The notes under the pieces: generated by a model | The model's database searches: none | Told to the model about the DNA's origin: nothing | The model's input: only the letters and a program-made list of their open reading frames with translations | Position numbers and translations under genes: made by a program | NCBI RefSeq assembly: GCF_000517105.1 | Contig: NZ_KI912148.1 | Span: 1-64,000 of the forward strand | DNA: 64,000 bases | Origin: Fischerella sp. PCC 9605 | Lineage (GTDB): Bacteria; Cyanobacteriota; Cyanobacteriia; Cyanobacteriales; Nostocaceae | Direction: 5' to 3' | In this document: one piece after another, positions 1 through 64,000 of the stretch | Layout: each line of letters starts with the position of its first letter | How positions within the stretch are numbered: position 1 is the stretch's first letter

Positions 1-2
1 TA

Positions 3-173
3 GACTTATTCACCGAATGGTATCCAAAAGCCAAGCTGCATAGGTTGATTCAAGCTAGTCAAACTACCAAAGACGGCATCATGATCTACACTAACGATGA
101 AAAGTGGATACCTTTTTCAGAGATGTTATCCCAGTATCCACTTGAAACGTTGTATAAATCGTCAACAGCGTAA
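3..173 (+). CDS. C-terminal fragment of an unknown protein
   Basis: An open frame enters from the left edge and ends with TAA at 171-173, giving 56 residues. The end reads DEKWIPFSEML, then ETLYKSSTA. No start codon is inside the window and I do not recognise the family. Composition and frame are compatible with a real soluble protein tail, but there is no motif. It is convergent with fni, whose stop lies 133 bp away; the short inverted GCAACT/AGTTGC near 239-252 lies between them. It could be a chance frame. Confidence 0.45.
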   Translation, partial: DLFTEWYPKAKLHRLIQASQTTKDGIMIYTNDEKWIPFSEMLSQYPLETLYKSSTA

Positions 174-306
174 AATATTTACTATATAAACGTTGTAGAC
201 GTTGTAAACGACATAAGCGCGGATGAAGGCGACACGGGCAACTTTAGTTGCTGTGGTGCTTTTGAGGACTTGGAAGTTTCTTAATATAATAGCGAGGTTT
301 TGATAG

Positions 307-1362
307 TCAGGGGAGTGTCAATCGCTCTAAACTTCCCGAACACTTTAATTGTGCTAAGGTGGCGTTGCCAGTACAAAATAGTACTGTGGTGATCTCAGAA
401 ATTAACACTTTCCCCAAGTCGTAAACAGCAGCTTCTGAAGAGGCAGCCGCTTGCAAAAATGGCATTGCTAAACCAGCTATATCTGCTCCTAGTGCCAGGG
501 CTTTTGCTGCATCCAGCCCATGACGCAACCCTCCTGAAGCAATCAAAGGTATTTCTGGTGCAACAGCACGAATGCTGGTTATACAATCTGCTGTTGGCAA
601 ACCCCAATCTGCAAAAGTTCTACCCAAGCGCCGCTGTAAAGGACTTTCTGCCCGTTCGCTTTCTACCTTTGCCCAAGACGTACCACCAGCACCCGCCACA
701 TCAATCGCCCTCACTCCAGCAGCAACAAGTTTCTCTGCCATTGCCGCTGAGATACCATTGCCTACTTCTTTAGCAATTACTGGTACGGGTAGTGACTTGC
801 ATAAAATAGCTATTTTTTCAAGTAATCCCCGAAAATTTGTATCGCCTCGGGGTTGAATGCACTCTTGCAGTGGGTTGAGATGCAAAATCAAAGCATCAGC
901 CTCAAGGATGTCAACGACTCGCAAACATTCATCTAAGCCGTAGTCGTAGTTGAGTTGAACAGCGCCCAGGTTGGCAAATAGAAGAACGTCAGGAGCGTAT
1001 TTACGGACGGCGAAAGTATCAGCAACAGAAGGTTTCTCCACTGCTACGCGCTGGGAACCAACGCCCATCGCAATTTTATAGTGTTGAGCAGCTTCCGCCA
1101 GACGACGGTTAATTATACCTGCTTCTTGGGTTCCCCCAGTCATGGAAGAAATCAGCAGTGGGGCGAGGAGACGCTTTCCCAAAAAGGTAGTACTAATGTC
1201 AATTTCATCGCGATCGAGTTCGGGTAAGCAACAATGGATGAAACGATAGGATTCCAGTCCATTGGTAGTTTGTTGGAATTGCACATCTTCTTCTAAGCAG
1301 ATGCGAATGTGGTCGGCTTTGCGAGTTTGGGTAGTGGCTGATTGGGTAATGGGCGTGTTCAC
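307..1362 (-). CDS. fni: Type 2 isopentenyl-diphosphate delta-isomerase
   Basis: Interconverts isopentenyl and dimethylallyl diphosphate, feeding carotenoid, phytol and quinone synthesis. The FMN- and NADPH-dependent type 2 enzyme is the form usual in cyanobacteria. The 351 residues match the family length. Visible family signatures are the N-terminal [17 protein letters not shown] (residues 72-78), GVGSQR (100-105), a HLNPLQE block, KEVGNG, a glycine-rich VAGAGGTSW phosphate-binding segment and ASGGLR near the C-terminus, in the order expected of the TIM barrel. The alpha/beta hydrolase gene lies 99 bp upstream on the same strand, so the two may be co-transcribed. Nothing is missing. Confidence 0.95.
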
Positions 1363-1461
1363 AGGTAGGTGTTATTCCAAACAGTTGCAACTTCTATTGT
1401 GTCAGTTTCACACAAGATTTCTTACTTAATCAGATATTTTTAACGTAAAACGCTAGCAAAG

Positions 1462-2403
1462 TTAAGCATCTGCTAATTCTGATAAAATAGGGTCTCTTTT
1501 AGAAAGTGAAATAATCCAATCCAAAATTGCCTGGTTAATTATATCTGGGGATTCATCGTGGGGACAATGCCCGACATTTTCTAGATTCAACAGTTGCAAA
1601 TTTCCGTTATACCGAGCAAATTCACGAGCAAGCGCAGGGGGAACAAACCTGTCTTTTTGCCCCCAAATTAAGAGCATAGGAATTGTTAAAGTAGGCAATA
1701 AAGACTTAACACTCAATCCAAAATTGGGGCTGATTGTAGCTTTAAACAAAGCACTAAAAGCACGGGCTGAACCCCGATCTTGAGGAGGGCCAGCTAGTAT
1801 TTCTATTAGTTCGTCTGTAATAGCCTCTGGGTTAGCGTAAGCAATCGCAGCCCAGCGACGCAAAAACTTTGGTCGGCGAATGAAGTAAAATAGGGGTTTG
1901 AGCACCAATGGCGAAGCCACGATATTTTTAATGGTGGCAACGACAGGATGCAGAAAAGCAGGTATAGCCTCTTGTTCTAATGAGGGATCTGGCAAACTCA
2001 TCATCACTACACCTTGCACCATTTCTGGATGGATTGCGGCGGCAGCTAAGGAAATCAGCGAACCAGTAGAATTACCTACTAAAATCACAGGTTGACGAAT
2101 AAATGTTTTCCAAAAGTCGTAAACCTGTTCTACCCAAAGCTGGATGCTGTAATTAACGCAAGCTTTTTCTGAAGCCCCAAAACCCAACATATCAAGGGCG
2201 TAGACTGTGTGCTGTTCCCCCAATACTTCTAAATTGTGTCGCCAATGTCCAATAGAAGCACCAAACCCGTGTAGCAAAATCAGGGGTGTTGTCTGTTGGT
2301 GATTTTGGATCGGACGAATGTAAGTGTAGCGAGTTTGCCAACCCCGCCAAACCCAGTCTCGTTGATTGCCTACTCGTTGTTGCCAGTGAACCGCGCCGTT
2401 CAA
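1462..2403 (-). CDS. Alpha/beta-fold hydrolase
   Basis: A 313-residue alpha/beta hydrolase with a complete catalytic triad visible: oxyanion motif HGFG (45-48), nucleophile Ser112 in GNSTG, Asp251 in WGQKDRF and His279 in VGHCPHDE. A cap domain of about 100 residues sits between the nucleophile and the acid, as in haloperoxidase/epoxide-hydrolase-like enzymes of cyanobacteria. There is no signal peptide, so it is probably cytoplasmic. The substrate cannot be told from the sequence; esters, lactones and chlorophyll-derived phytyl esters are all possible. It lies just upstream of fni, which hints at, but does not prove, an isoprenoid-related role. Confidence 0.9.
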   Translation of the reverse strand: MNGAVHWQQRVGNQRDWVWRGWQTRYTYIRPIQNHQQTTPLILLHGFGASIGHWRHNLEVLGEQHTVYALDMLGFGASEKACVNYSIQLWVEQVYDFWKTFIRQPVILVGNSTGSLISLAAAAIHPEMVQGVVMMSLPDPSLEQEAIPAFLHPVVATIKNIVASPLVLKPLFYFIRRPKFLRRWAAIAYANPEAITDELIEILAGPPQDRGSARAFSALFKATISPNFGLSVKSLLPTLTIPMLLIWGQKDRFVPPALAREFARYNGNLQLLNLENVGHCPHDESPDIINQAILDWIISLSKRDPILSELADA

Positions 2404-2530
2404 TTTTGCCTCCTGATTTATATTCCTAATTTCTAGCTTAATCGCTATTTTTGAGAAAATAAGGCAAAAGGGAGGAGGCAGTCCCTATGAAACAAGTTTC
2501 ACCGCCAGGTATGAAAAAGTAGCGATTTGA

Positions 2531-2570
2531 AACGCAGAGGGACGCGGAGTAGACGCAGAGGGGCGCAGAG
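2531..2570. repeat. Short purine-rich interspersed repeat (CGCAGAGG units)
   Basis: Three imperfect copies of ACGCAGAGG/ACGCGGAG follow each other just outside the distal end of the CRISPR array. This resembles the dispersed repeats scattered through Nostocales intergenic DNA. The rest of 2404-2648 holds no convincing gene. Confidence 0.5.
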
Positions 2571-2648
2571 TCTTTGTGCAAACATTTCGCTATGAACTTA
2601 CGAAATTTTGTACTTAGGGGCGATCGCGTTCAAAAGTCTGAATCAAAA

Positions 2649-5600
2649 GTTTCAATCCCTAATAGGGATTAAGTGAAATTTCAACTTACCTTGACATTAG
2701 TACTAAATTGGGATTGCGTGTTTCAATCCCTAATAGGGATTAAGTGAAATTTCAACACATTCGGGTTTTTTGCTGCTAAGTGCTTAAGAATAGTTTCAAT
2801 CCCTAATAGGGATTAAGTGAAATTTCAACAAGCGTCATCGGTCATTAGTCAAGCAAGACTAATGTTTCAATCCCTAATAGGGATTAAGTGAAATTTCAAC
2901 TCACCGTGGCTTTAGCCCAGTGAGGATGTCAACCAAAAGTTTCAATCCCTAATAGGGATTAAGTGAAATTTCAACCCGTGTTGTTAGTGCCTCGACCACT
3001 AAGGCATTTGTTTCAATCCCTAATAGGGATTAAGTGAAATTTCAACATTAGGGTCTACGGTGCCTACTGGGTAGAAGAAGGGTTTCAATCCCTAATAGGG
3101 ATTAAGTGAAATTTCAACTCTGCTACATCCCCTCTAGAGGTCTTGGCTACTGTAGCCGTTTCAATCCCTAATAGGGATTAAGTGAAATTTCAACATATTT
3201 AAGTTTCCTGATGGAGGAGTTAATAGTATGTTTCAATCCCTAATAGGGATTAAGTGAAATTTCAACTATGGAATTACATTAACTATTCTTTATGAGGATA
3301 AGTTTCAATCCCTAATAGGGATTAAGTGAAATTTCAACTCAACCCCTCCTGCGGCACCCAAGGGTGCTCTGGAATCTGTTAGGCGTTTCAATCCCTAATA
3401 GGGATTAAGTGAAATTTCAACCCCTTCGGCTGCATCGCTGTATTGTCCGCAAATTGCGCCGTTTCAATCCCTAATAGGGATTAAGTGAAATTTCAACTCT
3501 ATATTTGCTTTCATTTATCCAATAATGTTTTGTTTCAATCCCTAATAGGGATTAAGTGAAATTTCAACCCAAAGATTATCTGCACATCGTCCAGTGACGG
3601 GTTTCAATCCCTAATAGGGATTAAGTGAAATTTCAACGATGCCATCATGTCTACGCATAGGGCTAGGATGAGTTTCAATCCCTAATAGGGATTAAGTGAA
3701 ATTTCAACTCTATTCACCTTACCTCCCCTTAAGGATATCCAGTAGTTTCAATCCCTAATAGGGATTAAGTGAAATTTCAACTCCCATAGGAAACCCCATT
3801 AGTGTAGTACACGTAGGTTTCAATCCCTAATAGGGATTAAGTGAAATTTCAACGCTAGGGGGGATTTATGGTCAGCTGCCCTGTCCATGTTTCAATCCCT
3901 AATAGGGATTAAGTGAAATTTCAACGCCTCGTAGACTAGGTTCTCCGTGGTAGTCCATAGTTTCAATCCCTAATAGGGATTAAGTGAAATTTCAACATCC
4001 CTAGCTTTTATTGTTAGCGCGCCGGCTTGCTCAGAGTTTCAATCCCTAATAGGGATTAAGTGAAATTTCAACCTTGCCCATCTTGCCGGGTTCGGTTTTG
4101 AAGCCCCCGGGTTTCAATCCCTAATAGGGATTAAGTGAAATTTCAACAGGCCTGACGTGAAGCGGGAATGGAGGGGGGCCTGGTTTCAATCCCTAATAGG
4201 GATTAAGTGAAATTTCAACATTAATGCTTTTTCTTAATTCAGTGTACTCAGCGTGTTTCAATCCCTAATAGGGATTAAGTGAAATTTCAACAATTGCACT
4301 AATGGAGTATTAAGGCTGGAGTGGGTTTCAATCCCTAATAGGGATTAAGTGAAATTTCAACACAGGTGTAGATCAAGATATATACGAAGTTAAGTGTTTC
4401 AATCCCTAATAGGGATTAAGTGAAATTTCAACAGTAGTAGTATATGGTTCACCTATTACACCACATTTGTTTCAATCCCTAATAGGGATTAAGTGAAATT
4501 TCAACAGTATAGTGCAATAGTGATAAAAGTAATAGATGGAGTTTCAATCCCTAATAGGGATTAAGTGAAATTTCAACCTTTCATCCAGGAATCCCCACTA
4601 GGATGAATAGCAGTTTCAATCCCTAATAGGGATTAAGTGAAATTTCAACTTTTCTATAATTATATTTGTTATTTCTGTACGATAGTTTCAATCCCTAATA
4701 GGGATTAAGTGAAATTTCAACGGGGCTTTGGAATTCTCGCCGCTGTTAACAATGGATTGGGTTTCAATCCCTAATAGGGATTAAGTGAAATTTCAACCAA
4801 CCCCGTTCCCCGCCCGTGAGAAATCCAGGTTGTTTCAATCCCTAATAGGGATTAAGTGAAATTTCAACACGGCAGGATAGTAAAGGGCAGTATAGTAAAA
4901 AAGCTGTTTCAATCCCTAATAGGGATTAAGTGAAATTTCAACCACTTCTGAGTCTTGGGTTGCCAGACTTGCCAAGGTTTCAATCCCTAATAGGGATTAA
5001 GTGAAATTTCAACGATCCCCCCAGTCCACCCCCATGACTACTAAATCGGTTTCAATCCCTAATAGGGATTAAGTGAAATTTCAACAGCGGAACGTAATAC
5101 CTTTACTAGCCCTAAAGGGCAGTTTCAATCCCTAATAGGGATTAAGTGAAATTTCAACTTGTCCCCTCGCGCATGTCTGCGGTTATTTGGGGTTTCAATC
5201 CCTAATAGGGATTAAGTGAAATTTCAACTTTCCTTGGCAGGATAGCGGTTAGCCAGGATTTTGTTTCAATCCCTAATAGGGATTAAGTGAAATTTCAACT
5301 GCCGTTCGTGCCACTCAGGAGAAAGTGCGTGTTGTTTCAATCCCTAATAGGGATTAAGTGAAATTTCAACCATCTAAGGCTTTTGGATGCCCCCACAACC
5401 TAGCTTGTTTCAATCCCTAATAGGGATTAAGTGAAATTTCAACCCTTCTGTTCTGCCTCGCTCCAGCAATCCCCGCCGTTTCAATCCCTAATAGGGATTA
5501 AGTGAAATTTCAACCCATCTTGAAAGCATCCTCGACATCACCCAGCATGTTTCAATCCCTAATAGGGATTAAGTGAAATTTCAACTATCTAAACTTGGCT

Positions 5601-5656
5601 ACAATCCCTCACGTTCTTGGTTTCAATCCCTAATAGGGATTAAGTGAAATTTCAAC
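2649..5656 (-). CRISPR. CRISPR array, subtype I-D, 42 repeats and 41 spacers
   Basis: By reading, I count 42 copies of a 37-bp repeat; the first is 2649-2685 and the last 5620-5656. Spacers are about 32-39 bp and all look different. On the plus strand the repeat starts GTTTCAATCCCTAATAGGG and ends AAGTGAAATTTCAAC. Its complement ends in GGGATTGAAAC, the ATTGAAAC terminus typical of crRNA 5' handles. The array is therefore transcribed leftwards, in the same direction as the cas genes. The repeat holds an inverted AATCCC/GGGATT pair able to form a small stem for Cas6. The newest spacers should be at the right end next to the leader. I see no variant repeat, even at the distal end at 2649. Confidence 0.99.
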
Positions 5657-5868
5657 TGCGGTAGCCCGAAAGCCAACACATATTCGATTTTCAAGGTTCG
5701 TTAGCGCGGATGGGTCAATCATAGCATGAGAAATTAGGATTGTCTAGGGTGAAAATGGCTGAAACCCAGTCCAGACAAGGTGCGCGGATGGGTGAGGTAG
5801 TGCGATCGCCCTCAACCCTTGTACCAAAAACAATTCAGCCATTTTTCCCAAAGCTTGTTTGCCAACAC
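5657..5868 (-). promoter_or_regulatory. CRISPR leader with near-consensus promoter
   Basis: The 212 bp between cas2 and the first repeat act as leader. Read on the minus strand there is a -35 box TAGACA (5746-5741), a 17-bp spacer and a -10 box TATGAT (5723-5718), each matching five of six consensus bases. Transcription should start near 5711, about 55 nt before the first repeat. The 12-mer GCGCGGATGGGT occurs at 5704-5715 (over the expected start) and 5782-5793 in one orientation, and inverted at 5871-5882 at the end of cas2. The promoter call is from sequence match only. Confidence 0.7.
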
Positions 5869-6156
5869 CTACCCATCCGCGCATTCAGCAAAGAAAATTG
5901 TGTTGTCGCGAGGCTGTTCACCACCGATACGTTCAACTTTACCAAAACAGCAAGCGCAGAGAAAGTAAAAGCGGATGCTATCAGTATCAGGTTGAATCAA
6001 CTTGTTCAAGCGCGATCGCAATTTTGCATACTGCGTGTCGCTAAGCTGGCACTCAAACACACTGTACTGCACCCATTGCCCGTAGGACTTGAGGATGTTA
6101 TGAATCTTTGTACGGCGTTTATCCTCAGAGATATCATAGGATACAACAACATTCAT
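5869..6156 (-). CDS. cas2: CRISPR-associated endonuclease Cas2
   Basis: Subunit of the Cas1-Cas2 spacer integrase. The 95 residues fit the family. It begins with the Cas2 strand MNVVVSYDIS carrying the conserved Asp8, followed by DKRRTKIHNILKSYG and the VQYSVFEC strand, the standard ferredoxin-like core. It is the last cas gene before the leader and starts 18 bp after the cas1 stop. The last codons (ECADG then TAG) contain one copy of the 12-mer GCGCGGATGGGT that recurs in the leader, so coding and leader sequence share a motif here. Confidence 0.96.
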   Translation of the reverse strand: MNVVVSYDISEDKRRTKIHNILKSYGQWVQYSVFECQLSDTQYAKLRSRLNKLIQPDTDSIRFYFLCACCFGKVERIGGEQPRDNTIFFAECADG

Positions 6157-6174
6157 CGCTCAATTCCACCTTTT

Positions 6175-7179
6175 CTACTTCAAAACCAATGGTGGATATT
6201 TCTCGCTTTCGCCCATTAAGTATTTAGCCAGTAATCGGGCTTGCAGTTCAAATGCTTCTTGGTAAGTACATTTGCGTCCCAGCACAGGATGCTTGAATTC
6301 AGATTGCTTCTTCTGTGCATATAAGCGCAGGAATGTTTTTCGTCCTTCGTTGGTGAGGGAAACTGCACCGCTTAAGGGCTCCGTGACAAAATCAGCAGGT
6401 GTCAATAACAGCTTATTTAATGTAGATAAGACTATTGCATCCACCACCAAGGGACGAAATTCTTCCATTAAATCCAATGCTAGTGATGGTCTACCGTAGC
6501 GATCGCAGTGCAGGTATCCTAAATATGGGTCAAACCCGACAACATTAACTGCACCTTGAACATCATGACGTAGCAACGCATAACCAAAGCTGAGTAAAGA
6601 ATTCACCGGATCGGTTGGTGGACGGCGAACACGGTTGGTAAACTTAAATTCGGTGTTCCGAATCATTTGATCGAAACAGCCAAAATAAGCTGCACTACCT
6701 GCACCCTCCAATCCGCGTAAAGAATTTATACTTTGAGTCGTATCAATTGGTGCAATTACTTGTTCCAAGCGCTGGATAGAAGCAGATAAATCTAAGTCTG
6801 TAGATTCGCGTTGGCGACGGTTGAGGATGTTGCGGTAGTTTTTCAGTTTACCGCGTACAAACCCTTGGACAGCATGAATTGCTTGATTTGATTCGCCTGC
6901 TGCTTGCCATTGTGCCTTACGCACAAAAATATTTTTGGTCACTTCTGGTTCTAAACGTCCTAAATAACGACCTGTTTCAGTCAGAAATGTCAGCGGAATT
7001 TGACGTTCTAATAATTCATTGACGACAGCTGGTGAAACCGTAGCGCGTCCTAACACTACGACACCATCAATTTTAATTAATGGCACATCTAAAATTGTTT
7101 TTTTATCAAATTTGACGTTGAGTCGTTCATCAACTTTGCCGATAAAAGCATCTTCTTGAGTAATATAAACTGTGCCCAT
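6175..7179 (-). CDS. cas1: CRISPR-associated endonuclease/integrase Cas1, subtype I-D
   Basis: Catalytic subunit of the spacer-acquisition integrase. The 334 residues have the two-domain Cas1 layout: an N-terminal beta domain (to about residue 90) and a helical catalytic domain. The metal ligands are visible: Glu158 in LRGLEGAGS, His224 in GYLHCDRYG, and acidic residues in LALDLMEEFRP (about 233-243). It lies between cas4 and cas2, with 18-bp gaps on both sides, consistent with one transcript for the adaptation module cas4-cas1-cas2. Confidence 0.97.
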   Translation of the reverse strand: MGTVYITQEDAFIGKVDERLNVKFDKKTILDVPLIKIDGVVVLGRATVSPAVVNELLERQIPLTFLTETGRYLGRLEPEVTKNIFVRKAQWQAAGESNQAIHAVQGFVRGKLKNYRNILNRRQRESTDLDLSASIQRLEQVIAPIDTTQSINSLRGLEGAGSAAYFGCFDQMIRNTEFKFTNRVRRPPTDPVNSLLSFGYALLRHDVQGAVNVVGFDPYLGYLHCDRYGRPSLALDLMEEFRPLVVDAIVLSTLNKLLLTPADFVTEPLSGAVSLTNEGRKTFLRLYAQKKQSEFKHPVLGRKCTYQEAFELQARLLAKYLMGESEKYPPLVLK

Positions 7180-7197
7180 AATTGTATTGAAAATTAA

Positions 7198-7791
7198 TTA
7201 ATTGGCTTCTTGATAACGTCCTACTTTGTCCGCAGCTTGAGGCAAACATCGTAGATAAAGACTACAACCATCGCAACGCTTAGTTTTGAATGCTTTTGGC
7301 ATAGCACCTGTAAATAGCAAAGCTTGAACTGCTGCGATAGTATGAACTGTGCTTTGGCGCAGTTCATCAGTAATTTCTACTAATTGGCGTTGATGCGAGT
7401 GCGCGTAATAGATATAACCGAGAGGAATTTTTTTCCCAGTCATTTCTTCCAAACACAACGCTTGGGCGCAAACTTGTAGTTCATCGTTATCCCACTCGCC
7501 TTTACGTCCCCGCTTGTATTCGACGGGATACCACTCACCATTTTCTGCTTCAATTAAATCAGCTTTACCTATAAGTTTGTATTGATCTGATTTCAGCCAA
7601 ATCGCTCTAATTTGCCAGATATCTTCGCGGTGTCCTTGTCCTAGAGTATGGACGCGATCGTGTAAACTTGTACCTTCAATTGTGTATTGATTATCGATGA
7701 ATTCGCCTGCACAAATCATCCGCCAGCAGCGATGCGGACAATAGGCATATTGATTGAGTGCAGCGATCGGAATATATTCTGTATCATTCAT
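7198..7791 (-). CDS. cas4: CRISPR-associated exonuclease Cas4
   Basis: RecB-type Fe-S nuclease that trims prespacers and selects their PAM end. I start it at the ATG giving MNDTEYIPIAALNQY (197 residues) because the longer frame would need a GTG inside a heptamer repeat. Visible are the cluster cysteines YCPHRC (18 and 22) and a C-terminal CDGC plus C trio (173, 176, 182), and the nuclease motifs GKADLIE (Asp78) and VEYKRG (Glu91, Lys93) followed by a QALCLEE helix. No clear ribosome-binding site precedes the ATG; the 21-bp gap to cas6 is made of GTTAGTG/GTTAGTA repeat units. Confidence 0.95.
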   Translation of the reverse strand: MNDTEYIPIAALNQYAYCPHRCWRMICAGEFIDNQYTIEGTSLHDRVHTLGQGHREDIWQIRAIWLKSDQYKLIGKADLIEAENGEWYPVEYKRGRKGEWDNDELQVCAQALCLEEMTGKKIPLGYIYYAHSHQRQLVEITDELRQSTVHTIAAVQALLFTGAMPKAFKTKRCDGCSLYLRCLPQAADKVGRYQEAN

Positions 7792-7812
7792 ATAACTACT
7801 AACCACTAACCA
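7792..7812. repeat. Heptamer repeat between cas6 and cas4
   Basis: Read on the minus strand the gap is AGTTAGTGGTTAGTAGTTAT, i.e. three units of the GTTAGT(A/G) heptamer family that also occurs at about 30462-30540 and 62240-62290. It occupies the place where the cas4 ribosome-binding site should be. Confidence 0.7.
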
Positions 7813-8670
7813 CTAACTATTTATCCTGCGTGTCATACCCATACCCATCGTTGTTTTGCGTCCAACTCCGGTATACAAGGCAAAGTTAGCAAGAGTATTT
7901 ATTTGCTTAATCGCGATTGGTTCTACATTACCGAGAATCCGATAGCTAATTTCACCAACACAACCGATAAATTTGCTTTCATAGTTACTAACAACTTCTG
8001 TGTGAATGTTAAAAAAACTTGGATAAATTGCATCGATGGGGATGTTGGTAAATTCAATCCCACTATATTTGTTCCAGCGATTGAGAAGACTGTTGAAAAC
8101 ACATTCTCGAATTGGCATAACGGTATCGTAGCCACCTTGACGGAAGGCTACAGGCGTGGCAAAGGTGAATTGAAGAGTGCGATCGCTCTGGTTTGCTTGC
8201 TCATATAATTGCTCATAGGTACAAGCATTTGCCCAAGGTTGCGTTGATTGGGGAGTGCCAAGAATACTTGTGATGTACAAATCCGCAGAACCCAAATGCC
8301 AAGGACGTTCGGGATTGATATTCAGCCAAAGTGGAGTCAGTTGGCTAAAGAGAGTGTCGTCTAATAGAGAGATGCGCCACCAACAGGGAGTACCCGGTGG
8401 AATAGGTTTTTCGTGTTGCCATTGTAAAGTGTAATTTTTTTGGCTTGAATGTCCTCGCTTGCCACTACCATTACTTGTGTAAGTCGATGGCACCTGTAAA
8501 GGAGACAGAGTAAAAGCTTTATCTGCGGTGGAGTGGTGGAGTAAGTCACCCAAAGTTCTATCTACCGAACTGACAAGATTTAAAAACAGTGCGTGGTAAT
8601 GTCTGCCGGTAAGATAATTAGGATAGATGGGAGAGTGGGGAATGAGATTGAGAACTAAACTATGCGGCAT
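7813..8670 (-). CDS. cas6: CRISPR endoribonuclease Cas6 (type I-D)
   Basis: Processes the array transcript within each repeat and leaves the 8-nt ATTGAAAC handle. The 285 residues fit the RAMP double-ferredoxin fold. The C-terminal glycine-rich loop GVGRKTTMGMGMTRR is the hallmark of Cas6 proteins, and RHYHALFLNLVS lies near the N-terminus; a histidine of that segment (His24 or His26) is a plausible catalytic residue. It follows csc1 after a 154-bp gap, the largest inside the operon from csc2 to cas2, so a secondary promoter for cas6-cas4-cas1-cas2 could sit there. Confidence 0.93.
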   Translation of the reverse strand: MPHSLVLNLIPHSPIYPNYLTGRHYHALFLNLVSSVDRTLGDLLHHSTADKAFTLSPLQVPSTYTSNGSGKRGHSSQKNYTLQWQHEKPIPPGTPCWWRISLLDDTLFSQLTPLWLNINPERPWHLGSADLYITSILGTPQSTQPWANACTYEQLYEQANQSDRTLQFTFATPVAFRQGGYDTVMPIRECVFNSLLNRWNKYSGIEFTNIPIDAIYPSFFNIHTEVVSNYESKFIGCVGEISYRILGNVEPIAIKQINTLANFALYTGVGRKTTMGMGMTRRINS

Positions 8671-8673
8671 GAG

Positions 8674-8824
8674 ATGCTTTTAGATTGGATAAAATCACTT
8701 AAAGATATACCAACGCCAGCGAACTCGCAATTTGATGCTGCAACATCAAGCAGGTTTTAGTGCAGAGTTGCTGGCGCAAGCATCAGCGAAGAAAAGAAAA
8801 CGTACTTCGGATTTTGAGAAGTGA
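8674..8824 (+). pseudogene. Possible antisense remnant between cas6 and csc1
   Basis: The 154-bp gap carries on the plus strand an ATG frame of 28 codons (8674-8760, MLLDWIKSLKDIPTPANS...). It is followed in the next frame by an ATG frame (8735-8824) ending ASAKKRKRTSDFEK, whose stop abuts the csc1 stop. The two read like one short protein broken by a frameshift. I do not recognise the family, and chance cannot be excluded. Confidence 0.25.
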
Positions 8825-9532
8825 TTAACCTCGAAAATAGTATGCCATCCGCACGGGAATTTTTAGTTCTTTGATATCGTCAAAGTAGTAATATTGCCCT
8901 CGCATTTGGACATTTTGAATGAGACTAACTGGAGGCATATTTACCACATCATAGCTAATCACTTGATTAGTGAACATGACATCCAAAGGATTTAAAGGAT
9001 GAGTGCAAGTGAATACACCTTCAGCGATCTTAGGTTTTAGTAATTGTTCAACCGTCACCTCAGCTTTACTCATCCATTTGCCCAAGCGAATCCATTTTGG
9101 CAATTTCAGTTCTTTTTGGGAGATGACAAAGAACTCAAATTGACTTTCCGGTGCAATTTCTTTTGCTCTACCAAAACTAGGGATATTTTTCTGGGTTTTT
9201 TCCATCTCAACATGATAGTTATTATTCGCATACTTCCAAGTATTGAGAATGGCAGTATGATTGAGAGAACGTGCTGGAGTGACGTAGATTCCTTGGTGAT
9301 TTAGTGGTGTTAAATGCTCCTCATATTTGGGAACTTGTTCTGGGCAAAAGTAGCGGTAGGAGTCTTGTTCAGAAACTGTGGTGGAGTAAATTTCACTATC
9401 TACTAATCCGAGTGCGTAACAGAGGGCATAATTGTGAATTACTGGTTCTGTTTCGTATAATCTTCCTATTTCGCGAGTGGCATGATACAAACTATCATGT
9501 AATTCAATTTGACAACGGTAAATAATTGCCAT
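8825..9532 (-). CDS. csc1: Type I-D Cascade subunit Csc1 (Cas5d)
   Basis: Cas5-like subunit that binds the crRNA 5' handle in the I-D effector. The 235 residues begin MAIIYRCQIELHDSLYHATREIG, typical of the Csc1 family, with HNYALCYALGLV and a HQGIYVTPARSL segment further on. It starts 5 bp after the csc2 stop, so it is almost certainly translationally coupled. Identification rests on sequence character together with its place between csc2 and cas6. No oddities. Confidence 0.93.
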   Translation of the reverse strand: MAIIYRCQIELHDSLYHATREIGRLYETEPVIHNYALCYALGLVDSEIYSTTVSEQDSYRYFCPEQVPKYEEHLTPLNHQGIYVTPARSLNHTAILNTWKYANNNYHVEMEKTQKNIPSFGRAKEIAPESQFEFFVISQKELKLPKWIRLGKWMSKAEVTVEQLLKPKIAEGVFTCTHPLNPLDVMFTNQVISYDVVNMPPVSLIQNVQMRGQYYYFDDIKELKIPVRMAYYFRG

Positions 9533-9537
9533 GATTT

Positions 9538-10551
9538 TTACTCAGCTGCTGCACTTGCTTTTTTGCCTTTCTTACCTTTTTCAGAACTCTTGAGGATGTG
9601 TTTTTGTGCATAAGCAGATGATTCTGCATTTGCTTGAGTCAATAATTCTTTGAGTTTATTTTCATCACTAGTAATAGCTTTGACTTCATTTAGCAGAGGT
9701 AGAAAGCCATCACCAATATAATCGGTGTGGGAAATAAACTCCTGAGTCATGAGTTCAGCAATTGCTTTATTAGCAGCATCTCGAACATCATCTTCATTCA
9801 GCGGATCGGGAGGATTAATTTTTCCTGCAAAGTTCAATAAATCGTAAATTTTTTGAGTCCACCGCAAATTGCTAATAATTTCACCATCGGCAAAAATTAT
9901 CCCAATTAATTCATTACGAACTCTACCAGTACGGGTTGTTTGTGCGCCATAGTGACGAGTTCTAAGGATATTGTTAAAAACATATAAAAATCCGGCTTCA
10001 GTAGGATCTTTGAGTGTCACAATACTAGGGAAGAAAACTTGGGGTAAGATATGATCTTGGCTATTAATTCTGCTGGTAACTTCCCCGTTTCTACTCATAG
10101 TTCCGTTCTCAAATGGTGCATTGAGGGTGAAGTTCAAGTGAGAGTCTTCAAAGGGAGTGATTGAATAAGCAGTGTCCACAACTACTTTTGATTTTTCGGA
10201 ACCAGCATCACCAATTGCAAAACCATAGAGAATACAATCAGGAGTTGTTTTGCTGAAATCTACGTTGTAGTCGCATTTTTCCCAGTCACCAATTTTATAG
10301 TTACGCAGTAATTCTCGTCCGGTTAAACGTTCTGGTGTGGATTGTTTACGTTTAAACATTGCCAAGCGGCTAATCGGTTCTTTTTGTTCAATTCCCGCAC
10401 GCACTTTGGCTTTATTTAATTCTCCATCAGTCTGAAACAATGGATAAGATTCAGTGATGCGAATTGTGATGAAATGTGCATATTTACCCATTGGTTTTGC
10501 AGGGATTTCGTTATGGAAGAATTTAGCGTCAACGGTTTTCAGAAAGTTCAT
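9538..10551 (-). CDS. csc2: Type I-D Cascade backbone subunit Csc2 (Cas7d)
   Basis: Cas7-like subunit that polymerises along the crRNA and forms the backbone of the I-D effector. I choose the ATG at 10551 (MNFLKTVDAKFF, 337 residues); the longer frame would start at TTG. Visible are the Csc2-like opening, ISRLAMFKRKQSTPERLTGREL and the TRHYGAQTTRTGRVRNE segment. The C-terminus ends in a lysine-rich SEKGKKGKKASAAAE tail. A 30-bp palindrome repeat separates it from cas10d. Confidence 0.94.
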   Translation of the reverse strand: MNFLKTVDAKFFHNEIPAKPMGKYAHFITIRITESYPLFQTDGELNKAKVRAGIEQKEPISRLAMFKRKQSTPERLTGRELLRNYKIGDWEKCDYNVDFSKTTPDCILYGFAIGDAGSEKSKVVVDTAYSITPFEDSHLNFTLNAPFENGTMSRNGEVTSRINSQDHILPQVFFPSIVTLKDPTEAGFLYVFNNILRTRHYGAQTTRTGRVRNELIGIIFADGEIISNLRWTQKIYDLLNFAGKINPPDPLNEDDVRDAANKAIAELMTQEFISHTDYIGDGFLPLLNEVKAITSDENKLKELLTQANAESSAYAQKHILKSSEKGKKGKKASAAAE

Positions 10552-10595
10552 ATTTTTATCCAAGGGTTAAGGTTATACAAAAATACGGAATCTAT

Positions 10596-10625
10596 TGTAG
10601 AGACGCGATATATCGCGTCTCTACA
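10596..10625. repeat. 30-bp perfect palindrome between cas10d and csc2
   Basis: TGTAGAGACGCGATA is followed directly by its own reverse complement. The same family, with another core, occurs at 21944-21973 and 30486-30515. In the cas mRNA it would form a 15-bp hairpin between the cas10d/cas11d stop and csc2, where it may affect mRNA processing or stability. Confidence 0.9.
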
Positions 10626-10628
10626 TAT

Positions 10629-11126
10629 TTAGGCTGCATCATCAACATCTAAATCAGGAATATCTTCGGATTCTGCTTGCGGAAGGTTCTTGCGTTCTTC
10701 ATCATCTGCGAGGCGATAAAGGTATTCACAGGTATCGCGGATGAGATTGAGTTGAGTACCTGCTAAACGTGCGCGATCGCTTTTAAAACTTCCCTCAAAA
10801 ATCTCTTTGACAAAATACTTAGCAAAATCATAAACTGCTTGTCTTTCTTCTTCTGGAGTTAATGCAGGTTTCCACTTTCCCTCCACTAAAGTTAGGGTAG
10901 GTTTACCTTCTGCTGCTTTTCGGCGTACGTTATTCATTAATTTTGATAAACGTGCAGCCACAACATCTGTTAATGATTCAGCGTCACTAGCTATAGCTTT
11001 ATCAATTTTCAGAAGTACATCCGCAGCTTCATCAATGGGTTTAAGGATTGCATTGGCTTTAGCATAAGAACTTTTCGCACGATAAAAACGGCGATAGAGT
11101 TCTGTTAATTCACGCAGTTGATTCAC
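10629..11126 (-). CDS. cas11d: Cas11d small subunit from an internal start in cas10d
   Basis: Inside cas10d, in the same frame, the minus strand reads GGAGGAG, five bases, then GTG (11126-11124). This is a near-perfect Shine-Dalgarno at good spacing, in a gene whose neighbours mostly have weak ones. Translation from this GTG gives a 165-residue, mainly helical protein beginning MNQLRELTELYRRFYRAKSS, equal to residues 942-1106 of Cas10d. Type I-D systems are known to make their small subunit by internal translation of cas10d, and size and position agree. Direct proof would need protein data. Confidence 0.82.
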   Translation of the reverse strand: MNQLRELTELYRRFYRAKSSYAKANAILKPIDEAADVLLKIDKAIASDAESLTDVVAARLSKLMNNVRRKAAEGKPTLTLVEGKWKPALTPEEERQAVYDFAKYFVKEIFEGSFKSDRARLAGTQLNLIRDTCEYLYRLADDEERKNLPQAESEDIPDLDVDDAA

Positions 11127-13949
11127 GGTTTCTCCTCCTGGCTCAAAGTAATGGTAAAAATCTAAATATAAGCGAGTTTTGGCAATAGATACAGTCTCAA
11201 CCTTGTCTTGTTTCCGCAACCATTTATTAAGATAGTGAAAGACATACAGTGGACTTGTTTCTAAATCCCGCGCTAAGTCTGCTAACTTACCCCAATCTGG
11301 ATCGCCATCCTTTTTACGGTTGACTTCTAGGTGAATTGAGTAAGCAGCAGTTAGTGTATTTAATGGTGAAAACTCTCCCGATTTACGAGGTAAGATACTA
11401 TCTAAGCGATAATTATCTTTTTTAATCAGAGAATGAATCGCTTGATGTTCGCCATCTAATAACGCCGTTTCTTCAAATTCTGCACCACTAATAAATGGTG
11501 GAACTGGTGACTCGGATGCAACAACTTTTACATCCATAACTAGCGGTAAGGTTAATGCTAGCCATGCAGGCGTTACCCAAGATTCAGTGTCTGTTGGTTC
11601 TCTTCCTGGGGGTAATCCTAAGAAGAAAAATGTTAGAGTTTCCTTTTCTGGAAAACTGATTTTAAAAGTGCGATCGTCATCTGGTTGTAAATTCTCTTTA
11701 ATCAGCAGCGTATCGACTTGCTGATAATTTTGAATGCTGAATTTTGCTATTTGTTGATCGGTGATGAAATGCTTTCGCAACTCAGCATCAAATCGCGTTC
11801 TCGCGAATTGATTGTAGGCTAATTGCAAAAATTTATTGGTTTCAGGTGTAAAAAAGTAGGTGGGATAAAGATAAAGATAGCGATATTTGCGGCTTTCAAA
11901 ATCTCCACCAATAGCATTAGTTTGATTCATTAAAATCTGTCTCAACATGATTTCAATTGACCAAATTGAGCAGATTTGCCGTTTTGCAGCCTGCGCGTTA
12001 AATAAAATCTGACGGTTGCTGTAAACTTGTGGTGCAAATAAAGTTGCTGACTCCATCTGTTCAGTGACAGTATAAGCAGAACTCGACATTGCACAAACGC
12101 TTTCTCTTCCTCTTCCCGTTACTTTTGCGGCATTGTAACGTTTTAATTCCAGTAAAAATGGTTCGGTTTCTGGTGCGAAAACTGCTCCTGTTGGTAATGA
12201 TATTACACGCTTAACGTAGGTTTTTAAATCCTCCCAACCATCCGGAATATCTTGAAAATTATCGACAATTGGCTGAATTAAACTTGCAGCATGATTTACC
12301 ATTCCTCGCATAACTTCCAAGATTTCAGCAAAATCTTTACCGGGATGCTTGCGGAAATACTGTGCTGCAAGATAGTACCAATCAAGCGGAACACCACCAG
12401 TTTTCTTTAGGAATTGAATTTGTCTGACTGCTGGTATTTCTTCTGACAATTCTAAGTATTCAGCTAGCTTTTGAGTTAAATCTAACTCTGGAGGTATTTT
12501 TCTTTTTGCTTTTGGTAATTCTTTTTGTGCTTCATGAACTCGTTCCCGCCAAGTACCCCAAATTCCCCGACACAAAATATCGCCAAATTCAGCCAAGCGG
12601 TCAATGCGAATGTCGTTGATAAATTGTAGATTTAAATTTTCAGGCAATTCGCCTTGGGTTTGATAGCTTTGTAAACTCTCACTACGCTTCCCACTCGCAG
12701 CATTTTTTGCATCTGGAAGTAATCTGCAAGCTGCATCAATACTGACTTTCATTAATCCGACAACATCAAAAAATAGCCAGTAATAATCAGCAAACTTTAA
12801 ACCCTTCCCATCGCGATTAAATCCAGTTTGTCTTTCGCCTAACTTCTCAGCACAAAGACTTTTGATTTTATCAACAACACCTTCAGGAATTGTATCAGTA
12901 GTAATGGTTGGTGCATTTGTATTCGCTAGGTAGACAACACCATCAGGAAGATAAAGCAACGGTGTATAAAATTCTTCTGGGTGTGCTTCAATTAATGAAT
13001 TGTTGAGGATATTAGTAAGAACACCACGATTTTCTGAAAGGGAATGGTATGTGAGTTTTAATTGATGGTTACTGAGTCTGCTAATTAGATTCGGTAAACG
13101 ACCAGTTTCTACATCTCTAGGATGTTTGATGACAGAAGCAAATAAATCAGATAGTGAGACTAGGTCGATTAAAACCTGTCGAATTCTACTATCTATCCTT
13201 TCATCATCTAAGGTTTTTAATCCACGAGTAGCAAGACCTAAATCGGAGTCGTGTTTAACACCAGAATTATTACTAATTTCGATGAGATCGTCAATAAAAT
13301 CTTGCCAATCATCACCTAATAAATAATGCAAGCCAAAGTCTAGTATTTTCTTGGTGATGTATCCACGTCCTAAATTGGGTGCATCTGTTTTTTTCGGAGG
13401 TTCTAATTCCCAATCTCTTTCAGCTATATTATTCTCTATCAACCATGCTTTATAATCAGGAAACTTTTCATAATCATGCAGTAGATAGGAAGCAATGAAA
13501 ATACAAACTTGTAACTCACCACAGTTACGTTTAACTGGATTAGTTACACTAGATTTTTGCAATTCCTTGATAATTCGATAGGTGGGAAATAATCCATTCA
13601 GTAAATGAGCTACTATGGATTGATCACCTGCATTTCTGCTGCTATCAACAGGAGGTTTACCTTCACAAGCACGTTTGGCATTAATTTTTGGAACTGTGAC
13701 ATCAAAGAACTTACCACCCTTCGCAGTTGCACCCGCTAACTGTTGAATGAGATTGGGTAAGACATATTCTGCAAACTTTTCTAAAATTGTATCTCCTTGA
13801 TTATCTCTCGATTTTTTCACTGCTTGTTTGAACAAGCGTATTGTTAGCAGTTCTTTTTTTATCGGCGATTCATCATCGTCATCATCTGTGGAATCAAAAT
13901 CTGGTACATATTCCGGTAAATCATCAAAATTATCTTCAAAGTCTGTCAT
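10629..13949 (-). CDS. cas10d: Type I-D large subunit Cas10d (Csc3) with HD nuclease domain
   Basis: Large subunit of the I-D effector. I start it at the ATG at 13949 (MTDFEDNFDDLPEYVP, 1106 residues), which has AGAGGAAA upstream; a longer frame to 14069 would run into a MITE. After a strongly acidic N-terminus (20-27) comes the HD nuclease domain with LLHDYEKF (His158, Asp159), the nuclease that I-D Cas3' lacks. The middle is the Cas10-like palm region; a GGDFES string lies near residue 679 but no GGDD cyclase motif was seen. The last 165 residues are helical and are also made separately as Cas11d. It ends in an acidic tail. Confidence 0.94.
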   Translation of the reverse strand: MTDFEDNFDDLPEYVPDFDSTDDDDDESPIKKELLTIRLFKQAVKKSRDNQGDTILEKFAEYVLPNLIQQLAGATAKGGKFFDVTVPKINAKRACEGKPPVDSSRNAGDQSIVAHLLNGLFPTYRIIKELQKSSVTNPVKRNCGELQVCIFIASYLLHDYEKFPDYKAWLIENNIAERDWELEPPKKTDAPNLGRGYITKKILDFGLHYLLGDDWQDFIDDLIEISNNSGVKHDSDLGLATRGLKTLDDERIDSRIRQVLIDLVSLSDLFASVIKHPRDVETGRLPNLISRLSNHQLKLTYHSLSENRGVLTNILNNSLIEAHPEEFYTPLLYLPDGVVYLANTNAPTITTDTIPEGVVDKIKSLCAEKLGERQTGFNRDGKGLKFADYYWLFFDVVGLMKVSIDAACRLLPDAKNAASGKRSESLQSYQTQGELPENLNLQFINDIRIDRLAEFGDILCRGIWGTWRERVHEAQKELPKAKRKIPPELDLTQKLAEYLELSEEIPAVRQIQFLKKTGGVPLDWYYLAAQYFRKHPGKDFAEILEVMRGMVNHAASLIQPIVDNFQDIPDGWEDLKTYVKRVISLPTGAVFAPETEPFLLELKRYNAAKVTGRGRESVCAMSSSAYTVTEQMESATLFAPQVYSNRQILFNAQAAKRQICSIWSIEIMLRQILMNQTNAIGGDFESRKYRYLYLYPTYFFTPETNKFLQLAYNQFARTRFDAELRKHFITDQQIAKFSIQNYQQVDTLLIKENLQPDDDRTFKISFPEKETLTFFFLGLPPGREPTDTESWVTPAWLALTLPLVMDVKVVASESPVPPFISGAEFEETALLDGEHQAIHSLIKKDNYRLDSILPRKSGEFSPLNTLTAAYSIHLEVNRKKDGDPDWGKLADLARDLETSPLYVFHYLNKWLRKQDKVETVSIAKTRLYLDFYHYFEPGGETVNQLRELTELYRRFYRAKSSYAKANAILKPIDEAADVLLKIDKAIASDAESLTDVVAARLSKLMNNVRRKAAEGKPTLTLVEGKWKPALTPEEERQAVYDFAKYFVKEIFEGSFKSDRARLAGTQLNLIRDTCEYLYRLADDEERKNLPQAESEDIPDLDVDDAA
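11127..11138 (-). promoter_or_regulatory. Internal ribosome-binding site for Cas11d
   Basis: On the minus strand GGAGGAG (11138-11132) precedes the in-frame GTG by AAACC. The codons encode Gly-Gly-Glu-Thr, so the signal is compatible with both reading uses. Confidence 0.8.
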
Positions 13950-13996
13950 GAATCTTTTTCCTCTGATGCAAATGGTTGATATTTTTGAACTTTTCG

Positions 13997-14163
13997 GGCG
14001 TTGCATAAAATGGGGATGAATAATGAACCGCCATAGACACGTAGTGGCTTCCCGAAGGGTAGACGCCATAGACGCGCAAGCGGCTTCCGGAACGGTAGAA
14101 TGCCAAGAATTAAGTTTTTCAATTCAAAGAGAAAATAAAATCATCCCGCAAATATGCAACGCC
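13997..14163. mobile_element. MITE-like element inserted in a toxin gene
   Basis: A 167-bp element with inverted ends: GGCGTTGCATAAAATGGGGA on the left and the complement-type TCATCCCGCAAATATGCAACGCC on the right. The flanking octamers ACTTTTCG and GATTTTCG match at six of eight bases, fitting a decayed 8-bp target duplication. Its inside contains the dispersed GCCATAGAC/GGCTTCC motif twice. It has no coding capacity. Related ends occur at 17551 and 44220. Confidence 0.75.
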
Positions 14164-14188
14164 GATTTTCGTCTAATTTGATATTCAC
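14164..14188 (-). pseudogene. 5' stump of a DUF5615-type (PIN-like) toxin gene
   Basis: GTG overlaps the TGA of the DUF433 gene (GTGA). It opens a frame reading MNIKLDEN, the usual N-terminus of DUF5615 PIN-like proteins, which normally sit directly after DUF433 genes. After eight codons the frame enters the MITE at 14163. Beyond the MITE only about 50 bp remain before cas10d, so the rest of the gene is gone. The family call from eight residues plus context is an inference. Confidence 0.55.
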
Positions 14189-14445
14189 TTTTTTATTTCC
14201 TGGTGAGTACCAATAGGAATTTCAACAAAACAATCTCTTGCCATTTCTGCACCATAGGCAATACATGCTAAAATATCCTCTTTTTCAAGACCTGGATATT
14301 CTTCTAAAATTGCTTCCATTGTCTCCCCTGCGGCTAATAAATCAAGAATCAAAGATACTGGTATGCGATGTCCTTTAATTCGGGGTTTGCCAAAACAGAT
14401 ATTTGGATCGATAGAAATTCGGTAAAGTAAATTATCATTACTCAT
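14185..14445 (-). CDS. DUF433 family antitoxin-like protein
   Basis: Small helix-turn-helix protein of the DUF433 family, antitoxin-like partners of DUF5615 PIN-type proteins. I choose the ATG at 14445 (MSNDNLLYRISIDP, 86 residues, GAGG upstream) because the family core ISIDPNICFGKPRIKGHRIPV follows at once. An earlier ATG at 14496 would overlap the cas3' end by 23 bp. LDLLAAGETMEAILEEYPGLEKEDI is the expected HTH-like stretch (given here as a continuous region of about residues 37-61). It lies in the cas operon between cas3' and cas10d, and its toxin partner is broken. Confidence 0.85.
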   Translation of the reverse strand: MSNDNLLYRISIDPNICFGKPRIKGHRIPVSLILDLLAAGETMEAILEEYPGLEKEDILACIAYGAEMARDCFVEIPIGTHQEIKK

Positions 14446-14473
14446 AAAGCTTTGCCTCGAAACGCCTATAGTT

Positions 14474-16582
14474 CTAACATATCCATCCTTCATCATCCTT
14501 GGGTTTCCAATACCAAGTTAGGGTTTCTAACAACAACGCATCCTGTCCAAAGGCTATGGAATACCAGGAACCTCGATTTTCAGGTTCGTTGGTGAGGGGG
14601 TAAACTTGAAAGTGCATTGGTAGCCTGAGGATGGCGCGTAAATAATTGCGATCGCGATCCGAAATAAAGCACACTAATTTACGCCGACTTACTGCATCAC
14701 TTATTTGTTGGATACCATAACCGTGGGGTTGGCAAATCTCCAAATCTTTAAGAACTTGCACCTTACTGGTTTTCGCCAATTCGCGGATATTTCCTGGATA
14801 GTAAAAATGCCAATCTTCCCGCACTTCTCGAAAATCTTTTAACTTCAAATAACACAAAGCTTTTTCAAATCTTTTGGTTGTTACCCCTGTTTTCTTCGCT
14901 TTTTCTATGAAGCTTTTTTCATCCCACAACTCAAAAATAAAGTTGCTGAGAATACCAGGAAGGTTATACATTTTAAACCTATCCACTTCTGGTTCATCAG
15001 GATTAGTTAAATCGTAAATTGCACAATCTAATTGACTACTACCTCTAAAACTCCTCGCCTCATCAATAATTTTTGTTTTCCCTTCACTCTGACAGCGATA
15101 AAACTGTCCGTTCATTTGTTTTATACTAATTTCTAACGCTTTTTGAATATCAGTACCAAACTTTCTCGCCACATCGGGATATTTTTCTCTCATGTGCGAA
15201 TTACCTTGCAGCTTAGAGTAAATGTAAGCTGACTGTATCCCACCCCATCGCTTCGGATATCTTTCAAATTCATTTCTGTCTATCCACGAACTACGAATAG
15301 CGTTCGTAAAAGTTATCCGGTCATAAGTTTCACCCTCCTGTAATGGATGGGATTGCTCTTCAAATAACCTCGCAACTAAAAAATTCGGAATTAATGCATA
15401 AGCTTGATAGGTATCAAATCCTTCATGTCTGCCAAGTCTACCAAAACGCTGAATAAAATTACCCGCATCCGCAGCTTCAAAAACTAAAAAATTAATCTTA
15501 AAATCAACTCCCACATCAATTGTTGAAGTCCCAAGGAGTAAATCAGCTTCTGCAACTGAATCTCTTTTTTCTGTTTCCCCTGTTAATCCCGTATTTTCTC
15601 TCACCTGCCATCGCGGTTCAAAAATAGCCTTAAACTTAGGCAATAATTTTTTCACTGCTGCGATCGAATTGAGAATAATTGCACCTTTACTGTTGGGATA
15701 GTCCTGGAAAAATTTCAGAATAACTTTTTCAGCATTTTCTTCTAGCCATTCATAAGTTGAACGCAAATTCGGTTCCAAACCTTGGGGAAAAGTTAAATTT
15801 ATTGGCTGACTAATCTGTCGCCAAGCTTGATTTTCAGTATCAGCATCAAATTTATATGCACCAACATCTACCGGGTTAATAATTTTTGGTGTTATTCCAG
15901 CGTTTTCTAGAAAGCCTTGTAATAATTTATTCGGTGTAGCAGACAGAAATAGAAATTTCTTTGGGTCGTTTGCTGTATTTTTAATTAGCAGGATAGTATT
16001 AATTACACTCGCAATCTGTGGAGAGGAAAAGATATGAAACTCGTCGTAAATAAACAGTTTGTATCTCTCATCAATTCGGCGAAATAACCTATCTGGGTTA
16101 TCTATCTTACCTCGCAGATAGTAGAAATTATGAATGTAGTGAAATAGGTCTGGGTTAGTTAAGAGTATTTCATACAAAGTCGAAATATTATCAAGTCCTT
16201 CCAGCTTAGAAGGTAACTTCCCCGTATTTACATAGTCTTCCAAAACCGCTGCTGTAAGGCGGTGTATCTGCGGATCATACTTTGGCTGAAACTGCGCCTT
16301 ATACCCTTGTACCTGTTTTTCTTGATCGCGCGCCAGTTCATTTGTTGGGTACATTGCTAAAGTGTACGTACGATTATTCATCGCTGACAGAAAAGCGGCC
16401 AAACTCTTGCCATCACCAGTCATCGCCGTGTTGAAGATGACTTCAATATTTGGATCTTGTAGTGCTTTAAAAGTTTCGACTTGATGCCAAGAAAGCGACC
16501 AATTCTCAGGTAATTTCAAACCTTGAGGCGTCGACACAGTTTGGGAATATACAGGCTTAAGCGAAATACTGTAATTGGACAT
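14474..16582 (-). CDS. cas3: CRISPR-associated helicase Cas3', type I-D
   Basis: SF2 helicase that unwinds target DNA after Cascade binding. It lacks an HD domain, which is the I-D arrangement (HD is on Cas10d). I take the ATG at 16582 (MSNYSISLKPVYS, 702 residues); the frame stays open to 16648. Walker A TAMTGDGKS lies near residue 70, the DEFH box in LFIYDEFHIF near 192, SATP in FLFLSATPNK, and motif VI QRFGRLGRHEG near residue 385. It is the first gene of the minus-strand operon and divergent from the WYL gene, with 97 bp between starts. Confidence 0.95.
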   Translation of the reverse strand: MSNYSISLKPVYSQTVSTPQGLKLPENWSLSWHQVETFKALQDPNIEVIFNTAMTGDGKSLAAFLSAMNNRTYTLAMYPTNELARDQEKQVQGYKAQFQPKYDPQIHRLTAAVLEDYVNTGKLPSKLEGLDNISTLYEILLTNPDLFHYIHNFYYLRGKIDNPDRLFRRIDERYKLFIYDEFHIFSSPQIASVINTILLIKNTANDPKKFLFLSATPNKLLQGFLENAGITPKIINPVDVGAYKFDADTENQAWRQISQPINLTFPQGLEPNLRSTYEWLEENAEKVILKFFQDYPNSKGAIILNSIAAVKKLLPKFKAIFEPRWQVRENTGLTGETEKRDSVAEADLLLGTSTIDVGVDFKINFLVFEAADAGNFIQRFGRLGRHEGFDTYQAYALIPNFLVARLFEEQSHPLQEGETYDRITFTNAIRSSWIDRNEFERYPKRWGGIQSAYIYSKLQGNSHMREKYPDVARKFGTDIQKALEISIKQMNGQFYRCQSEGKTKIIDEARSFRGSSQLDCAIYDLTNPDEPEVDRFKMYNLPGILSNFIFELWDEKSFIEKAKKTGVTTKRFEKALCYLKLKDFREVREDWHFYYPGNIRELAKTSKVQVLKDLEICQPHGYGIQQISDAVSRRKLVCFISDRDRNYLRAILRLPMHFQVYPLTNEPENRGSWYSIAFGQDALLLETLTWYWKPKDDEGWIC

Positions 16583-16679
16583 ATCCTTAAATAGTGTCCG
16601 TAAGTTGTTGTTAAATCCTATATTGGCACTCAAAATAGAGATTGACAAGATATGTCCATATAAATGTGTCCGTATAAAA
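16577..16679. promoter_or_regulatory. Divergent cas3'/WYL control region with TGTCC boxes
   Basis: The 97-bp gap and its edge hold four related boxes: GGACATA (16577-16583, inverted, over the cas3' start), GTGTCCGTA (16594-16602), ATGTCCATATAAA (16652-16664) and GTGTCCGTATAAA (16667-16679, ending at the WYL start). The last two form a direct repeat with a 15-bp period. A TTGACA hexamer lies at 16642-16647. This looks like an operator array for the WYL protein. The assignment is inference from position. Confidence 0.55.
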
Positions 16680-17561
16680 ATGAGTCGAAAAGGTCAGTCG
16701 ATAACACTGTCACTTGGCGATCGCGATAAAGCCGAGTTAGAAAACCTAGCGCGGGAATTCGGCATGATGTGGGGCGATCGCCCAAACATCTCTAAACTAG
16801 TAGAAGCGATCGCTCGTCATCACCTAACCATCGGTAAAAATCACGATTGGTCAGAAACACGCATTAGAGCGTTAGATACAGCGATGCGTGCATTAACTGA
16901 CATTGGTGAAAATGAGCAAGCGCAAGAAATTGCTAAACTACTTCTAGAACGCAGCGAACTATCAATACCACTGCGAACTGAAATAGAGCGTTTTTTAGAA
17001 AACTTACCTCCACCTTGGCGTTTGGAAATTGATCGTTTTATCCTGCGTCATCAGCCTTTTCAACTTTCCTATCAAGACGCAGCACAGCGTTTGTGGAACT
17101 TCACCGTCCGTCACGCTAAAGTTACACTCCACGAAAAACGTCAATACCTCGATTGCTGGTGCGAAGAGACTGAAGGAAATCTAGATATAGAAGAATTACG
17201 AAACAACTGGAGTCTGCGTTTAGACAGAATCCAAGATGCTGCTGTCATACCAATTTCTGGTGAGTGGCGTTCTCGGTTGGTAGAGATAGAGGTAGAAATG
17301 CACTTATTCAATGGTTTAGCCTTTGCTTATCAAGCCAAACCGGAAGACATAACAAATGAGTGGCTACCAGATAGACAACGGGTGCGGCGAGTTGTCAGGC
17401 GCATATCCAGTACCTTTTGGTTTATCCGAGAAGTCATGCAGTATGCACCAGATTGCGTAATTGTATCACCAGAAAGCGTGCGATCGCTCGTTCGTGAAAA
17501 ACTCAAAACCCTTTGTCAACGATATGATTCAGAGGAGACAGAAGAATTTTGGCGTTGCTGA
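16680..17561 (+). CDS. WYL-domain transcriptional regulator of the CRISPR locus
   Basis: A 293-residue regulator starting at ATG 16680 (MSRKGQSITLSLGDRDKAEL). An N-terminal ribbon-helix-helix/HTH-like part (about 1-55, with LGDRDKAELENLAREFGMMW) precedes a middle helical region and a WYL-type C-terminal domain (about 125-280), where ERFLENLPPPWRLEIDRFI and KRQYLDCWCEE are visible. WYL proteins next to cyanobacterial CRISPR-Cas loci act as transcriptional repressors or sensors. It is divergent from cas3'. The last codons and the stop (TGG CGT TGC TGA) come from a MITE end, so the native C-terminus was probably different. Confidence 0.82.
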   Translation: MSRKGQSITLSLGDRDKAELENLAREFGMMWGDRPNISKLVEAIARHHLTIGKNHDWSETRIRALDTAMRALTDIGENEQAQEIAKLLLERSELSIPLRTEIERFLENLPPPWRLEIDRFILRHQPFQLSYQDAAQRLWNFTVRHAKVTLHEKRQYLDCWCEETEGNLDIEELRNNWSLRLDRIQDAAVIPISGEWRSRLVEIEVEMHLFNGLAFAYQAKPEDITNEWLPDRQRVRRVVRRISSTFWFIREVMQYAPDCVIVSPESVRSLVREKLKTLCQRYDSEETEEFWRC

Positions 17562-17577
17562 ATAATGGGATGAATGA
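17551..17577. mobile_element. Single MITE end at the WYL stop codon
   Basis: GGCGTTGCTGAATAATGGGA plus TGAATGA matches the inverted end of the elements at 13997 and 44220. I found no partner end downstream, so this looks like a one-ended remnant. Confidence 0.6.
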
Positions 17578-18084
17578 GGCTGACGCACCAGACACGGGGA
17601 ACTCACCAGTCCCCACGACATACAAATATGAGTAGAAACCAGAAAAATGTAAACCAATTGACAGAATAATAATTTTTGTTAAATATTAATATTATTAATA
17701 ATCTAGTTTCAAAGTACCGACCTATATGTTTAAACGTTAGAAATAACAAACACTTGAGTAACAGGTTTTTCTTAAAGGTAAGATATGCGGGCATTACTGA
17801 AGATGGAAAAATTAACAAAATTTATCTTTCGCTCGTGATGAACAACTTTATAAAAGTATTTGTGAAATGTATAGATAATCAAGATTTAAATTAGGCTCGG
17901 TCAAGTTATTAAGCATAGAATATCTTCCAATTGGATGCTAAGTCCGAAATAGATGTGGGTGGTTAATACGGCAATTCAAATTTATATTTTGCCGAAAGAA
18001 TGCGGTAGTGAGTGGTGGATCAAGAGGACACATCCAGGGGAGACTTGAGCCAAACATCTCAACGAGTAAAGTGGCAATAGCCTT
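17562..18084. other. Intergenic region before cnfR
   Basis: About 520 bp. The left part has a GC-rich dispersed repeat (CACGGGGAACTCACCAGTCCCC, a short inverted motif around 17594-17615); the rest is AT-rich with no convincing gene on either strand. It should contain the cnfR promoter; I see no clear one. Confidence 0.4.
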
Positions 18085-19671
18085 ATGCCTTATACAATTC
18101 CTAACAATAGTTGCGTTGGATGTGACAACTGCCGTCCCCAATGTCCTACAGGTGCTATCAAAATCGAGAACGATGAATACTGGATCGATCCGTGTCTTTG
18201 CAACAATTGCGAAGGTTATTATCCCGAACCACAATGCGTGATAGCTTGCCCCACAAATTCTCCCATGCCTTGGCATGCAAAAAAAGGGAGATGCAAAGTA
18301 GATTTAAGAGAGGTTACTAGTCCAGATTTATTTTCTAATGGAAAGAGTAACCCATTTGCTTCGGCAATTGTGATTTGGGAAGCTTGCAATGTGTTGGCAC
18401 AACGCACATCGTTATCTTGGCAAAGAGATGAACAAGGAAACCTGTGTTATCATCGCCAAGTTAGTCAGGGTAAGGGAGCGATCGCTTTTCATATTACTAA
18501 ATCACCCGATAGTAGCGAACCTGTATCAGAGTTAGGGACAATTGCAGCGCTAGATATCAGATCAGCTTGCATTCATTTAATTTTTGCAGCTCATGCTACA
18601 GCTTTGGAGCAGCCTTGGCAGCAAGAATTTACTATTGATGAGCGGCAACTTGAGAAATATTTGGGTTTGGAGAAACGCAAAGACTTGAGCAAGAATGTCA
18701 AGCTGACTTTAATTAAAAACTTGGTACAGCAAGCTTGCTCACTCGTCATTTCTATTGACTGGCCCCAACAAGGTATAGTCAAGGGGTTTTCTATTAGAGA
18801 AAGCCGTTTGTGGCAATTAGTAAAAATTCAGCGCCATTTTCAAGAAGATGAACTCGGGTGTAAATATCTTGTTGGGTTAACCTTTAAAGTCAAAGCGGGA
18901 ACTTGGGCCCAATATTTCTTAAACAAACAAGCATGTAAGGAACGAACTGCATTTTATCAATATGGTAGTTTGCCAAAATCTTTGTTAACCACAGTCATGA
19001 GTATTTGGCAGCAACATGAGGGTGCAGCGCGACTAATGCTTTGGTTGCTGTTTAAAACCAAAATGGGTGCTTCCCAACGCATCACAGTTCCTACCTTAAT
19101 GCGCGTTGCCTATGGTGAGGAGAAAATCACTTTAGCGTGCAGACAAAGAGAAGAACGCAAACGACTATTACGGACTTTTGAACACGATCTAGAAGTCCTC
19201 AATCATTATGGTATGAAACCAGTATTTGACCCAGTCACATACCCACCAGCAATACAACCTTTATGGGCAAAACTAGTCGATATTCCTGAAGATCCGGATG
19301 AAGCATTAGAATTTTGGATTAATGATGGCAGCAACGGTTCGCGCTTGACAGACATCAGCCCTCGTGGCAAGTGGAATCTGCTGATCAATGCCCGGATTTT
19401 GTCTTTCACACTACCACCAGATTGGGAACAGCAACTGGCGGACTCAGAAAAAAAGCAGCGAACTACAAAAAACAAAAGAAAAACCAAAACCACAGGTGAT
19501 TTACTTGGCGAACAAATTTCGCGGGCACGAAAAAACTTGAATCTCTCGCAAAGAGAATTAGCAAAGCTGGCAGGTAAAAGCCAAAGCTGGATTCGTGACA
19601 TTGAAAAAGGTCGCCTGAAAGTCAAGTTAGAGGATCAAGTAGTTTTACGTAAAGTTCTGGGTATAGCTTAA
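18085..19671 (+). CDS. cnfR: CnfR/PatB-type transcriptional activator of nitrogen fixation
   Basis: The 528-residue protein has the CnfR/PatB layout. An N-terminal ferredoxin-like domain with two 4Fe-4S sets, CVGCDNCRPQCPTG (from residue 10) and CLCNNCEGYYPEPQC with CP (about 38-56), is followed by a long middle domain and a C-terminal XRE-type HTH (about 475-525) with ISRARKNLNLSQRELAKLAG and SQSWIRDIEKG. CnfR activates nif genes under micro-oxic, nitrogen-poor conditions, and PatB is needed for heterocyst function. The length equals known PatB-type proteins. It stands alone next to the CRISPR locus with no nif gene in view. Paralogues exist in some Nostocales, so which copy this is remains open. 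Confidence 0.9.
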   Translation: MPYTIPNNSCVGCDNCRPQCPTGAIKIENDEYWIDPCLCNNCEGYYPEPQCVIACPTNSPMPWHAKKGRCKVDLREVTSPDLFSNGKSNPFASAIVIWEACNVLAQRTSLSWQRDEQGNLCYHRQVSQGKGAIAFHITKSPDSSEPVSELGTIAALDIRSACIHLIFAAHATALEQPWQQEFTIDERQLEKYLGLEKRKDLSKNVKLTLIKNLVQQACSLVISIDWPQQGIVKGFSIRESRLWQLVKIQRHFQEDELGCKYLVGLTFKVKAGTWAQYFLNKQACKERTAFYQYGSLPKSLLTTVMSIWQQHEGAARLMLWLLFKTKMGASQRITVPTLMRVAYGEEKITLACRQREERKRLLRTFEHDLEVLNHYGMKPVFDPVTYPPAIQPLWAKLVDIPEDPDEALEFWINDGSNGSRLTDISPRGKWNLLINARILSFTLPPDWEQQLADSEKKQRTTKNKRKTKTTGDLLGEQISRARKNLNLSQRELAKLAGKSQSWIRDIEKGRLKVKLEDQVVLRKVLGIA

Positions 19672-19996
19672 TTCACTTAATCCCGCTCCTCAGTGTCGTG
19701 TCATCTTAGGTTTTTATTTGTAAAATACCCAGCAGCTAAAATCACATTACTTATTTCCAGGGTCATCGCCGTAAATTTTTCTTCTTTTCTCAGCGTTGTT
19801 TGTGTCCTCTATGGAGAGAGTGGAGGAAAAGTTGTAATAAATCCCCCACTCTCCCACTCCTCAAAATACTTTTGCTCGCTCTAGATCCGACTAATGCATA
19901 GCACCCTTTGCTCGATCTCAATCAAAATGCGATCGCTTTTTTTGTTACCATCCCTGTTACAGTCCTTTATGAGCAAGTTTTATGGATCGGGAGTGA
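19672..19996. other. Intergenic region
   Basis: 325 bp with a C-rich CCCCCACTCTCCCACTCC dispersed-repeat stretch near 19843-19860 and one HIP1 site near 19930. No gene is supported. GGGAG just before 19997 is the ribosome-binding site of the next gene. Confidence 0.4.
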
Positions 19997-20863
19997 ATGA
20001 TGGCGAGGCAAAACCAAAAAGATATTTCTCTGAAGAACAAGAAACTATTGAAGGAAAAAATTAATGGGAATAATAGAGAAGGAAACTGGCTCTTAACGAG
20101 CGGTGGGAATAGATTTGGCTATCCTAGTATAATAGCAGCTATCTTAACTGTGTTCGTCACTATTTCGCTTTCAGCATGGTTAGCTGTAGGACAGTCAATG
20201 GCGTACAGTCCTCTAGCAAGGGAAGCAAAAGAGAGATTAATATTAGTTCAACAGGAATCTCCTCAAGAAGAAGCACAACCAGAAAAGTCTCCTCAAGAAG
20301 AAGCACAACCAGAAAAGTCTCCTCAAGAAGAAGCGCAACCAGAAAAGTCTTCTAAAGAAGAAGCACAACCAGAACAGTCTCCTCAAGAAGAAGCGCAACC
20401 AGAAAAGTCTTCTAAAGAAGAAGCACAACCAGAACAGTCTCCTCAAGAAGAAGCGCAACCAGAAGAGGAATTGCCTTTGTCAGAGGCAAAAAAATCTCTA
20501 GAAGAGGAAATCAATAAGAAGTATGAAGAATGGGAATCTCAAAGAACAAGCAGCGAAATCTCCCACAGCTTCTCTGCGATCATCACAATTGTTATGACAG
20601 TTTTGATTGCAATGTTGGGAATTGGACTACTTACGCTTCCTTACGGAAAGCAAATGATTATAACTTTTGCAATTATCGCAGTTCTCATTCAATTTAATGT
20701 GAATATATTTCTGCTCCACAAAAGCCTTGGTGGATACAAAATTTTGGAACAACAGGGCTTAACGATCAAAAGCAAGCTGGTGTCTGTTAGGACAAATGAA
20801 GAGTTAAAGGAGATTCGAGAACAGTTTCAAGAATTAACCCTGGAATCTATAAACATTGAGTAG
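19997..20863 (+). CDS. Membrane protein with decapeptide repeats
   Basis: A 288-residue protein of unknown function, with GGGAG seven bases before the start. After a basic cytoplasmic N-terminus there is one hydrophobic segment (about 47-70). Seven tandem decapeptides, SPQEEAQPEK or SSKEEAQPEQ (residues 88-157), follow, then a charged helical stretch and two more hydrophobic segments (about 192-214 and 221-242), ending in a coiled-coil-like KIREQFQELTLE region. The acidic, proline-spaced repeat probably acts as an extended spacer outside the membrane. I do not recognise a family. The repeat number may differ between strains. Confidence 0.75.
   Translation: MMARQNQKDISLKNKKLLKEKINGNNREGNWLLTSGGNRFGYPSIIAAILTVFVTISLSAWLAVGQSMAYSPLAREAKERLILVQQESPQEEAQPEKSPQEEAQPEKSPQEEAQPEKSSKEEAQPEQSPQEEAQPEKSSKEEAQPEQSPQEEAQPEEELPLSEAKKSLEEEINKKYEEWESQRTSSEISHSFSAIITIVMTVLIAMLGIGLLTLPYGKQMIITFAIIAVLIQFNVNIFLLHKSLGGYKILEQQGLTIKSKLVSVRTNEELKEIREQFQELTLESINIE
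20258..20467 (+). repeat. 30-bp coding tandem repeat, seven copies
   Basis: Seven 30-bp units (TCTCCTCAAGAAGAAGCACA and onwards) encode SPQEEAQPEK or SSKEEAQPEQ. Units 4 and 6 share the same variant, which suggests duplication of a 60-bp pair (4-5 to 6-7). Confidence 0.95.
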
Positions 20864-21097
20864 ACCAAAGATTTCTGCGATCGCTCTGAAGAAGTGACTT
20901 GCTTCAGCTTATTTTGAATGAGTTTAAGCTTTATCTTCCTAGCGGATAAAATAACTCTTTCAAAGTTCTAGTTTCGGAGAGTGACAGAAGAGGACTATTG
21001 GGCGCGTGATTATCTGAAAAATAACCAGAAGGTAAAACAGAGCGATCGCTACCTCTGCGACGACATCCTTAATCAAAAATAAAATGCGATCGCTCTA

Positions 21098-21745
21098 TCA
21101 AACCCTAACTTCAACTGCCCTTTGTCCAACCACTTCTGGCGCATTTACCTGCAAACTCATGTTGTCGGAGTGAAAACTTAGAAAAGGCTGACCCAAACCT
21201 ATCTCAGAAAAAGGACTTTCAGCTGGGACTTCTATCTTAGAACCAATTAAACCCAAACGCGCTTCTAATTCAGCAGAGAACAAAAGCACATCAGCATTAA
21301 TGGTACTGAAACTAGACCCCCTAAACTTCTGCGGCCACGCCAACCAGGGCTGATTATATTTAAATTTACACAGCATTCTGTCACCTTGACGGACAGTAAC
21401 GCGACGATCGCTTTCCCAACTAAACTCAGCTAATTCCTTTGGTAGTCCCCAGATCTCCCGACCACCAACCACTGAATCAGGATTATCTACATATATATGA
21501 GAAACCCAAGCACCAACTTTCCCTTGATAGCTCACCAAGGCAGGCGCAACAATTAACTCGTTATACTCTAATGCCGATCCTGGACTGTAATAGGAGAAAT
21601 ACACACCACCCACTGTTCTACCAGGCCACACAGTTTTAATGTCTAATTCTTTGGGAATCAGGTGGCGTACGCGGTCAACGTCGAGTAAATGCAAGGTCAG
21701 GAGAGCGTAGCCTTTCAGTGTCCAAGGTGCTGATGGGTATCCCAT
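21098..21745 (-). CDS. Acetoacetate decarboxylase family protein
   Basis: A 215-residue protein of the acetoacetate decarboxylase-like fold, starting MGYPSAPWTLKGYALL. The segment GGREIWGLPKELA (about 94-106) matches the family motif holding the Schiff-base lysine, here Lys104. Many members act on other beta-keto or carotenoid-like substrates, so the reaction is not settled. There is no signal peptide. It is downstream of dnaK on the same strand but separated from it by a clear terminator, so it is probably its own unit. Confidence 0.8.
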   Translation of the reverse strand: MGYPSAPWTLKGYALLTLHLLDVDRVRHLIPKELDIKTVWPGRTVGGVYFSYYSPGSALEYNELIVAPALVSYQGKVGAWVSHIYVDNPDSVVGGREIWGLPKELAEFSWESDRRVTVRQGDRMLCKFKYNQPWLAWPQKFRGSSFSTINADVLLFSAELEARLGLIGSKIEVPAESPFSEIGLGQPFLSFHSDNMSLQVNAPEVVGQRAVEVRV

Positions 21746-21842
21746 TTTTATTACTTGAATATTGATAACACTAATAACTAATTACTGCACGGGCGGAATG
21801 CATTGTACGCCTACTAACTATTATTTAACTATCAAATCAAAA

Positions 21843-21877
21843 AATAACCACCCAAAGGTATACCTTGAGTGGTTATT
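21843..21877 (-). terminator. Rho-independent terminator downstream of dnaK
   Basis: On the minus strand AATAACCAC is followed by a near-perfect reversed GTGGTTATT arm with a palindromic AAGGTATACCTT core, then TTTTTT. The long stem plus T-run lies 109 bp after the dnaK stop and reads in the dnaK direction. Confidence 0.75.
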
Positions 21878-21943
21878 GTTAATTACTCATTAGCTGGACT
21901 TAGCTTTTTGGTTGTTAGCTACTAACTACTAACTACTAACCAA

Positions 21944-21973
21944 TGTAGAGACGTGCCATGGCACGTCTCTACA
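21944..21973. repeat. 30-bp palindrome after dnaK
   Basis: TGTAGAGACGTGCCA followed by its exact reverse complement. Same family as 10596-10625 and 30486-30515. Heptamer units ACTAACT flank it on the left. Confidence 0.9.
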
Positions 21974-21985
21974 ACCACTAACTAC

Positions 21986-23890
21986 TTACTTAGACTCAGT
22001 GAAATCTGCGTCAATTACATCATCACCACTACCAGAGGAGGAAGCGCCATCAGAGGTGCCTGTAGGGCCAGCAGAAGCGCCACCACCAGCTTGTTGATAG
22101 ATGTTGCTACCAACAGCGAACAGTGCTTGTTGTAGTTCTGGCATCAGCTTCTTGATCTGCTCATCGTCTTCTTTGGAGATAGCATCCCGCAGGTCTTTCA
22201 CCAAACCTTCGACTTTGCTCTTGTCGGCTGCGTTGACTTTATCACCCAATTCTTGCAACTGTTTCTCGGCTTGGTATGCCAAGGAGTCAGCTTGGTTTTT
22301 GCGGTCAATTTTCTCACGACGTGCTTTGTCCTCTGATGCATGAGATTCGGCTTCTTTGACCATCCGCTCAACGTCAGACTTATCGAGAGTTGAAGCACCA
22401 GTAATGCTGATGGATTGTTCTTTACCTGTACCTTTGTCTTTAGCAGTGACGTTGAGGATACCGTTAGCGTCAATATCAAACACTACTTCGATTTGGGGTA
22501 CGCCGCGTGGTGCGGGAGGGATACCATCAAGGCGGAAGGTTCCCAGGCTCTTATTATCGCTTGCCATTTCCCGTTCGCCTTGGAGGACGTGAATTTCTAC
22601 ATTCGTTTGACCATCCACGGCGGTGGAGAAGACTTCTGACTTCTTGGTAGGAATGGTGGTGTTGCGGGGAATAATCTTGGTCATCACGCCACCCAAGGTT
22701 TCTACACCCAAGGACAGCGGTGTTACATCTAACAGCAAGATACCCGTGACATCACCAGCAAGCACACCAGCTTGAATTGCTGCACCAACTGCTACCACTT
22801 CATCAGGGTTAACGCTTTGGTTTGGTTCTTTAGCCAATATCCGCTTCACTACGTCTTGGACGGCGGGAATACGGGTAGAACCACCGACCAGCACGACTTC
22901 ATCAATGTCGTTCTTTGTTAACTTAGCATCGCGCAGAGCATTTTCTACAGGAACGCGGCAGCGATCGATTAAATCTGAGCAGAGTTCTTCAAATTTAGCG
23001 CGTGTCAGCGTCATGTCCAGGTGCTTGGGCCCGTCCTGGGTAGCGGTGATAAATGGCAGGTTGATTTCTGCTTGGGTGACGCTAGAAAGTTCAATCTTGG
23101 CTTTTTCTGCGGCTTCAGTCAGACGCTGTAAAGCTTGTCTGTCTTTACGCAAATCAATACCTTCGTCTTTCTTAAATGCTTCCGCTAAATAGTCAACGAT
23201 TTTCTTATCGAAGTCGTCACCACCAAGGTGGGTATCACCAGAGGTAGCTAAAACTTCAAATACACCTTCACCGACTTCGAGGATGGATACGTCGAAAGTA
23301 CCACCACCAAGGTCAAATACTAGAATGGTTTCGTTGCTCTTTTTGTCAAAGCCGTATGCTAGAGAAGCGGCGGTAGGTTCGTTGATAATCCGCAGCACTT
23401 CAATCCCAGCAATTTTACCAGCGTCTTTGGTAGCTTGGCGCTGGGAGTCGTTGAAGTAAGCAGGAACGGTGATTACTGCTTGAGTTACGGTTTCACCGAT
23501 GTATTTGCTAGCGTCTTCTACTAGCTTGCGAAGAACTTGGGCGGAAATTTCTTCTGGCGCGAACTGCTTACCAGCTACAGGACAATCTAATTTAACATTA
23601 CCGCTGCTATCGCGCAGCACTTTGTAAGAAACTTCTGTAGCTTCATGAGTAACTTCATCAAAGCGGCGTCCAATGAAGCGTTTTACCGAATAAAAGGTAT
23701 TTTCGGGGTTCATGACCGCTTGCCGCTTGGCGATTTGGCCCACCAAGCGATCGCCATTCTTGGCAAATGCCACAACTGACGGTGTTGTCCGAAAACCTTC
23801 TGCGTTGGCAATAACCGTGGGTTTACCACCTTCCATTACTGCGACGCAGGAGTTTGTCGTACCTAAGTCAATTCCAACTACTTTTGCCAT
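21986..23890 (-). CDS. dnaK: Molecular chaperone DnaK (Hsp70)
   Basis: ATP-driven chaperone. The 634 residues cover all Hsp70 parts: N-terminal ATPase with GIDLGTTNS (6-14), [10 protein letters not shown] (about 194-203) and [10 protein letters not shown] (about 334-343), then the substrate domain and helical lid, ending in a glycine/serine-rich linker and [11 protein letters not shown]. The acidic C-terminal end fits a housekeeping cyanobacterial DnaK (DnaK2-like). No grpE or dnaJ is next to it here. I looked upstream for a CIRCE operator and did not find one. A terminator follows. Confidence 0.97.
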
Positions 23891-24150
23891 TGTAGGTGCT
23901 GGCTCCGTATAACTACAAATGAATGAATGGGAGTATAAAGGGCTAATTTTTGGACTAACTGATTTAATAAAGCAGCTAGTCCAGCATTAATACCTTTGGT
24001 TTTACTAGGGTAAAAACCCAAGATTATGCTGATGATATATATACTGAGCCTGTGTAACCAGTCGATGAAGGGTGGTTTTCCGAACCTGATTAAGGACGGT
24101 TATGCTTCATGTTTCTAGTTGGCTCATATATTTATTTGCCTTCACTTCGT

Positions 24151-24318
24151 CTAATGTATGAGAATTAATACTTCTAGAGATTCGGGTGAACCGTAATCTA
24201 ATGGTGGTGTTTGCCGTCTTTTAGCAAACTGTAGAGGACGTAGAGAAATAAAGAAGGGGAATGCTAAGCCCACGCAGTTGCTTGTGCTTGGTTCATTAAC
24301 TAAACAACACGTTCCCAT
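24151..24318 (-). CDS. Possible small protein of about 55 residues
   Basis: Minus-strand frame beginning MGTCCLVNEPSTSNCVG and ending SPESLEVLILIH (55 residues; the frame stays open to 24369). Composition looks protein-like and the text feels like a recurring cyanobacterial small ORF, but I cannot confirm that and there is no good ribosome-binding site. The gap 23891-24533 is otherwise empty of genes, so a conserved noncoding RNA on either strand is an alternative. Confidence 0.3.
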   Translation of the reverse strand: MGTCCLVNEPSTSNCVGLAFPFFISLRPLQFAKRRQTPPLDYGSPESLEVLILIH

Positions 24319-24345
24319 ATTGATCTCTGTGGCAAACTCGCCAAG

Positions 24346-24373
24346 CCTCTTGCCAAGCTTGCCAAGCAAGAGG
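24346..24373. repeat. Inverted repeat CCTCTTGC / GCAAGAGG
   Basis: Eight-base arms enclose CAAGCTTGCCAA, which itself holds a short inverted AAGCTT. It could form a stem-loop at the end of the small ORF region. Confidence 0.5.
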
Positions 24374-24533
24374 ATGTGGACATATTTCCGGGTAACTTGC
24401 CATTAATGTAAACGCGCTCAAAAGTGGCTTTTGCATAAAAACCTACGTGAAATTGTGTTATTCTTTGTAAATCTATTTATAAATTTATTTTTTCAAAAGA
24501 TTATTAAACTACTAAAAATAAGGAATATAAAAA

Positions 24534-24947
24534 ATGACTGTTGAAATGATAGAAAAAGGCGCTATCAGTGGCAGACCCTTTGATCCCTCAAAAGCAGGTG
24601 GCAAAATACTTAAGCTTTCTTATACCAAGGTAAAGATAACTAAAAAGGGTATTGATATTGTAAAAGCTCATGTCAGTAGATTCAATCCTATTGGTGATGA
24701 AGAGATGAGAATGGTAGAGCGATTAAGAAAAATAGCAGCAGGTGAACTCATTGCCGAACCAGTTGACCTGCGTTTTTATAGCCATGAACTCCGTGAGTAT
24801 CTGAGGTATAAAAAACTTGACTTCCAAACTGGACAACCAAATGATCCTGATGAAGCTTATGAACTTTGGAATAATGCCCACACAGCAACACTAGAAGATT
24901 ATGGTCTCAAAGAAGGACCTGGCATTTTATTTAAAGCTAACTTATAA
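24534..24947 (+). CDS. Orphan toxin-like protein, CdiA-CT tRNase type (candidate)
   Basis: A 137-residue protein with AAGGA upstream. From about residue 30 it resembles the C-terminal toxin modules of contact-dependent inhibition and RHS-type polymorphic toxins: TKKGIDIVKAHVSRF, then ERLRKIAAGEL, FYSHELREYLRYKKLDF, GQPNDPDEAYELWNNAHTAT, ending LEDYGLKEGPG. The conserved His, Glu and Arg of HELREYLRY and the NNAHTATLEDYG block are the likely active part. There is no leader, filamentous repeat or secretion domain, so this is a free-standing module. The family call is from memory of such sequences and needs a profile search. The next gene may be its immunity partner. Confidence 0.6.
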   Translation: MTVEMIEKGAISGRPFDPSKAGGKILKLSYTKVKITKKGIDIVKAHVSRFNPIGDEEMRMVERLRKIAAGELIAEPVDLRFYSHELREYLRYKKLDFQTGQPNDPDEAYELWNNAHTATLEDYGLKEGPGILFKANL

Positions 24948-25080
24948 GCAGGTAGTATTATAGAAATCAATGTAAGTGGGCAAAAAAATTGTATAGCCAG
25001 GTATAAAGCTTTTGTCCACTTAAGGAAAAGTAAAGTTTTTTAAATTGATAAAATCCTCTTAATTCAAAGGAGGAATAACC

Positions 25081-25338
25081 ATGAAAGACTCAATCAAATT
25101 AACTCAACTGGAATTAGTGCTTCTTGAATTAGTAGCTAAAGGCGAGGGAAATTGGAGTTGGTATGAAATAGCGAGTTCACTTTCTCATATAGACGTGCCT
25201 AGAGAACCTGACATGATGGTGGTGTTGAAAAATTTGGCTGCTGAGGGTTTACTCAAACGATATGTGGAACCAGGTTCACCCCGCGATCGCTGGGAATTGA
25301 CATCAGCAGGTAATAAAATCCTGATGGAAATTTCTTGA
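25081..25338 (+). CDS. Small winged-helix-like protein, possible immunity partner
   Basis: An 85-residue protein with a perfect AAGGAGG before the ATG. Predicted helices LTQLELVLLELVAKGEG and MMVVLKNLAAEGLLKRYVE followed by a DRWELTSAG wing suggest a winged-helix fold. I do not recognise a named family. It follows the toxin-like gene by 133 bp on the same strand and its stop directly abuts the dus frame. Position suggests an immunity or regulator role for the toxin-like gene; this is inference. It could equally be a small regulator linked to dus. Confidence 0.65.
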   Translation: MKDSIKLTQLELVLLELVAKGEGNWSWYEIASSLSHIDVPREPDMMVVLKNLAAEGLLKRYVEPGSPRDRWELTSAGNKILMEIS

Positions 25339-25380
25339 ATGGTATGGCAAATCCTACCTCAAGCCTCAATTCTGAAGTGT

Positions 25381-26433
25381 ATGGTTACGCTATCTCCTAG
25401 TTTGCAAGCCAGACTTACTACACCTCTTTTGATAGGAAACGTTGCTGTCAAAAGTCGTGTATTGCAATCACCTCTATCCGGAGTGACAGATTTGGTATTT
25501 CGTCGCTTGGTGCGTCGTTATGCGCCTGAGTCAATGATGTACACGGAAATGGTGAGTGCGACAGAGTTGCACCATGTCAAGCAAATGCCGAAAATCATGG
25601 AAGTAGACCCGAACGAACGACCAATTAGCATTCAGTTATTTGATTGTCGTCCTGATTTTATGGCAGAAGCAGCACGGAAGGCAGTAGAAGAAGGTGCTGA
25701 TACTATTGATATTAATATGGGTTGCCCTGTCAACAAAATCACCAAAAAAGGTGGTGGTTCTTCTTTACTGCGGCAACCGAAAGTAGCTGAGGCAATTGTA
25801 CAGGAAGTAGTAAAAGCCGTACATGTTCCAGTAACAGTTAAAACCCGTATAGGTTGGAATGATGAAGAAATAGTGATTCTCGATTTCGCCAAACGGATGC
25901 AGGATGCGGGAGCGCAAATGATTACAGTACACGGACGTACCCGCGCTCAAGGTTACAATGGTAACGCTCGTTGGGAATGGATAGGGCGGGTGAAAGAAGT
26001 GCTTTCTATCCCGGTGATTGCTAATGGCGATATTTTTTCTGTGGAAGCGGCGGTGCAGTGTTTGCAGCAAACGGGTGCTGATGGGGTGATGTGTTCCCGT
26101 GGAACTCTGGGTTATCCATTTTTGGTAGGTGAAATTGATTATTTTTTGAAAACAGGGGAAAATTTAGCGCCACCTACTCCGATTCAGCGCTTGGAATGTG
26201 CAAAAGAACACTTACAAGCACTTTGGGAATATAAAGGCGATCGCGGTATTCGTCAAGCTCGCAAGCACATGACTTGGTATGCGAAAGGCTTTGTTGGTGC
26301 TGGCCAGTTGCGTGCAGAGTTAAGTTTAATTGAATCTGTGCAGCAAGGCGTTGATTTAATCGATCGAGCGATCGCACAGTTGGTAAATGGATATGAAATT
26401 ATCGAAGAAAATCAGTTAGCGATCGCACAGTAA
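25381..26433 (+). CDS. dusB: tRNA-dihydrouridine synthase (DusB type)
   Basis: FMN enzyme that reduces uridine to dihydrouridine in tRNA D-loops. I favour ATG 25381 (MVTLSPSLQARLTTPL, 350 residues); the frame is open from 25339, right after the preceding stop. Visible are LQSPLSGVTDLVFRRL, the catalytic-cysteine motif NMGCPVNKITKKGGGSSLL (near residues 105-123), HGRTRAQGYNG, ANGDIF and SRGTLGYPF for FMN binding. Length fits the DusB/NifR3 group. Neither start has a strong ribosome-binding site, so coupling to the upstream gene is possible. Confidence 0.93.
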   Translation: MVTLSPSLQARLTTPLLIGNVAVKSRVLQSPLSGVTDLVFRRLVRRYAPESMMYTEMVSATELHHVKQMPKIMEVDPNERPISIQLFDCRPDFMAEAARKAVEEGADTIDINMGCPVNKITKKGGGSSLLRQPKVAEAIVQEVVKAVHVPVTVKTRIGWNDEEIVILDFAKRMQDAGAQMITVHGRTRAQGYNGNARWEWIGRVKEVLSIPVIANGDIFSVEAAVQCLQQTGADGVMCSRGTLGYPFLVGEIDYFLKTGENLAPPTPIQRLECAKEHLQALWEYKGDRGIRQARKHMTWYAKGFVGAGQLRAELSLIESVQQGVDLIDRAIAQLVNGYEIIEENQLAIAQ

Positions 26434-26589
26434 GTGATTGGATTAGGTGATTGAGTTCAACTTAACATCGAAAGCGATTTCTGGTAAGGCACTTTGCAAG
26501 ATTGTAGAACAGCAGGTTGGGAGCTAAAGTGAATTACTGGAAGTCATCACATTTATGCTAAAGAAGGTGTTGAAGAACTTACTTGATTT

Positions 26590-27123
26590 ATGAACACAAA
26601 GATTACCCACCTACCACTTGAAGTAATTCGCAACGATGAAGCAAAGGCACTTGATCCAAAGGATGCCATTGCTGTGCATGAACTTCTAAATCGAGTATTT
26701 CTTGCAGAGGATAGTCGAGACGCTGATGCTCTGCGTCAATGCGTGACTGCGGATCTATCGCATCATCATTCGCTTTACGGAGCATTACATGGTCGTGAAG
26801 CCTTTGTCAATTGGGTATTGTCCAATCCGCAGTTTTTCGACGGACTTCGCCATCAGGCACTGAACGTGGTTACATCTTCAGAAGGCTCTGACAAAGGACG
26901 AGCCGTAAGCTATGTTCTTGTTTTTCAGCTTTTTTCCGCAGATGAAGCTCTAACTTCATTCTTGCCCAGACTCATTGCTCACGGTATAGTGCGAGACAGA
27001 ATTGTGAAAGAAGATGGTAACTGGCGAATTGCTGAACGAATTTATGATCAGTTTTCTGTACTCGGAAGCCTGATCGCAGATAGTACTCTAAGGTCGAAAG
27101 CGAGTGAGCATCTTTCTCTGTAA
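26590..27123 (+). CDS. NTF2/SnoaL-like protein
   Basis: A 177-residue protein with an NTF2-like cone fold. The opening helix IAVHELLNRVFLAEDSRDAD is followed by LRQCVTADLSHHHSLYGALHGREAFVNWV, a DGLRHQALNVVTS strand and the C-terminal DGNWRIAERIYDQFS, all typical of SnoaL_4-like domains. Such proteins can be isomerases, dehydratases or pure binding proteins; the ligand is unknown. It stands alone between dus and a convergent decarboxylase. Confidence 0.75.
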   Translation: MNTKITHLPLEVIRNDEAKALDPKDAIAVHELLNRVFLAEDSRDADALRQCVTADLSHHHSLYGALHGREAFVNWVLSNPQFFDGLRHQALNVVTSSEGSDKGRAVSYVLVFQLFSADEALTSFLPRLIAHGIVRDRIVKEDGNWRIAERIYDQFSVLGSLIADSTLRSKASEHLSL

Positions 27124-27230
27124 AAAGGTATAACAACGCATTAAAATCGACAGACGAAAAATCCTGGTGTAGATGCAAAGGTTATCTGCCACTGATAGAT
27201 CTAGACGTTAAGCTTAGTAGAAACAGCCGA

Positions 27231-28898
27231 TCAAGGTTTAGCCTTGACAACCTTAAGTGTTTTTAGGTTAGCATCCGCACAACCGCTGATAAATCCGCCC
27301 ATTGCTTGAATTTGTTGCAGATATTCCAATGCAGGTTTAGTAATAACTTCTCCTGGCATTAATACGGGAATTCCTGGGGGATAAGGACAAACAATTTCGG
27401 CACAAATGCGTCCCGCAGTTTCTTGGGTGGGTAATGTTTCTGTTGTGGCAAAAAAAGCTTCACGGGGCGAGATACGCATGGAATCCCCCATCTTAAAAAG
27501 ATCATTACATAAAACCTCACCCCCAAACCCCCTCTCCTTCAAAGGAGAGGGGGCTAGTTTGGTAAAAGCTTGTACCAGCTGCTCAATATCATCCTGGGTG
27601 TTGCCCAAGCTGATGATAAAGGTGAGATGTTGCAGCGATGCAAATTCCGCTGTTACACCAAATTGTTGGTCGAGAATTTCTTCTGCGGCAAAGCCAGTCA
27701 AACCTAAACCAGAGACATTGACGCTTAAGCGTGTTTTGTCTAAAACGATAAAACCTGGAGATCCCCCCAACCCACGCCAGTCGCTACAACGGAACGGCAG
27801 GTGCTTCAAGTCGGCGAAGCGCAAGGGCGCACTGCCTCGGGAACCTCCGCAACGCGCTGGCTCCCCTTGAAAAGGGGGGCAAGAAAAACCTATTTCTCCA
27901 CTGATAACCCAATCCCCAATCCCTAATCCCCAATCCCCAGTCCCCTTTTTAAGGGGGGACAAAGGGGGGATCTGCAAAACCGATAATCCCGGGATTTGTG
28001 CAATCCGCCTTCTTGCCTCATCCGCAAGTTGCAGCGTGCAGGATATCAATTCTTTGCCATGCAGCGCCATTTGTTGACGTGCTGCATCTAGGGAAGCTAA
28101 GAGTAAATAACTGGGACTGGTAGATTGTACTAGCTGCAACGCTTTACTGAGGCGATCGCGATCTATTCTGTCACCTTGAATATGCAGCATCGACGCTTGA
28201 GTCATAGCACCCAGCGTTTTATGAATGGATTGTACGGTTAAATCTGCGCCTGCTTGCAAGGCTGGGGTGGGTAATTGGGGATGAAAGGCAAAGTGGGCAC
28301 CGTGGGCTTCGTCTACGAGTAAAGGGATATTATATTGGTGGGTAATTTGAGCGATCGCGTTTACATCTCCACAAACACCGTAGTAGGTAGGATAAACCAT
28401 CATCACTGCTTTAGCGTCGGAATGCTGTTCTAGTGCTGCTTTGACGGCGGTGGGGGTGATGCTGTGGGCAATATCTAAAACTGGGTCGTATTCTGGATTG
28501 ACAAAAACTGGCATAGCACCAGAGAGAATTAATCCTGCGATCGCTGAGGAATGAACATTACGCGGCAGAATGATTTTATCGCCAGTGCCGCAGGTGGCGA
28601 GAATAGCCGCCTCGATTCCACAAGTAGAACCATTGACAAGAAACCAAGTATGTGATGCACCGAAGGCTTCCGCTGCTAGCTGTTGTGCTTGTTGGATAAC
28701 ACCGCTAGGTGCAAAGAGATTATCCAACTCTGTTAATTCTGGTAAATCGGCACGAAATACGGCTTTGCCGAAAACATCAACTAACTTCGGGGAAATTCCC
28801 ACACCCCGTTTATGTCCTGGAGTGTAAAAAGGTGCATGGGGACGTTCTGCACAGACTTTTAAGGTGTCTAGTAAAGGTGTTTGATTTTGATTGAGCAT
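27231..28898 (-). CDS. Orn/Lys/Arg decarboxylase family, PLP-dependent, with repeat inserts
   Basis: Fold-type I PLP decarboxylase of the arginine/lysine/ornithine group, probably for polyamine precursors. I choose ATG 28898 (MLNQNQTPLLDTLK, 555 residues); a GTG at 28919 is possible. Visible are PFYTPGHKRG, VNGSTCGIEAAILA, MVYPTYYGVCGD, VDEAHGAHFAF and the PLP lysine in SIHKTLGAMTQ. Two stretches look foreign. About 70 residues between GLSVLQ and PGFIVLDKTR (about 27763-27977) come from dispersed repeats, including LKKGTGDWGLGIGDW. A shorter stretch (SPLKERGFGGE, about 27505-27560) comes from another. Both stay in frame. Confidence 0.88.
   Translation of the reverse strand: MLNQNQTPLLDTLKVCAERPHAPFYTPGHKRGVGISPKLVDVFGKAVFRADLPELTELDNLFAPSGVIQQAQQLAAEAFGASHTWFLVNGSTCGIEAAILATCGTGDKIILPRNVHSSAIAGLILSGAMPVFVNPEYDPVLDIAHSITPTAVKAALEQHSDAKAVMMVYPTYYGVCGDVNAIAQITHQYNIPLLVDEAHGAHFAFHPQLPTPALQAGADLTVQSIHKTLGAMTQASMLHIQGDRIDRDRLSKALQLVQSTSPSYLLLASLDAARQQMALHGKELISCTLQLADEARRRIAQIPGLSVLQIPPLSPLKKGTGDWGLGIGDWVISGEIGFSCPPFQGEPARCGGSRGSAPLRFADLKHLPFRCSDWRGLGGSPGFIVLDKTRLSVNVSGLGLTGFAAEEILDQQFGVTAEFASLQHLTFIISLGNTQDDIEQLVQAFTKLAPSPLKERGFGGEVLCNDLFKMGDSMRISPREAFFATTETLPTQETAGRICAEIVCPYPPGIPVLMPGEVITKPALEYLQQIQAMGGFISGCADANLKTLKVVKAKP
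27763..27977. repeat. Dispersed repeat cluster inside the decarboxylase gene
   Basis: Contains the element GCCAGTCGCTACAACGG...GCGCTGGC (27776-27861), tandem AATCCCCAATCCCTAATCCC units and CCCCTTTTTAAGGGGGG-type inverted motifs. The same GCCAGTCGCTACAACGG...GCGCTGGC element occurs between leuC and leuD at 50935-50976. Confidence 0.8.
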
Positions 28899-29079
28899 TT
28901 TACGACCATAGATGGACACAGATAAACCTTGCCCTTGAGCGATAGCGTAGACACCCGCAAGGGTGGCTTCCCGCTGGGTAGGGACAGATAAATTATCTAG
29001 ATGTAACTAATTGGGAAGATGTCGGCACAGTAGCTTGTCATCTAGGTTGGAAAAGTCGAATAATTTAAAAAGACTTACC

Positions 29080-29328
29080 ATGATTTATCCCAATCCCGAT
29101 CCTCTACCTAACGAACCACAAATTCCCGACCCAGAACCGAATCCTTTACCACGTCCTGAACCAACACCAGGCCCAACAATTCCCCAACCAATACCACAAC
29201 CTGTACCAGAACCCGTACCAAGACCAATACCACAACCTGTACCTGGGCCAGTTCCTCAAACAGTTCCCGGCCCGATTCCCCAGACAGTTCCCGAGCCAAT
29301 TCCCCAAACAATCCCCGAACCTGTTTAA
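29080..29328 (+). CDS. Proline-rich repeat small protein
   Basis: An 82-residue protein starting [17 protein letters not shown], almost wholly made of PxP steps of the forms [16 protein letters not shown] and IPQTVPEP. It has no signal peptide, membrane segment or catalytic motif. The frame is open further upstream but the extended N-terminus is unlike the rest. It ends 41 bp before ychF on the same strand. It probably forms an extended polyproline-type chain; function unknown. The unusual codon periodicity favours a real, selected coding repeat over chance. Confidence 0.55.
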
Positions 29329-29369
29329 AATTAATTTCGTCTAGTTGAACTCAAAACCCAAAATCTAAA

Positions 29370-30461
29370 ATGCTGAGAGCCGGGATTGTCGGACTTCCCA
29401 ACGTTGGAAAATCTACGTTATTCAACGCTTTGGTTGCTAATGCTAAGGCAGAAGCTGCTAACTTTCCTTTTTGTACGATTGAACCGAATGTCGGCGTTGT
29501 TGCAGTGCCAGACGAGCGGTTAAATGTTTTAGGTAAGATTTCCAATTCGGCACAAATTATCCCGGCCCGTGTTGAATTCGTGGATATTGCCGGTTTGGTT
29601 AAAGGTGCAAGTCAGGGTGAAGGACTAGGGAACCAATTTTTGTCCCATATCCGAGAAGTAGATGCCATTGTTCATGTGGTGCGTTGTTTTGAAAATGATG
29701 ACATTATCCACGTTGCTGGTTCGGTCGATCCAGCGCGTGACATTGAAACCATTAATTTAGAGCTTGGTTTAGCTGACTTGGCACAAATCGAGCGCCGTAT
29801 TGAACGCACCCGCAAACAAGCTCGTGCTAGCAAAGAAGCGCAGTTTGAATTAACAGTACTGGAAAAATTAGCTGCGGCATTAAATGAAGGAAAATCGGTG
29901 CGGCAACTTAGTTTAACAGAAGAAGAAGCAGCAGTAATTAAACCATTAGGATTGCTGACTGAGAAACCAATAATTTATGCTGCCAATGTGTCTGAAGATG
30001 AATTGGCAACTGGTAATGAATACGTAGAAAGAGTGCGGCAGATTGCAGCAACTGAAAATGCTCAAGTTGTTGTAGTTTCAGCACAAGTGGAAGCAGAATT
30101 AATTGAATTAGCAGAAGAAGAAAGAGCAGATTTTCTGGCATCTTTAGGTGTAGAAGAAGGTGGTTTGAAATCATTAATTCGTGCCACTTATACACTTTTA
30201 GGATTGCGTACTTATTTCACGTCTGGTGAGAAAGAAACTCGCGCCTGGACAATTAAAGCGGGAATGGTAGCACCGCAAGCAGCAGGTGTGATTCATAGCG
30301 ATTTTGAACGCGGATTTATTCGCGCTGAAACAGTTGCTTACGATGATTTAGTGGCAGCTGGTTCTATGAATTCTGCCAAGGAAAAAGGCTTAGTTCGCAG
30401 TGAAGGAAAAGATTACGTCGTTAAGGAAGGCGATGTGATGCTATTCCGGTTCAATGTGTAA
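29370..30461 (+). CDS. ychF: Redox-regulated ATPase YchF (Obg-like)
   Basis: Universally conserved Obg-family P-loop ATPase that binds ribosomes and affects stress responses. The 363 residues match the family exactly. It opens with the Walker A GLPNVGKST (residues 8-16), then NFPFCTIEPNVGVV, the DIAGLVKGAS switch II region and a coiled-coil insertion around residues 130-200. The C-terminal TGS domain ends in KEGDVMLFRFNV. No oddities. GTTAGTA repeats and a palindrome follow the stop. Confidence 0.97.
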   Translation: MLRAGIVGLPNVGKSTLFNALVANAKAEAANFPFCTIEPNVGVVAVPDERLNVLGKISNSAQIIPARVEFVDIAGLVKGASQGEGLGNQFLSHIREVDAIVHVVRCFENDDIIHVAGSVDPARDIETINLELGLADLAQIERRIERTRKQARASKEAQFELTVLEKLAAALNEGKSVRQLSLTEEEAAVIKPLGLLTEKPIIYAANVSEDELATGNEYVERVRQIAATENAQVVVVSAQVEAELIELAEEERADFLASLGVEEGGLKSLIRATYTLLGLRTYFTSGEKETRAWTIKAGMVAPQAAGVIHSDFERGFIRAETVAYDDLVAAGSMNSAKEKGLVRSEGKDYVVKEGDVMLFRFNV

Positions 30462-30540
30462 AGTTAGTAGTTAGTAGTTAGTGGTTGTAGAGACGTGCCA
30501 TGGCACGTCTGTACATTGGTTAGTAGTTAGTAGTTAGTGG
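30462..30540. repeat. GTTAGTA heptamers around a 30-bp palindrome
   Basis: AGTTAGTAGTTAGTAGTTAGTGG runs on both sides of a near-perfect palindrome at 30486-30515 (TGTAGAGACGTGCCATGGCA type, one mismatch). It is the same composite as next to dnaK at about 21918-21990 in inverted orientation. Confidence 0.85.
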
Positions 30541-30653
30541 TTAATAAATAATTTAGTATGACTTTAACTAACAGCTAACTCTTCTCTACTATCTATCTCA
30601 ACTTGTATAATTTTCAGCAAATTACGTTACTCCGTTAAAAAATAAAAATTAAA

Positions 30654-31592
30654 ATGATTGATATTCCTGTAATTGATTTTTCTCTTTTTACTAATGGTGA
30701 TGCAATAGCTAAACAAACGGTAGTCGAACAAATCTACCAAGCTTGCCATGAAATTGGCTTTATGTACTTGCAAAATCATGGTATGTCTCAAAATCTGATT
30801 GAGCAGGTATTTACACAAAGCAAAAACTTCTTCAATTTACCCTTGGAAGTGAAGCAACAGTTCGCTTGGAGTGATGAATATAGCAATCAGGGGTACGTTG
30901 GCATTGAGAGAGAACGCCTTAATCCTAACAAACCAGGTGATCTAAAAGAGGCTTTTAATGTAAGCAAACAAGACACAAAGACATTCTCCGCATCTCCGCG
31001 TCTCCCCGTCACCGCGTCGTTTCCTCCTTCCCCTGCGAAAAACCCTTCCATTCTCGCCTTTTACCAAGCTTGTACAGAAGTTGCAGATAGAATTTTGCAA
31101 GCGTTTGCTTTGGCTTTGCAATTGCCAGAAGATTTTTTTACTACAAGACACAATCAGCGACTTCACACCTTGCGATTACTGCATTATCCCTCAGTGCAGC
31201 AACCACCCCAACCCGGACAGGTGCGTGCTGGTGAGCATTCCGACTATGGCAGTATTACTTTACTGTTTCAAGATGAAGTAGGGGGTTTGGAAGTACAAAC
31301 AACTTCCGGAAAGTGGATTGCAGCACCTGTAATACCTAGTACTTTAGTAGTCAACACTGGTGATTTGATGCAACGCTGGACAAACCATGTATTTTGCTCT
31401 ACTAAGCATCGGGTAATAATTCCCAATAACGAGCAAGTGATGCAATCCCGCTATTCTGTGGCCTTTTTCTGTCATCCCAATGACGATACGGAAATTGCTT
31501 GTCTTGGCAGTTGTCAAGGAGAGCACCCCCCCATTTATCCACCTATCTTAGCAGGAGAATATCTTCTCAATCGTTTACAAGCAACTTACTGA
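30654..31592 (+). CDS. 2OG-Fe(II) oxygenase, isopenicillin N synthase family
   Basis: Non-haem iron dioxygenase of 312 residues. N-terminal DIN-type part (IPVIDFSLF, HEIGFMYLQNHG) is followed by the double-stranded beta-helix with iron ligands in EHSDYGSITLL (His, Asp) and the later His of TKHRV, and the 2-oxoglutarate-binding RYSVAFF. The family acts on secondary metabolites, gibberellin-like compounds or amino acids; the substrate is unknown. Residues about 108-129 (FSASPRLPVTASFPPSP) derive from a C-rich CTCCGCGTCTCCCC repeat inserted in frame at about 30979-31040. Confidence 0.88.
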   Translation: MIDIPVIDFSLFTNGDAIAKQTVVEQIYQACHEIGFMYLQNHGMSQNLIEQVFTQSKNFFNLPLEVKQQFAWSDEYSNQGYVGIERERLNPNKPGDLKEAFNVSKQDTKTFSASPRLPVTASFPPSPAKNPSILAFYQACTEVADRILQAFALALQLPEDFFTTRHNQRLHTLRLLHYPSVQQPPQPGQVRAGEHSDYGSITLLFQDEVGGLEVQTTSGKWIAAPVIPSTLVVNTGDLMQRWTNHVFCSTKHRVIIPNNEQVMQSRYSVAFFCHPNDDTEIACLGSCQGEHPPIYPPILAGEYLLNRLQATY

Positions 31593-32505
31593 TTGTGCAT
31601 CTTCTTAAATGCTAAAGAAAATCTTATTTATTTCAGATGTATTTTCTGACTTTAAATAATATTTAATAATTCCTCAATTCAATTATATTGAAAGTTATTT
31701 ATTCATTTACAAATAAATCACCAGTCACTCGATTTTGGATGCGTGGATTTGTGATGCATGGATTGACGAGGCACGGGTGGCTCTCATAGCGTCGCCACAT
31801 AGAGTGCCGTCCCACGATTGAAATCGGGGGCTTTGAGTAATGATTGCACTCTCGTTTTTGTTTTCCATAAATGAATAATGGTGGTTTAAACCTTTTATTT
31901 TAGATTTCAGATTTTGACTTTAATCCAAAATCCAAAATCTAAAATATAAAATTGTCTCGGTCAGAGTTTACTCTAGGAAATTGTACATGAGATCCAAGAA
32001 ACGCGATTTCTAATGCCTTTGGATTTTCACAACTAAAAAGGGTTGATTCTACTATGAAAAATTGAATAACAGGTAAGAATCAAGTCAATAACATCATTTA
32101 AACAGACAATAACTCTACTATTTGGCATCAAGGTTGCCACTCATAAATTTCATTCATAATAATAATGATAAAAAGCTATATTCATTGGTCAGCCCAACTT
32201 CTGACTTGTTTTCAAAATAGACACTCAGGGCATTTGCCCACGATCAACACATAAAAATCTCAGCTTTTGTACGTAGCTTTTTACTGGTTGATTTTCAATA
32301 TAACCTCACAAAGAAAACAATAAATAAAATATAAAATCTGTATATCATGATACAATTGTCTAAATTTAGAATTTAATTATATTTAGTCTCTAAATATATT
32401 TTTTGCTAAATTCAATCCATTTCAATGATATTGTACTAAATACAGATTTACAGTTTTTAAAGAACCAAAACTGTTTTCAGATTCAGGTAGTGAGTTTTGT
32501 AAAAA
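31593..32505. other. Long intergenic region with repeat remnants
   Basis: About 910 bp without a supported gene. Around 31811-31830 CCCACGATTGAAATCGGGGG forms a small hairpin like the ends of IS200/IS605-type elements. Near 31900-31950 are AGATTTCAGATTTTG and CCAAAATCCAAAATCTAAAAT repeats. The remainder is AT-rich and should hold the promoter of the following lipoprotein gene. Confidence 0.45.
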
Positions 32506-33249
32506 ATGGTGTCCTGGCGTTGTTTTGTAGCTTCTGGCTTTATAACTGTGTTCATATTAGGCTGTGGTGATTGGGCAAACTCAGCAGGCAAACATAGCAG
32601 TCAAATCGTGCAAGAAACCAATGTAGCTCAGTTGCTTTCAGAAGCACAGATAGCACAAAAGGCAGAAGATTTTTTTAATCAAGGTTATCATTTGTTAAAT
32701 TCCCATCGCTATGAAGATGCTATAGCGGCTTTTGACAAAGCTACTGCCATTAAACCCCAGCTTGCGGAAGCATGGATTAACCGAGGTAATGCATTAACAG
32801 CTTTGCAACGCTATCAAGAAGCCTTAGCATCATATGACCACGCGATCGCCCTTGAGCCTGACAGAGATGAAGCGTGGTATAACCGAGGCAATACCCTAAG
32901 TACGCTGCAACGGTACAAGCAAGCGCTAACATCATACGACAAAGCGATCGCCATCAAACCTACCAAGTATGAAGCTTGGATTAACCGAGGAATTGCACTC
33001 ACAAAATTGCAACGGTACAAACAAGCGCTGGCATCATACGACAAAGCGATCGCCATTAAGCCAGATAAAGATTTAGCATATTACAACAAAGCTTGTACCT
33101 ATGCTCTCATGAATAATGTGGAATTAGCAGTTGAGAACTTGCGAAAAGCAAAAAAGCTTGTTCCCGGTAAGTATGAAAAATTAGCTAAAACCGATACAGA
33201 TTTTAACAAAGTGCGTGATGATGTCCGTTTTCAAGAATTACTACAATAA
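32506..33249 (+). CDS. TPR-repeat lipoprotein
   Basis: A 247-residue protein with a lipoprotein signal: hydrophobic FVASGFITVFILGC with lipobox ILGC and Cys20 as the predicted lipidated residue. At least four TPR motifs follow from about residue 60 (ANQGYHLLNSHRYEDAIAAFDKATA-type, each with the W/Y-x-N-x-G and A-x-x-x-Y-D-K-A positions), ending with a DVRFQELLQ tail. It is likely membrane-anchored and acts in protein-protein contacts. The TPR units at 32885-33060 share long near-identical DNA, so the array has grown by duplication. Confidence 0.87.
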   Translation: MVSWRCFVASGFITVFILGCGDWANSAGKHSSQIVQETNVAQLLSEAQIAQKAEDFFNQGYHLLNSHRYEDAIAAFDKATAIKPQLAEAWINRGNALTALQRYQEALASYDHAIALEPDRDEAWYNRGNTLSTLQRYKQALTSYDKAIAIKPTKYEAWINRGIALTKLQRYKQALASYDKAIAIKPDKDLAYYNKACTYALMNNVELAVENLRKAKKLVPGKYEKLAKTDTDFNKVRDDVRFQELLQ

Positions 33250-33387
33250 AGGAAGAAGTAATTAGTAAAAACAGATAACATCCTAATTATCCCCGGTAAG
33301 TTTAGAGATGGCGATCGCAGAAATTTATGAAGGTGTAAAATTATAATCTTGATGTAATTATCTGCCTCTACAGATTCTAAATTGAAG

Positions 33388-34302
33388 ATGCGAAAAATAT
33401 TAATTACTGGGGCAAGTGGATTTTTAGGTTGGCATCTTTGCCAACTCATCAAGCCACAATGGGAAGTGTATGGAACGTACTTTACTCATGCAGTGGAAAT
33501 TCCAGATATAAAAATGCTGAAAGTCAATTTGACAGACTTTCAGGGACTTCAGCAAATCTTTCGTGAAATTCAGCCAACAGCAGTAATTCATACAGCTGCC
33601 CAATCACAACCAAATTATTGTCAAAATTATCCTGAACAATCCCATGCAATTAATGTCACAGCCTCCTGTAATATTGCTGGATTGTGTGCGGATAATTCTA
33701 TCCCTTGCGTTTTTACCTCCACAGACCTCGTTTTTGATGGTTTAAATTCTCCCTATCGAGAAAAAGATCCCGTATGTCCTGTTAACAGATACGGTGAACA
33801 AAAAGTGATGGCAGAAGTAGGAATGTTAGAACGCTATCCCATGACTGCTGTGTGTAGAATGCCGTTAATGTTTGGTGCAGCAGCACCTACTGCCACCAGC
33901 TTTATGCAGCCATTCATGCAAACTCTGAAAGAGGGCAAACAGCTAAATCTATTTATAGATGAATTTCGCACACCAGTAAGTGGAACTACCGCAGCCAAAG
34001 GACTTTTATTAGCATTAGAAAAAGTTAACGGCATAATTCACTTAGGTGGGAAAGAAAGGATTTCTCGCTATGATTTTGGAAGTTTATTAGTAGAAGTATT
34101 TCAACTCCCCACTACTGGGCTAAAAGCTTGTCGTCAACAAGATGTAAAAATGGCTGCACCTAGACCTAGTGATGTTTCTTTGGATAGTTCTAAAGCTTTT
34201 GCATTGGGGTATGCGCCGCTATCATTGCGGGAAGAATTAGAAAAATTAGTTAAGAGTCAAGAGTCAAGAGTCAAGAGTCAAGAGTCAAGAGTTAGTAGTT
34301 AG
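33388..34302 (+). CDS. RmlD-like NAD(P)-dependent sugar-nucleotide reductase
   Basis: Extended SDR of 304 residues, closest in style to dTDP-4-dehydrorhamnose reductase. Start ATG 33388 (MRKILITGASGFLGWHL). NAD-binding GASGFLG (8-14), the STDLVFDG strand and the catalytic YGEQK (Tyr, Lys; about 130-134) are visible, along with RMPLMFG. The last 15 or so residues (KSQESRVKSQESRVSS) are translated from GAGTCAA heptamer repeats, so the native C-terminus is replaced or lengthened. rfbB lies 6 kb away on the other strand, so a role in nucleotide-sugar synthesis is possible but not shown. Confidence 0.82.
   Translation: MRKILITGASGFLGWHLCQLIKPQWEVYGTYFTHAVEIPDIKMLKVNLTDFQGLQQIFREIQPTAVIHTAAQSQPNYCQNYPEQSHAINVTASCNIAGLCADNSIPCVFTSTDLVFDGLNSPYREKDPVCPVNRYGEQKVMAEVGMLERYPMTAVCRMPLMFGAAAPTATSFMQPFMQTLKEGKQLNLFIDEFRTPVSGTTAAKGLLLALEKVNGIIHLGGKERISRYDFGSLLVEVFQLPTTGLKACRQQDVKMAAPRPSDVSLDSSKAFALGYAPLSLREELEKLVKSQESRVKSQESRVSS
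34250..34300 (+). repeat. GAGTCAA heptamer array at the 3' end of the SDR gene
   Basis: About six copies of AGAGTCA run into GTTAGTAGTTAGTG. The heptamers are read as SQESRVK. A 7-bp unit read in three frames gives a 7-residue protein period. Confidence 0.9.
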
Positions 34303-34309
34303 TGGGTAG

Positions 34310-34374
34310 GGGCGAAGCATTTGTACGAAGATATTTCGTTTTGATGGAAAGATACCCATACAAATGCTTCGCCC
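34310..34374. mobile_element. Small MITE-like inverted repeat
   Basis: Perfect 16-bp arms GGGCGAAGCATTTGTA (34310-34325) and TACAAATGCTTCGCCC (34359-34374) enclose 33 bp. Non-coding; a dispersed element of the kind common in this lineage. Confidence 0.7.
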
Positions 34375-34557
34375 GTACAGTAGTTAGTGGTTGTTAACTA
34401 TGCCCGATGCCCAATGCCCGATGCCCACTCTCCCACTCCCCATCTCCCCCATTCTCCATGTAACCGCAATAAATATGCCATTTTGGCAACTTTTCCCAAT
34501 AGATACGGGTAACGTATAGATATATGCCGTCCTTTAGCGAATTGCTAAAACCTCCTC

Positions 34558-34579
34558 CCCCGGTAGCTAGCTACCGGGG
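34558..34579. terminator. 22-bp palindrome, candidate terminator
   Basis: CCCCGGTAGC then TAGCTACCGGGG is a perfect palindrome followed by TCTTT. The stem is strong but the T-run is short. Confidence 0.45.
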
Positions 34580-34613
34580 TCTTTCATTACCGTATTTTGA
34601 CGGTTAAATCTCG

Positions 34614-34685
34614 CTAACCAGTAAATAGTGTCTTGCCATCTGGACTAGATGCGATCGCCTCCACAGTACCAGTGCTTCCAAAAAG
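34614..34685 (-). pseudogene. WD40-repeat gene remnant
   Basis: On the minus strand 23 codons read LFGSTGTVEAIASSPDGKTLFTG then stop, the typical closing half of a WD40 blade (AIA-SPDGKTL-G). Upstream of it the frame is lost in dispersed repeat. It is the last piece of a WD40 gene whose rest is gone. Confidence 0.6.
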
Positions 34686-34719
34686 ATTTTTTGCTTGCTA
34701 ATACTAGGTTGCAGTCAAA

Positions 34720-34800
34720 CATAGTACTTCCCTCACCCCGCCTGTTGGCACCCCTCTCCCAATTTGGAACAGGGGAGGGGGAGAGGGCACGAATTGCTAT
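34720..34800. repeat. CCCTCTCC/GGAGAGGG dispersed repeat
   Basis: CCCTCACCCCGCCTGTTGG...CCCCTCTCCC and AGGGGAGGGGGAGAGGG form long imperfect arms. A related CCCCCTCTCC/GGAGAGGGGG element lies inside the decarboxylase gene near 27520-27560. The remaining gap to 35109 holds no gene. Confidence 0.55.
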
Positions 34801-35109
34801 ATCTGAACACAACTTGGTATGAGGATTTAAACCAGCAATCGCCAGCTTTAACTTCGATGTTTGCAAGCAGTCTCATGAGCAAGAATTAGAACCTTTTTCC
34901 ACCTAATACATTCCATCATCTAGCTAAATCTTGCTAGCTTATGCATATTTCCGTTAAGCAAGTGTTGCATTACCTCAAAACTCTAGCACAATAAGAGAAC
35001 AAGATTTAGCTAAAAAAACTCAGTTGCTAGTAACTCAACTTTAGTGTGGTTTGGGTAGAGTGAAACTCATAAAAAATTGCTGATTTGTAACAATTGCGAG
35101 GGAGACAAT

Positions 35110-35658
35110 ATGGACGTTAAAATGCTCCTAAGTGAATATGCAGCAGGGAAACGAGATTTTATTGGTGCACATCTGCATAAAGTAAACTTAAGTGACACTG
35201 ATTTAAGTGGTGCAAATTTCTGTGGAGCAGACTTGAGTGGAGCAGACCTCAGTCGAGCCAATTTGAGTGGATGTAACTTCAGTCGGGCAAATATGACTGA
35301 TGCAGATTTAAGTGGAGCAAATCTGATTGGTGCAAACTTGAGTGAGGTTAACCTAATTGGAGCAGACTTAATTAATGTCAATCTTGAGGAAACAAACTTA
35401 AGTCGTGCAGATTTGCGGGGTGCAAATTTAGTGAGAGCCAACTTAAAGAAAGCAAACTTAAGTGAAGCAGAATTAAGTGGTGCAGATTTAAGTGGTGCCA
35501 ATCTCAATCAAGCCAATTTAATTGAGGCTAATTTGAATGAAGCAGAACTAAATGGTGTAGATTTAACAGCAGCAACCGTAACTGAAAGAGAATTGGGTGA
35601 GGGGGTCGTGCATACTGGTTTATCCCACAAATGGGTAACTTGGGCTGGCGGTTCCTAA
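35110..35658 (+). CDS. Pentapeptide-repeat protein
   Basis: A 182-residue protein starting at ATG 35110 (MDVKMLLSEYAAGKRDF) with GGGAG upstream. From about residue 20 to 160 it is almost uninterrupted A(D/N)LSX pentapeptides (for example LSGADLSRANLSGCNFS), predicted to form a right-handed quadrilateral beta-helix of about seven coils. The N-terminal helix and short C-terminal tail (HTGLSHKWVTWAGGS) are the only non-repeat parts. Such proteins are abundant in cyanobacteria; the function is unknown. No signal peptide, so it is cytoplasmic. Confidence 0.9.
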   Translation: MDVKMLLSEYAAGKRDFIGAHLHKVNLSDTDLSGANFCGADLSGADLSRANLSGCNFSRANMTDADLSGANLIGANLSEVNLIGADLINVNLEETNLSRADLRGANLVRANLKKANLSEAELSGADLSGANLNQANLIEANLNEAELNGVDLTAATVTERELGEGVVHTGLSHKWVTWAGGS

Positions 35659-36440
35659 GTTGTCAAATCAACAGAAGCAGGGGTAAAATTTATCCCCTGC
35701 ACTTTGAAATTGGTAAGAACAGCAAATCTAGGGTGGGCATCAACTGCTATACTCGAACAATCTTGATTTCACATTGGTGGGGTTGCCCACCCTGCGATTA
35801 TTAATAATGGTGCTTGAACTGCACTATAATCAACTAAATTATTTCAATTAATTTATTAAGCTTTATATTACTATCCATTCAAGCCAGTAGTGGCGTGACA
35901 CTAATAAAATGATGCAATAAATTGTTTTGTGGTGCGGGCAGGATGCCCGCCTATGAGGAAGGGCTAGAAGCCCATCCCACAAGATTTTTCTAATGCACAA
36001 ATTTAGCCTTGACACGCTAGTAGGATGCGTTCACACAGTGTAACGCACCATCAATCGCGGTGCGTTAATTAAATTGAATGTTTAGCTTATAAGTGACCTT
36101 GAAAATATCCTCCAGGTAAATTTCATACAATATTTCTTAAGCAGGAGATAAATTCTGGGACAGTTGCCCTACTCTTCGTTCTATGTGAGTTAGAAGAAGA
36201 GATGTTTGTAATATAACGGTTAGACTAAATTTAATATAGAAACTTTGGCAGCAAGTCTATCTTCCCTATGATAGAGTTTGTGGGCAAGTGAGGGGTTTGA
36301 TTCAAAACAGTCGATCGCTAGAAGAATGAGTATATAGTGCCTTCACAAATGGCTCTAAAGCTAATTGAAGAAATGACACGGAGACGGGTGAACTAGGCAA
36401 AAATTGCTGAGTCAATATTTTCTGGAAGCGGAGTAGGGTT
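35659..36440. other. Intergenic region with several dispersed inverted repeats
   Basis: About 780 bp. AGGGTGGGCA (35730-35739) pairs with TGCCCACCCT (35784-35793). GTGCGGGCAGGATGCCCGC lies at about 35932-35951. GGATGCGTTCACACAGTGTAACGCACC lies near 36023-36050. All are non-coding repeat types. The last 200 bp may hold a decayed frame (MALKLIEEMTRRRVN then stop, near 36349), too short to call. The kinase promoter should be here. Confidence 0.5.
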
Positions 36441-39400
36441 ATGACTCATAATGTGAGGGTATCTGAACCTGAAGGCATCTTTGCTAGTGCTGGTGGTAGA
36501 GAGAGGGGTGTACTCGTACGTGTTCGAGTGCTGCATTATGGTGTTGCTTTGTTGTCTGTAGCCTTAGCATTGGGAGCAACCCTGCTGCTCGAACCATTGC
36601 TTGATTCAACGACTACTCCGCTGTTTTTTGCCGCAGTAATGGTAAGTGCTTGGTACGGGGGTTTGGGGCCGGGTTTAGTTGCGACCGCTTTGTCTACTTT
36701 GTTTCTCAACTATTTTTTTATTGAGCCGTTCCATTCCCTAAACATCACAGATGTGGGAACCCTACTAAGGCTGAGCGTGTTCATGATGGCAGCAGTGCTA
36801 ATTAGCTCCCTCAACGAATCGCTACGTACAGCCCAACGGAAAGCTGAGGCAAACCTAAAGTCTCTACGTGAGAGCGAGGCACGGTTTTGTTGCTTAGCAG
36901 AGTCTAGTATTATTGGGGTGATTGTGGCGGATCTGAATGGCTCTATCGTTGAAGCCAATGATGCTTTTTTACGCATGGTTGGCTACACGCAGGAGGAGTT
37001 GCGCTCCGGTCGAGTGCGTTGGCGTGAGATGACACCACCAGAATATCTGCAAGTGAGCGAGCACTCACAGGAAGAACTCAGAACCACTGGTTTTTGTAAG
37101 CCCTTCGAGAAGGAATATATCCGCAAAGATGGCTCGCGTGTCCCCGTCTTACTTGGTTCTGCCATGCTGGGAGAGAATACAGCTATTGGCTTTGTGCTGG
37201 ATTTGAGCGATGCCTCATGGCAAGCCGCTACGCGTCTACGCAAGCAAGCTGAAGCTCAACAACGCACCTGCCAAGCCGAGGAAGCACAGAGAATCCTACA
37301 AATACTCTTGGAGTATGTCCCTGAAGGTATCACGATCGCCACTGGCCCACCAGACTTTCCGATTGTTGCTAACAGCAAACTCGCCCAAGAACTTCTCGGC
37401 AAACCCAATGAAACGCTCATTGGCATATCCTCTGGCAACCACGTCCAGTCATATGGTCTGTTTCGATCCGATGGCGTGACACGTCACACTCGCGAACAAT
37501 TACCCTTGTACCGCGCCACGCGCTACGGCGAAACAATCTCCAACGAAGAATGTATCATCGAACGTCCCGATGGTTCCCGCATCACAGTGCTTGCCAATGT
37601 AGTGCCAATCCGGAACTTGAGGGGTGAAATTATTGGTGCAATTAATTGCTGGCGGGATATCACTGAGCGCAAGCAGACTGAGGAAGCTTTACGCAAAAGC
37701 GAGGAACGGCTGCTGCTGGCACAACGGGCGGCAAAGATTGGCACTTGGGAGTGGAACTTACTTATTGGCGAAGTCTCTTGGTCAGAAGGAATCTGGGATT
37801 TGTTGGGCATTGAGCAAGGTAGTGAAATACCCAACTTGCAGCTTTGGACGGATTGTATCCACCCTGACGATCGCGAACAAGCACAGCGTCACATGGAAAC
37901 TGCCCTGGCAGAGGGTGAAGACTATGATGATGAGTTTCGCATTATCCGACGCGACGGCACAATCCGATGGGTGGCATCCAAAGGTCGCTTCGTCCGTTCT
38001 GCGGACGGAAAAGCCGAGCGAATGCTAGGTGTCAACATCGACATCACCGAACGCAAACAGGCAGAAGACGAACGTACCCTGTTACTTGCCAAATATGCAA
38101 ACCGTCTGCGAAAGCTAGCTGAAGCATCACTAATAATCAACTCAACACTTTCACTGACTGAAAGATTGCGTTTGATCACAGAGCAAGCTCGTGAAATTAT
38201 CGAAGCCCACCAATCAGTCACCAGCATGACAACAGATCAAAACTGGGCACAAGCGATTCATACGGTATCTCTCTCAGATAAGTATGCCCAGTGGCGAGAT
38301 TACTATGAGCAACCGGATGGATCTGGTATCTACACCTTAGTCTGTCGTATGCAAAGTCCGATCCGAATGACCCAGACTGAACTAGAGGCACATCCGGCTT
38401 GGCGTAGGTTTGGTCAGGCAGCGGGCAAGCATCCCCCCCTGCGAGGTTGGCTGGCTGCTCCCTTGACTAACCGTAGGGGTAAAAACCTCGGTTTGATTCA
38501 GCTTTCCGACAAATACGAGGGAGATTTCACCCCAGAGGATGAAGCCATTCTCGTACAACTAGCACAGATGGCATCGACAGCTATTGATAATGCCCAACTT
38601 TACGAGCAATCTCAGCAGGCAAATCGGATCAAGGATGAATTTTTGGCTGTGCTTTCCCATGAGTTGCGATCGCCCCTTAATGCTATCCTTGGTTGGTCAA
38701 AGTTGCTACGCTCTGGCAAGTTAGACTCAACTCAATCTGTTCGCGCCCTAGAAACTATCGAGCGCAATGCTAAATTACAAACTCAATTAATTGAAGATTT
38801 GTTAGATGTTTCCCGCATCTTGCGGGGTAAAATCAGCCTGAATGTCTCTCCAGTTAACCCGGTAACACCGATTGAGGCAGCAATCAACACTATGCGTCCG
38901 GCTGCGGAAGCCAAGTCCATCGATTTGCGATTTACGATTTTAGATTTTGGATGGGAAGATAATAGTGAGAATCCAAAATCCAACAGCCAAAAGCCAAAAT
39001 TGCTGGTTTTAGCCGATCTCAACCGCCTCCAACAAGTTGTGTGGAATCTACTTTCCAATGCAATTAAGTTCACACCTGTTGGGGGACGAGTAGAAGTGTG
39101 CCTATCAGTAGAGAACGGGTCATCAGAAATAGCGCACGGGGCAAGGGGCATGGGGCAAGGGACAATGGAAATTTCCAATGCCCAATGCCCAATGCCCAAT
39201 GCCCAATTCCCAATTCCCTATGCCCAAATCACAGTCAGTGACACAGGCAAAGGCATCAGCGCCGATTTTCTGCCTCATGTTTTTGAATACTTCCGTCAAG
39301 CTGATGCTTCGATTACCCGGACTCACGGAGGTTTGGGGTTAGGATTAGCGATCGTGCGTCATTTGGTGGAACTGCATGGAGGAACTATTAGTGCCGAGAG

Positions 39401-39878
39401 TCCAGGAGAAGGGCAAGGAGCAACCTTTACTGTCAGGTTGCCGCTGATGAAGCAACAGCCAGAGAATAACCAGGAAAATGAATCATTAAACAATTCGGTG
39501 AATCTTAAGGGAGTCAAAGTACTAGTTGTTGATGATGAAAGTGATACACGCGAATATTTAGCTTTTGCCCTAGAACAGTATGGGGCGATGACAATGACAG
39601 CTGCATCGGTAGCGGAAGCGCTGGAACGCTTAGAACAGTTCCAACCAGATATATTGGTCAGTGATATTGGTATGCCAACAGAAGATGGCTACACTTTCAT
39701 CCGCCGAGTCAGGACACTGAAACGGGAACAGAGGGCAAAAATTCCAGCGATCGCCCTAACAGCCTATGCTGGAGAGAGCGATCGCCATCAAGCATTATCC
39801 GCAGGGTTTCAAAAGCATCTTCCCAAACCAATAGAACCAGCAGAATTAGCTGCTGCTGTCGCTAGCTTGTTAGGTTGA
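36441..39878 (+). CDS. Hybrid sensor histidine kinase with DUF4118, PAS, GAF and REC
   Basis: A 1145-residue membrane kinase. Order: DUF4118-type membrane domain as in KdpD (about 30-125, several TM helices), three PAS/PAC units (about 140-265, 285-410, 420-545), GAF (about 555-715), HisKA with His740 in [10 protein letters not shown], HATPase with [12 protein letters not shown] and [12 protein letters not shown], and a C-terminal receiver with Asp1075 in [10 protein letters not shown]. Two repeat-derived stretches lie within the ATPase region: [20 protein letters not shown] (about 38929-39004) and the [13 protein letters not shown] stretch (about 39124-39228). Both are in frame. Whether the ATPase still folds is not certain. 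The ligand is unknown and no separate regulator is adjacent. Confidence 0.92.
39178..39230 (+). repeat. TGCCCAA heptamer array inside the kinase gene
   Basis: About seven units of AATGCCC/AATTCCC in a row, translated as [17 protein letters not shown]. The same unit occurs outside genes at 34400-34430 and, inverted, at 39902-39930. Confidence 0.9.
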
Positions 39879-39894
39879 GAGTGAAAGATGGAGA

Positions 39895-40098
39895 GTGGGA
39901 ATTAGGCATTGGGTATTGGGCATTGGGCAAAAATAAGTCAAAAGCATGCCCTCGAGCGCAGCGAAGGGTTAAAAGCTAAAAGTAAAAAGAAAGAATTTTT
40001 TCTTTTACCTTTTTACTTTTTACTTTTTACTTCTCCAGTTCCATTGCCCCTTGCCCACTAACCACTAACCACTAACCACTAACCACTAACCACTAACA
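39895..40098. repeat. Mixed short tandem repeats between kinase and rfbB
   Basis: GGCATTGGGTATTGGGCATTG units, TTTTTACTTTTTACTTTTTAC units and six ACTAACC heptamers (40057-40096). No gene in this 226-bp convergent gap. Confidence 0.85.
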
Positions 40099-40104
40099 AC
40101 CTTC

Positions 40105-41166
40105 TCAAGCATAAACCTTGCGATAGTATGCCTGATACTCCTCGGACAGCAGAGGTTGCCACCAGTCGCGGTGAGTAAGATACCATTCCACAGTCAGACG
40201 TAAACCCTGTTCAACATTAACTGAAGGTGTCCAGCCTAATTGAGTTTTTATCTTTGTCGCATTAATGGCATATCTCCGGTCATGTCCGGCTCTATCCTTG
40301 ACAAAAGTAATTAAGTTTGCTGCTGGACTAACTGGCAGATTCGGGGCCAATTCATCCATCAGCTGGCACAACATTCGTACTAAATTAATATTTTCTACTT
40401 CATTATTGCCGCCAATATTGTAAGTTTCACCTGCTACACCGCGATGAATTACCACATCTAAAGCACTACAATGGTCGCCCACATAAAGCCAATCTCGGAC
40501 ATTTTTACCATCACCATATACTGGTAATTGTTTACCCATCAAGGCATTGATGCACATTAGAGGAATGAGTTTTTCAGGAAACTGATAAGGGCCGTAATTG
40601 TTAGAGCAATTCGTAATAATAGTTGGTAGTTGGTAAGTATGGTAATAAGCACGAACTAAGTGATCGCTACCTGCTTTCGATGCCGAATAGGGACTATTGG
40701 GAGCATATGGAGTAGTTTCGCTGAAAGGGGGATTGTTGGGGGCGAGACTGCCGTATACTTCATCAGTAGAAACGTGCAGAAATCGATAGTTAGTGGGTTT
40801 GGAATTTGCCTGCCAATGTTGGCGAAAAGCTTCTAGTAAAGTGTACGTACCCACTACATTAGTTTCTACAAAAGCACCAGGTCCCAAAATCGATCTATCC
40901 ACATGAGATTCAGCGGCAAAATGGGCGATAGTGTCGATATTTTCAGTTTGTAGTAGATTGTCGATAATAGAGCGATCGCATATATTACCTTGTACAAAGC
41001 GAAAATTCTCTTGTTCCTCCAATCCTGCCAAGTTTGCCCGATTTCCTGCGTAAGTCAAGGCATCCAATACTACAACTGTGTCATTTGGATAACTCTTACA
41101 CCAGTGATGGACAAAATTTGAGCCAATAAACCCCGCACCACCAGTTATCAACAACCGACGACTCAT
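40105..41166 (-). CDS. rfbB: dTDP-glucose 4,6-dehydratase
   Basis: Converts dTDP-glucose to dTDP-4-keto-6-deoxyglucose for dTDP-rhamnose and related sugars. Start ATG 41166 with AGGAG eight bases before; 353 residues. Visible are the NAD-binding GGAGFIGS, HVSTDEVYGS (Thr, Asp, Glu of the active site), the catalytic YSASKAGSDHL (Tyr, Lys) and NNYGPYQFPEKLIPL. Length and motif order match RmlB. It is alone on its strand here. Confidence 0.95.
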   Translation of the reverse strand: MSRRLLITGGAGFIGSNFVHHWCKSYPNDTVVVLDALTYAGNRANLAGLEEQENFRFVQGNICDRSIIDNLLQTENIDTIAHFAAESHVDRSILGPGAFVETNVVGTYTLLEAFRQHWQANSKPTNYRFLHVSTDEVYGSLAPNNPPFSETTPYAPNSPYSASKAGSDHLVRAYYHTYQLPTIITNCSNNYGPYQFPEKLIPLMCINALMGKQLPVYGDGKNVRDWLYVGDHCSALDVVIHRGVAGETYNIGGNNEVENINLVRMLCQLMDELAPNLPVSPAANLITFVKDRAGHDRRYAINATKIKTQLGWTPSVNVEQGLRLTVEWYLTHRDWWQPLLSEEYQAYYRKVYA

Positions 41167-41265
41167 TAAACTCACTCCTCTTTCTCGGCGTTGTTTGCGT
41201 CATGGTCGCAATAAAATACTAATACAAGAAGGCAGCCAGCTTTCAAGATCATAATGCGATCGCAA

Positions 41266-41421
41266 CTACACCTTAGCGAAGCGCGAAGCGATCGTGCCGT
41301 TCGTCAAATCTGCACTCACGCGATCGCGCAAGGTTGTTGGTATCTCATGGAACTCACCGCTTTGATTTTGCTCATTCCCATCGGTTATCCATTTGCCTTC
41401 GACCATGATTGCTGATGCCAT
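41266..41421 (-). pseudogene. N-terminal stump of a glutathionyl-hydroquinone reductase-like gene
   Basis: GAGGAG, six bases, then ATG starts a 51-codon frame MASAIMVEGKWITDGNEQN...FHEIPTTLRDRVSADL. This matches the start of YqjG/ECM4-type glutathione transferases (VEGKW, then TTxRxxVxAD). The frame then runs into a GCGAAGCGCGAAGCGATCG repeat and stops at TAG. The cysteine-containing thioredoxin domain is missing, so this is a truncated gene with its translation signal intact. Confidence 0.6.
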
Positions 41422-41566
41422 AATTGTCTCCTCAGCGTGATGGTGTAATTGTGACTTTGCTGCTTTAGTTAATTCGATGTATGTAACCAGCTTGTAGCCG
41501 ATGTATTTTATGATAACGGCAAAGAATTTATCAAATTCACCAACGATAAATGGTTAAAACAAGATT

Positions 41567-42454
41567 ATGCAAGCCAGTTTTTTAACTACTGTTCTATTAC
41601 CTATCGCGCTAGCTATCATTATGCTGGGGATGGGTCTATCGTTGCTGCCAGAAGATTTTCAGCGTGTAAGGAAGTATCCTAAAGCTGTCTCGATAGGCTT
41701 AATAAGTCAGTTAATTATTTTACCTATTATTGGCTTTGTAATTGCTAAAGTTGTGCCAATGCCACCTGCGATCGCCGTCGGGTTAATGATACTGGCACTG
41801 TGTCCAGGTGGGCCATCATCAAATCTAATTACATACCTGGCAAAGGGAGATGTTGCACTCTCTGTCACCCTGACAGCATTGAGCAGTATCATCACAGTAT
41901 TTACGATTCCCACGTTTGCAAATCTTGCACTCCAGCATTTTATCCGTCGAACTGCTGCGATCGCACTACCCATTAGTTCAACGATGCTGCAAATTTTTCT
42001 AATTACGCTCGTTCCGATTGGGTTGGGAATGTATTTGCGGCAAATATTTCCAGAACTTGCCCTCCGCCTCGAAAAAGTTACTAGCCGCCTGGCGATCGCA
42101 TTACTGGCGATCGTTATCATCGCACTCATCATTCGCGAGTGGGATCGCCTCCCTGGCTTTATTCTTCAGGTTGGAATCTCTTGTGTGCTGTTGAATGTCT
42201 TTTCAATACTTGCAGGGTTATATATTAGCAAGCTGTTCAACCTCGATCTTGCTCAGCAAATCTGCATTGCCATTGAAGTTGGTATTCAAAATGGTACACT
42301 TGCGATCGCAATTACCGCCGGACTACTTAACAACCCTGATATGGCAGTTCCTGCTGCTGTTTACAGCTTGTTTATGAATCTCACAGGGTTTGTTGCCATT
42401 GGCTACGGTAGAAAGTTGGTTCTGTCGCAAAAAGTGAAGAAGATGGTAGGGTAG
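41567..42454 (+). CDS. BASS family sodium symporter-like protein
   Basis: A 295-residue membrane protein of the bile acid:sodium symporter family with about nine to ten hydrophobic helices. Signatures are LGMGLSLLPEDFQRV near the N-terminus, LILALCPGG-like MILALCPGGPSSNLITYLAKGD (residues about 78-99, the sodium-site loop) and VGIQNGTLAIAI for the second crossover helix. Relatives carry bicarbonate (SbtA is different), pyruvate or keto acids; the substrate is unknown. It is alone on its strand. Confidence 0.88.
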   Translation: MQASFLTTVLLPIALAIIMLGMGLSLLPEDFQRVRKYPKAVSIGLISQLIILPIIGFVIAKVVPMPPAIAVGLMILALCPGGPSSNLITYLAKGDVALSVTLTALSSIITVFTIPTFANLALQHFIRRTAAIALPISSTMLQIFLITLVPIGLGMYLRQIFPELALRLEKVTSRLAIALLAIVIIALIIREWDRLPGFILQVGISCVLLNVFSILAGLYISKLFNLDLAQQICIAIEVGIQNGTLAIAITAGLLNNPDMAVPAAVYSLFMNLTGFVAIGYGRKLVLSQKVKKMVG

Positions 42455-42627
42455 GTGGTTAGATTGATGGGCGGTATTACCTAGCGCGGTGGCAATGCAA
42501 AAAGGCTGGAGGAGCAGGAATGGTGAACGCTATTCCAACGAGGAGTATCCTCCCCGTTTACGAGAAGGGATAGGGTAGTGTCGTTTACGGGGGGATTGAG
42601 GGGGTTTTTAGGATTTATGGAAGAGAG

Positions 42628-43110
42628 CTATTGCTTCCTTTGATAGTTCACGGTCATGAACTTGTGCCACTGCCCGTCATCGCCCAACACATGCGATGTC
42701 AGCACCCGGCGATCGTTGCTCTTAAACTCGATTGCATCCTTGTACTTCGCCATCTTCTCCTCGCCAGTCATAGCGGGTCCCTCGGAATTGAGCGTCAGCA
42801 CCCTTGCAGCCGCGTCCAGTTCGCCGTCGTACACCCAGAGGTAGGTCATCATCGATCCGATCCAGGTGCCCACGTACCGCTGTTTGTGCGGATCATAGCC
42901 GAGCGTCAGCATCGTCGTCGCGGCTCCGCAGCCAGGCATCTCACCCTGTCCTTCCGCTAGAATCCAGAGTCCATCGAGCGATCGCACGCTCTCGGTTCCC
43001 GTAGCTTTCTCTGAAAGCTGCTCCGATCCCATCTTCACCTCCGTTTCATATGTCCACTCGCCGACGAGCTTTTGTAGCCAATCGTGTTCCTTGTGCAGTT
43101 CAGTCTTCAT
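42628..43110 (-). CDS. DUF1579 family protein
   Basis: A 160-residue protein of the DUF1579 (lipocalin-like) group. I choose ATG 43110 (MKTELHKEHDWLQKLVGEWTYE) with GGAGGC upstream; the frame is open to 43227. Typical are LVGEWTYETEVKMG, LWILAEGQGEMPG, TMLTLGYDP and YVGTWIGSMMTYLWVYDGEL. Function unknown. Base composition is clearly richer in GC and CG dinucleotides than the neighbours, suggesting recent transfer from another lineage. It follows the VOC gene by 100 bp. Confidence 0.85.
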   Translation of the reverse strand: MKTELHKEHDWLQKLVGEWTYETEVKMGSEQLSEKATGTESVRSLDGLWILAEGQGEMPGCGAATTMLTLGYDPHKQRYVGTWIGSMMTYLWVYDGELDAAARVLTLNSEGPAMTGEEKMAKYKDAIEFKSNDRRVLTSHVLGDDGQWHKFMTVNYQRKQ

Positions 43111-43210
43111 TTTGTTGCCTCCTGTTGTATCCCAAAACAGCGTAATGTTTGCCTGTGCTTTTTCCCATTCATCAGTTGTCAGGCACGTGATTGAGAGTTG
43201 TTCCATAAGA

Positions 43211-43630
43211 CTAGGCAGCTTGGTCACAGTTAATCATCCACGGAATGCCAAATTGATCGACCAGCATACCAAAACGGTAAGCCCAAAACGTTTGCTGGAG
43301 CGGCATTCGCACCGTGCCGTTTTCTGCTAATGTGTGAAAGATGCGCTCCGCTTCTACCGGATCGTTAAGACTAATAGATACGGAAAAACCTTTTGTTTCT
43401 TCATAATATTCAGGTAGACTGTCAGAACCCATCAATTCCTGGTCGCCGATCATCAGTCCGACATGCAGAATTTGATTGCGCCATTCCGGTGGTACCTGAT
43501 CTGCCATTGGTGACTCTGGCGACTCTGCATAAGTCATCATCGTTGTGATTTTGCCCCCTAGACACTGCTCATAGAACTTAAACGCCGCCTCGCATTGACC
43601 GTTGAACATCAGATAAGGGTTTAATTGCAT
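43211..43630 (-). CDS. VOC family protein, PhnB-like
   Basis: A 139-residue vicinal-oxygen-chelate fold protein. Start ATG 43630 (MQLNPYLMFNGQCEAAFKFYEQCLGG) has AAGGAG seven bases before it. The family signs are the NGQCEAAFKFYEQCLGG helix, ILHVGLMIGDQELMGSD, and the C-terminal FWAYRFGMLVDQFGIPWMIN. PhnB-like members have no settled enzymatic role. It forms a likely two-gene unit with DUF1579, a pairing seen in many bacteria among mobile accessory genes. Confidence 0.88.
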   Translation of the reverse strand: MQLNPYLMFNGQCEAAFKFYEQCLGGKITTMMTYAESPESPMADQVPPEWRNQILHVGLMIGDQELMGSDSLPEYYEETKGFSVSISLNDPVEAERIFHTLAENGTVRMPLQQTFWAYRFGMLVDQFGIPWMINCDQAA

Positions 43631-44024
43631 GGTGTACTCCTTGGGCTGATTGTGAATGAGGAATGCGATTAGCACTTCACGCTAATCCGAAGGAACCACG
43701 TGAAACGGTGTGACTGCTTAGGAGGAACCTTTAAAAAAATCCCAGCCTTATATTTTTTCGGCTTATTCAAAATCTCTCCTGGTGGGGGCAGCACCCTACC
43801 GGGCTAGATAGCGGTTGGTTTTTTTCTTGGTTAGTGCCTTAATGAGCAATTGTAGTACTTTTGTACTATAATTAATCTTAAGAAAGACTAAAATGTGTGT
43901 TGGAATTGTTCTAAATCGTTTCTGGATAGTTCAGCACCCCATTGAAGACAGTTGCAAATAGTGCAGGCGATCGCTACCTTCGTAGAGCGTAAGCAGTTCT
44001 GTGAATGAGGTATCCGGCGATCGC

Positions 44025-44168
44025 GTGAGTGCAGCAAAGGGAATTCAGTACGTGGGTATCAACGAAGTGATTGCCACATCTGGTGTAGCAAAACGCACCT
44101 TATACCGTTGGTTGCCTTCAAAAGACAAACTGATTGAAGAGGTGACGACGCATCGTGCAACTGTGTAG
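44025..44168 (+). pseudogene. TetR-family regulator remnant (HTH only)
   Basis: A 47-codon frame reads VSAAKGIQYVGINEVIATSG, then VAKRTLYRWLPSKDKLIEEV, and stops at TAG 44166-44168. This is the TetR DNA-binding helix-turn-helix. The ligand domain and a proper start are missing. It lies upstream of the VOC/DUF1579 pair on the opposite strand, a position typical of a local repressor now lost. Confidence 0.65.
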
Positions 44169-44211
44169 TTGCAAGGGTTTGAGCACCAGGAGTTTGAACA
44201 GTCTAACTACT

Positions 44212-44338
44212 AACTTATTGGCGTTGCTGATTGAAAGTATGAAACTTTTAACATTAGATTGACAATATATTGGTGTAGAAGCAATTCATGAATTGCTTCT
44301 ACAAAATTCATACCTCGATTCAGCAAAGCCAACTTATT
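44212..44338. mobile_element. MITE with 8-bp target duplication
   Basis: A 111-bp element (44220-44330) with ends GGCGTTGCTGATTGAAAGT and the complement-type CGATTCAGCAAAGCC, flanked by the perfect duplication AACTTATT (44212-44219 and 44331-44338). The inside holds GAAGCAATTCATGAATTGCTTC, a palindrome. The right duplication carries the stop codon of the glycosyltransferase gene. Confidence 0.88.
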
Positions 44339-45335
44339 AAATTCTCAAATACTTCTTTTTTACCTTCGCGAATATACTCTGTATGCGTAATTTTTTCACG
44401 CGCATTCTTGTCAGGCTCTTAATATTAGCAGGTTGATGTATTTTGTGGTCAAAAAACTCATTTAATTCATCCAGAATGATTTGCAAACGCTGAGTAATAT
44501 TTTCAGTCCGATACTCTGCGAAAAAATCTTCAGGTAATGCTGGCGATGTCCAATCTGCAAGAACTTTTAAAATACGTTGAATATCATATTCTTTTGAATA
44601 ACCAGCGATTTTATAGCAATTAAATCCAGGATCTAAGTAATCAGACAGTCCACCGTTGATACTGGAGAAGACCTGACAACCACAAGCAAGAGCTTCCATT
44701 GGTTGCAGACCAAATCCTTCACTTACGCCCTGTAGTGCCCAATATTCAGCAGAATCATAAAGATAAACCTTAGCCCGATTGAATAGTCCTGCTAAATATT
44801 CTACATAGGAATCAACTACAAATACTTGACAATGCCGCTGCAAAGCTGGAATCAATTCCTGCATTAAATATTCAGAAGATTTGCGAGCCTGAACTAAAAC
44901 ATCAATATCTCTTTCAATATTTAAATTTTGAAATTCATTACCAATTTGATTGGGCAAATAATAAATCAAAGAATTAGGTGAAAGTTGTCCCCAATATCCC
45001 ATTGTATTGCGGCTAACAGTGATAATTGGAATACTCCCAGGAAGTTTAAAACCGTAACCAGCACTGTGAGCATGGTACACAACATTATATTGTTTGAGCT
45101 TGGCAACAAGTTGAGCTACATCAAATCCCCAACTAACGACAAAAATCACATCATCTAAATTTTTCTGTTGAATTACATCATCTATGAAAAGTTTTCCCTC
45201 TTCTCGTTGACGGTAAGTCACGACATCAGCATGACAAATGAGCTTGGCTAGATTAAATGTTTTTAATTCTGCCCAAAGACCACCGCAGGCAAATTTGCCA
45301 TCTGTCCCAGGGAGTAAAAAATAAAGTTTTCTCAT
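44337..45335 (-). CDS. Glycosyltransferase, GT4-like
   Basis: A 332-residue GT-B type protein beginning MRKLYFLLPGTDGKFACGG. The C-terminal donor-binding part has EGFGLQPMEALACGCQVFSS (about 212-231), where the first Glu belongs to the EX7E-like motif, and NGGLSDYLDPG. The N-terminal acceptor part carries VVYHAHSAGYGF. It probably adds a sugar in surface polysaccharide or glycolipid synthesis. The stop codon lies within the target duplication of the adjacent MITE, so the last residues may have changed. Confidence 0.82.
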   Translation of the reverse strand: MRKLYFLLPGTDGKFACGGLWAELKTFNLAKLICHADVVTYRQREEGKLFIDDVIQQKNLDDVIFVVSWGFDVAQLVAKLKQYNVVYHAHSAGYGFKLPGSIPIITVSRNTMGYWGQLSPNSLIYYLPNQIGNEFQNLNIERDIDVLVQARKSSEYLMQELIPALQRHCQVFVVDSYVEYLAGLFNRAKVYLYDSAEYWALQGVSEGFGLQPMEALACGCQVFSSINGGLSDYLDPGFNCYKIAGYSKEYDIQRILKVLADWTSPALPEDFFAEYRTENITQRLQIILDELNEFFDHKIHQPANIKSLTRMRVKKLRIQSIFAKVKKKYLRI

Positions 45336-45450
45336 GATATTGATTTTCCTGAATGAGCGATTAGGGACTGGGGACTGGGGACTAGGGATTAGGGATTAAA
45401 AACTTTCTCCCCATCTCCCCCTCTCCCCATCTTCCCCTCTCCCCCTCCTC

Positions 45451-46104
45451 TCACTCCCGCCAGCGTACTTTCACAAAATACGCTTCTCGTCCCCAAACGT
45501 CATGGGTACGTGTTATGTTTTCAGTTTCTAAATTAAAGGGAATAGCAGTTGTCAAGTAACGTTGTGCTAAAGCACCTATATTAGGGGCTAGTTCTGCTGC
45601 TGTTGTTGCCGCTAATCCTAAACCAACGAGTTGTTCAATCGGTCCTCGTGGTAGCAAAACATGAGCACCTACAGCAAGTCCAGCTGTCAACAACATTGCC
45701 ACTGATAAATTTGTGCCGCAACGGGGATGTACAGCTAAATGCCATTCTCCATTCGTCAGCCGATGTAGGGCAAGTGTAACCGCGCGTCGCAAATCGCTGA
45801 TATTGACCTCGCCATAAAGGAAAAATCCCCGATCTGTAGACAAACCACTTAAAAGTTCGTTGTCTATCTGAAAATTGCTAGAGGTGACGAGAGGAGGATG
45901 AGTGCTTTTAGATTCACTCAGAACCCAAACTGTGGCATGTTCTAGAGCATGAACCTGTCGCAGCATGAGAATTTCTTTCAAGCCTGGAATAAACGATAGC
46001 TGTCTGAGTAAATCGGCATCTAAGGTCGGTTGAGGTGTGGTTAAATCAAAATTAACAAAGTCAAACGGAAACTCGTTTGTTTTCGCATAAGTAGAAGTAT
46101 TCAT
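45451..46104 (-). CDS. DUF6391-like conserved cyanobacterial membrane protein
   Basis: A 217-residue protein; start ATG 46104 (MNTSTYAKTNEFPFDF) with GGGGAG upstream. The core LMLRQVHALEHATVWVL (about residues 45-61), HLAVHPRCGTNLSVAMLLTAG and VLLPRGPIEQLVGLGLAA includes two hydrophobic segments and conserved His/Cys positions (HALEHAT, HPRCGTN). I recall this as a conserved cyanobacterial DUF; no function is known. The HxLEHAT and HPRCGTN sets could bind metal. Alone on its strand. Confidence 0.7.
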   Translation of the reverse strand: MNTSTYAKTNEFPFDFVNFDLTTPQPTLDADLLRQLSFIPGLKEILMLRQVHALEHATVWVLSESKSTHPPLVTSSNFQIDNELLSGLSTDRGFFLYGEVNISDLRRAVTLALHRLTNGEWHLAVHPRCGTNLSVAMLLTAGLAVGAHVLLPRGPIEQLVGLGLAATTAAELAPNIGALAQRYLTTAIPFNLETENITRTHDVWGREAYFVKVRWRE

Positions 46105-46267
46105 AACAACACTGCTCCCCAAGCTGATGGAGCAATATAGATTTCTTTCAAATGTACCGTTTCAGCCCGTGGATTGTTGCTAATTTTTGTTGACTACTAC
46201 TAGAACGTCGATTCAGTATTCAGAAATTGTCTTTATGGGTGAGATAAGGGAGACACCCTTCGGGAGG

Positions 46268-46314
46268 TCAAAAGTCAAAAGTCAAGATTCTAATGCGTGA
46301 CTTTTGACTTTTGA
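46268..46314. repeat. 17-bp perfect inverted repeat
   Basis: TCAAAAGTCAAAAGTCA (46268-46284) and TGACTTTTGACTTTTGA (46298-46314) flank 13 bp. Each arm is made of AAAGTCA heptamers. The rest of 46123-46741 shows no supported gene. Confidence 0.85.
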
Positions 46315-46741
46315 ATTGTTTTGTCCTCCTTATCCTTCTTTTCATTTGAAGATTACTGAATCGGTGCCATGCAGGAGGCAGAAGGGAATAATATTTGTAC
46401 CACATGCTTTTTGGTTTTCTCTAGCTATCTAGTTGTTTCTGCCGCGCTGCACTAGATATTTTGTCTTTTAAGCAAAGGCGAAACTTACCAAGGGCATTTG
46501 GCAGCGGTGAAAGGCGTCCACTCTGTGGAAAGAAGCAGCGTCTCCCTCGCGCCAATGTCCTTGTCCATACAGTTGGGATGCTTGACCTAGCCAACATGAT
46601 TCTCATAAGTGGGGAAAACTGTCTTAGCCCCTAACAAATATTCCAGTACTCTGTTGCGCTTAATTTTGAAAGGTTCACACTGAACGTCAGGCGTGAGGAG
46701 AAGAACAAATAAAAACCTATCAAAATGGGCTTAGCAGCATA

Positions 46742-47020
46742 CTAGTAATCTGTTAATTCATTGTTTGGGTTGGGCAGAGGACAGCAATTGACATCGTTCA
46801 AGCAGACTTTGCCCCAGTGCAATGCCCAGCGGACAAGAGCTACTCGATTGTCTGTACCCGTTTTGGTGAGAATGTTGCTGATATGGTTATCAACTGTACG
46901 CTTACTAATTTCAAGTTTAGCTGCAATTTCTTGATTAGTTAAGCCAGCGGCCACTAAGTCGATAATTTGCAGTTCTCTGTCTGACAGACTTACAGGGGTC
47001 TGAGACTCGCCACCAGCCAT
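46742..47020 (-). CDS. pedR: PedR-like small LuxR-type regulator
   Basis: A 92-residue protein that is nearly all GerE/LuxR HTH: LSDRELQIIDLVAAGLTNQ, EIAAKLEISKRTVDNHISNI, LTKTGTDNRVALVRWAL. The C-terminal tail has Cys residues (CLNDVNCC). Size and architecture fit PedR, a cyanobacterial regulator whose activity follows photosynthetic electron transport through thiol redox state. AAGGAGG precedes the ATG. The symbol is by resemblance and another orphan LuxR protein cannot be excluded. Confidence 0.75.
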   Translation of the reverse strand: MAGGESQTPVSLSDRELQIIDLVAAGLTNQEIAAKLEISKRTVDNHISNILTKTGTDNRVALVRWALHWGKVCLNDVNCCPLPNPNNELTDY

Positions 47021-47369
47021 GCTTTATTTTATCCTCCTTGGTATATGTACTTAATCGCTCTTTTTCATTCTAGAAGATTCTTTTGCTGGTAGGCATTTCC
47101 AGTGTTAGCAGTAATACTTATTATTAATTTTTCTTTTTAAATCGGTTATGTAGCAGTAGGGTGGCACATAAAATTGTATTTTATTTTACAAATAAAAAAT
47201 CAAGCAAAAATATTACCACATTAAATAACACTAATTAGAAGAATTAACAGTAATTTTGAGTGGCAGAAAATGCTGTTTAATTGTATGAACAACTGCCGAC
47301 AAAGGAATAGAAATTATTGTAGATTTTATACTGGAAATTTCTCTTCCAAAATCGAAATTTTAAAATCAG

Positions 47370-48350
47370 ATGAGTAATTCCCGTGTTTTGTGCTTGGGTG
47401 AAATTTTATTTGATTGTTTAGCCGATCAATTAGGGCGATCGCTCGAAGAGGTCGAGTCTTGGACTCCCTACCCAGGGGGTGCACCAGCTAACGTAGCCTG
47501 CGCCTTGGTAAAGCTGGGGATACCAGCAGGATTTATCGGTTGTGTGGGTGAAGATGAACCTGGTAATGAACTGGTAGAGCTATTGCAAAAAATAGGTGTA
47601 GATACAACTGGTGTGCAACGTCATTCCACGGCACCAACCCGGCAGGTTTATGTTGTGCGTTCCCTATCGGGCGATCGCCACTTTGCTGGATTTGGACAGT
47701 ATAGTACCACAGAATTCGCTGACACCCGCCTGCAAGCAGGGCAATTACCAATCAAGCTATTTGAAGCAGCAGATTTTTTGGTTGTAGGTACTCTAGAATT
47801 AGCCTATCCCGAAAGTGGTAAAGCAGTTCGCCGTGCTTTGGAACTAGCAGAAGAATACAACCTCAAGGTTTTGTTAGATGTTAATTGGCGTCCTGTATTT
47901 TGGACGAATCCTGACATTGCACCGCAAACGATTCGCGAATTATTCAAACAAGTCGATTTTCTCAAACTCTCACTAGAAGAAGCTGAATGGCTATTTGGCA
48001 CCAGAAGACCGAGAGAAATTCTCAACCGCCTCGACTCCGTGGAGGGTGTAGTGGTGACGGATGGAGAACACGGTTGTGCTTACTCCTTTGAAGAAAATGA
48101 CGGTGAGTTACCAGCTTTTTCTGTTTCTGTTGCTGACACAACTGGTGCGGGCGATAGCTTTGTAGCTGGGTTAATTCAGCAATTACTAACTCATGGGATG
48201 CAAAGCTTGAGCGACCCAGAAAAAACCAAACAAATTGTCACCTATGCAACTGCTGTCGGGGCGCTGACGACAATGAAACCAGGGGCGATCGCATCTCAAC
48301 CTACCGCAGCGGAAGTGGAAGCTTTTCTTTTGCAGCAGTCCAAGTCATGA
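47370..48350 (+). CDS. PfkB-family carbohydrate kinase, probable fructokinase
   Basis: A 326-residue ribokinase-fold sugar kinase. Motifs: CLGEILFDCLAD at the N-terminus, YPGGAPANVACALVKLG (about 34-50, PfkB signature 1), and DTTGAGDSFVAGLI (about 256-269, signature 2) with the catalytic Asp of GAGD. This fits cyanobacterial fructokinases, which phosphorylate fructose released from sucrose. Gluconokinase on the opposite strand downstream suggests a small sugar-salvage neighbourhood. No oddities. Confidence 0.88.
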   Translation: MSNSRVLCLGEILFDCLADQLGRSLEEVESWTPYPGGAPANVACALVKLGIPAGFIGCVGEDEPGNELVELLQKIGVDTTGVQRHSTAPTRQVYVVRSLSGDRHFAGFGQYSTTEFADTRLQAGQLPIKLFEAADFLVVGTLELAYPESGKAVRRALELAEEYNLKVLLDVNWRPVFWTNPDIAPQTIRELFKQVDFLKLSLEEAEWLFGTRRPREILNRLDSVEGVVVTDGEHGCAYSFEENDGELPAFSVSVADTTGAGDSFVAGLIQQLLTHGMQSLSDPEKTKQIVTYATAVGALTTMKPGAIASQPTAAEVEAFLLQQSKS

Positions 48351-48558
48351 TAAGCTGTCGCGCTTCTATTTTGCATGATTTAAGCTTTGGGAAGATTGGT
48401 CAGACCCTCCCCCCACTCTCCCTCTTCCCCTCTGCGATCGTGAAAAAATTAAATGCCTGACAGCTCAGTAGGGACGGGTTTTGCGGATAATACTCAACTG
48501 AGGCGACAATTTATCTGGTAAACCCAACCCTACACAAATTTCATGAGTCTTGAGCAGG

Positions 48559-49044
48559 TTAGATCTGCAAACTATCCCTAATCTCTTGAACAATTTCCTG
48601 TGGCGGCTGTGAAATATCCACATAGATAGCATCAGCAGGTTCCTCAAGGGCATCAAGCTGACTTTGAAGGAGTTTTTCGGGCATAAAATGATTTTGCCGC
48701 TCTTGTAAGCGTTTTTGAATCAATTCAAACGACCCTTGAAGATAAACCAACTTGATGCGTTTATCACCAATTAAAAAATACTGGCGATAGCTATCTTTGA
48801 GTGCTGAACATGCCAGTACAACATTTTGATTTTCTTCCAACCAATTTTTGATTGCTGCTTGTATATCTTGCAGCCAAGGCAATCTATCAGCATCATCCAG
48901 AGGAATACCACGGCGCATTTTGTCGATATTTTTGGGCAAATGGAAATTGTCGGCGTCGCGAAATTCCCATTGCAATGAGTCTGCCAATAGTTGACCTATG
49001 GTAGTTTTACCGGAACCAGAGACGCCCATTATGAGGATTATCAT
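48559..49044 (-). CDS. gntK: Gluconokinase
   Basis: Phosphorylates gluconate to 6-phosphogluconate. Start ATG 49044 (MIILIMGVSGSGKTTIGQLL, 161 residues). Walker A GVSGSGKTT (7-15), the substrate segment FRDADNFHLPKNIDKM, the lid ACSALKDSYRQ and the closing LDALEEP are all as in GntK-type kinases. The length is standard. It is convergent with the fructokinase gene, with a C-rich repeat in the 208-bp gap. Confidence 0.93.
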   Translation of the reverse strand: MIILIMGVSGSGKTTIGQLLADSLQWEFRDADNFHLPKNIDKMRRGIPLDDADRLPWLQDIQAAIKNWLEENQNVVLACSALKDSYRQYFLIGDKRIKLVYLQGSFELIQKRLQERQNHFMPEKLLQSQLDALEEPADAIYVDISQPPQEIVQEIRDSLQI

Positions 49045-49175
49045 TACCAATTGCTAACTGAAGACTGGTTAGTTTTTGTGAATTATCTCCAATTTTTAGG
49101 CATTCTATACTTAATAAAAACTCTCTAAAAATATATTTGCGCCCCTGTCTTGAGAGTAAGTAGCCAAGGTGAAAC

Positions 49176-50144
49176 ATGGCAAAATCACGAAAAAAGGAAG
49201 AAATGCTATCTCTCCTTTCTCAAATACAGGAGAATCCTACCACTGAAGAAGCGATCGCCAGCTTGCGCCAAGTTCTAAACAGCAAGTATTCTGTTGCTAT
49301 TGCTAGAACTGCAAAAATAGTAGGTAAATTTGCCATTGTTGAGTTGATTCCCGACCTTGTAGCAGCTTTTGCTCGCATGATGGTCAATCCTACGGTAACA
49401 GACCAAGGTTGCCTTGCCAAAAAAGAGATTGCTGAAACACTCTATCGCCTGGAATACAGCGACGAAAATCTTTTTCTTGAAGGTATTAGGCATGTGCAGA
49501 TGGAACCCATTTGGGGAGGAAAAGAAGATACTGCTGCTCACCTACGGGGAATTTGTGCCTTAGGTCTGGTGAGGATGAACTACTCAGATGTAATGAACGA
49601 GTTAGCAGATTTGCTGGCCGATCCAAAACCAGAGGCAAGGGTTGCTGCTACTCGTGCGATCGCGTATAGTGCCAATCCCCAAGGTGTGCCATTACTGCGT
49701 TTGAAAGTCCGCATTGGCGATCCAGCTCCTCAAGTTCTCTCGGAATGTTTCACCGCTTTGCTACAACTTGCTCCCCAACAGTCACTTCCTTTGGTAGCTA
49801 GTTTTCTCGTTGACTCAGAGGAGCAAATCTGTGAGCTAGCGGCATTGGCATTAGGTGAATCGCGATTGGATGCAGCATTTGATACCCTGAAAAACTGGTG
49901 GGAGCGAACAAGGAGTGCAGAACTTCGTCGCACAGGATTATTGGCAATTGCCATGCTGCGACACGATCAAGCTTTGGAGTTTCTGATATCACTCGTTGCA
50001 GAAGGAAAAGACTTGGACGCCAAAGATGCGATCGCAGCATTAAGTATTTATCGAGAAGACTATGAACTGTGGCAACGAGTTTATAAGGCAGCTGAGCAAC
50101 GAGCAGATATCAGCTTCCTCCAAGCAATAGCCATGCAAAGTTAA
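49176..50144 (+). CDS. HEAT-repeat protein
   Basis: A 322-residue all-helical protein made of about eight HEAT-like units, for example AHLRGICALGLVRMNYSDVM, PEARVAATRAIAYSANPQGV and QICELAALALGESRLDAAFD. No catalytic motif, signal peptide or cysteine pattern. It is probably a scaffold or a phycobilin-lyase-like relative; many cyanobacterial HEAT proteins are near phycobilisome genes, but none is here. Alone on its strand, followed by an inverted AAGACACCAAGACAC repeat. Confidence 0.8.
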   Translation: MAKSRKKEEMLSLLSQIQENPTTEEAIASLRQVLNSKYSVAIARTAKIVGKFAIVELIPDLVAAFARMMVNPTVTDQGCLAKKEIAETLYRLEYSDENLFLEGIRHVQMEPIWGGKEDTAAHLRGICALGLVRMNYSDVMNELADLLADPKPEARVAATRAIAYSANPQGVPLLRLKVRIGDPAPQVLSECFTALLQLAPQQSLPLVASFLVDSEEQICELAALALGESRLDAAFDTLKNWWERTRSAELRRTGLLAIAMLRHDQALEFLISLVAEGKDLDAKDAIAALSIYREDYELWQRVYKAAEQRADISFLQAIAMQS

Positions 50145-50283
50145 ATGCTTGGTGTCTTAGTGTCTTTGTGGTTTAAAAAAGATTTTTTCACCACCAAGAC
50201 ACCAAGACACAAAGGTAAAAATAAGCTGCCATTATCGCGCATCAGTTAGCGATATTTCCTAACCTAACTTGCAGCAACTTGAC

Positions 50284-50871
50284 TCAATTCATGTATGGCA
50301 ACTTTGCCGCTGTTGCCCGAATTTGGTCAGCGTGAGCTACTAATTGACCGCAAGCATCCCATGTACCGGAAATAAACATATTTTTGGCTCCTTCGCTCAT
50401 TGAAATAGGAGCAGAAAAGTCACCACTTTGCACCTGCATTGTTTCCAAGTTCACTGTCATAGGTGCTTGGGGATTAGCAGCTAGAAGGTCTTGCAGTTGT
50501 TTAACAGTGGCAGCATCAGCAGTAACGCAGGGAATACCCATCGCTACACAATTACCGAAAAAGATTTCCGCGAAGCTTTCGCCCACCAGCGCTTGAATAC
50601 CCCATTTAGCGATCGCTTGGGGTGCGTGTTCTCGTGAGGAACCACAGCCAAAGTTGCGGTTGACGACCAAAATTTTTGCGCCTTGATACTGCGGTTGATC
50701 AAAGGGATGTTGTCCTTTGAGTGCAGCGCGATCGTCAGCAAACGCGTGTGCGCCTAAGCCATCAAAGGTGACACAGCGCAAAAAACGGGCAGGAATAATG
50801 CGGTCAGTATCAATGTCATTGCCCACTAAAGGAATACCGCGTCCGGAAACTGCTTTAACTTCACTTGCCAT
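50284..50871 (-). CDS. leuD: 3-isopropylmalate dehydratase small subunit
   Basis: With LeuC it isomerises 2- to 3-isopropylmalate in leucine synthesis. The 195 residues start [25 protein letters not shown]. Characteristic are [13 protein letters not shown] (about 19-31) and [12 protein letters not shown], the substrate-binding loop (near residues 74-85). It lies 164 bp after leuC on the same strand with a dispersed repeat in the gap. Complete. Confidence 0.96.
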
Positions 50872-50934
50872 AAGACTTTTGGATTGAGGAGTAGGGGAAA
50901 AATGTCAGTTGTGTCAAGCTTTGTGTCTTTGTAC

Positions 50935-50976
50935 GCCAGTCGCTACAACGGGGGGAACCCCCAAGGGCGCGCTGGC
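50935..50976. repeat. GCCAGTCGCTACAACGG...GCGCTGGC element between leuC and leuD
   Basis: A short element with GCCAG/CTGGC ends and a GGGGGGAACCCCC inside. A related copy with the same left end is inside the decarboxylase gene (27776-27861). ACCACCAAGGCACCAAGACAC repeats lie next to it (about 51009-51030). Confidence 0.75.
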
Positions 50977-51035
50977 TCGTCTTTGTGTTTCAAAAATATG
51001 TTTTATTAACCACCAAGGCACCAAGACACTAAGAA

Positions 51036-52442
51036 TTAATTCAACAACTCACGCACGTCAAATACTTCGCCTTTCACCGCCGCTGCTGCAACCATCGCGG
51101 GACTCATCAGCAAAGTGCGGCCGGAGGCTGAACCTTGTCTACCTTTAAAGTTACGGTTGGAGGAAGAGGCGCTGATCTGTTGTCCCTGAAGTTTATCAGG
51201 GTTCATGGCCAGGCACATCGAACATCCGGGTTCGCGCCACTCAAATCCTGCTTCCGTGAAGATTTTATCTAGTCCTTCTGCTTCAGCTTGCTGTTTCACC
51301 CGTTCGGAACCAGGGACTACGAAGGCTTTGATTCCTGCGGCAACGTGCCGTCCCTTGGCAACTTTGGCGGCTTCTCGCAAATCGCTGATTCGTCCGTTGG
51401 TGCAGCTGCCAATAAAGCAGACATCGACTTTGGTGCCTTGGATGGGTTGACCGGGAGCAAGACCCATATAATTGTAAGCTTCTTCAGCTATTTGGCGGTC
51501 ATCTTGGGGTAGTTGTTGGGGAGAGGGTACGGACTGGTCAATTCCGATACCTTGACCGGGAGTTATACCCCAAGTGACGGTAGGAGGAATGTCAGCAGCA
51601 TCGAAAACTACTACATCATCGTACTCGGCGTCGGCATCACTCTTGATGGACTCCCACCAAGCAACTGCTTTGTCCCAATCTGCACCTTTGGGGGCAAAGT
51701 CTCTACCCTTGAGGTATTCGTAGGTGACTTGATCGGGGTTGATATAGCCGCAACGTGCACCGCCTTCGATCGCCATATTGCAGACTGTCATCCGTTCTTC
51801 CATGCTCATTTGTGCAAAGGTGGTACCTGCAAATTCGTAGGCGTATCCGACACCACCTTTCACACCGAGGGTACGAATAATATGGAGGATGACATCTTTG
51901 GCGTAGACTCCTGGTTTGAGAGTGCCGTTGACTTCGATTTTGCGGACTTTGAGTTTAGACAGGGCCAGGGTTTGGGAAGCGAGAACGTCGCGGACTTGGC
52001 TAGTACCAATACCAAAAGCGATCGCCCCAAAGGCACCGTGGGTTGAAGTATGGCTATCTCCACAGGCGATCGTCATTCCAGGTTGGGTGAGTCCTTGTTC
52101 TGGCGCAATCACATGCACAATCCCCTGATTTCCAGAACCAATATTGTAGAAGGTAATGCCATTTTCTTGACAATTCTGCTCTAGCGCCTGCATCATTTCT
52201 TCTGCCAGAGTATCAGCAAAAGGACGTGCTTGATTTGTTGTTGGTACGATATGGTCTACCGTAGCGACTGTCCGCTCTGGAAACAATACTTTCAAACCCC
52301 GCTCCCTCAGCATAGCAAAGGCTTGGGGACTGGTAACTTCATGGATCAGGTGTAGTCCAATTAATAGTTGCGTTTGTCCTGAAGGAAGTTTACCAACAGT
52401 GTGTAAGTCCCAAACTTTATCAAATAGTGTACCTTTGCTCAT
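51036..52442 (-). CDS. leuC: 3-isopropylmalate dehydratase large subunit
   Basis: Aconitase-type large subunit that carries the 4Fe-4S cluster. Start ATG 52442 ([19 protein letters not shown], 468 residues); the frame is open to 52469. Cluster cysteines lie in IGSCTNGR and in [12 protein letters not shown]; also seen are [15 protein letters not shown] and the closing [12 protein letters not shown]. The length matches the bacterial type 1 enzyme. First gene of leuC-leuD. Confidence 0.97.
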
Positions 52443-52469
52443 ACTTGAATTTGTTTTAAGCTGTCGCAT

Positions 52470-52991
52470 TTTTTAGATGGTATCAAATAAAGTGAATTAG
52501 CTACCGCCAAGCCTAAGGCTATAGCGAGAGCTTTTTGTTACCTATAATCTTCACGATAGAAAAGCTTGTTAGTCATGTCCAATATATTTTTGTTGCTTAA
52601 CTAATATGTAAGAGATATGAGTCTCATTACTTTTTAGATAAAAGTAAGGCATCTGTGAGATTAGGCAGCGCGATCTTTAGACGCCCGTCAGAGGGGCTTC
52701 CCGTAGAGTAGGCAGTTCATGATGCCTACTTATTTACGTTCGTTGTGACTTGATTTAATTTGTAAATTTGTAAATTTTTATGTTGATACAATATAGTATG
52801 CGGAAAATATCGCTTCTGCCAAAGAAATACTAATAGTAAAGAAAAACAATCTATAATTTACGCTGATTTTTGCATAACCTAGCCATGATGAGAGATATGT
52901 GTAAATAAATTTTCACAGAAGCATCCACACTCTATCTGTAGGTAAATTCAAAAGCTCAGGTAGCAAAAACATATTAGGAGGTTGGGCAGAC
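52470..52991. other. Intergenic region between leuC and the tubulin-like cassette
   Basis: About 520 bp separating divergent units. A dispersed GACGCCCGTCAGAGGGGCTTCCCG repeat lies near 52681-52704; the rest is AT-rich. AGGAGG nine bases before 52992 is the next gene's ribosome-binding site. No gene is supported. Confidence 0.4.
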
Positions 52992-54233
52992 ATGGCGAAA
53001 AGTTGGGAGTGCGATGGTGTGCCAAAAGATGGAAAATCCTACCCCCATCAAAATCCTCCAGGAAAGCACGATCCCTATGAAAATTTTGGGGCAGACTGTG
53101 TAATTTGTGGCTTACCGAAGGAGGCTATGATTGGTGATAAAAGTAAACCTCCGGTAAAAGCGATCGCAGCGGCGATAACTGGTGTTCTAACTTTGGCTGT
53201 TATTAGTGGTTATCAGATTTGGCAGTCTCAATCTTGCCGTGGAAATAAACAAAAAATTAATGGCATCTGTATAGCAGTTGATTCCACTGTTGCTATTTCT
53301 TCTACTTTATCTGCTTCTACTTCTGCTCCTACATCATCTCCAAGTGCTGCAATCTCTCCTGCTGCTCCCGTAAATACATATCCTACCTTGAAAGTAGCGA
53401 ATGTTCCTACGGTAATATTTAGATACGGAGGCTCTACAAGCTTTGCACCGTTAAGGAATCCGGCGATAGTAGAGCGAATTAATCAAGCACATCCGGGGTA
53501 TCAATTGGTTTATACCGAACCGCCATCAGGAAATAAGCCTGGTTCTGGTATCGGCATCAAAATGCTGATAGACGGTCAACTGAGTTTTTCCCAATCTTCT
53601 CGACCTGTAAAAGATGCCAAGTACAAAGCAGCAAAAGAGCGGAATTTCCAGTTGGAACAAATACCTGTTGCCATTGATGGAATTGCTATTTACATCAATC
53701 CTCAAATATCTATCTCTGGTTTGACAGTATCCCAAATTAGAGACATCTTTACTGGAAAAATCACTAATTGGAAACAAGTGAGTGGTTCCGATCTTGCAAT
53801 TACCGTTATCAGTCGCGATCCTCAAGATGGGGGTACTCCTGAATATTTTCAAGAAACAGTCTTAGGAAAAGCTGATTTTGCTTCGTCTGCAAAACCATAC
53901 GTGAGAGACACTACAAGTGGTATCAAAAAGGTGGCTACAACTCCTGGGGGAATTGGTTACGCTACTGCTTCAGAAGTTTGCAATCAAAGTTTAGTAAAAA
54001 CTCTCCCAATCGGGAGAGAAATTAATAAAGGTTTTATTACTCCTTGTAACGGAAAGGAAGTAAATAAAGCTGTTTTTGCCAAAGACACTTACCCGATAAC
54101 CAGGCGGTTGTTTGTGATAGTTAAACGAGATGGCAAATTAGATGAACAGTCTGGTGTTGCTTATGCCAATATGCTGTTGAGTGACGAAGGTCAACAAATA
54201 GTAAATCAAGCTGGCTTGGTTCCTCTGCGCTAA
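52992..54233 (+). CDS. Membrane-anchored PstS-like substrate-binding protein
   Basis: A 413-residue protein with an unusual layout. The cytoplasmic N-terminus holds cysteines (Cys7 and CVICG near 36-40, possibly a metal knuckle). One TM helix follows (about 56-76), then a Ser/Thr/Ala/Pro linker (about 92-125), then a periplasmic phosphate-binding-protein fold: FRYGGSTSFAPLRNPAI, DGQLSFSQSSRP, IPVAIDGIAIYINP, LTVSQIRDIFTGKITNWKQV and SRDPQDGGTPEYF. Canonical PstS has a cleaved signal, not an anchor, and no pst permease is here. It heads a three-gene cassette with vWA and tubulin-like proteins, which suggests a sensing or structural role rather than uptake. Confidence 0.85.
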   Translation: MAKSWECDGVPKDGKSYPHQNPPGKHDPYENFGADCVICGLPKEAMIGDKSKPPVKAIAAAITGVLTLAVISGYQIWQSQSCRGNKQKINGICIAVDSTVAISSTLSASTSAPTSSPSAAISPAAPVNTYPTLKVANVPTVIFRYGGSTSFAPLRNPAIVERINQAHPGYQLVYTEPPSGNKPGSGIGIKMLIDGQLSFSQSSRPVKDAKYKAAKERNFQLEQIPVAIDGIAIYINPQISISGLTVSQIRDIFTGKITNWKQVSGSDLAITVISRDPQDGGTPEYFQETVLGKADFASSAKPYVRDTTSGIKKVATTPGGIGYATASEVCNQSLVKTLPIGREINKGFITPCNGKEVNKAVFAKDTYPITRRLFVIVKRDGKLDEQSGVAYANMLLSDEGQQIVNQAGLVPLR

Positions 54234-54261
54234 CAAAATCTACATTTAAAATTCCACATCC

Positions 54262-55155
54262 ATGAGTAGATTTCGTCGTAGTTTGTGGCTGTACCCTTTG
54301 TTCCAAATTCCGTTGATATTCTTTGTTATTTGTTTAGTTGCGGCAGCTTTGTGTGGGTTTTTAAGACTGGGTAAACCTGATGTGGCGGTGGCGATCGCCT
54401 TAGATTTAAGCCAAAGTACTTACCAAGGGCAGCCATTCAACGCACCCAACACGTTTATGGCTCAAGAAGTAGCAGCAGTGCAAGCATACCTAGAACTTAA
54501 TTCACAACAATTAAGTTCTCCCAATCAGATTCAGATTTTTGGCTCTGCCGATCAAGTTGTACCTCTAACTAATTCCTTTTCTAGCGATAAACAAAAGTTA
54601 GAATCCCAGCTAAATCAAGCTTTAGCGAATCCTATCTTGCCCTTACAAGTTGGTGAAGGAACTAATGTTGATAAAGCTATTGAGGAAAGTACAAAAGTCC
54701 TCAGCAGTATTCAAAATCACTGTCGTGAATTATTAATCGTTACTGATGGAATTGCTGAGGTGTCAGAAACTGTTATTAGTCAAGCTGTAAGTAAAGATGT
54801 AAAAATTAATTCTTTAGTAGTAGGTGCAGATGCCTCTACACTCAAGTTAGCTGCTAGCATCACACAGGGGATTTACGTATCGGGTTTGTATAATATTCAA
54901 GAACTATTTACAAACATTTTTTTTGATAGTTTTAACAGTAACCAAAGATGGGTTAATTTCTGGCGAGGTTGTGCCTGGATTGCTTTTATGTGGTTGCTAA
55001 CTTTACCTCTAGATAAATTAATTCTTCAGGGATTGTTCAATTTGCCAATGAATTTGAGCGGACAGTTAGCAATAGGCAATGCTTTATTTTGGACTGTGGT
55101 GACACCTCTAATTATGTGGAGAGTATGGGGTTTACCATTTTTATCGTCATGTTAA
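54262..55155 (+). CDS. Membrane vWA-domain protein
   Basis: A 297-residue protein: TM helix (about 12-36), von Willebrand A domain (about 40-215) with MIDAS motif DLSQS (residues 49-53), a TNVDKAIEES loop supplying the Thr and IVTDGIAE, then two further TM helices (about 232-256 and 268-288). The ATG lies 28 bp after the binding-protein stop, so the genes are co-transcribed. vWA proteins with a MIDAS mediate metal-dependent protein contacts. Comparative genomics has linked vWA proteins with a tubulin/FtsZ-like family as a proposed membrane-remodelling system, which fits the next gene. Confidence 0.86.
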   Translation: MSRFRRSLWLYPLFQIPLIFFVICLVAAALCGFLRLGKPDVAVAIALDLSQSTYQGQPFNAPNTFMAQEVAAVQAYLELNSQQLSSPNQIQIFGSADQVVPLTNSFSSDKQKLESQLNQALANPILPLQVGEGTNVDKAIEESTKVLSSIQNHCRELLIVTDGIAEVSETVISQAVSKDVKINSLVVGADASTLKLAASITQGIYVSGLYNIQELFTNIFFDSFNSNQRWVNFWRGCAWIAFMWLLTLPLDKLILQGLFNLPMNLSGQLAIGNALFWTVVTPLIMWRVWGLPFLSSC

Positions 55156-55177
55156 AAAAAGGTGAATTAAAAAATAA

Positions 55178-55220
55178 TTTTTTTGTAGAGGCGCAATTAA
55201 TTGTGACTCTATTAATGTTT
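55178..55220. repeat. Degenerate palindrome between the vWA and tubulin-like genes
   Basis: TTGTAGAGGCGCAATTAATTGTGACTCTA is a decayed copy of the TGTAGAGACG palindrome family. It lies in the 123-bp gap and could form a weak hairpin in the cassette mRNA. Confidence 0.5.
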
Positions 55221-55278
55221 AGTCACTAAATTAAAATAATAGTTAAAAAGTTAACCTACTTATAATTAGGAGAAAATC

Positions 55279-58200
55279 ATGTCAGCATTAGAAGAAAAAA
55301 GTATGGTTCCCACTGTATTTGTGGGTGTGGGTGGGACGGGAGTAGAAGTATTGTCGCGGGTGCGGCGATTAGTAGAAGAAACTTATGGTAGTTTAAAAAA
55401 TTTTCCGATAATTAGTTTTGTAAGTATAGATACAGATAAAGATTACAAAGTTAGCAATCCAGAGGCGGCGGGTTCGCCTTTACAAGACCATGAAAAACAT
55501 TGGGCAAGTGTCAGTGGTAGAGAAGTACAAGACATTTTGTCTAATATGGAAAATTATCCTTGGATTGAGTCTTGGTTTCCCAGAGAATTAGAGCGCAATA
55601 TTGGTGCATTAGAAGCAGGTGCAGGTCAAATTCGTGCCTGCGGTCGCTTCGCCTTTTTTTATAATTACCACAAGATCAAAGCCAGATTTCATGAGGCGTG
55701 CGATCGTGTCAAAGGTCACGATCATATTATGCTGGATAAATACGGCATTAGAGTTCAAAGTAGTGGTTTAAATGTTTTTGTCGCCGCCTCTATTTCTGGT
55801 GGTACTGGTAGCGGTATGTTGATTGACCTCGGTTACTGTATTCGTAACTGGCTCAAAGGACAAGGGAGTCCTTTAATTACAGCAATTGTACCGATGCCTA
55901 ATGCTTTTGCCAATATTAATGTAGGCGATCGCGTTCTTGCCAATGGCTACGCTGCGTTGATGGAATTAAGCTATTTTTCTGACCATAGAACTGAGTATGT
56001 AACTCAATTTAGTTCTGGTTTAGTGGATGAAGTTAAGAGCAAACTTCCACCTTTTGATTTTACTTATTTAGTTGGAACAAAGAATGGCGAAAGTGAGTTT
56101 AATATTGAGCAACTGCGAGAAATGATCGCTCAAAATATTTTCTTAGATTTAACTTCTGACTTTGCACCGCATAAACGTTCAATTCGAGATAATATTAAAG
56201 GTTCGTGGGCACAAGCAGACCCAGGTGGAAGGGGCTATCCCAAAAATTTTATGAGCTTTGGTCTGGCAACAATTGAAATTCCTATAGCTCAGATTCGTGC
56301 TTCTTTATCTAGTCGCTTGGGTATGGATTTAATTAATTGGTGGTTAAATGAATCCGTACCTCTACCAGCAAACGTTTTAGATTTGGTACAAGGCGATATT
56401 CTTAAACGCCTGCGATTAACAGAAGCCGAATTGTTGACAGACATTGCTGCGGCACAAGATAAATCTTATATATCAGAAATTTCTGCCTGGGTTAATACTA
56501 TCCGCAATGAAATCGCTACAGATAATAAACTGCAATGTACCCATCAAGGTGTAAATGTGATTGGAGCAGAGCGTGGTAAAATTTTGGAGTTTGACAAATA
56601 TCTGACTTCTAAAGTTGATGAATATCGCGTCAATCACTTGCGGGAATTAAGCCCTGATGAGCGCACCCACGGCGATTTTCTCCAAAAAATGTATGACAAC
56701 CGCAATCGCATTATTCAACAAAGCAGAAAAGCTATAGAGACGGAATTTTATAAAATAATTAGCGATCGCAACCAGGGGCCAAAATTTGCCGATGCTTTTC
56801 TGACCACAGTGCGTCAATTATTTGCCAATACAACTGAAAAATTTCGCCGAGAGTCGGAAAAAACTTGGCAACCCAACGAAATTAATCGTCAGCGACAGTA
56901 TGAAGCAGCGCTGCAAGATATCATCCAATTTAAAAACTTGTTTGGTTTAACAAAACAAGCTCAAATGGAAAAGTATTGTGAGGATGCACTCACAGGTTTA
57001 GAAGCGAGCTTCATTGCTTTTATTCAACGTAAAAGCCGTACTTTAGCTCTAGAAGTAATTGCCCGGATGCAGGAACATTTAGATATAATGGAACGGCGAC
57101 TGGCGCGGTTTAATCAAAAGTTGAAACAATTGCGTGACGATTTTAAACAAAAAGCCGATCGCGAAGCTGACAGTGCTGATGCTCTCAAAATTAACGGGTT
57201 TAAACTTTATAACCGAGAAGAACTCAATCTGCTTTATCAAGATATGATTGAACAGTTAGCGGGAGCTTCTGAAGGTAGCCAGAGCTTGTATGAACTTGGA
57301 CTAAATCAAATTTGCTCAACAATGGCGGAAGATGTGTTGAGAGATATCAGTCCCCTGTGGAAACAAACCCGCGCCGCAGGTGAAGTTATGCAACTATTCG
57401 ACATCACTCAGTTGCATAACGTCCATGATGAGGACTTCAAAGCAACCATAGCCCAAAAAACTCAAATAGTTATCGAAAATTCTCCCCAACAAAGTCGATT
57501 GAAACAGGACTTAGCAGCGTGCGATCGCCTTTTAAAAACTTTACAAAATGATCCAGAAGCAATTCGTAGCAACATTCGTATCGCTCATCAAAAATCCCAA
57601 CCTCTAATACCACTTTCCCAAGCGGTTCTCTCAGGTGCTGATGCTGGATTTACCCCCGCCATCAATACTAAAGTCGCCGTAGTTGGTGGTCGCAACAGCA
57701 GCGATCCGGCTGTCATCAAACTAATACCCTATTTACAAGAACGGGTAGGAAACGCTGACTCTATCACCCCTCTAGGACAACAAGAACGACATCGGATCGT
57801 TTTTGTCCAAGAAAAAGGCGGTTTTTCCTTGCGTTGTATTGATGGTATGCGCAAACTACGCCAATCCTACCAAGACTGGAAAGGAAAGTCGATTGAAGCA
57901 AAAAGGGCGCGTCTTAAGGGTGAAAGTAAAGACCCTCCCATCCCCGTCCACATACAAAAAGAACCTCCTTTTTGGGATGTGTTTCCCGAAAATCCACAAG
58001 TGTTTAAACTGGTAGTGCAAGCAAGAGCCTTTGAAGTATTGCGGCTAGAGGAAAACCGCAACACCAAAGAAAAGGTGATTCGCTACACTCGCCAAACTAA
58101 AATTGGGTCAGAAAATGTAGAAATAGCTTCTAGTTGGGAAGAAGTGGTACAAGTACTAGAAGTGTTAGCATGTCGCCCCGATCAAGAAGAAATTCGCCGT

Positions 58201-58584
58201 CAGGTGATGGAAAAACTGCAAAGCGCCGACCAATTACAGAACAAGCAAAACTTGTATAACCAACTAATCACCTATTTAGAATGGCGAGAAGCAGAACTAG
58301 AGGAATTTGGCGGAAGCGATCGCCCAGAATACAAACGTGAAGCAGCAATTATTGAGGATGTCATCACTGCTTATAAACTACATGATGACAAAGTTATAGA
58401 GCCACCAGAAATACCCAAGCAACCTAAAGTTACTGACCTGCCAATTACACCCAACCCATCAGAAGAAACTCTCTCTGATTCTGTTTTTTGTACCCAATGC
58501 GGTGAGCAAAACCCCACTAAGTCTAATTTTTGCTTCAACTGTGGTGCTCAGTTGGTGAAACGTCGAACATCCTTTAATAACTGA
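55279..58584 (+). CDS. Large tubulin/FtsZ-superfamily protein with C-terminal zinc ribbon
   Basis: A 1101-residue protein; AGGAG precedes the ATG. The N-terminal 400 residues are tubulin-like: nucleotide-binding FVGVGGTGVEVLSRV (about 14-28), SFVSIDTDKDY, the GALEAGAGQIRACGR loop and the tubulin signature SISGGTGSGML (about 174-184). Long helical, partly coiled-coil regions follow (about 400-780), then a mixed domain and a C-terminal zinc ribbon, CTQCGEQNP...CFNCGAQL (about 1073-1094). It belongs to the large tubulin-like group (Tubulin_2 type) rather than FtsZ. Third gene of the cassette. GTP binding and polymer formation are inferred. Confidence 0.87.
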   Translation: MSALEEKSMVPTVFVGVGGTGVEVLSRVRRLVEETYGSLKNFPIISFVSIDTDKDYKVSNPEAAGSPLQDHEKHWASVSGREVQDILSNMENYPWIESWFPRELERNIGALEAGAGQIRACGRFAFFYNYHKIKARFHEACDRVKGHDHIMLDKYGIRVQSSGLNVFVAASISGGTGSGMLIDLGYCIRNWLKGQGSPLITAIVPMPNAFANINVGDRVLANGYAALMELSYFSDHRTEYVTQFSSGLVDEVKSKLPPFDFTYLVGTKNGESEFNIEQLREMIAQNIFLDLTSDFAPHKRSIRDNIKGSWAQADPGGRGYPKNFMSFGLATIEIPIAQIRASLSSRLGMDLINWWLNESVPLPANVLDLVQGDILKRLRLTEAELLTDIAAAQDKSYISEISAWVNTIRNEIATDNKLQCTHQGVNVIGAERGKILEFDKYLTSKVDEYRVNHLRELSPDERTHGDFLQKMYDNRNRIIQQSRKAIETEFYKIISDRNQGPKFADAFLTTVRQLFANTTEKFRRESEKTWQPNEINRQRQYEAALQDIIQFKNLFGLTKQAQMEKYCEDALTGLEASFIAFIQRKSRTLALEVIARMQEHLDIMERRLARFNQKLKQLRDDFKQKADREADSADALKINGFKLYNREELNLLYQDMIEQLAGASEGSQSLYELGLNQICSTMAEDVLRDISPLWKQTRAAGEVMQLFDITQLHNVHDEDFKATIAQKTQIVIENSPQQSRLKQDLAACDRLLKTLQNDPEAIRSNIRIAHQKSQPLIPLSQAVLSGADAGFTPAINTKVAVVGGRNSSDPAVIKLIPYLQERVGNADSITPLGQQERHRIVFVQEKGGFSLRCIDGMRKLRQSYQDWKGKSIEAKRARLKGESKDPPIPVHIQKEPPFWDVFPENPQVFKLVVQARAFEVLRLEENRNTKEKVIRYTRQTKIGSENVEIASSWEEVVQVLEVLACRPDQEEIRRQVMEKLQSADQLQNKQNLYNQLITYLEWREAELEEFGGSDRPEYKREAAIIEDVITAYKLHDDKVIEPPEIPKQPKVTDLPITPNPSEETLSDSVFCTQCGEQNPTKSNFCFNCGAQLVKRRTSFNN

Positions 58585-58871
58585 TAGAAACGCTTATCAA
58601 AACAGAAAAACGTCTTTGCGACTCCGCGTTTGGCTGTCTTTCGCGTCAGTTTTTAGCTGAGGATATACTTTAAAGCATTTTAACGACTTATGCAAAATTT
58701 GAACTATATTTTAACACAACTTTACTATTTTTAAAATTTTAAAAACGTCTTCATATCATGAAATAGTAATTTCTGTAGTCTAATTGACGACAGTTTAATA
58801 AAAAATAGCATACACTAGGAAATATAAGCCTCCTCTAAAAAATAAAACTGGGGAGGACATATGGGATATCA
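58585..58871. other. Intergenic region after the tubulin-like gene
   Basis: 287 bp. A GACTCCGCG/GTCTTTCGCG repeat-like stretch lies near 58617-58650; the rest is AT-rich. No terminator is obvious, so read-through to the dioxygenase is possible. Confidence 0.35.
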
Positions 58872-58892
58872 ATGTGCGAGGAGGTAATTCCT

Positions 58893-59561
58893 ATGCAAAT
58901 AGTCCAGGGATCAACAGAGTTAGAATATGCCTTTCTGTTTACTCTTAGAAAGGTAAATTCCATAACTACAGGAGGTTTTAAACCATTTTTTGATAATTTA
59001 CCTGTTGACCCTTACATTAAAGGCAACTATCGCTTAAGAAGATTATCGCGTTTTATAGTTTCTGGAGATAAATTAATCAAACTACCTCATGGTTATCTCT
59101 TTCAAAGTAAAGATTACAATCCCTTAGTGGGTGATATCAAAAGAGAGTTTACAGAATTAGAAGATGCACTCATAGAACTGGACATATTTAAAAATCTAGT
59201 TTTAGCATTTAGCGATTCCTGTAAACTGCACCCAGAAGCGGAAATAGGAGTGCATCAAATCAGAACTACTTGTACGCCGGATAATTTTGGCAACCCAGCA
59301 CCTGAAGGTATACATAGAGATGGTACTGATTTTATCGGTATCTTCTCAGTTGATAGAGACAATATTCAAGGTGGAGAAACACATTTATATACTGCCAAAA
59401 AAGAAAAGCCTGTTTTCAATAAAATTCTGAATCCGGGAGAACTACTATTAATCAACGACCATAAATTCTTCCACTATACTACTCCTATTAAACCGATCGG
59501 TGATGGTATAGGTACAAGAGATGTATTTGTGCTGACTTCTCCAAGTTTGCTTTCAGATTAG
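58893..59561 (+). CDS. 2OG-Fe dioxygenase family protein
   Basis: A 222-residue protein; start ATG 58893 (MQIVQGSTELEYAFLF) with GAGGAGG ten bases before. The segment EGIHRDGTDFIGIFSVDRDN carries the iron ligands His and Asp, QGGETHLY follows, and NDHKFFHYTTPI supplies the distal His, as in the 2OG-Fe_Oxy_2 group that includes amino-acid hydroxylases such as isoleucine dioxygenases. The substrate is not known; free amino acids are the best guess. Convergent with the DUF711 gene. Confidence 0.82.
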   Translation: MQIVQGSTELEYAFLFTLRKVNSITTGGFKPFFDNLPVDPYIKGNYRLRRLSRFIVSGDKLIKLPHGYLFQSKDYNPLVGDIKREFTELEDALIELDIFKNLVLAFSDSCKLHPEAEIGVHQIRTTCTPDNFGNPAPEGIHRDGTDFIGIFSVDRDNIQGGETHLYTAKKEKPVFNKILNPGELLLINDHKFFHYTTPIKPIGDGIGTRDVFVLTSPSLLSD

Positions 59562-59628
59562 TTGGTTGTTGTTGGTTGGTAGTTGTTTGGGTTATCAACC
59601 AACAACCAACTACGAACAAACAACAATT

Positions 59629-60780
59629 TCAATTCACAGCAAATATTTGACAATCTACAAGATATGGGGAATTGAAAGCTGTCATTTCCCCAGCTTTCTT
59701 ACCCGGAATTGGAAACAATCTTGCTGATAGGGGTTTATCTAGCTTGATGGCTAGAGTTGCCATATCAATTAATATGGCTGCAATCTTTTCTATTGTGATA
59801 TCACCCTGAATAGGCACTGTATCAAGTCCACAACCACAAACTGCTGAATACAATAATAAGTTAGTAATATCATAAGTCTGTTCGTTAGCTCTTGCTGCTA
59901 AACCAATATCTTCGCAAACAGGAAGCATTAAACCAGAATAACCACATACTTTGACTGGTACATTTTTCAAAACACGAGTCAGCATACCAGAAATTGTCAG
60001 TGTTCCTAGATACCCAAACTTGCCACTCATGAGTTTTTCGTAAGCAAAAGCAATACTTTGTTTTTGATCCAAAGGTGATGTCAGTGATGTGTCAATGCCA
60101 TTGTATGTAATCGCAAATTTTGCAGATATTGTTTCAGCTATATCTGCTACTTGTTTTAATTCTTCTGCCAAGAGGATTCGGAGATTTTCTTCTGCTGCTT
60201 GAATATCATGGTTAGCTAGAGAAAAGGCTTTCATTACCAACTCACTGCACTCTACACCAATCGCAAAAGATGTATTGCCTTTATGATATGCAGTCGGGAA
60301 AAATGGTATACCTGGCTGGCAATTTGCCCAAGCACAAAAGCGAAAGTTACCATAACCATTTTCAGTTTCTTGGGAAATGCGTTTAATCACTTTTGCAGAT
60401 TCCCAAGCGGTTTCAAAGTTTATGCCAGTTTCTCTATCTCCAATCTTACTGGAAGAATAAATTACTGAAGTATTTTTGTTAATATCTGGGATGATTGCTA
60501 TAGTTTTCGCTTGGCTGGCATAACCAATATTGAAAAAACTGACATTAAGTTCGCGACAAAGTGGATCTAGAATTTGAATTTCACTCACTATTTCGGGTGT
60601 AGACAAGCCTTGCAAATATTCTTCCCAAGGGTTAGTAGCAATTCTGGTTGTTTGAACTTCGTATCCGTATTGCTCAAAAAAATCCTTTGCTTCCTGATTA
60701 AAATTAGCAGCTTGTTTAATTTTCTCTTTTTCTCTAGGAGTTTGCAGTGATATACCTGTTGTAATGGTTCTAATTTTCAT
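59629..60780 (-). CDS. DUF711 (UPF0210-like) family protein
   Basis: A 383-residue protein beginning MKIRTITTGISLQTP. Glycine-rich segments GYASQAKTIAIIPDINKN, AWANCQPGIPFFPTAYHKGN, GVECSELVMKAF and AVCGCGLDTVPIQGDIT are typical of DUF711/UPF0210 proteins, whose fold is related to glycyl-radical-like barrels but without a known activity. The several conserved Cys and the CGCGLDT loop near the end may form the active site. Alone on its strand. Confidence 0.8.
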   Translation of the reverse strand: MKIRTITTGISLQTPREKEKIKQAANFNQEAKDFFEQYGYEVQTTRIATNPWEEYLQGLSTPEIVSEIQILDPLCRELNVSFFNIGYASQAKTIAIIPDINKNTSVIYSSSKIGDRETGINFETAWESAKVIKRISQETENGYGNFRFCAWANCQPGIPFFPTAYHKGNTSFAIGVECSELVMKAFSLANHDIQAAEENLRILLAEELKQVADIAETISAKFAITYNGIDTSLTSPLDQKQSIAFAYEKLMSGKFGYLGTLTISGMLTRVLKNVPVKVCGYSGLMLPVCEDIGLAARANEQTYDITNLLLYSAVCGCGLDTVPIQGDITIEKIAAILIDMATLAIKLDKPLSARLFPIPGKKAGEMTAFNSPYLVDCQIFAVN

Positions 60781-61400
60781 ACTTAAAAAGTATCCAATAA
60801 TTTATTAGTTTGCGAAAATCTATAAAAAAGGTTCAGAAGCGTCTTGATGTAGATTATCTTTAGTGCTTTTGTTAGCTTATAACTTTTCTTTGTGTCTTTG
60901 TGCCTACCCTGCAGGAAGCCGAGTAAAGCGCGTCTATGTGGTGAAAAATAAATTTTATTAACCACCAAGACACTAAGACACCAAGTTAAATCACAATCAA
61001 ATTGGAGTTTTTTAATCCATATTTACAGAGCTACCTATAAATCTATACTGACATATTATTCAGAAAACGATCAGTCTGAAAATCAGCGAAACAGCCAAAT
61101 TAAATATAAAATCTGTTATAGGACTAATATTTGATTTTTGAAAAGATACGTAGGGGAGGCAAAAAGGGGTGTGGATTTTCCTCCCCCTTTATTGCCGTTG
61201 CGTTACGCCAAAGGCTAACGCACTATTCTAAGTTTTTGGTGCCCGTACTCTCGCCGATAACACACCCTACGTGTACTTAAATTTTTTCAATTATTAAACC
61301 GGATTGCTATAGGATACGCTAGCGTTAATTTAAAGGGTTTAGGTGCGTTAAGCTAACGCCTAACACACCCTATTAGCGAATGAATGTTACAAGCTTTAAA
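60781..61400. other. Intergenic region with dispersed repeats
   Basis: About 620 bp with no supported gene. Contains ACCACCAAGACACTAAGACACC (60962-60983), also present near 50191 and 51009 in other forms, and GTTGCGTTACGCCAAAGGCTAACGC and GGTGCGTTAAGCTAACGCC inverted motifs near 61197-61221 and 61341-61360. Confidence 0.5.
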
Positions 61401-62228
61401 TTAAATTTTGAGTGTTGCTAAACCTAAGTAGCGAATACCAATTGGGGAGATTTGAAAACGACAAGGTAGAATTTCTAAACCGAGGGAGAATGCCTGTCGC
61501 AATAACTTGCCATATACAGGATCGGCACTATCACCAGGAGCAAACTCATCACAATCACCCCTATTGATAAAGTAAAGCATCACTGCACGACTTTGAGGCA
61601 GTAGTGCCATCAATTCTCGCAAGTGTTTTTGTCCCCGTGTTGTTTCCGTATCGGGAAATAGCGCTAACTTACCTTGTGCCCAAGTGGTATTTTTCACTTC
61701 TAAATATATTGGGTGGTTGTTGTCTGTTAATAGCAATGCACTATTTTTTGGTGACGAAGTTTCAGACAAGATAGTACTATCTGGGTCTAGTGGCAGTGTA
61801 TTTGATTTTTGAATTATTGTTGCTGTTGAAGATAGAAAAAAATCCACCCGACTTTTTTTATCTTGTCCGTAGGCTACTTCACCACGAATTTGGCTATACT
61901 TACCCAGCTGAGGGAAAAGATTTTTTTCTAAAGCTAACTTTACGATCCGATTTGGTAAAGCAGTATTGATACCTACCCAAGTTGGCTTGTTATCATGCAA
62001 TTGAATCATTTCCCAGGTGTAAGCCAATTTACGGTTAGGATTATCACTTTTGGAAAGCTGCACTGGATTACCTGGAATACAAACTCCTGTCATTGGCCCG
62101 GTATTCGGACAGTGTGCTGTTACTACCTCTCCAGATGCAAGTTCAACATCAGCAAAAAAGCGCTTGTAGCGTTTTAGCAGGATACCAGGATATAAGGGTG
62201 GGTAACGGTAAAGGTAGTCATTTGTCAT
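61401..62228 (-). CDS. sfsA: SfsA family DNA-binding/nuclease protein
   Basis: A 275-residue SfsA protein. Typical segments are YPPLYPGILLKRYKRFFADV, TAHCPNTGPMTGVCIPGNPV, YTWEMIQL, GEVAYGQDKKSRVDFFL (nuclease-like D-x-x-L strand), YLEVKNTTWAQG and FPDTETTRGQKHLREL. The E-x-K of LEVKN and the upstream RVDF Asp form a restriction-type active site. It was first described as a sugar fermentation stimulation protein and later as a DNA/RNA nuclease. The insert LPLDPDSTILSETSSPKNS (about 147-165) is longer than usual. The ATG itself lies in a TGACAAA heptamer array. Confidence 0.92.
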   Translation of the reverse strand: MTNDYLYRYPPLYPGILLKRYKRFFADVELASGEVVTAHCPNTGPMTGVCIPGNPVQLSKSDNPNRKLAYTWEMIQLHDNKPTWVGINTALPNRIVKLALEKNLFPQLGKYSQIRGEVAYGQDKKSRVDFFLSSTATIIQKSNTLPLDPDSTILSETSSPKNSALLLTDNNHPIYLEVKNTTWAQGKLALFPDTETTRGQKHLRELMALLPQSRAVMLYFINRGDCDEFAPGDSADPVYGKLLRQAFSLGLEILPCRFQISPIGIRYLGLATLKI

Positions 62229-62400
62229 TTGTCATTTGTCATTTGTTAGTAGTTAGTGGTTAGTAGTTAGTAGTTAGTGGTTAGTAGTCATTGGTCATTG
62301 GTCATTTGTTATTGGTTCTTTCCCTTACTCCCCATCTCCCCATCTCCCCATCCCCCACTCTCCCACTCCCCCCATCTCCCCATCTCCCCATCCTAAAATA
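62213..62400. repeat. Heptamer arrays upstream of sfsA
   Basis: GTCATTT units (62217-62246, overlapping the sfsA start), GTTAGTA/GTTAGTG units (about 62246-62290), TCATTGG units, then CCCCATCTCCCCATC blocks (62332-62400). Divergent from the TPR gene at 62500. Confidence 0.9.
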
Positions 62401-62499
62401 AGGAATGAGTCAACCGTAGGCTGGAGTTTAAAGTATAAAGGATGAAGTGAATTGTTTTCATTTTGATATTCTTCTGCCTTCTGTCTTTAAGCAAACGCC

Positions 62500-63771
62500 A
62501 TGAATGATGATTTTTACAATAGTGGATTGGAAAGAGCTAAGCAAAAAGACTATGCTGGAGCCATTGAGGATTTTACCCGTGCTATACAGATAAATCCTTA
62601 TTTTGCCGAAGCTTACTATCAACGGGGTTTAGCATACTATGATTTGGAAGAAATTCTCCAAGCTGTTTCTGATTACACCGAAGCCCTTAAGCTTAATCCC
62701 GAAAGTTTTGAGGCTTATTATTGTCGGGCGTTAGCGCGAGTAGCGCTGAAAAATCTGCCGGGTGCGCTTGCAGACGTAGATAAAGCTATTCGTCTCAATC
62801 CTCATTATGCAGCGGCTTATAGTTTGCGGGGAATTATACACCGCAAACAGGGGTATATTTATGAGGCGATCGCTAATTTTAAAAAGGCAGCGGAACTATA
62901 TCTACAGCAAAAGGATAAAGAAAACTGTCGCCTCTGTTTAGAAAAGATTAAACAACTGCAACCAAAAGAAAATCCTGCTGTGGTTCTCCAACCAGCTTCC
63001 CCAACTGCACCTATAATGTCGCCAAAGGAATATTTTACCCAGTTATTGGAAAGGGCAGAAAAGGGAGACACTCGCCAAGCGTTGGAAGATTTAAACTGGG
63101 CATTGCAAGTTGATCCGCAGGATGCACAAGCTTATTGCTGTCGTGGGGTTGTGCGTTGCAAACTGGGTAATTATCGGGAAGCGATCGCAGATTTTAACCA
63201 AGCACTACAACTTAATTTTCAAGATGCGATTGTCTATCGCAACCGGGGAAAAGCCCGTTCCCAATTAGGAGATCATCAAGGGGCGATCGCCGATCTCAAC
63301 AAAGCACTCCAACTTCAACCCGAAGATGCACTCATTTATGTTGCCAGAGGAAATGTCTATCGGGTAATGGGTAATTATCTCGGTGCTGTACAAGATTATA
63401 CTAAGGCGCTGCAAATCAATCCTGATGATGCTCAAGCTTACTATAATCGCGGTCTTGCTTACACTTGCTTAGAAGAAATGCAACGTGCCTTTGCAGATTA
63501 TCAGCAGGCAGCAAGTATTTTTTGTGAGAAAGAAGACTGGGGAAATTACCAGCAAGTTATAGATAGTCTCAAAAAAATCCAAACTCCTAGTTCTGAGTCT
63601 AAACAAGCAAGGTATATGCTGCTACGACAGCGTTTGTTGAGACTGGTTGGTGGCTATTGGGAAATCGCCCAACGACTGATTGAACAGGCGAAAAGATACC
63701 ATCCTGGGATGTCAGAGGAATGGTATATGGAAAAAGTCATAGATGATTTAGAACGCGATCGCGGTGGATAA
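62500..63771 (+). CDS. TPR-repeat protein
   Basis: A 423-residue soluble protein with two TPR blocks: about residues 4-140 (NSGLERAKQKDYAGAIEDFT and following units) and about 185-350 (LERAEKGDTRQALEDLNWAL and four more), joined by a linker rich in Pro and Ala (LQPASPTAPIMSP). The C-terminal 70 residues are basic and helical (RYMLLRQRLLRLVGGYWEIAQ) with no known domain. No signal peptide. Function: probably a protein-binding scaffold. Confidence 0.88.
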   Translation: MNDDFYNSGLERAKQKDYAGAIEDFTRAIQINPYFAEAYYQRGLAYYDLEEILQAVSDYTEALKLNPESFEAYYCRALARVALKNLPGALADVDKAIRLNPHYAAAYSLRGIIHRKQGYIYEAIANFKKAAELYLQQKDKENCRLCLEKIKQLQPKENPAVVLQPASPTAPIMSPKEYFTQLLERAEKGDTRQALEDLNWALQVDPQDAQAYCCRGVVRCKLGNYREAIADFNQALQLNFQDAIVYRNRGKARSQLGDHQGAIADLNKALQLQPEDALIYVARGNVYRVMGNYLGAVQDYTKALQINPDDAQAYYNRGLAYTCLEEMQRAFADYQQAASIFCEKEDWGNYQQVIDSLKKIQTPSSESKQARYMLLRQRLLRLVGGYWEIAQRLIEQAKRYHPGMSEEWYMEKVIDDLERDRGG

Positions 63772-64000
63772 ATCTGCAAGGTTGAAAGAATGGGGAACAG
63801 ATTAAACAAGTAAGTTTTCAGTAGTTTATAAAAGACTCTTCATCTTTATTCACGATTTTGATTCTCTTTTTCACCGGAAAAGTGCATAAGTTGATTGTAG
63901 GAACACCTAATAGTAACCAAGTCGATTTCTGAGAAACGTTAGAACGCTTAAAAGTGAATAGCACTCAACTAAGCTGAAGCTTTTGGATAGTAAAGGTTTA
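63772..64000. other. Right-edge intergenic sequence
   Basis: 229 bp after the TPR gene, AT-rich. I see no gene, terminator or RNA here. Confidence 0.4.

Follow-up and report, generated by a model that had tools for sequence, protein, structure and literature searches.

The closest described systems to the locus analyzed here are the operons pairing FtsZ-like 1 (FtsZl1, Pfam Tubulin_2) with a vWA protein, proposed in 2010 by Makarova and Koonin (PMC2875224). The function proposed for FtsZ-like 1 is the formation of GTP-dependent filaments or membrane remodeling. In the available text of that paper, no similarity was detected for the C-terminal part of FtsZl1, a reviewer points to binding proteins beside FtsZl1, including the branched-chain amino acid type in Arthrospira, and these are set aside as being present in few genomes. 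Related architectures were described by Kaur et al. in 2020 (PMC7159879), where, in the portion of the report available, tubulin-coiled-coil proteins adjoin transmembrane (TM) vWA proteins with the vWA domain outside, while TM-PBP proteins occur in another system. The GAP1-N2 tubulin versions of the same report are from firmicutes and actinobacteria and are accompanied by DO-GTPase and GAP1 genes.

Our literature search found a single experimental study of a member of the FtsZ-like 1 family. According to its available text (PMC9880817), disruption of Synechocystis sll0445 (Tubulin_2) impaired phototaxis and affected photosystem II electron transport; complexes containing both Sll0445 and pilus assembly proteins were reported, as was a tie of Sll0445 to the photosystems. 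The statement in a preliminary description of the present locus that tubulin-like/vWA pairings are uncharacterised in cyanobacteria is therefore nearly right, this disruption being the exception. The Sll0445-Sll0447 gene cluster of Synechocystis PCC 6803 resembles the present locus at the level of the Tubulin_2 family, and the annotated neighbors of Sll0445 in that text carry FtsA and DivIC domains, not a receptor plus a vWA protein.

In the window, i.e., the whole stretch of 64,000 nucleotides that was analyzed, three open reading frames follow each other on the forward strand, separated by 28 and 123 bp (Table 1), and these coordinates confirm the trio of receptor, vWA, and tubulin-like genes noted earlier. 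No terminators were found on this strand in the two gaps. The locus has the same tubulin family as the FtsZl1/vWA operons, with a GTPase domain containing the T4 loop, an extended coiled coil followed by a mostly helical C-terminal part, and a linked vWA gene with an intact MIDAS, which most of those operons also retain. The FtsZ-like 1/vWA pairing itself is already known; what is new with respect to the 2010 proposal, as far as its available text goes, is a receptor with a constant head and a swappable sensor, which almost always accompanies one cyanobacterial clade. The C-terminal part, moreover, is here modeled as the C-terminal domain of a tubulin that follows a long insertion, and the GGTGSG motif of the window is preceded by Ser, where the FtsZl1 motif given in PMC2875224 has a third Gly.

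Table 1. Positions of the three genes and their features in the window.
Feature	Position	Strand	Basis
Receptor, 413 aa: Cys/His cytoplasmic head (predicted), one TM helix, PstS-like periplasmic binding domain	52992..54233	+	PF12849, hydropathy
Predicted cytoplasmic head, residues 1-46, W-x-C-x-G ... H ... N ... C-x2-C	52992..53129	+	conservation, model
Transmembrane helix, residues 55-73	53154..53210	+	hydropathy 1.88 over 19 residues
PstS-like type II periplasmic binding domain, residues 139-399	53406..54188	+	PF12849, E 7e-34
Membrane vWA protein, 297 aa: TM helix, vWA domain (predicted outside), one clear and one probable further TM helix	54262..55155	+	PF13519, E 7e-8
MIDAS motif DLSQS, residues 48-52	54403..54417	+	alignment of 65 homologues
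Tubulin-superfamily protein, FtsZ-like 1 / Tubulin_2 family, 1101 aa	55279..58584	+	PF13809, E 7e-114
GTP-binding T1 loop GVGGTG, residues 16-21	55324..55341	+	conservation
GTP-binding T4 loop GGTGSG, residues 174-179	55798..55815	+	conservation
Long helical/coiled-coil insertion in the tubulin fold (modeled), about residues 434-772	56578..57594	+	model secondary structure
Probable tubulin C-terminal domain after the insertion, about residues 794-880	57658..57918	+	inferred from alignment ranges
C-terminal zinc ribbon, residues 1070-1092	58486..58554	+	PF13240

The tubulin-like protein scores 384 bits (own-genome search) and 381 bits (hmmscan) against PF13809, whose cut-off is 27, and this match and that to PF13240 bear out the description of a giant tubulin-superfamily protein with GGTGSG and a zinc ribbon. 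In the T1 loop, G16, G18, G19, and G21 are invariant in 59 sequences, and the pattern is present in 69 of 72 clade-B proteins, the exceptions being two incomplete frames and one G-to-E change. The T4 loop is likewise invariant in the 59 sequences and is found in 70 of the 72 clade-B tubulins, with incomplete reading frames accounting for the two exceptions. A GTP-binding loop that is degenerate across the family, named beforehand as evidence against the idea, is thus not observed.

In the predicted model, helices span residues 434 to 772, alpha and beta elements are mixed at 794-880 and 922-950, and further helices reach to 1031. The structural alignments cross the insertion, extending from residue 9-10 to 869-904, and the fold is predicted to be that of a complete tubulin interrupted by a long stretch of helices. 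Among the chains already ranked by Foldseek, to which the structural alignment (VIA-align) was restricted, the best match to the model is the archaeal CetZ (3zid_B, Z 24.6, 311 of 342 residues, rmsd 3.9, model range 9-883), for which Foldseek gives an E of 9e-6 and a TM of 0.49 by target length. The identity to CetZ is 12-17 percent, and the CetZ chains, with 330-342 residues, are too short to accommodate either the long insertion or the tail. A whole fold with an inserted coiled coil, as predicted here, would speak, in silico, to the published doubt over the filament-forming domains. A pattern search finds the zinc ribbon in 48 of the 68 clade-B proteins of full length, and some relatives have a GYF_2 or SHOCT-like tail in its place together with the same kind of head. 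Because of this variation the ribbon is not an obligate head-binding element, and it was rejected as the partner of the head.

In the vWA protein, the D48-L-S-Q-S sequence is followed by the later T and D of the MIDAS. Of the 65 homologues, 59 have the first D, 57 and 58, respectively, have the two Ser, and 58 have the later D, while the position of the later T is occupied by T in 44 and by D in 14, the remaining non-matches being mostly gaps in proteins that are cut or have no vWA domain. The PLD motif and the C-terminal Cys are conserved as well. Five homologues keep the membrane scaffold without the vWA domain, which is accordingly not indispensable. The hydropathy of the window protein gives two clear TM helices, 16-34 and 237-255; a third one, at about 268-290, is suggested by the alignment but falls below the threshold in the window copy. 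Hence, while the MIDAS of the preliminary description stands, its three TM helices are probable rather than proven. A basic N-terminus precedes TM1, from which the vWA domain is predicted to lie on the outer side of the membrane. The same vWA family is carried by named Thermosynechococcus records.

The receptor likewise agrees with what had been described, an anchored PstS-like protein with a Cys-bearing head, as seen from the PF12849 match, the hydrophobic segment 55-73, and the Cys/His head (Cys 7, His 26, Cys 36, and Cys 39). A PDB sequence search with the outer domain matched phosphate-binding proteins, with a best E of 3e-22. The segment 55-73 is the only hydrophobic one and has a Lys immediately ahead of it, which by the positive-inside rule would leave the N-terminus, and with it the head, in the cytoplasm. 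In the numbering of a segment starting at residue 2, W4, C6, G8, H25, C35, and C38 are invariant and an N is near-invariant in 68 heads, and residues 1-40 of this segment are modeled with a pLDDT of about 90. The W-x-C-x-G motif is found in all of the 88 head proteins, and the His and C-x2-4-C in 87 of them. The zinc fingers of the RanBP2/NZF type have the pattern W-x-C...N...C-x2-C. The head is probably zinc-binding and zinc-finger-like. For its assignment to a known zinc-finger family, nothing convincing emerged from Pfam over the 68 heads (zf-P11 at E 0.0095 in one, Vps36-NZF-N at best 0.067 in six), from the PDB sequences (best E 0.81), or from Foldseek. No second head protein was found in the own genome at E 1.

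The three genes are also linked in other genomes, as a survey suggested by the preliminary description now shows. The order head-vWA-tubulin occurs for 46 of the 88 head proteins, in 24 genera, and the vWA gene comes directly after the head gene for 58 of them; these and the following counts are raw and taken over related genomes. Since the identical trio recurs in identical order in 24 genera, the cassette arrangement is beyond chance. In a draw of 292 genomes, the head was found in all 20 genomes with a clade-B tubulin (14 genera) and in one of the 272 others, the sum of 21 being a lower bound because at most 20 candidates were scored per genome. Eleven of the 20 had fed the profile used, and the remaining nine all have the head. 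The distribution among 388 genomes of the order is patchy, with the vWA protein in at least 68 and the head in at least 84, again lower bounds as 6 and at most 15 candidates, respectively, were scored per genome; G366, absent from this count, has a head at E 2e-4 once all candidates are scored. The head is present at E 1e-3 in 63 of the 68 genomes with this vWA protein, and in four of the other five a weak head (E 2e-4 to 9e-3) shortly precedes the vWA gene.

Thirty of the 88 heads adjoin neither a vWA nor a tubulin gene, and 28 of these are in genomes with Tubulin_2. Twelve of the 30 are near-identical copies from one genus, so that per-genome counts overstate independence. All 12 are among the 21 head genomes (G233 being another) where no such vWA protein was found among the 6 candidates scored in each. 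The sole Tubulin_2 found is of clade A in three head genomes (G056, G428, and G312), and the search for Tubulin_2 gave none in another three (G409, G593, and G578). In G478, the vWA and tubulin genes are on a short contig and the head was not found in the genome, and the tubulin search in five genomes of one other genus gave no match. In a family of another order (f24), all three genes are kept at separate loci in four of four genomes; the genomes with dispersed genes have sizes of 2.5-3.3 Mb.

The outer domains on the 88 heads comprise 74 of type I, 5 PstS-like, 1 PhnD-like plus nuclease, and 8 other, so that the kinds carried by a near-constant head range over type I binding, PstS-like, phosphonate-type, and PsbP-like domains. 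As judged from these sequences, the sensor is exchangeable between species and the inner head constant. The window protein itself is PstS-like and not a canonical PstS, with 151.7 bits for TIGR02136 (curated cut-off 206.6) and 40.8 for TIGR00975 (cut-off 205). Three over-cut-off PstS genes are present in the own genome, all elsewhere than the cassette, and no Pst permease or ATPase genes were found in the seven flanking window proteins scanned. Regulation by a Pho box was considered and rejected: a Pho-box-like pattern matched the four regions upstream of PstS-type cassettes no better than shuffled sequence. Together with the sub-cut-off PstS score and the presence of PstS-like domains on only 5 of the 88 heads, this leaves the phosphate role raised earlier unsupported. 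In trees of 27 loci, hand-picked from a larger set and calculated with quick models without mixture, where the clades tested were named after earlier trees had been seen, the tubulin tree rejects a single clade for the four PstS-type cassettes (AU p 3e-56), whereas their vWA partners group together (support 83). This conflict disfavors the transfer of whole cassettes as the only cause of the sensor changes.

We assign a probability of about one half to the reading that the trio is a three-component cyanobacterial signaling or scaffold system, in which an interchangeable receptor controls a GTP-dependent tubulin-family scaffold at the membrane. The single-pass receptor would expose its exchangeable ligand-binding domain outside and a dedicated zinc-finger-like head inside, and ligand occupancy would be read jointly by the receptor and the vWA protein, the latter acting as a docking switch that depends on metal and is carried outside the cell by a TM scaffold. 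The head and the scaffold would then change their hold on the cytoplasmic tubulin-superfamily GTPase through physical contacts, such that GTP-dependent assembly at the membrane may be turned on or off. The earlier suggestion of a signal passed from outside through the vWA protein to the cytoskeleton is consistent with co-retention, with the swapping of sensors, and with the predicted topology, while the path and its direction are what we infer. The near-obligate constant-head receptor turns a vague membrane-remodeling guess into a testable signaling circuit with clear interaction targets.

It is also conceivable, although unlikely, that the locus encodes a membrane-remodeling or vesicle machine, where the inner membrane would be shaped by the tubulin-like protein, with the vWA and binding proteins serving for docking at the surface instead of forming a signal path. 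Remodeling was proposed from gene context by Makarova and Koonin (PMC2875224, in the text available), and the occurrence of a tubulin-fold GTPase beside membrane proteins agrees with it. However, it leaves a swappable ligand-binding outer domain on a constant head unexplained, and no recurrent remodeling gene was seen in the neighbor clusters inspected by eye.

A conflict or defense module of the kind described by Kaur et al., sensing a perturbation and using the tubulin assembly as an effector superstructure, is less probable still. The related tubulin/TM-vWA and TM-PBP architectures in the available part of PMC7159879 speak for it, and so does the patchy distribution given above. The likeness to the GAP1-N2 systems consists in a tubulin with a coiled coil beside a TM protein with a vWA domain, extracellular there and predicted to lie outside here, but the receptor here is different, and neither a GTPase family as in those systems nor a recognised effector was found in the seven flanking window proteins scanned. 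In addition, the three proteins gave 0 matches to the PADLOC models at E 0.1, and the dispersed genes are kept in the 2.5-3.3 Mb genomes, unlike a mobile island. For ZorA/ZorB with tubulin, the printed text available gave nothing beyond tubulin in one reference title.

A nutrient-uptake accessory, in which the binding protein would supply an ABC transporter and the vWA and tubulin-like genes would be mere neighbors of separate role, is very improbable. PstS-like and branched-chain-type domains usually belong to transporters, and in 18 genomes of one family an Ftr1-like permease gene (by motif and by eye) precedes the head gene by 79-231 bp. However, neither an ABC permease nor an ABC ATPase is among the seven flanking window proteins scanned, a TM helix anchors the protein, its conserved head is presumably cytoplasmic, the over-cut-off PstS genes are elsewhere, and the head is co-retained with the tubulin clade.

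For the receptor-controlled scaffold, the most speculative step is the output. Type IV pilus motility or taxis is a possible, if rather doubtful, candidate for what is controlled, suggested by the gene context in two to three genomes and by the pilus complexes and the phototaxis mutant of Synechocystis Sll0445. Equally tentative is a general bacterial receptor-to-cytoskeleton pathway of single-pass receptors with a shared, previously undescribed zinc-finger head, swappable sensors, and a vWA switch that would directly gate a tubulin polymer and steer surface behavior such as pilus motility; animal integrin-type receptors, which couple to the cytoskeleton, would be somewhat alike. The pilus-type context is confined to f24, whose fourth genome (G280) is without it: a type IV pilin-like gene comes after the tubulin gene in three of the four genomes, and two of the four have, immediately ahead of the tubulin gene, a chemotaxis-type operon with CheA at its end.

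The three open reading frames hold at the positions given in the preliminary description, with intergenic gaps of 28 and 123 bp. The first encodes a 413-aa receptor: an N-terminal head with one conserved His and three Cys is followed by a single hydrophobic helix (residues 55-73) and a PBP_like_2 domain (139-399). The second encodes a 297-aa vWA protein with an intact MIDAS, and the third a 1101-aa Tubulin_2 protein with a zinc ribbon at its C-terminus. This is the sole Tubulin_2 gene of the genome, where canonical FtsZ is present in one copy elsewhere. The surroundings of the cassette are ordinary genes.

The three-gene set is real and conserved, and more orderly than the preliminary description could see. 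A head profile of nine rows was used to search 388 genomes of the same order and found the head in at least 84 of them, while Tubulin_2 was found in at least 192 (PF13809 search) and the window-type vWA family in at least 68 (profile search), these being lower bounds because the candidates were scored only in part. Tubulin_2 occurs in 81 of the 84 genomes with the head versus 111 of the 304 without it (nominal P = 1e-25, the genomes being related). A script extracted 88 head proteins from 82 genomes. The vWA gene is next, on the same strand, after 58 of these heads (29 genera), and the linkage of all three genes proposed earlier is borne out, vWA and then tubulin following 46 of the 88 heads in 24 genera; 30 heads are linked to neither.

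In the tree of 117 cyanobacterial Tubulin_2 proteins, the window's protein belongs to clade B (n = 72), and the other large clade, A, has 36 members. A draw of 292 genomes of the phylum, in which loci were picked by Tubulin_2 alone and which is therefore the cleaner test of co-retention, gave the head at E 1e-5 in every one of the 20 genomes whose tubulin is of clade B (14 genera) versus 1 of the 272 others, the tubulin of that single genome (G056) being in clade A. The first head profile was built in part on rows from eight of the 20, and the larger, later one on rows from 11; the nine without rows, five of genus g26 and four of family f24, all have the head. The four f24 genomes, of another order and presumably Thermosynechococcaceae, keep head, vWA, and tubulin in three separate places. 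Among five seemingly headless vWA genomes, four have a weak head just upstream of vWA (E 2e-4 to 9e-3, all candidates scored). No head was found in the 89 percent complete genome G478, all candidates scored, where vWA and tubulin lie on a 5.5-kb contig, and the vWA profile was unmatched in 21 head genomes, 12 of genus g26, among the part of the candidates that was scored.

The head is the constant part of the receptor. W-x-C-x-G is present in 88 of 88 heads and the His and the C-x2-4-C pair in 87, and an alignment of 68 heads shows no variation at W, C, G, H, C, and C. This pattern suggests a Cys3-His metal site. The AlphaFold2 model is ordered (pLDDT about 90); no convincing Pfam or PDB-sequence match was found for the head, and Foldseek likewise gave none. 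To us, the head brings RanBP2/NZF fingers to mind. In the sister tubulin clade of three proteins, the counterpart membrane protein combines a PstS-like domain with what is, by eye, an ordinary zinc ribbon; it is linked in one genome (G064, domain matched by PF12849) and unlinked in two (G085 and G241, domain by eye).

The outer domain is variable. By profile, it is of type I in 74 of the 88 heads (the scanned members match Peripla_BP_6, and some of them also TPR), PstS-like in five, and PhnD-like plus nuclease in one; the eight others comprise three PsbP_2 matches, three domains that look coiled by eye, and two short ones. The PsbP-like head genes lie away from the cassette or nearby. The nuclease-like domain of the PhnD-like fusion is of the staphylococcal type, and its gene is convergent with a clade-B tubulin gene. 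In one genome, a single vWA gene is followed by a tandem pair of clade-B tubulin genes, with two heads a few kb off on the other strand, their outer parts coiled-looking.

A single clade for the four PstS-type cassettes is rejected by the tubulin sequences (AU p 3e-56; log-likelihood difference 289), while their vWA partners form one group (support 83, not starred), and the vWA sequences in turn reject the tubulin grouping, though weakly (p 0.047). Most simply, the sensor and vWA, both outside, would shift together relative to the inside tubulin. The vWA domain is absent from five proteins that retain the TM scaffold, three of them from one genus.

The model of the 1101-aa protein has a mean pLDDT of 87.9 and a pTM of 0.73. 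Foldseek ranks CetZ2 first (E 9e-6; target-length TM 0.49; rmsd 8.9), and VIA-align places 311 of the 342 residues of CetZ chain 3zid_B on model residues 9-883 (Z 24.6, rmsd 3.9). The chain has only about 340 residues and the alignment extends to 883; therefore, what is aligned must take in the stretch at about 794-880, beyond the helical region. These alignment ranges, in place of a residue table, suggest that the long coiled coil would be an insertion followed by a tubulin C-terminal domain. T6-H7 and C-terminal-domain similarity was not identifiable to Makarova and Koonin (PMC2875224). R303, D304, N305, and D314 are near-invariant ahead of strand 324-333, and this region is tentatively where the T7 catalytic acids are expected.

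The set is a variant on the known FtsZl1/vWA theme, and its proposed mechanism is testable. FtsZl1/vWA operons have been known since 2010; a reviewer of that report pointed to binding proteins beside FtsZl1, including a branched-chain type in Arthrospira, and to a PilA-like neighbor in Thermosynechococcus, and the authors put such cases aside as found in few genomes (PMC2875224). The tubulin/vWA systems of Kaur et al. 2020 differ in occurring with DO-GTPases and in other phyla (PMC7159879), and a 2023 study of FtsZ/tubulin evolution kept the Tubulin_2 family outside its main trees (PMC9871819). In the literature covered, mostly other than subscription papers, the head, the receptor as constant partner, and the insertion are all undescribed.

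Each of the 36 clade-A tubulins lies no more than 6 kb from one or more of three other partner genes. In the L051 cassette of this clade, the tubulin is accompanied by a gene that is vWA-like by eye, though unmatched in Pfam at E 0.01, by a MotA/ZorA-like protein whose coiled tail is long, and by a ZorB-like protein; PADLOC, on this locus only, gave ZorA1 at E 1e-15 for the MotA/ZorA-like protein and E 2e-9 for the ZorB-like protein. The clade-A cassette is possibly a tubulin-coupled ion-driven motor. A divergent cassette encodes a 610-aa vWA protein, a 915-aa tubulin, and a protein of about 1030 aa with no Pfam match at E 0.01.

A phosphate role is unsupported, because the window's binding protein scores under the PstS cut-off, three over-cut-off PstS genes lie elsewhere in its genome, and a Pho-box signal was looked for and not found. 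The leading guess for the output, held with low confidence, is type IV pilus control, because of the f24 gene context and a published study of Synechocystis Sll0445. In two f24 genomes (G089 and G179), the clade-B tubulin gene starts 92-135 bp past a CheA gene. The row response regulator-CheY-CheW-MCP-CheA is confirmed by Pfam in G179; in G089, Pfam was applied to CheA only, the three other genes were assigned by same-size homologues, and CheY is not among the called ORFs. Behind the tubulin gene, at a distance of 55-76 bp, these two genomes and G247 have a type IV pilin-like gene (Pilin_GH), and neither the chemotaxis operon nor the pilin-like gene is beside the tubulin in the fourth, G280. 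Sll0445, annotated Tubulin_2, is reported to occur in complexes with proteins of pilus assembly as well as with photosystem complexes, and its mutant to be impaired in phototaxis and altered in photosystem II electron transport (PMC9880817).

A Ser/Thr-kinase-like gene cluster (by eye), often divergent from the cassette, is present in the fetched neighborhoods of 26 genomes; it may mean nothing, because cyanobacteria commonly have kinases of this kind. Within one family, 18 genomes have an Ftr1-like permease gene (by motif and by eye) on the strand of the head gene and 79-231 bp upstream of it, preceded by a 144-aa ferritin-like gene (by eye).

Coordinates of the features in the window and in fetched loci (L handles)
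Feature	Location	Strand	Remark
Split aconitase family, one gene each for the large and the small part	50284-52469	-	upstream, beside cassette
2OG-Fe dioxygenase gene	58872-59561	+	downstream of cassette
DUF711 gene	59629-60780	-	downstream of cassette
Head on PsbP-like outer domain	L178:7587-8411; L208:7734-8447; L211:2496-3311		one above Pfam cut-off, two below
PhnD-like/nuclease-like fusion on head	L053:12246-14102
Tandem clade-B tubulin genes	L075:6650-14537
Two heads, coiled-looking outer parts	L186:6935-9004		same genome as L075
Clade-A cassette	L051:7591-14818		and 35 further tubulins
Divergent Tubulin_2 cassette	L090:6917-14625		and L091-L093
Clade-B tubulin after chemotaxis-type operon	L033:2586-12775; L032:6506-16736		f24
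Clade-B tubulin before type IV pilin-like gene	L033:2586-12775; L032:6506-16736; L035:6652-10531		f24
Ser/Thr-kinase-like gene cluster	L069:7897-10221
Ftr1-like permease upstream of head	L036, L158, L163, L165, L182, L183		and 12 loci of genus g26
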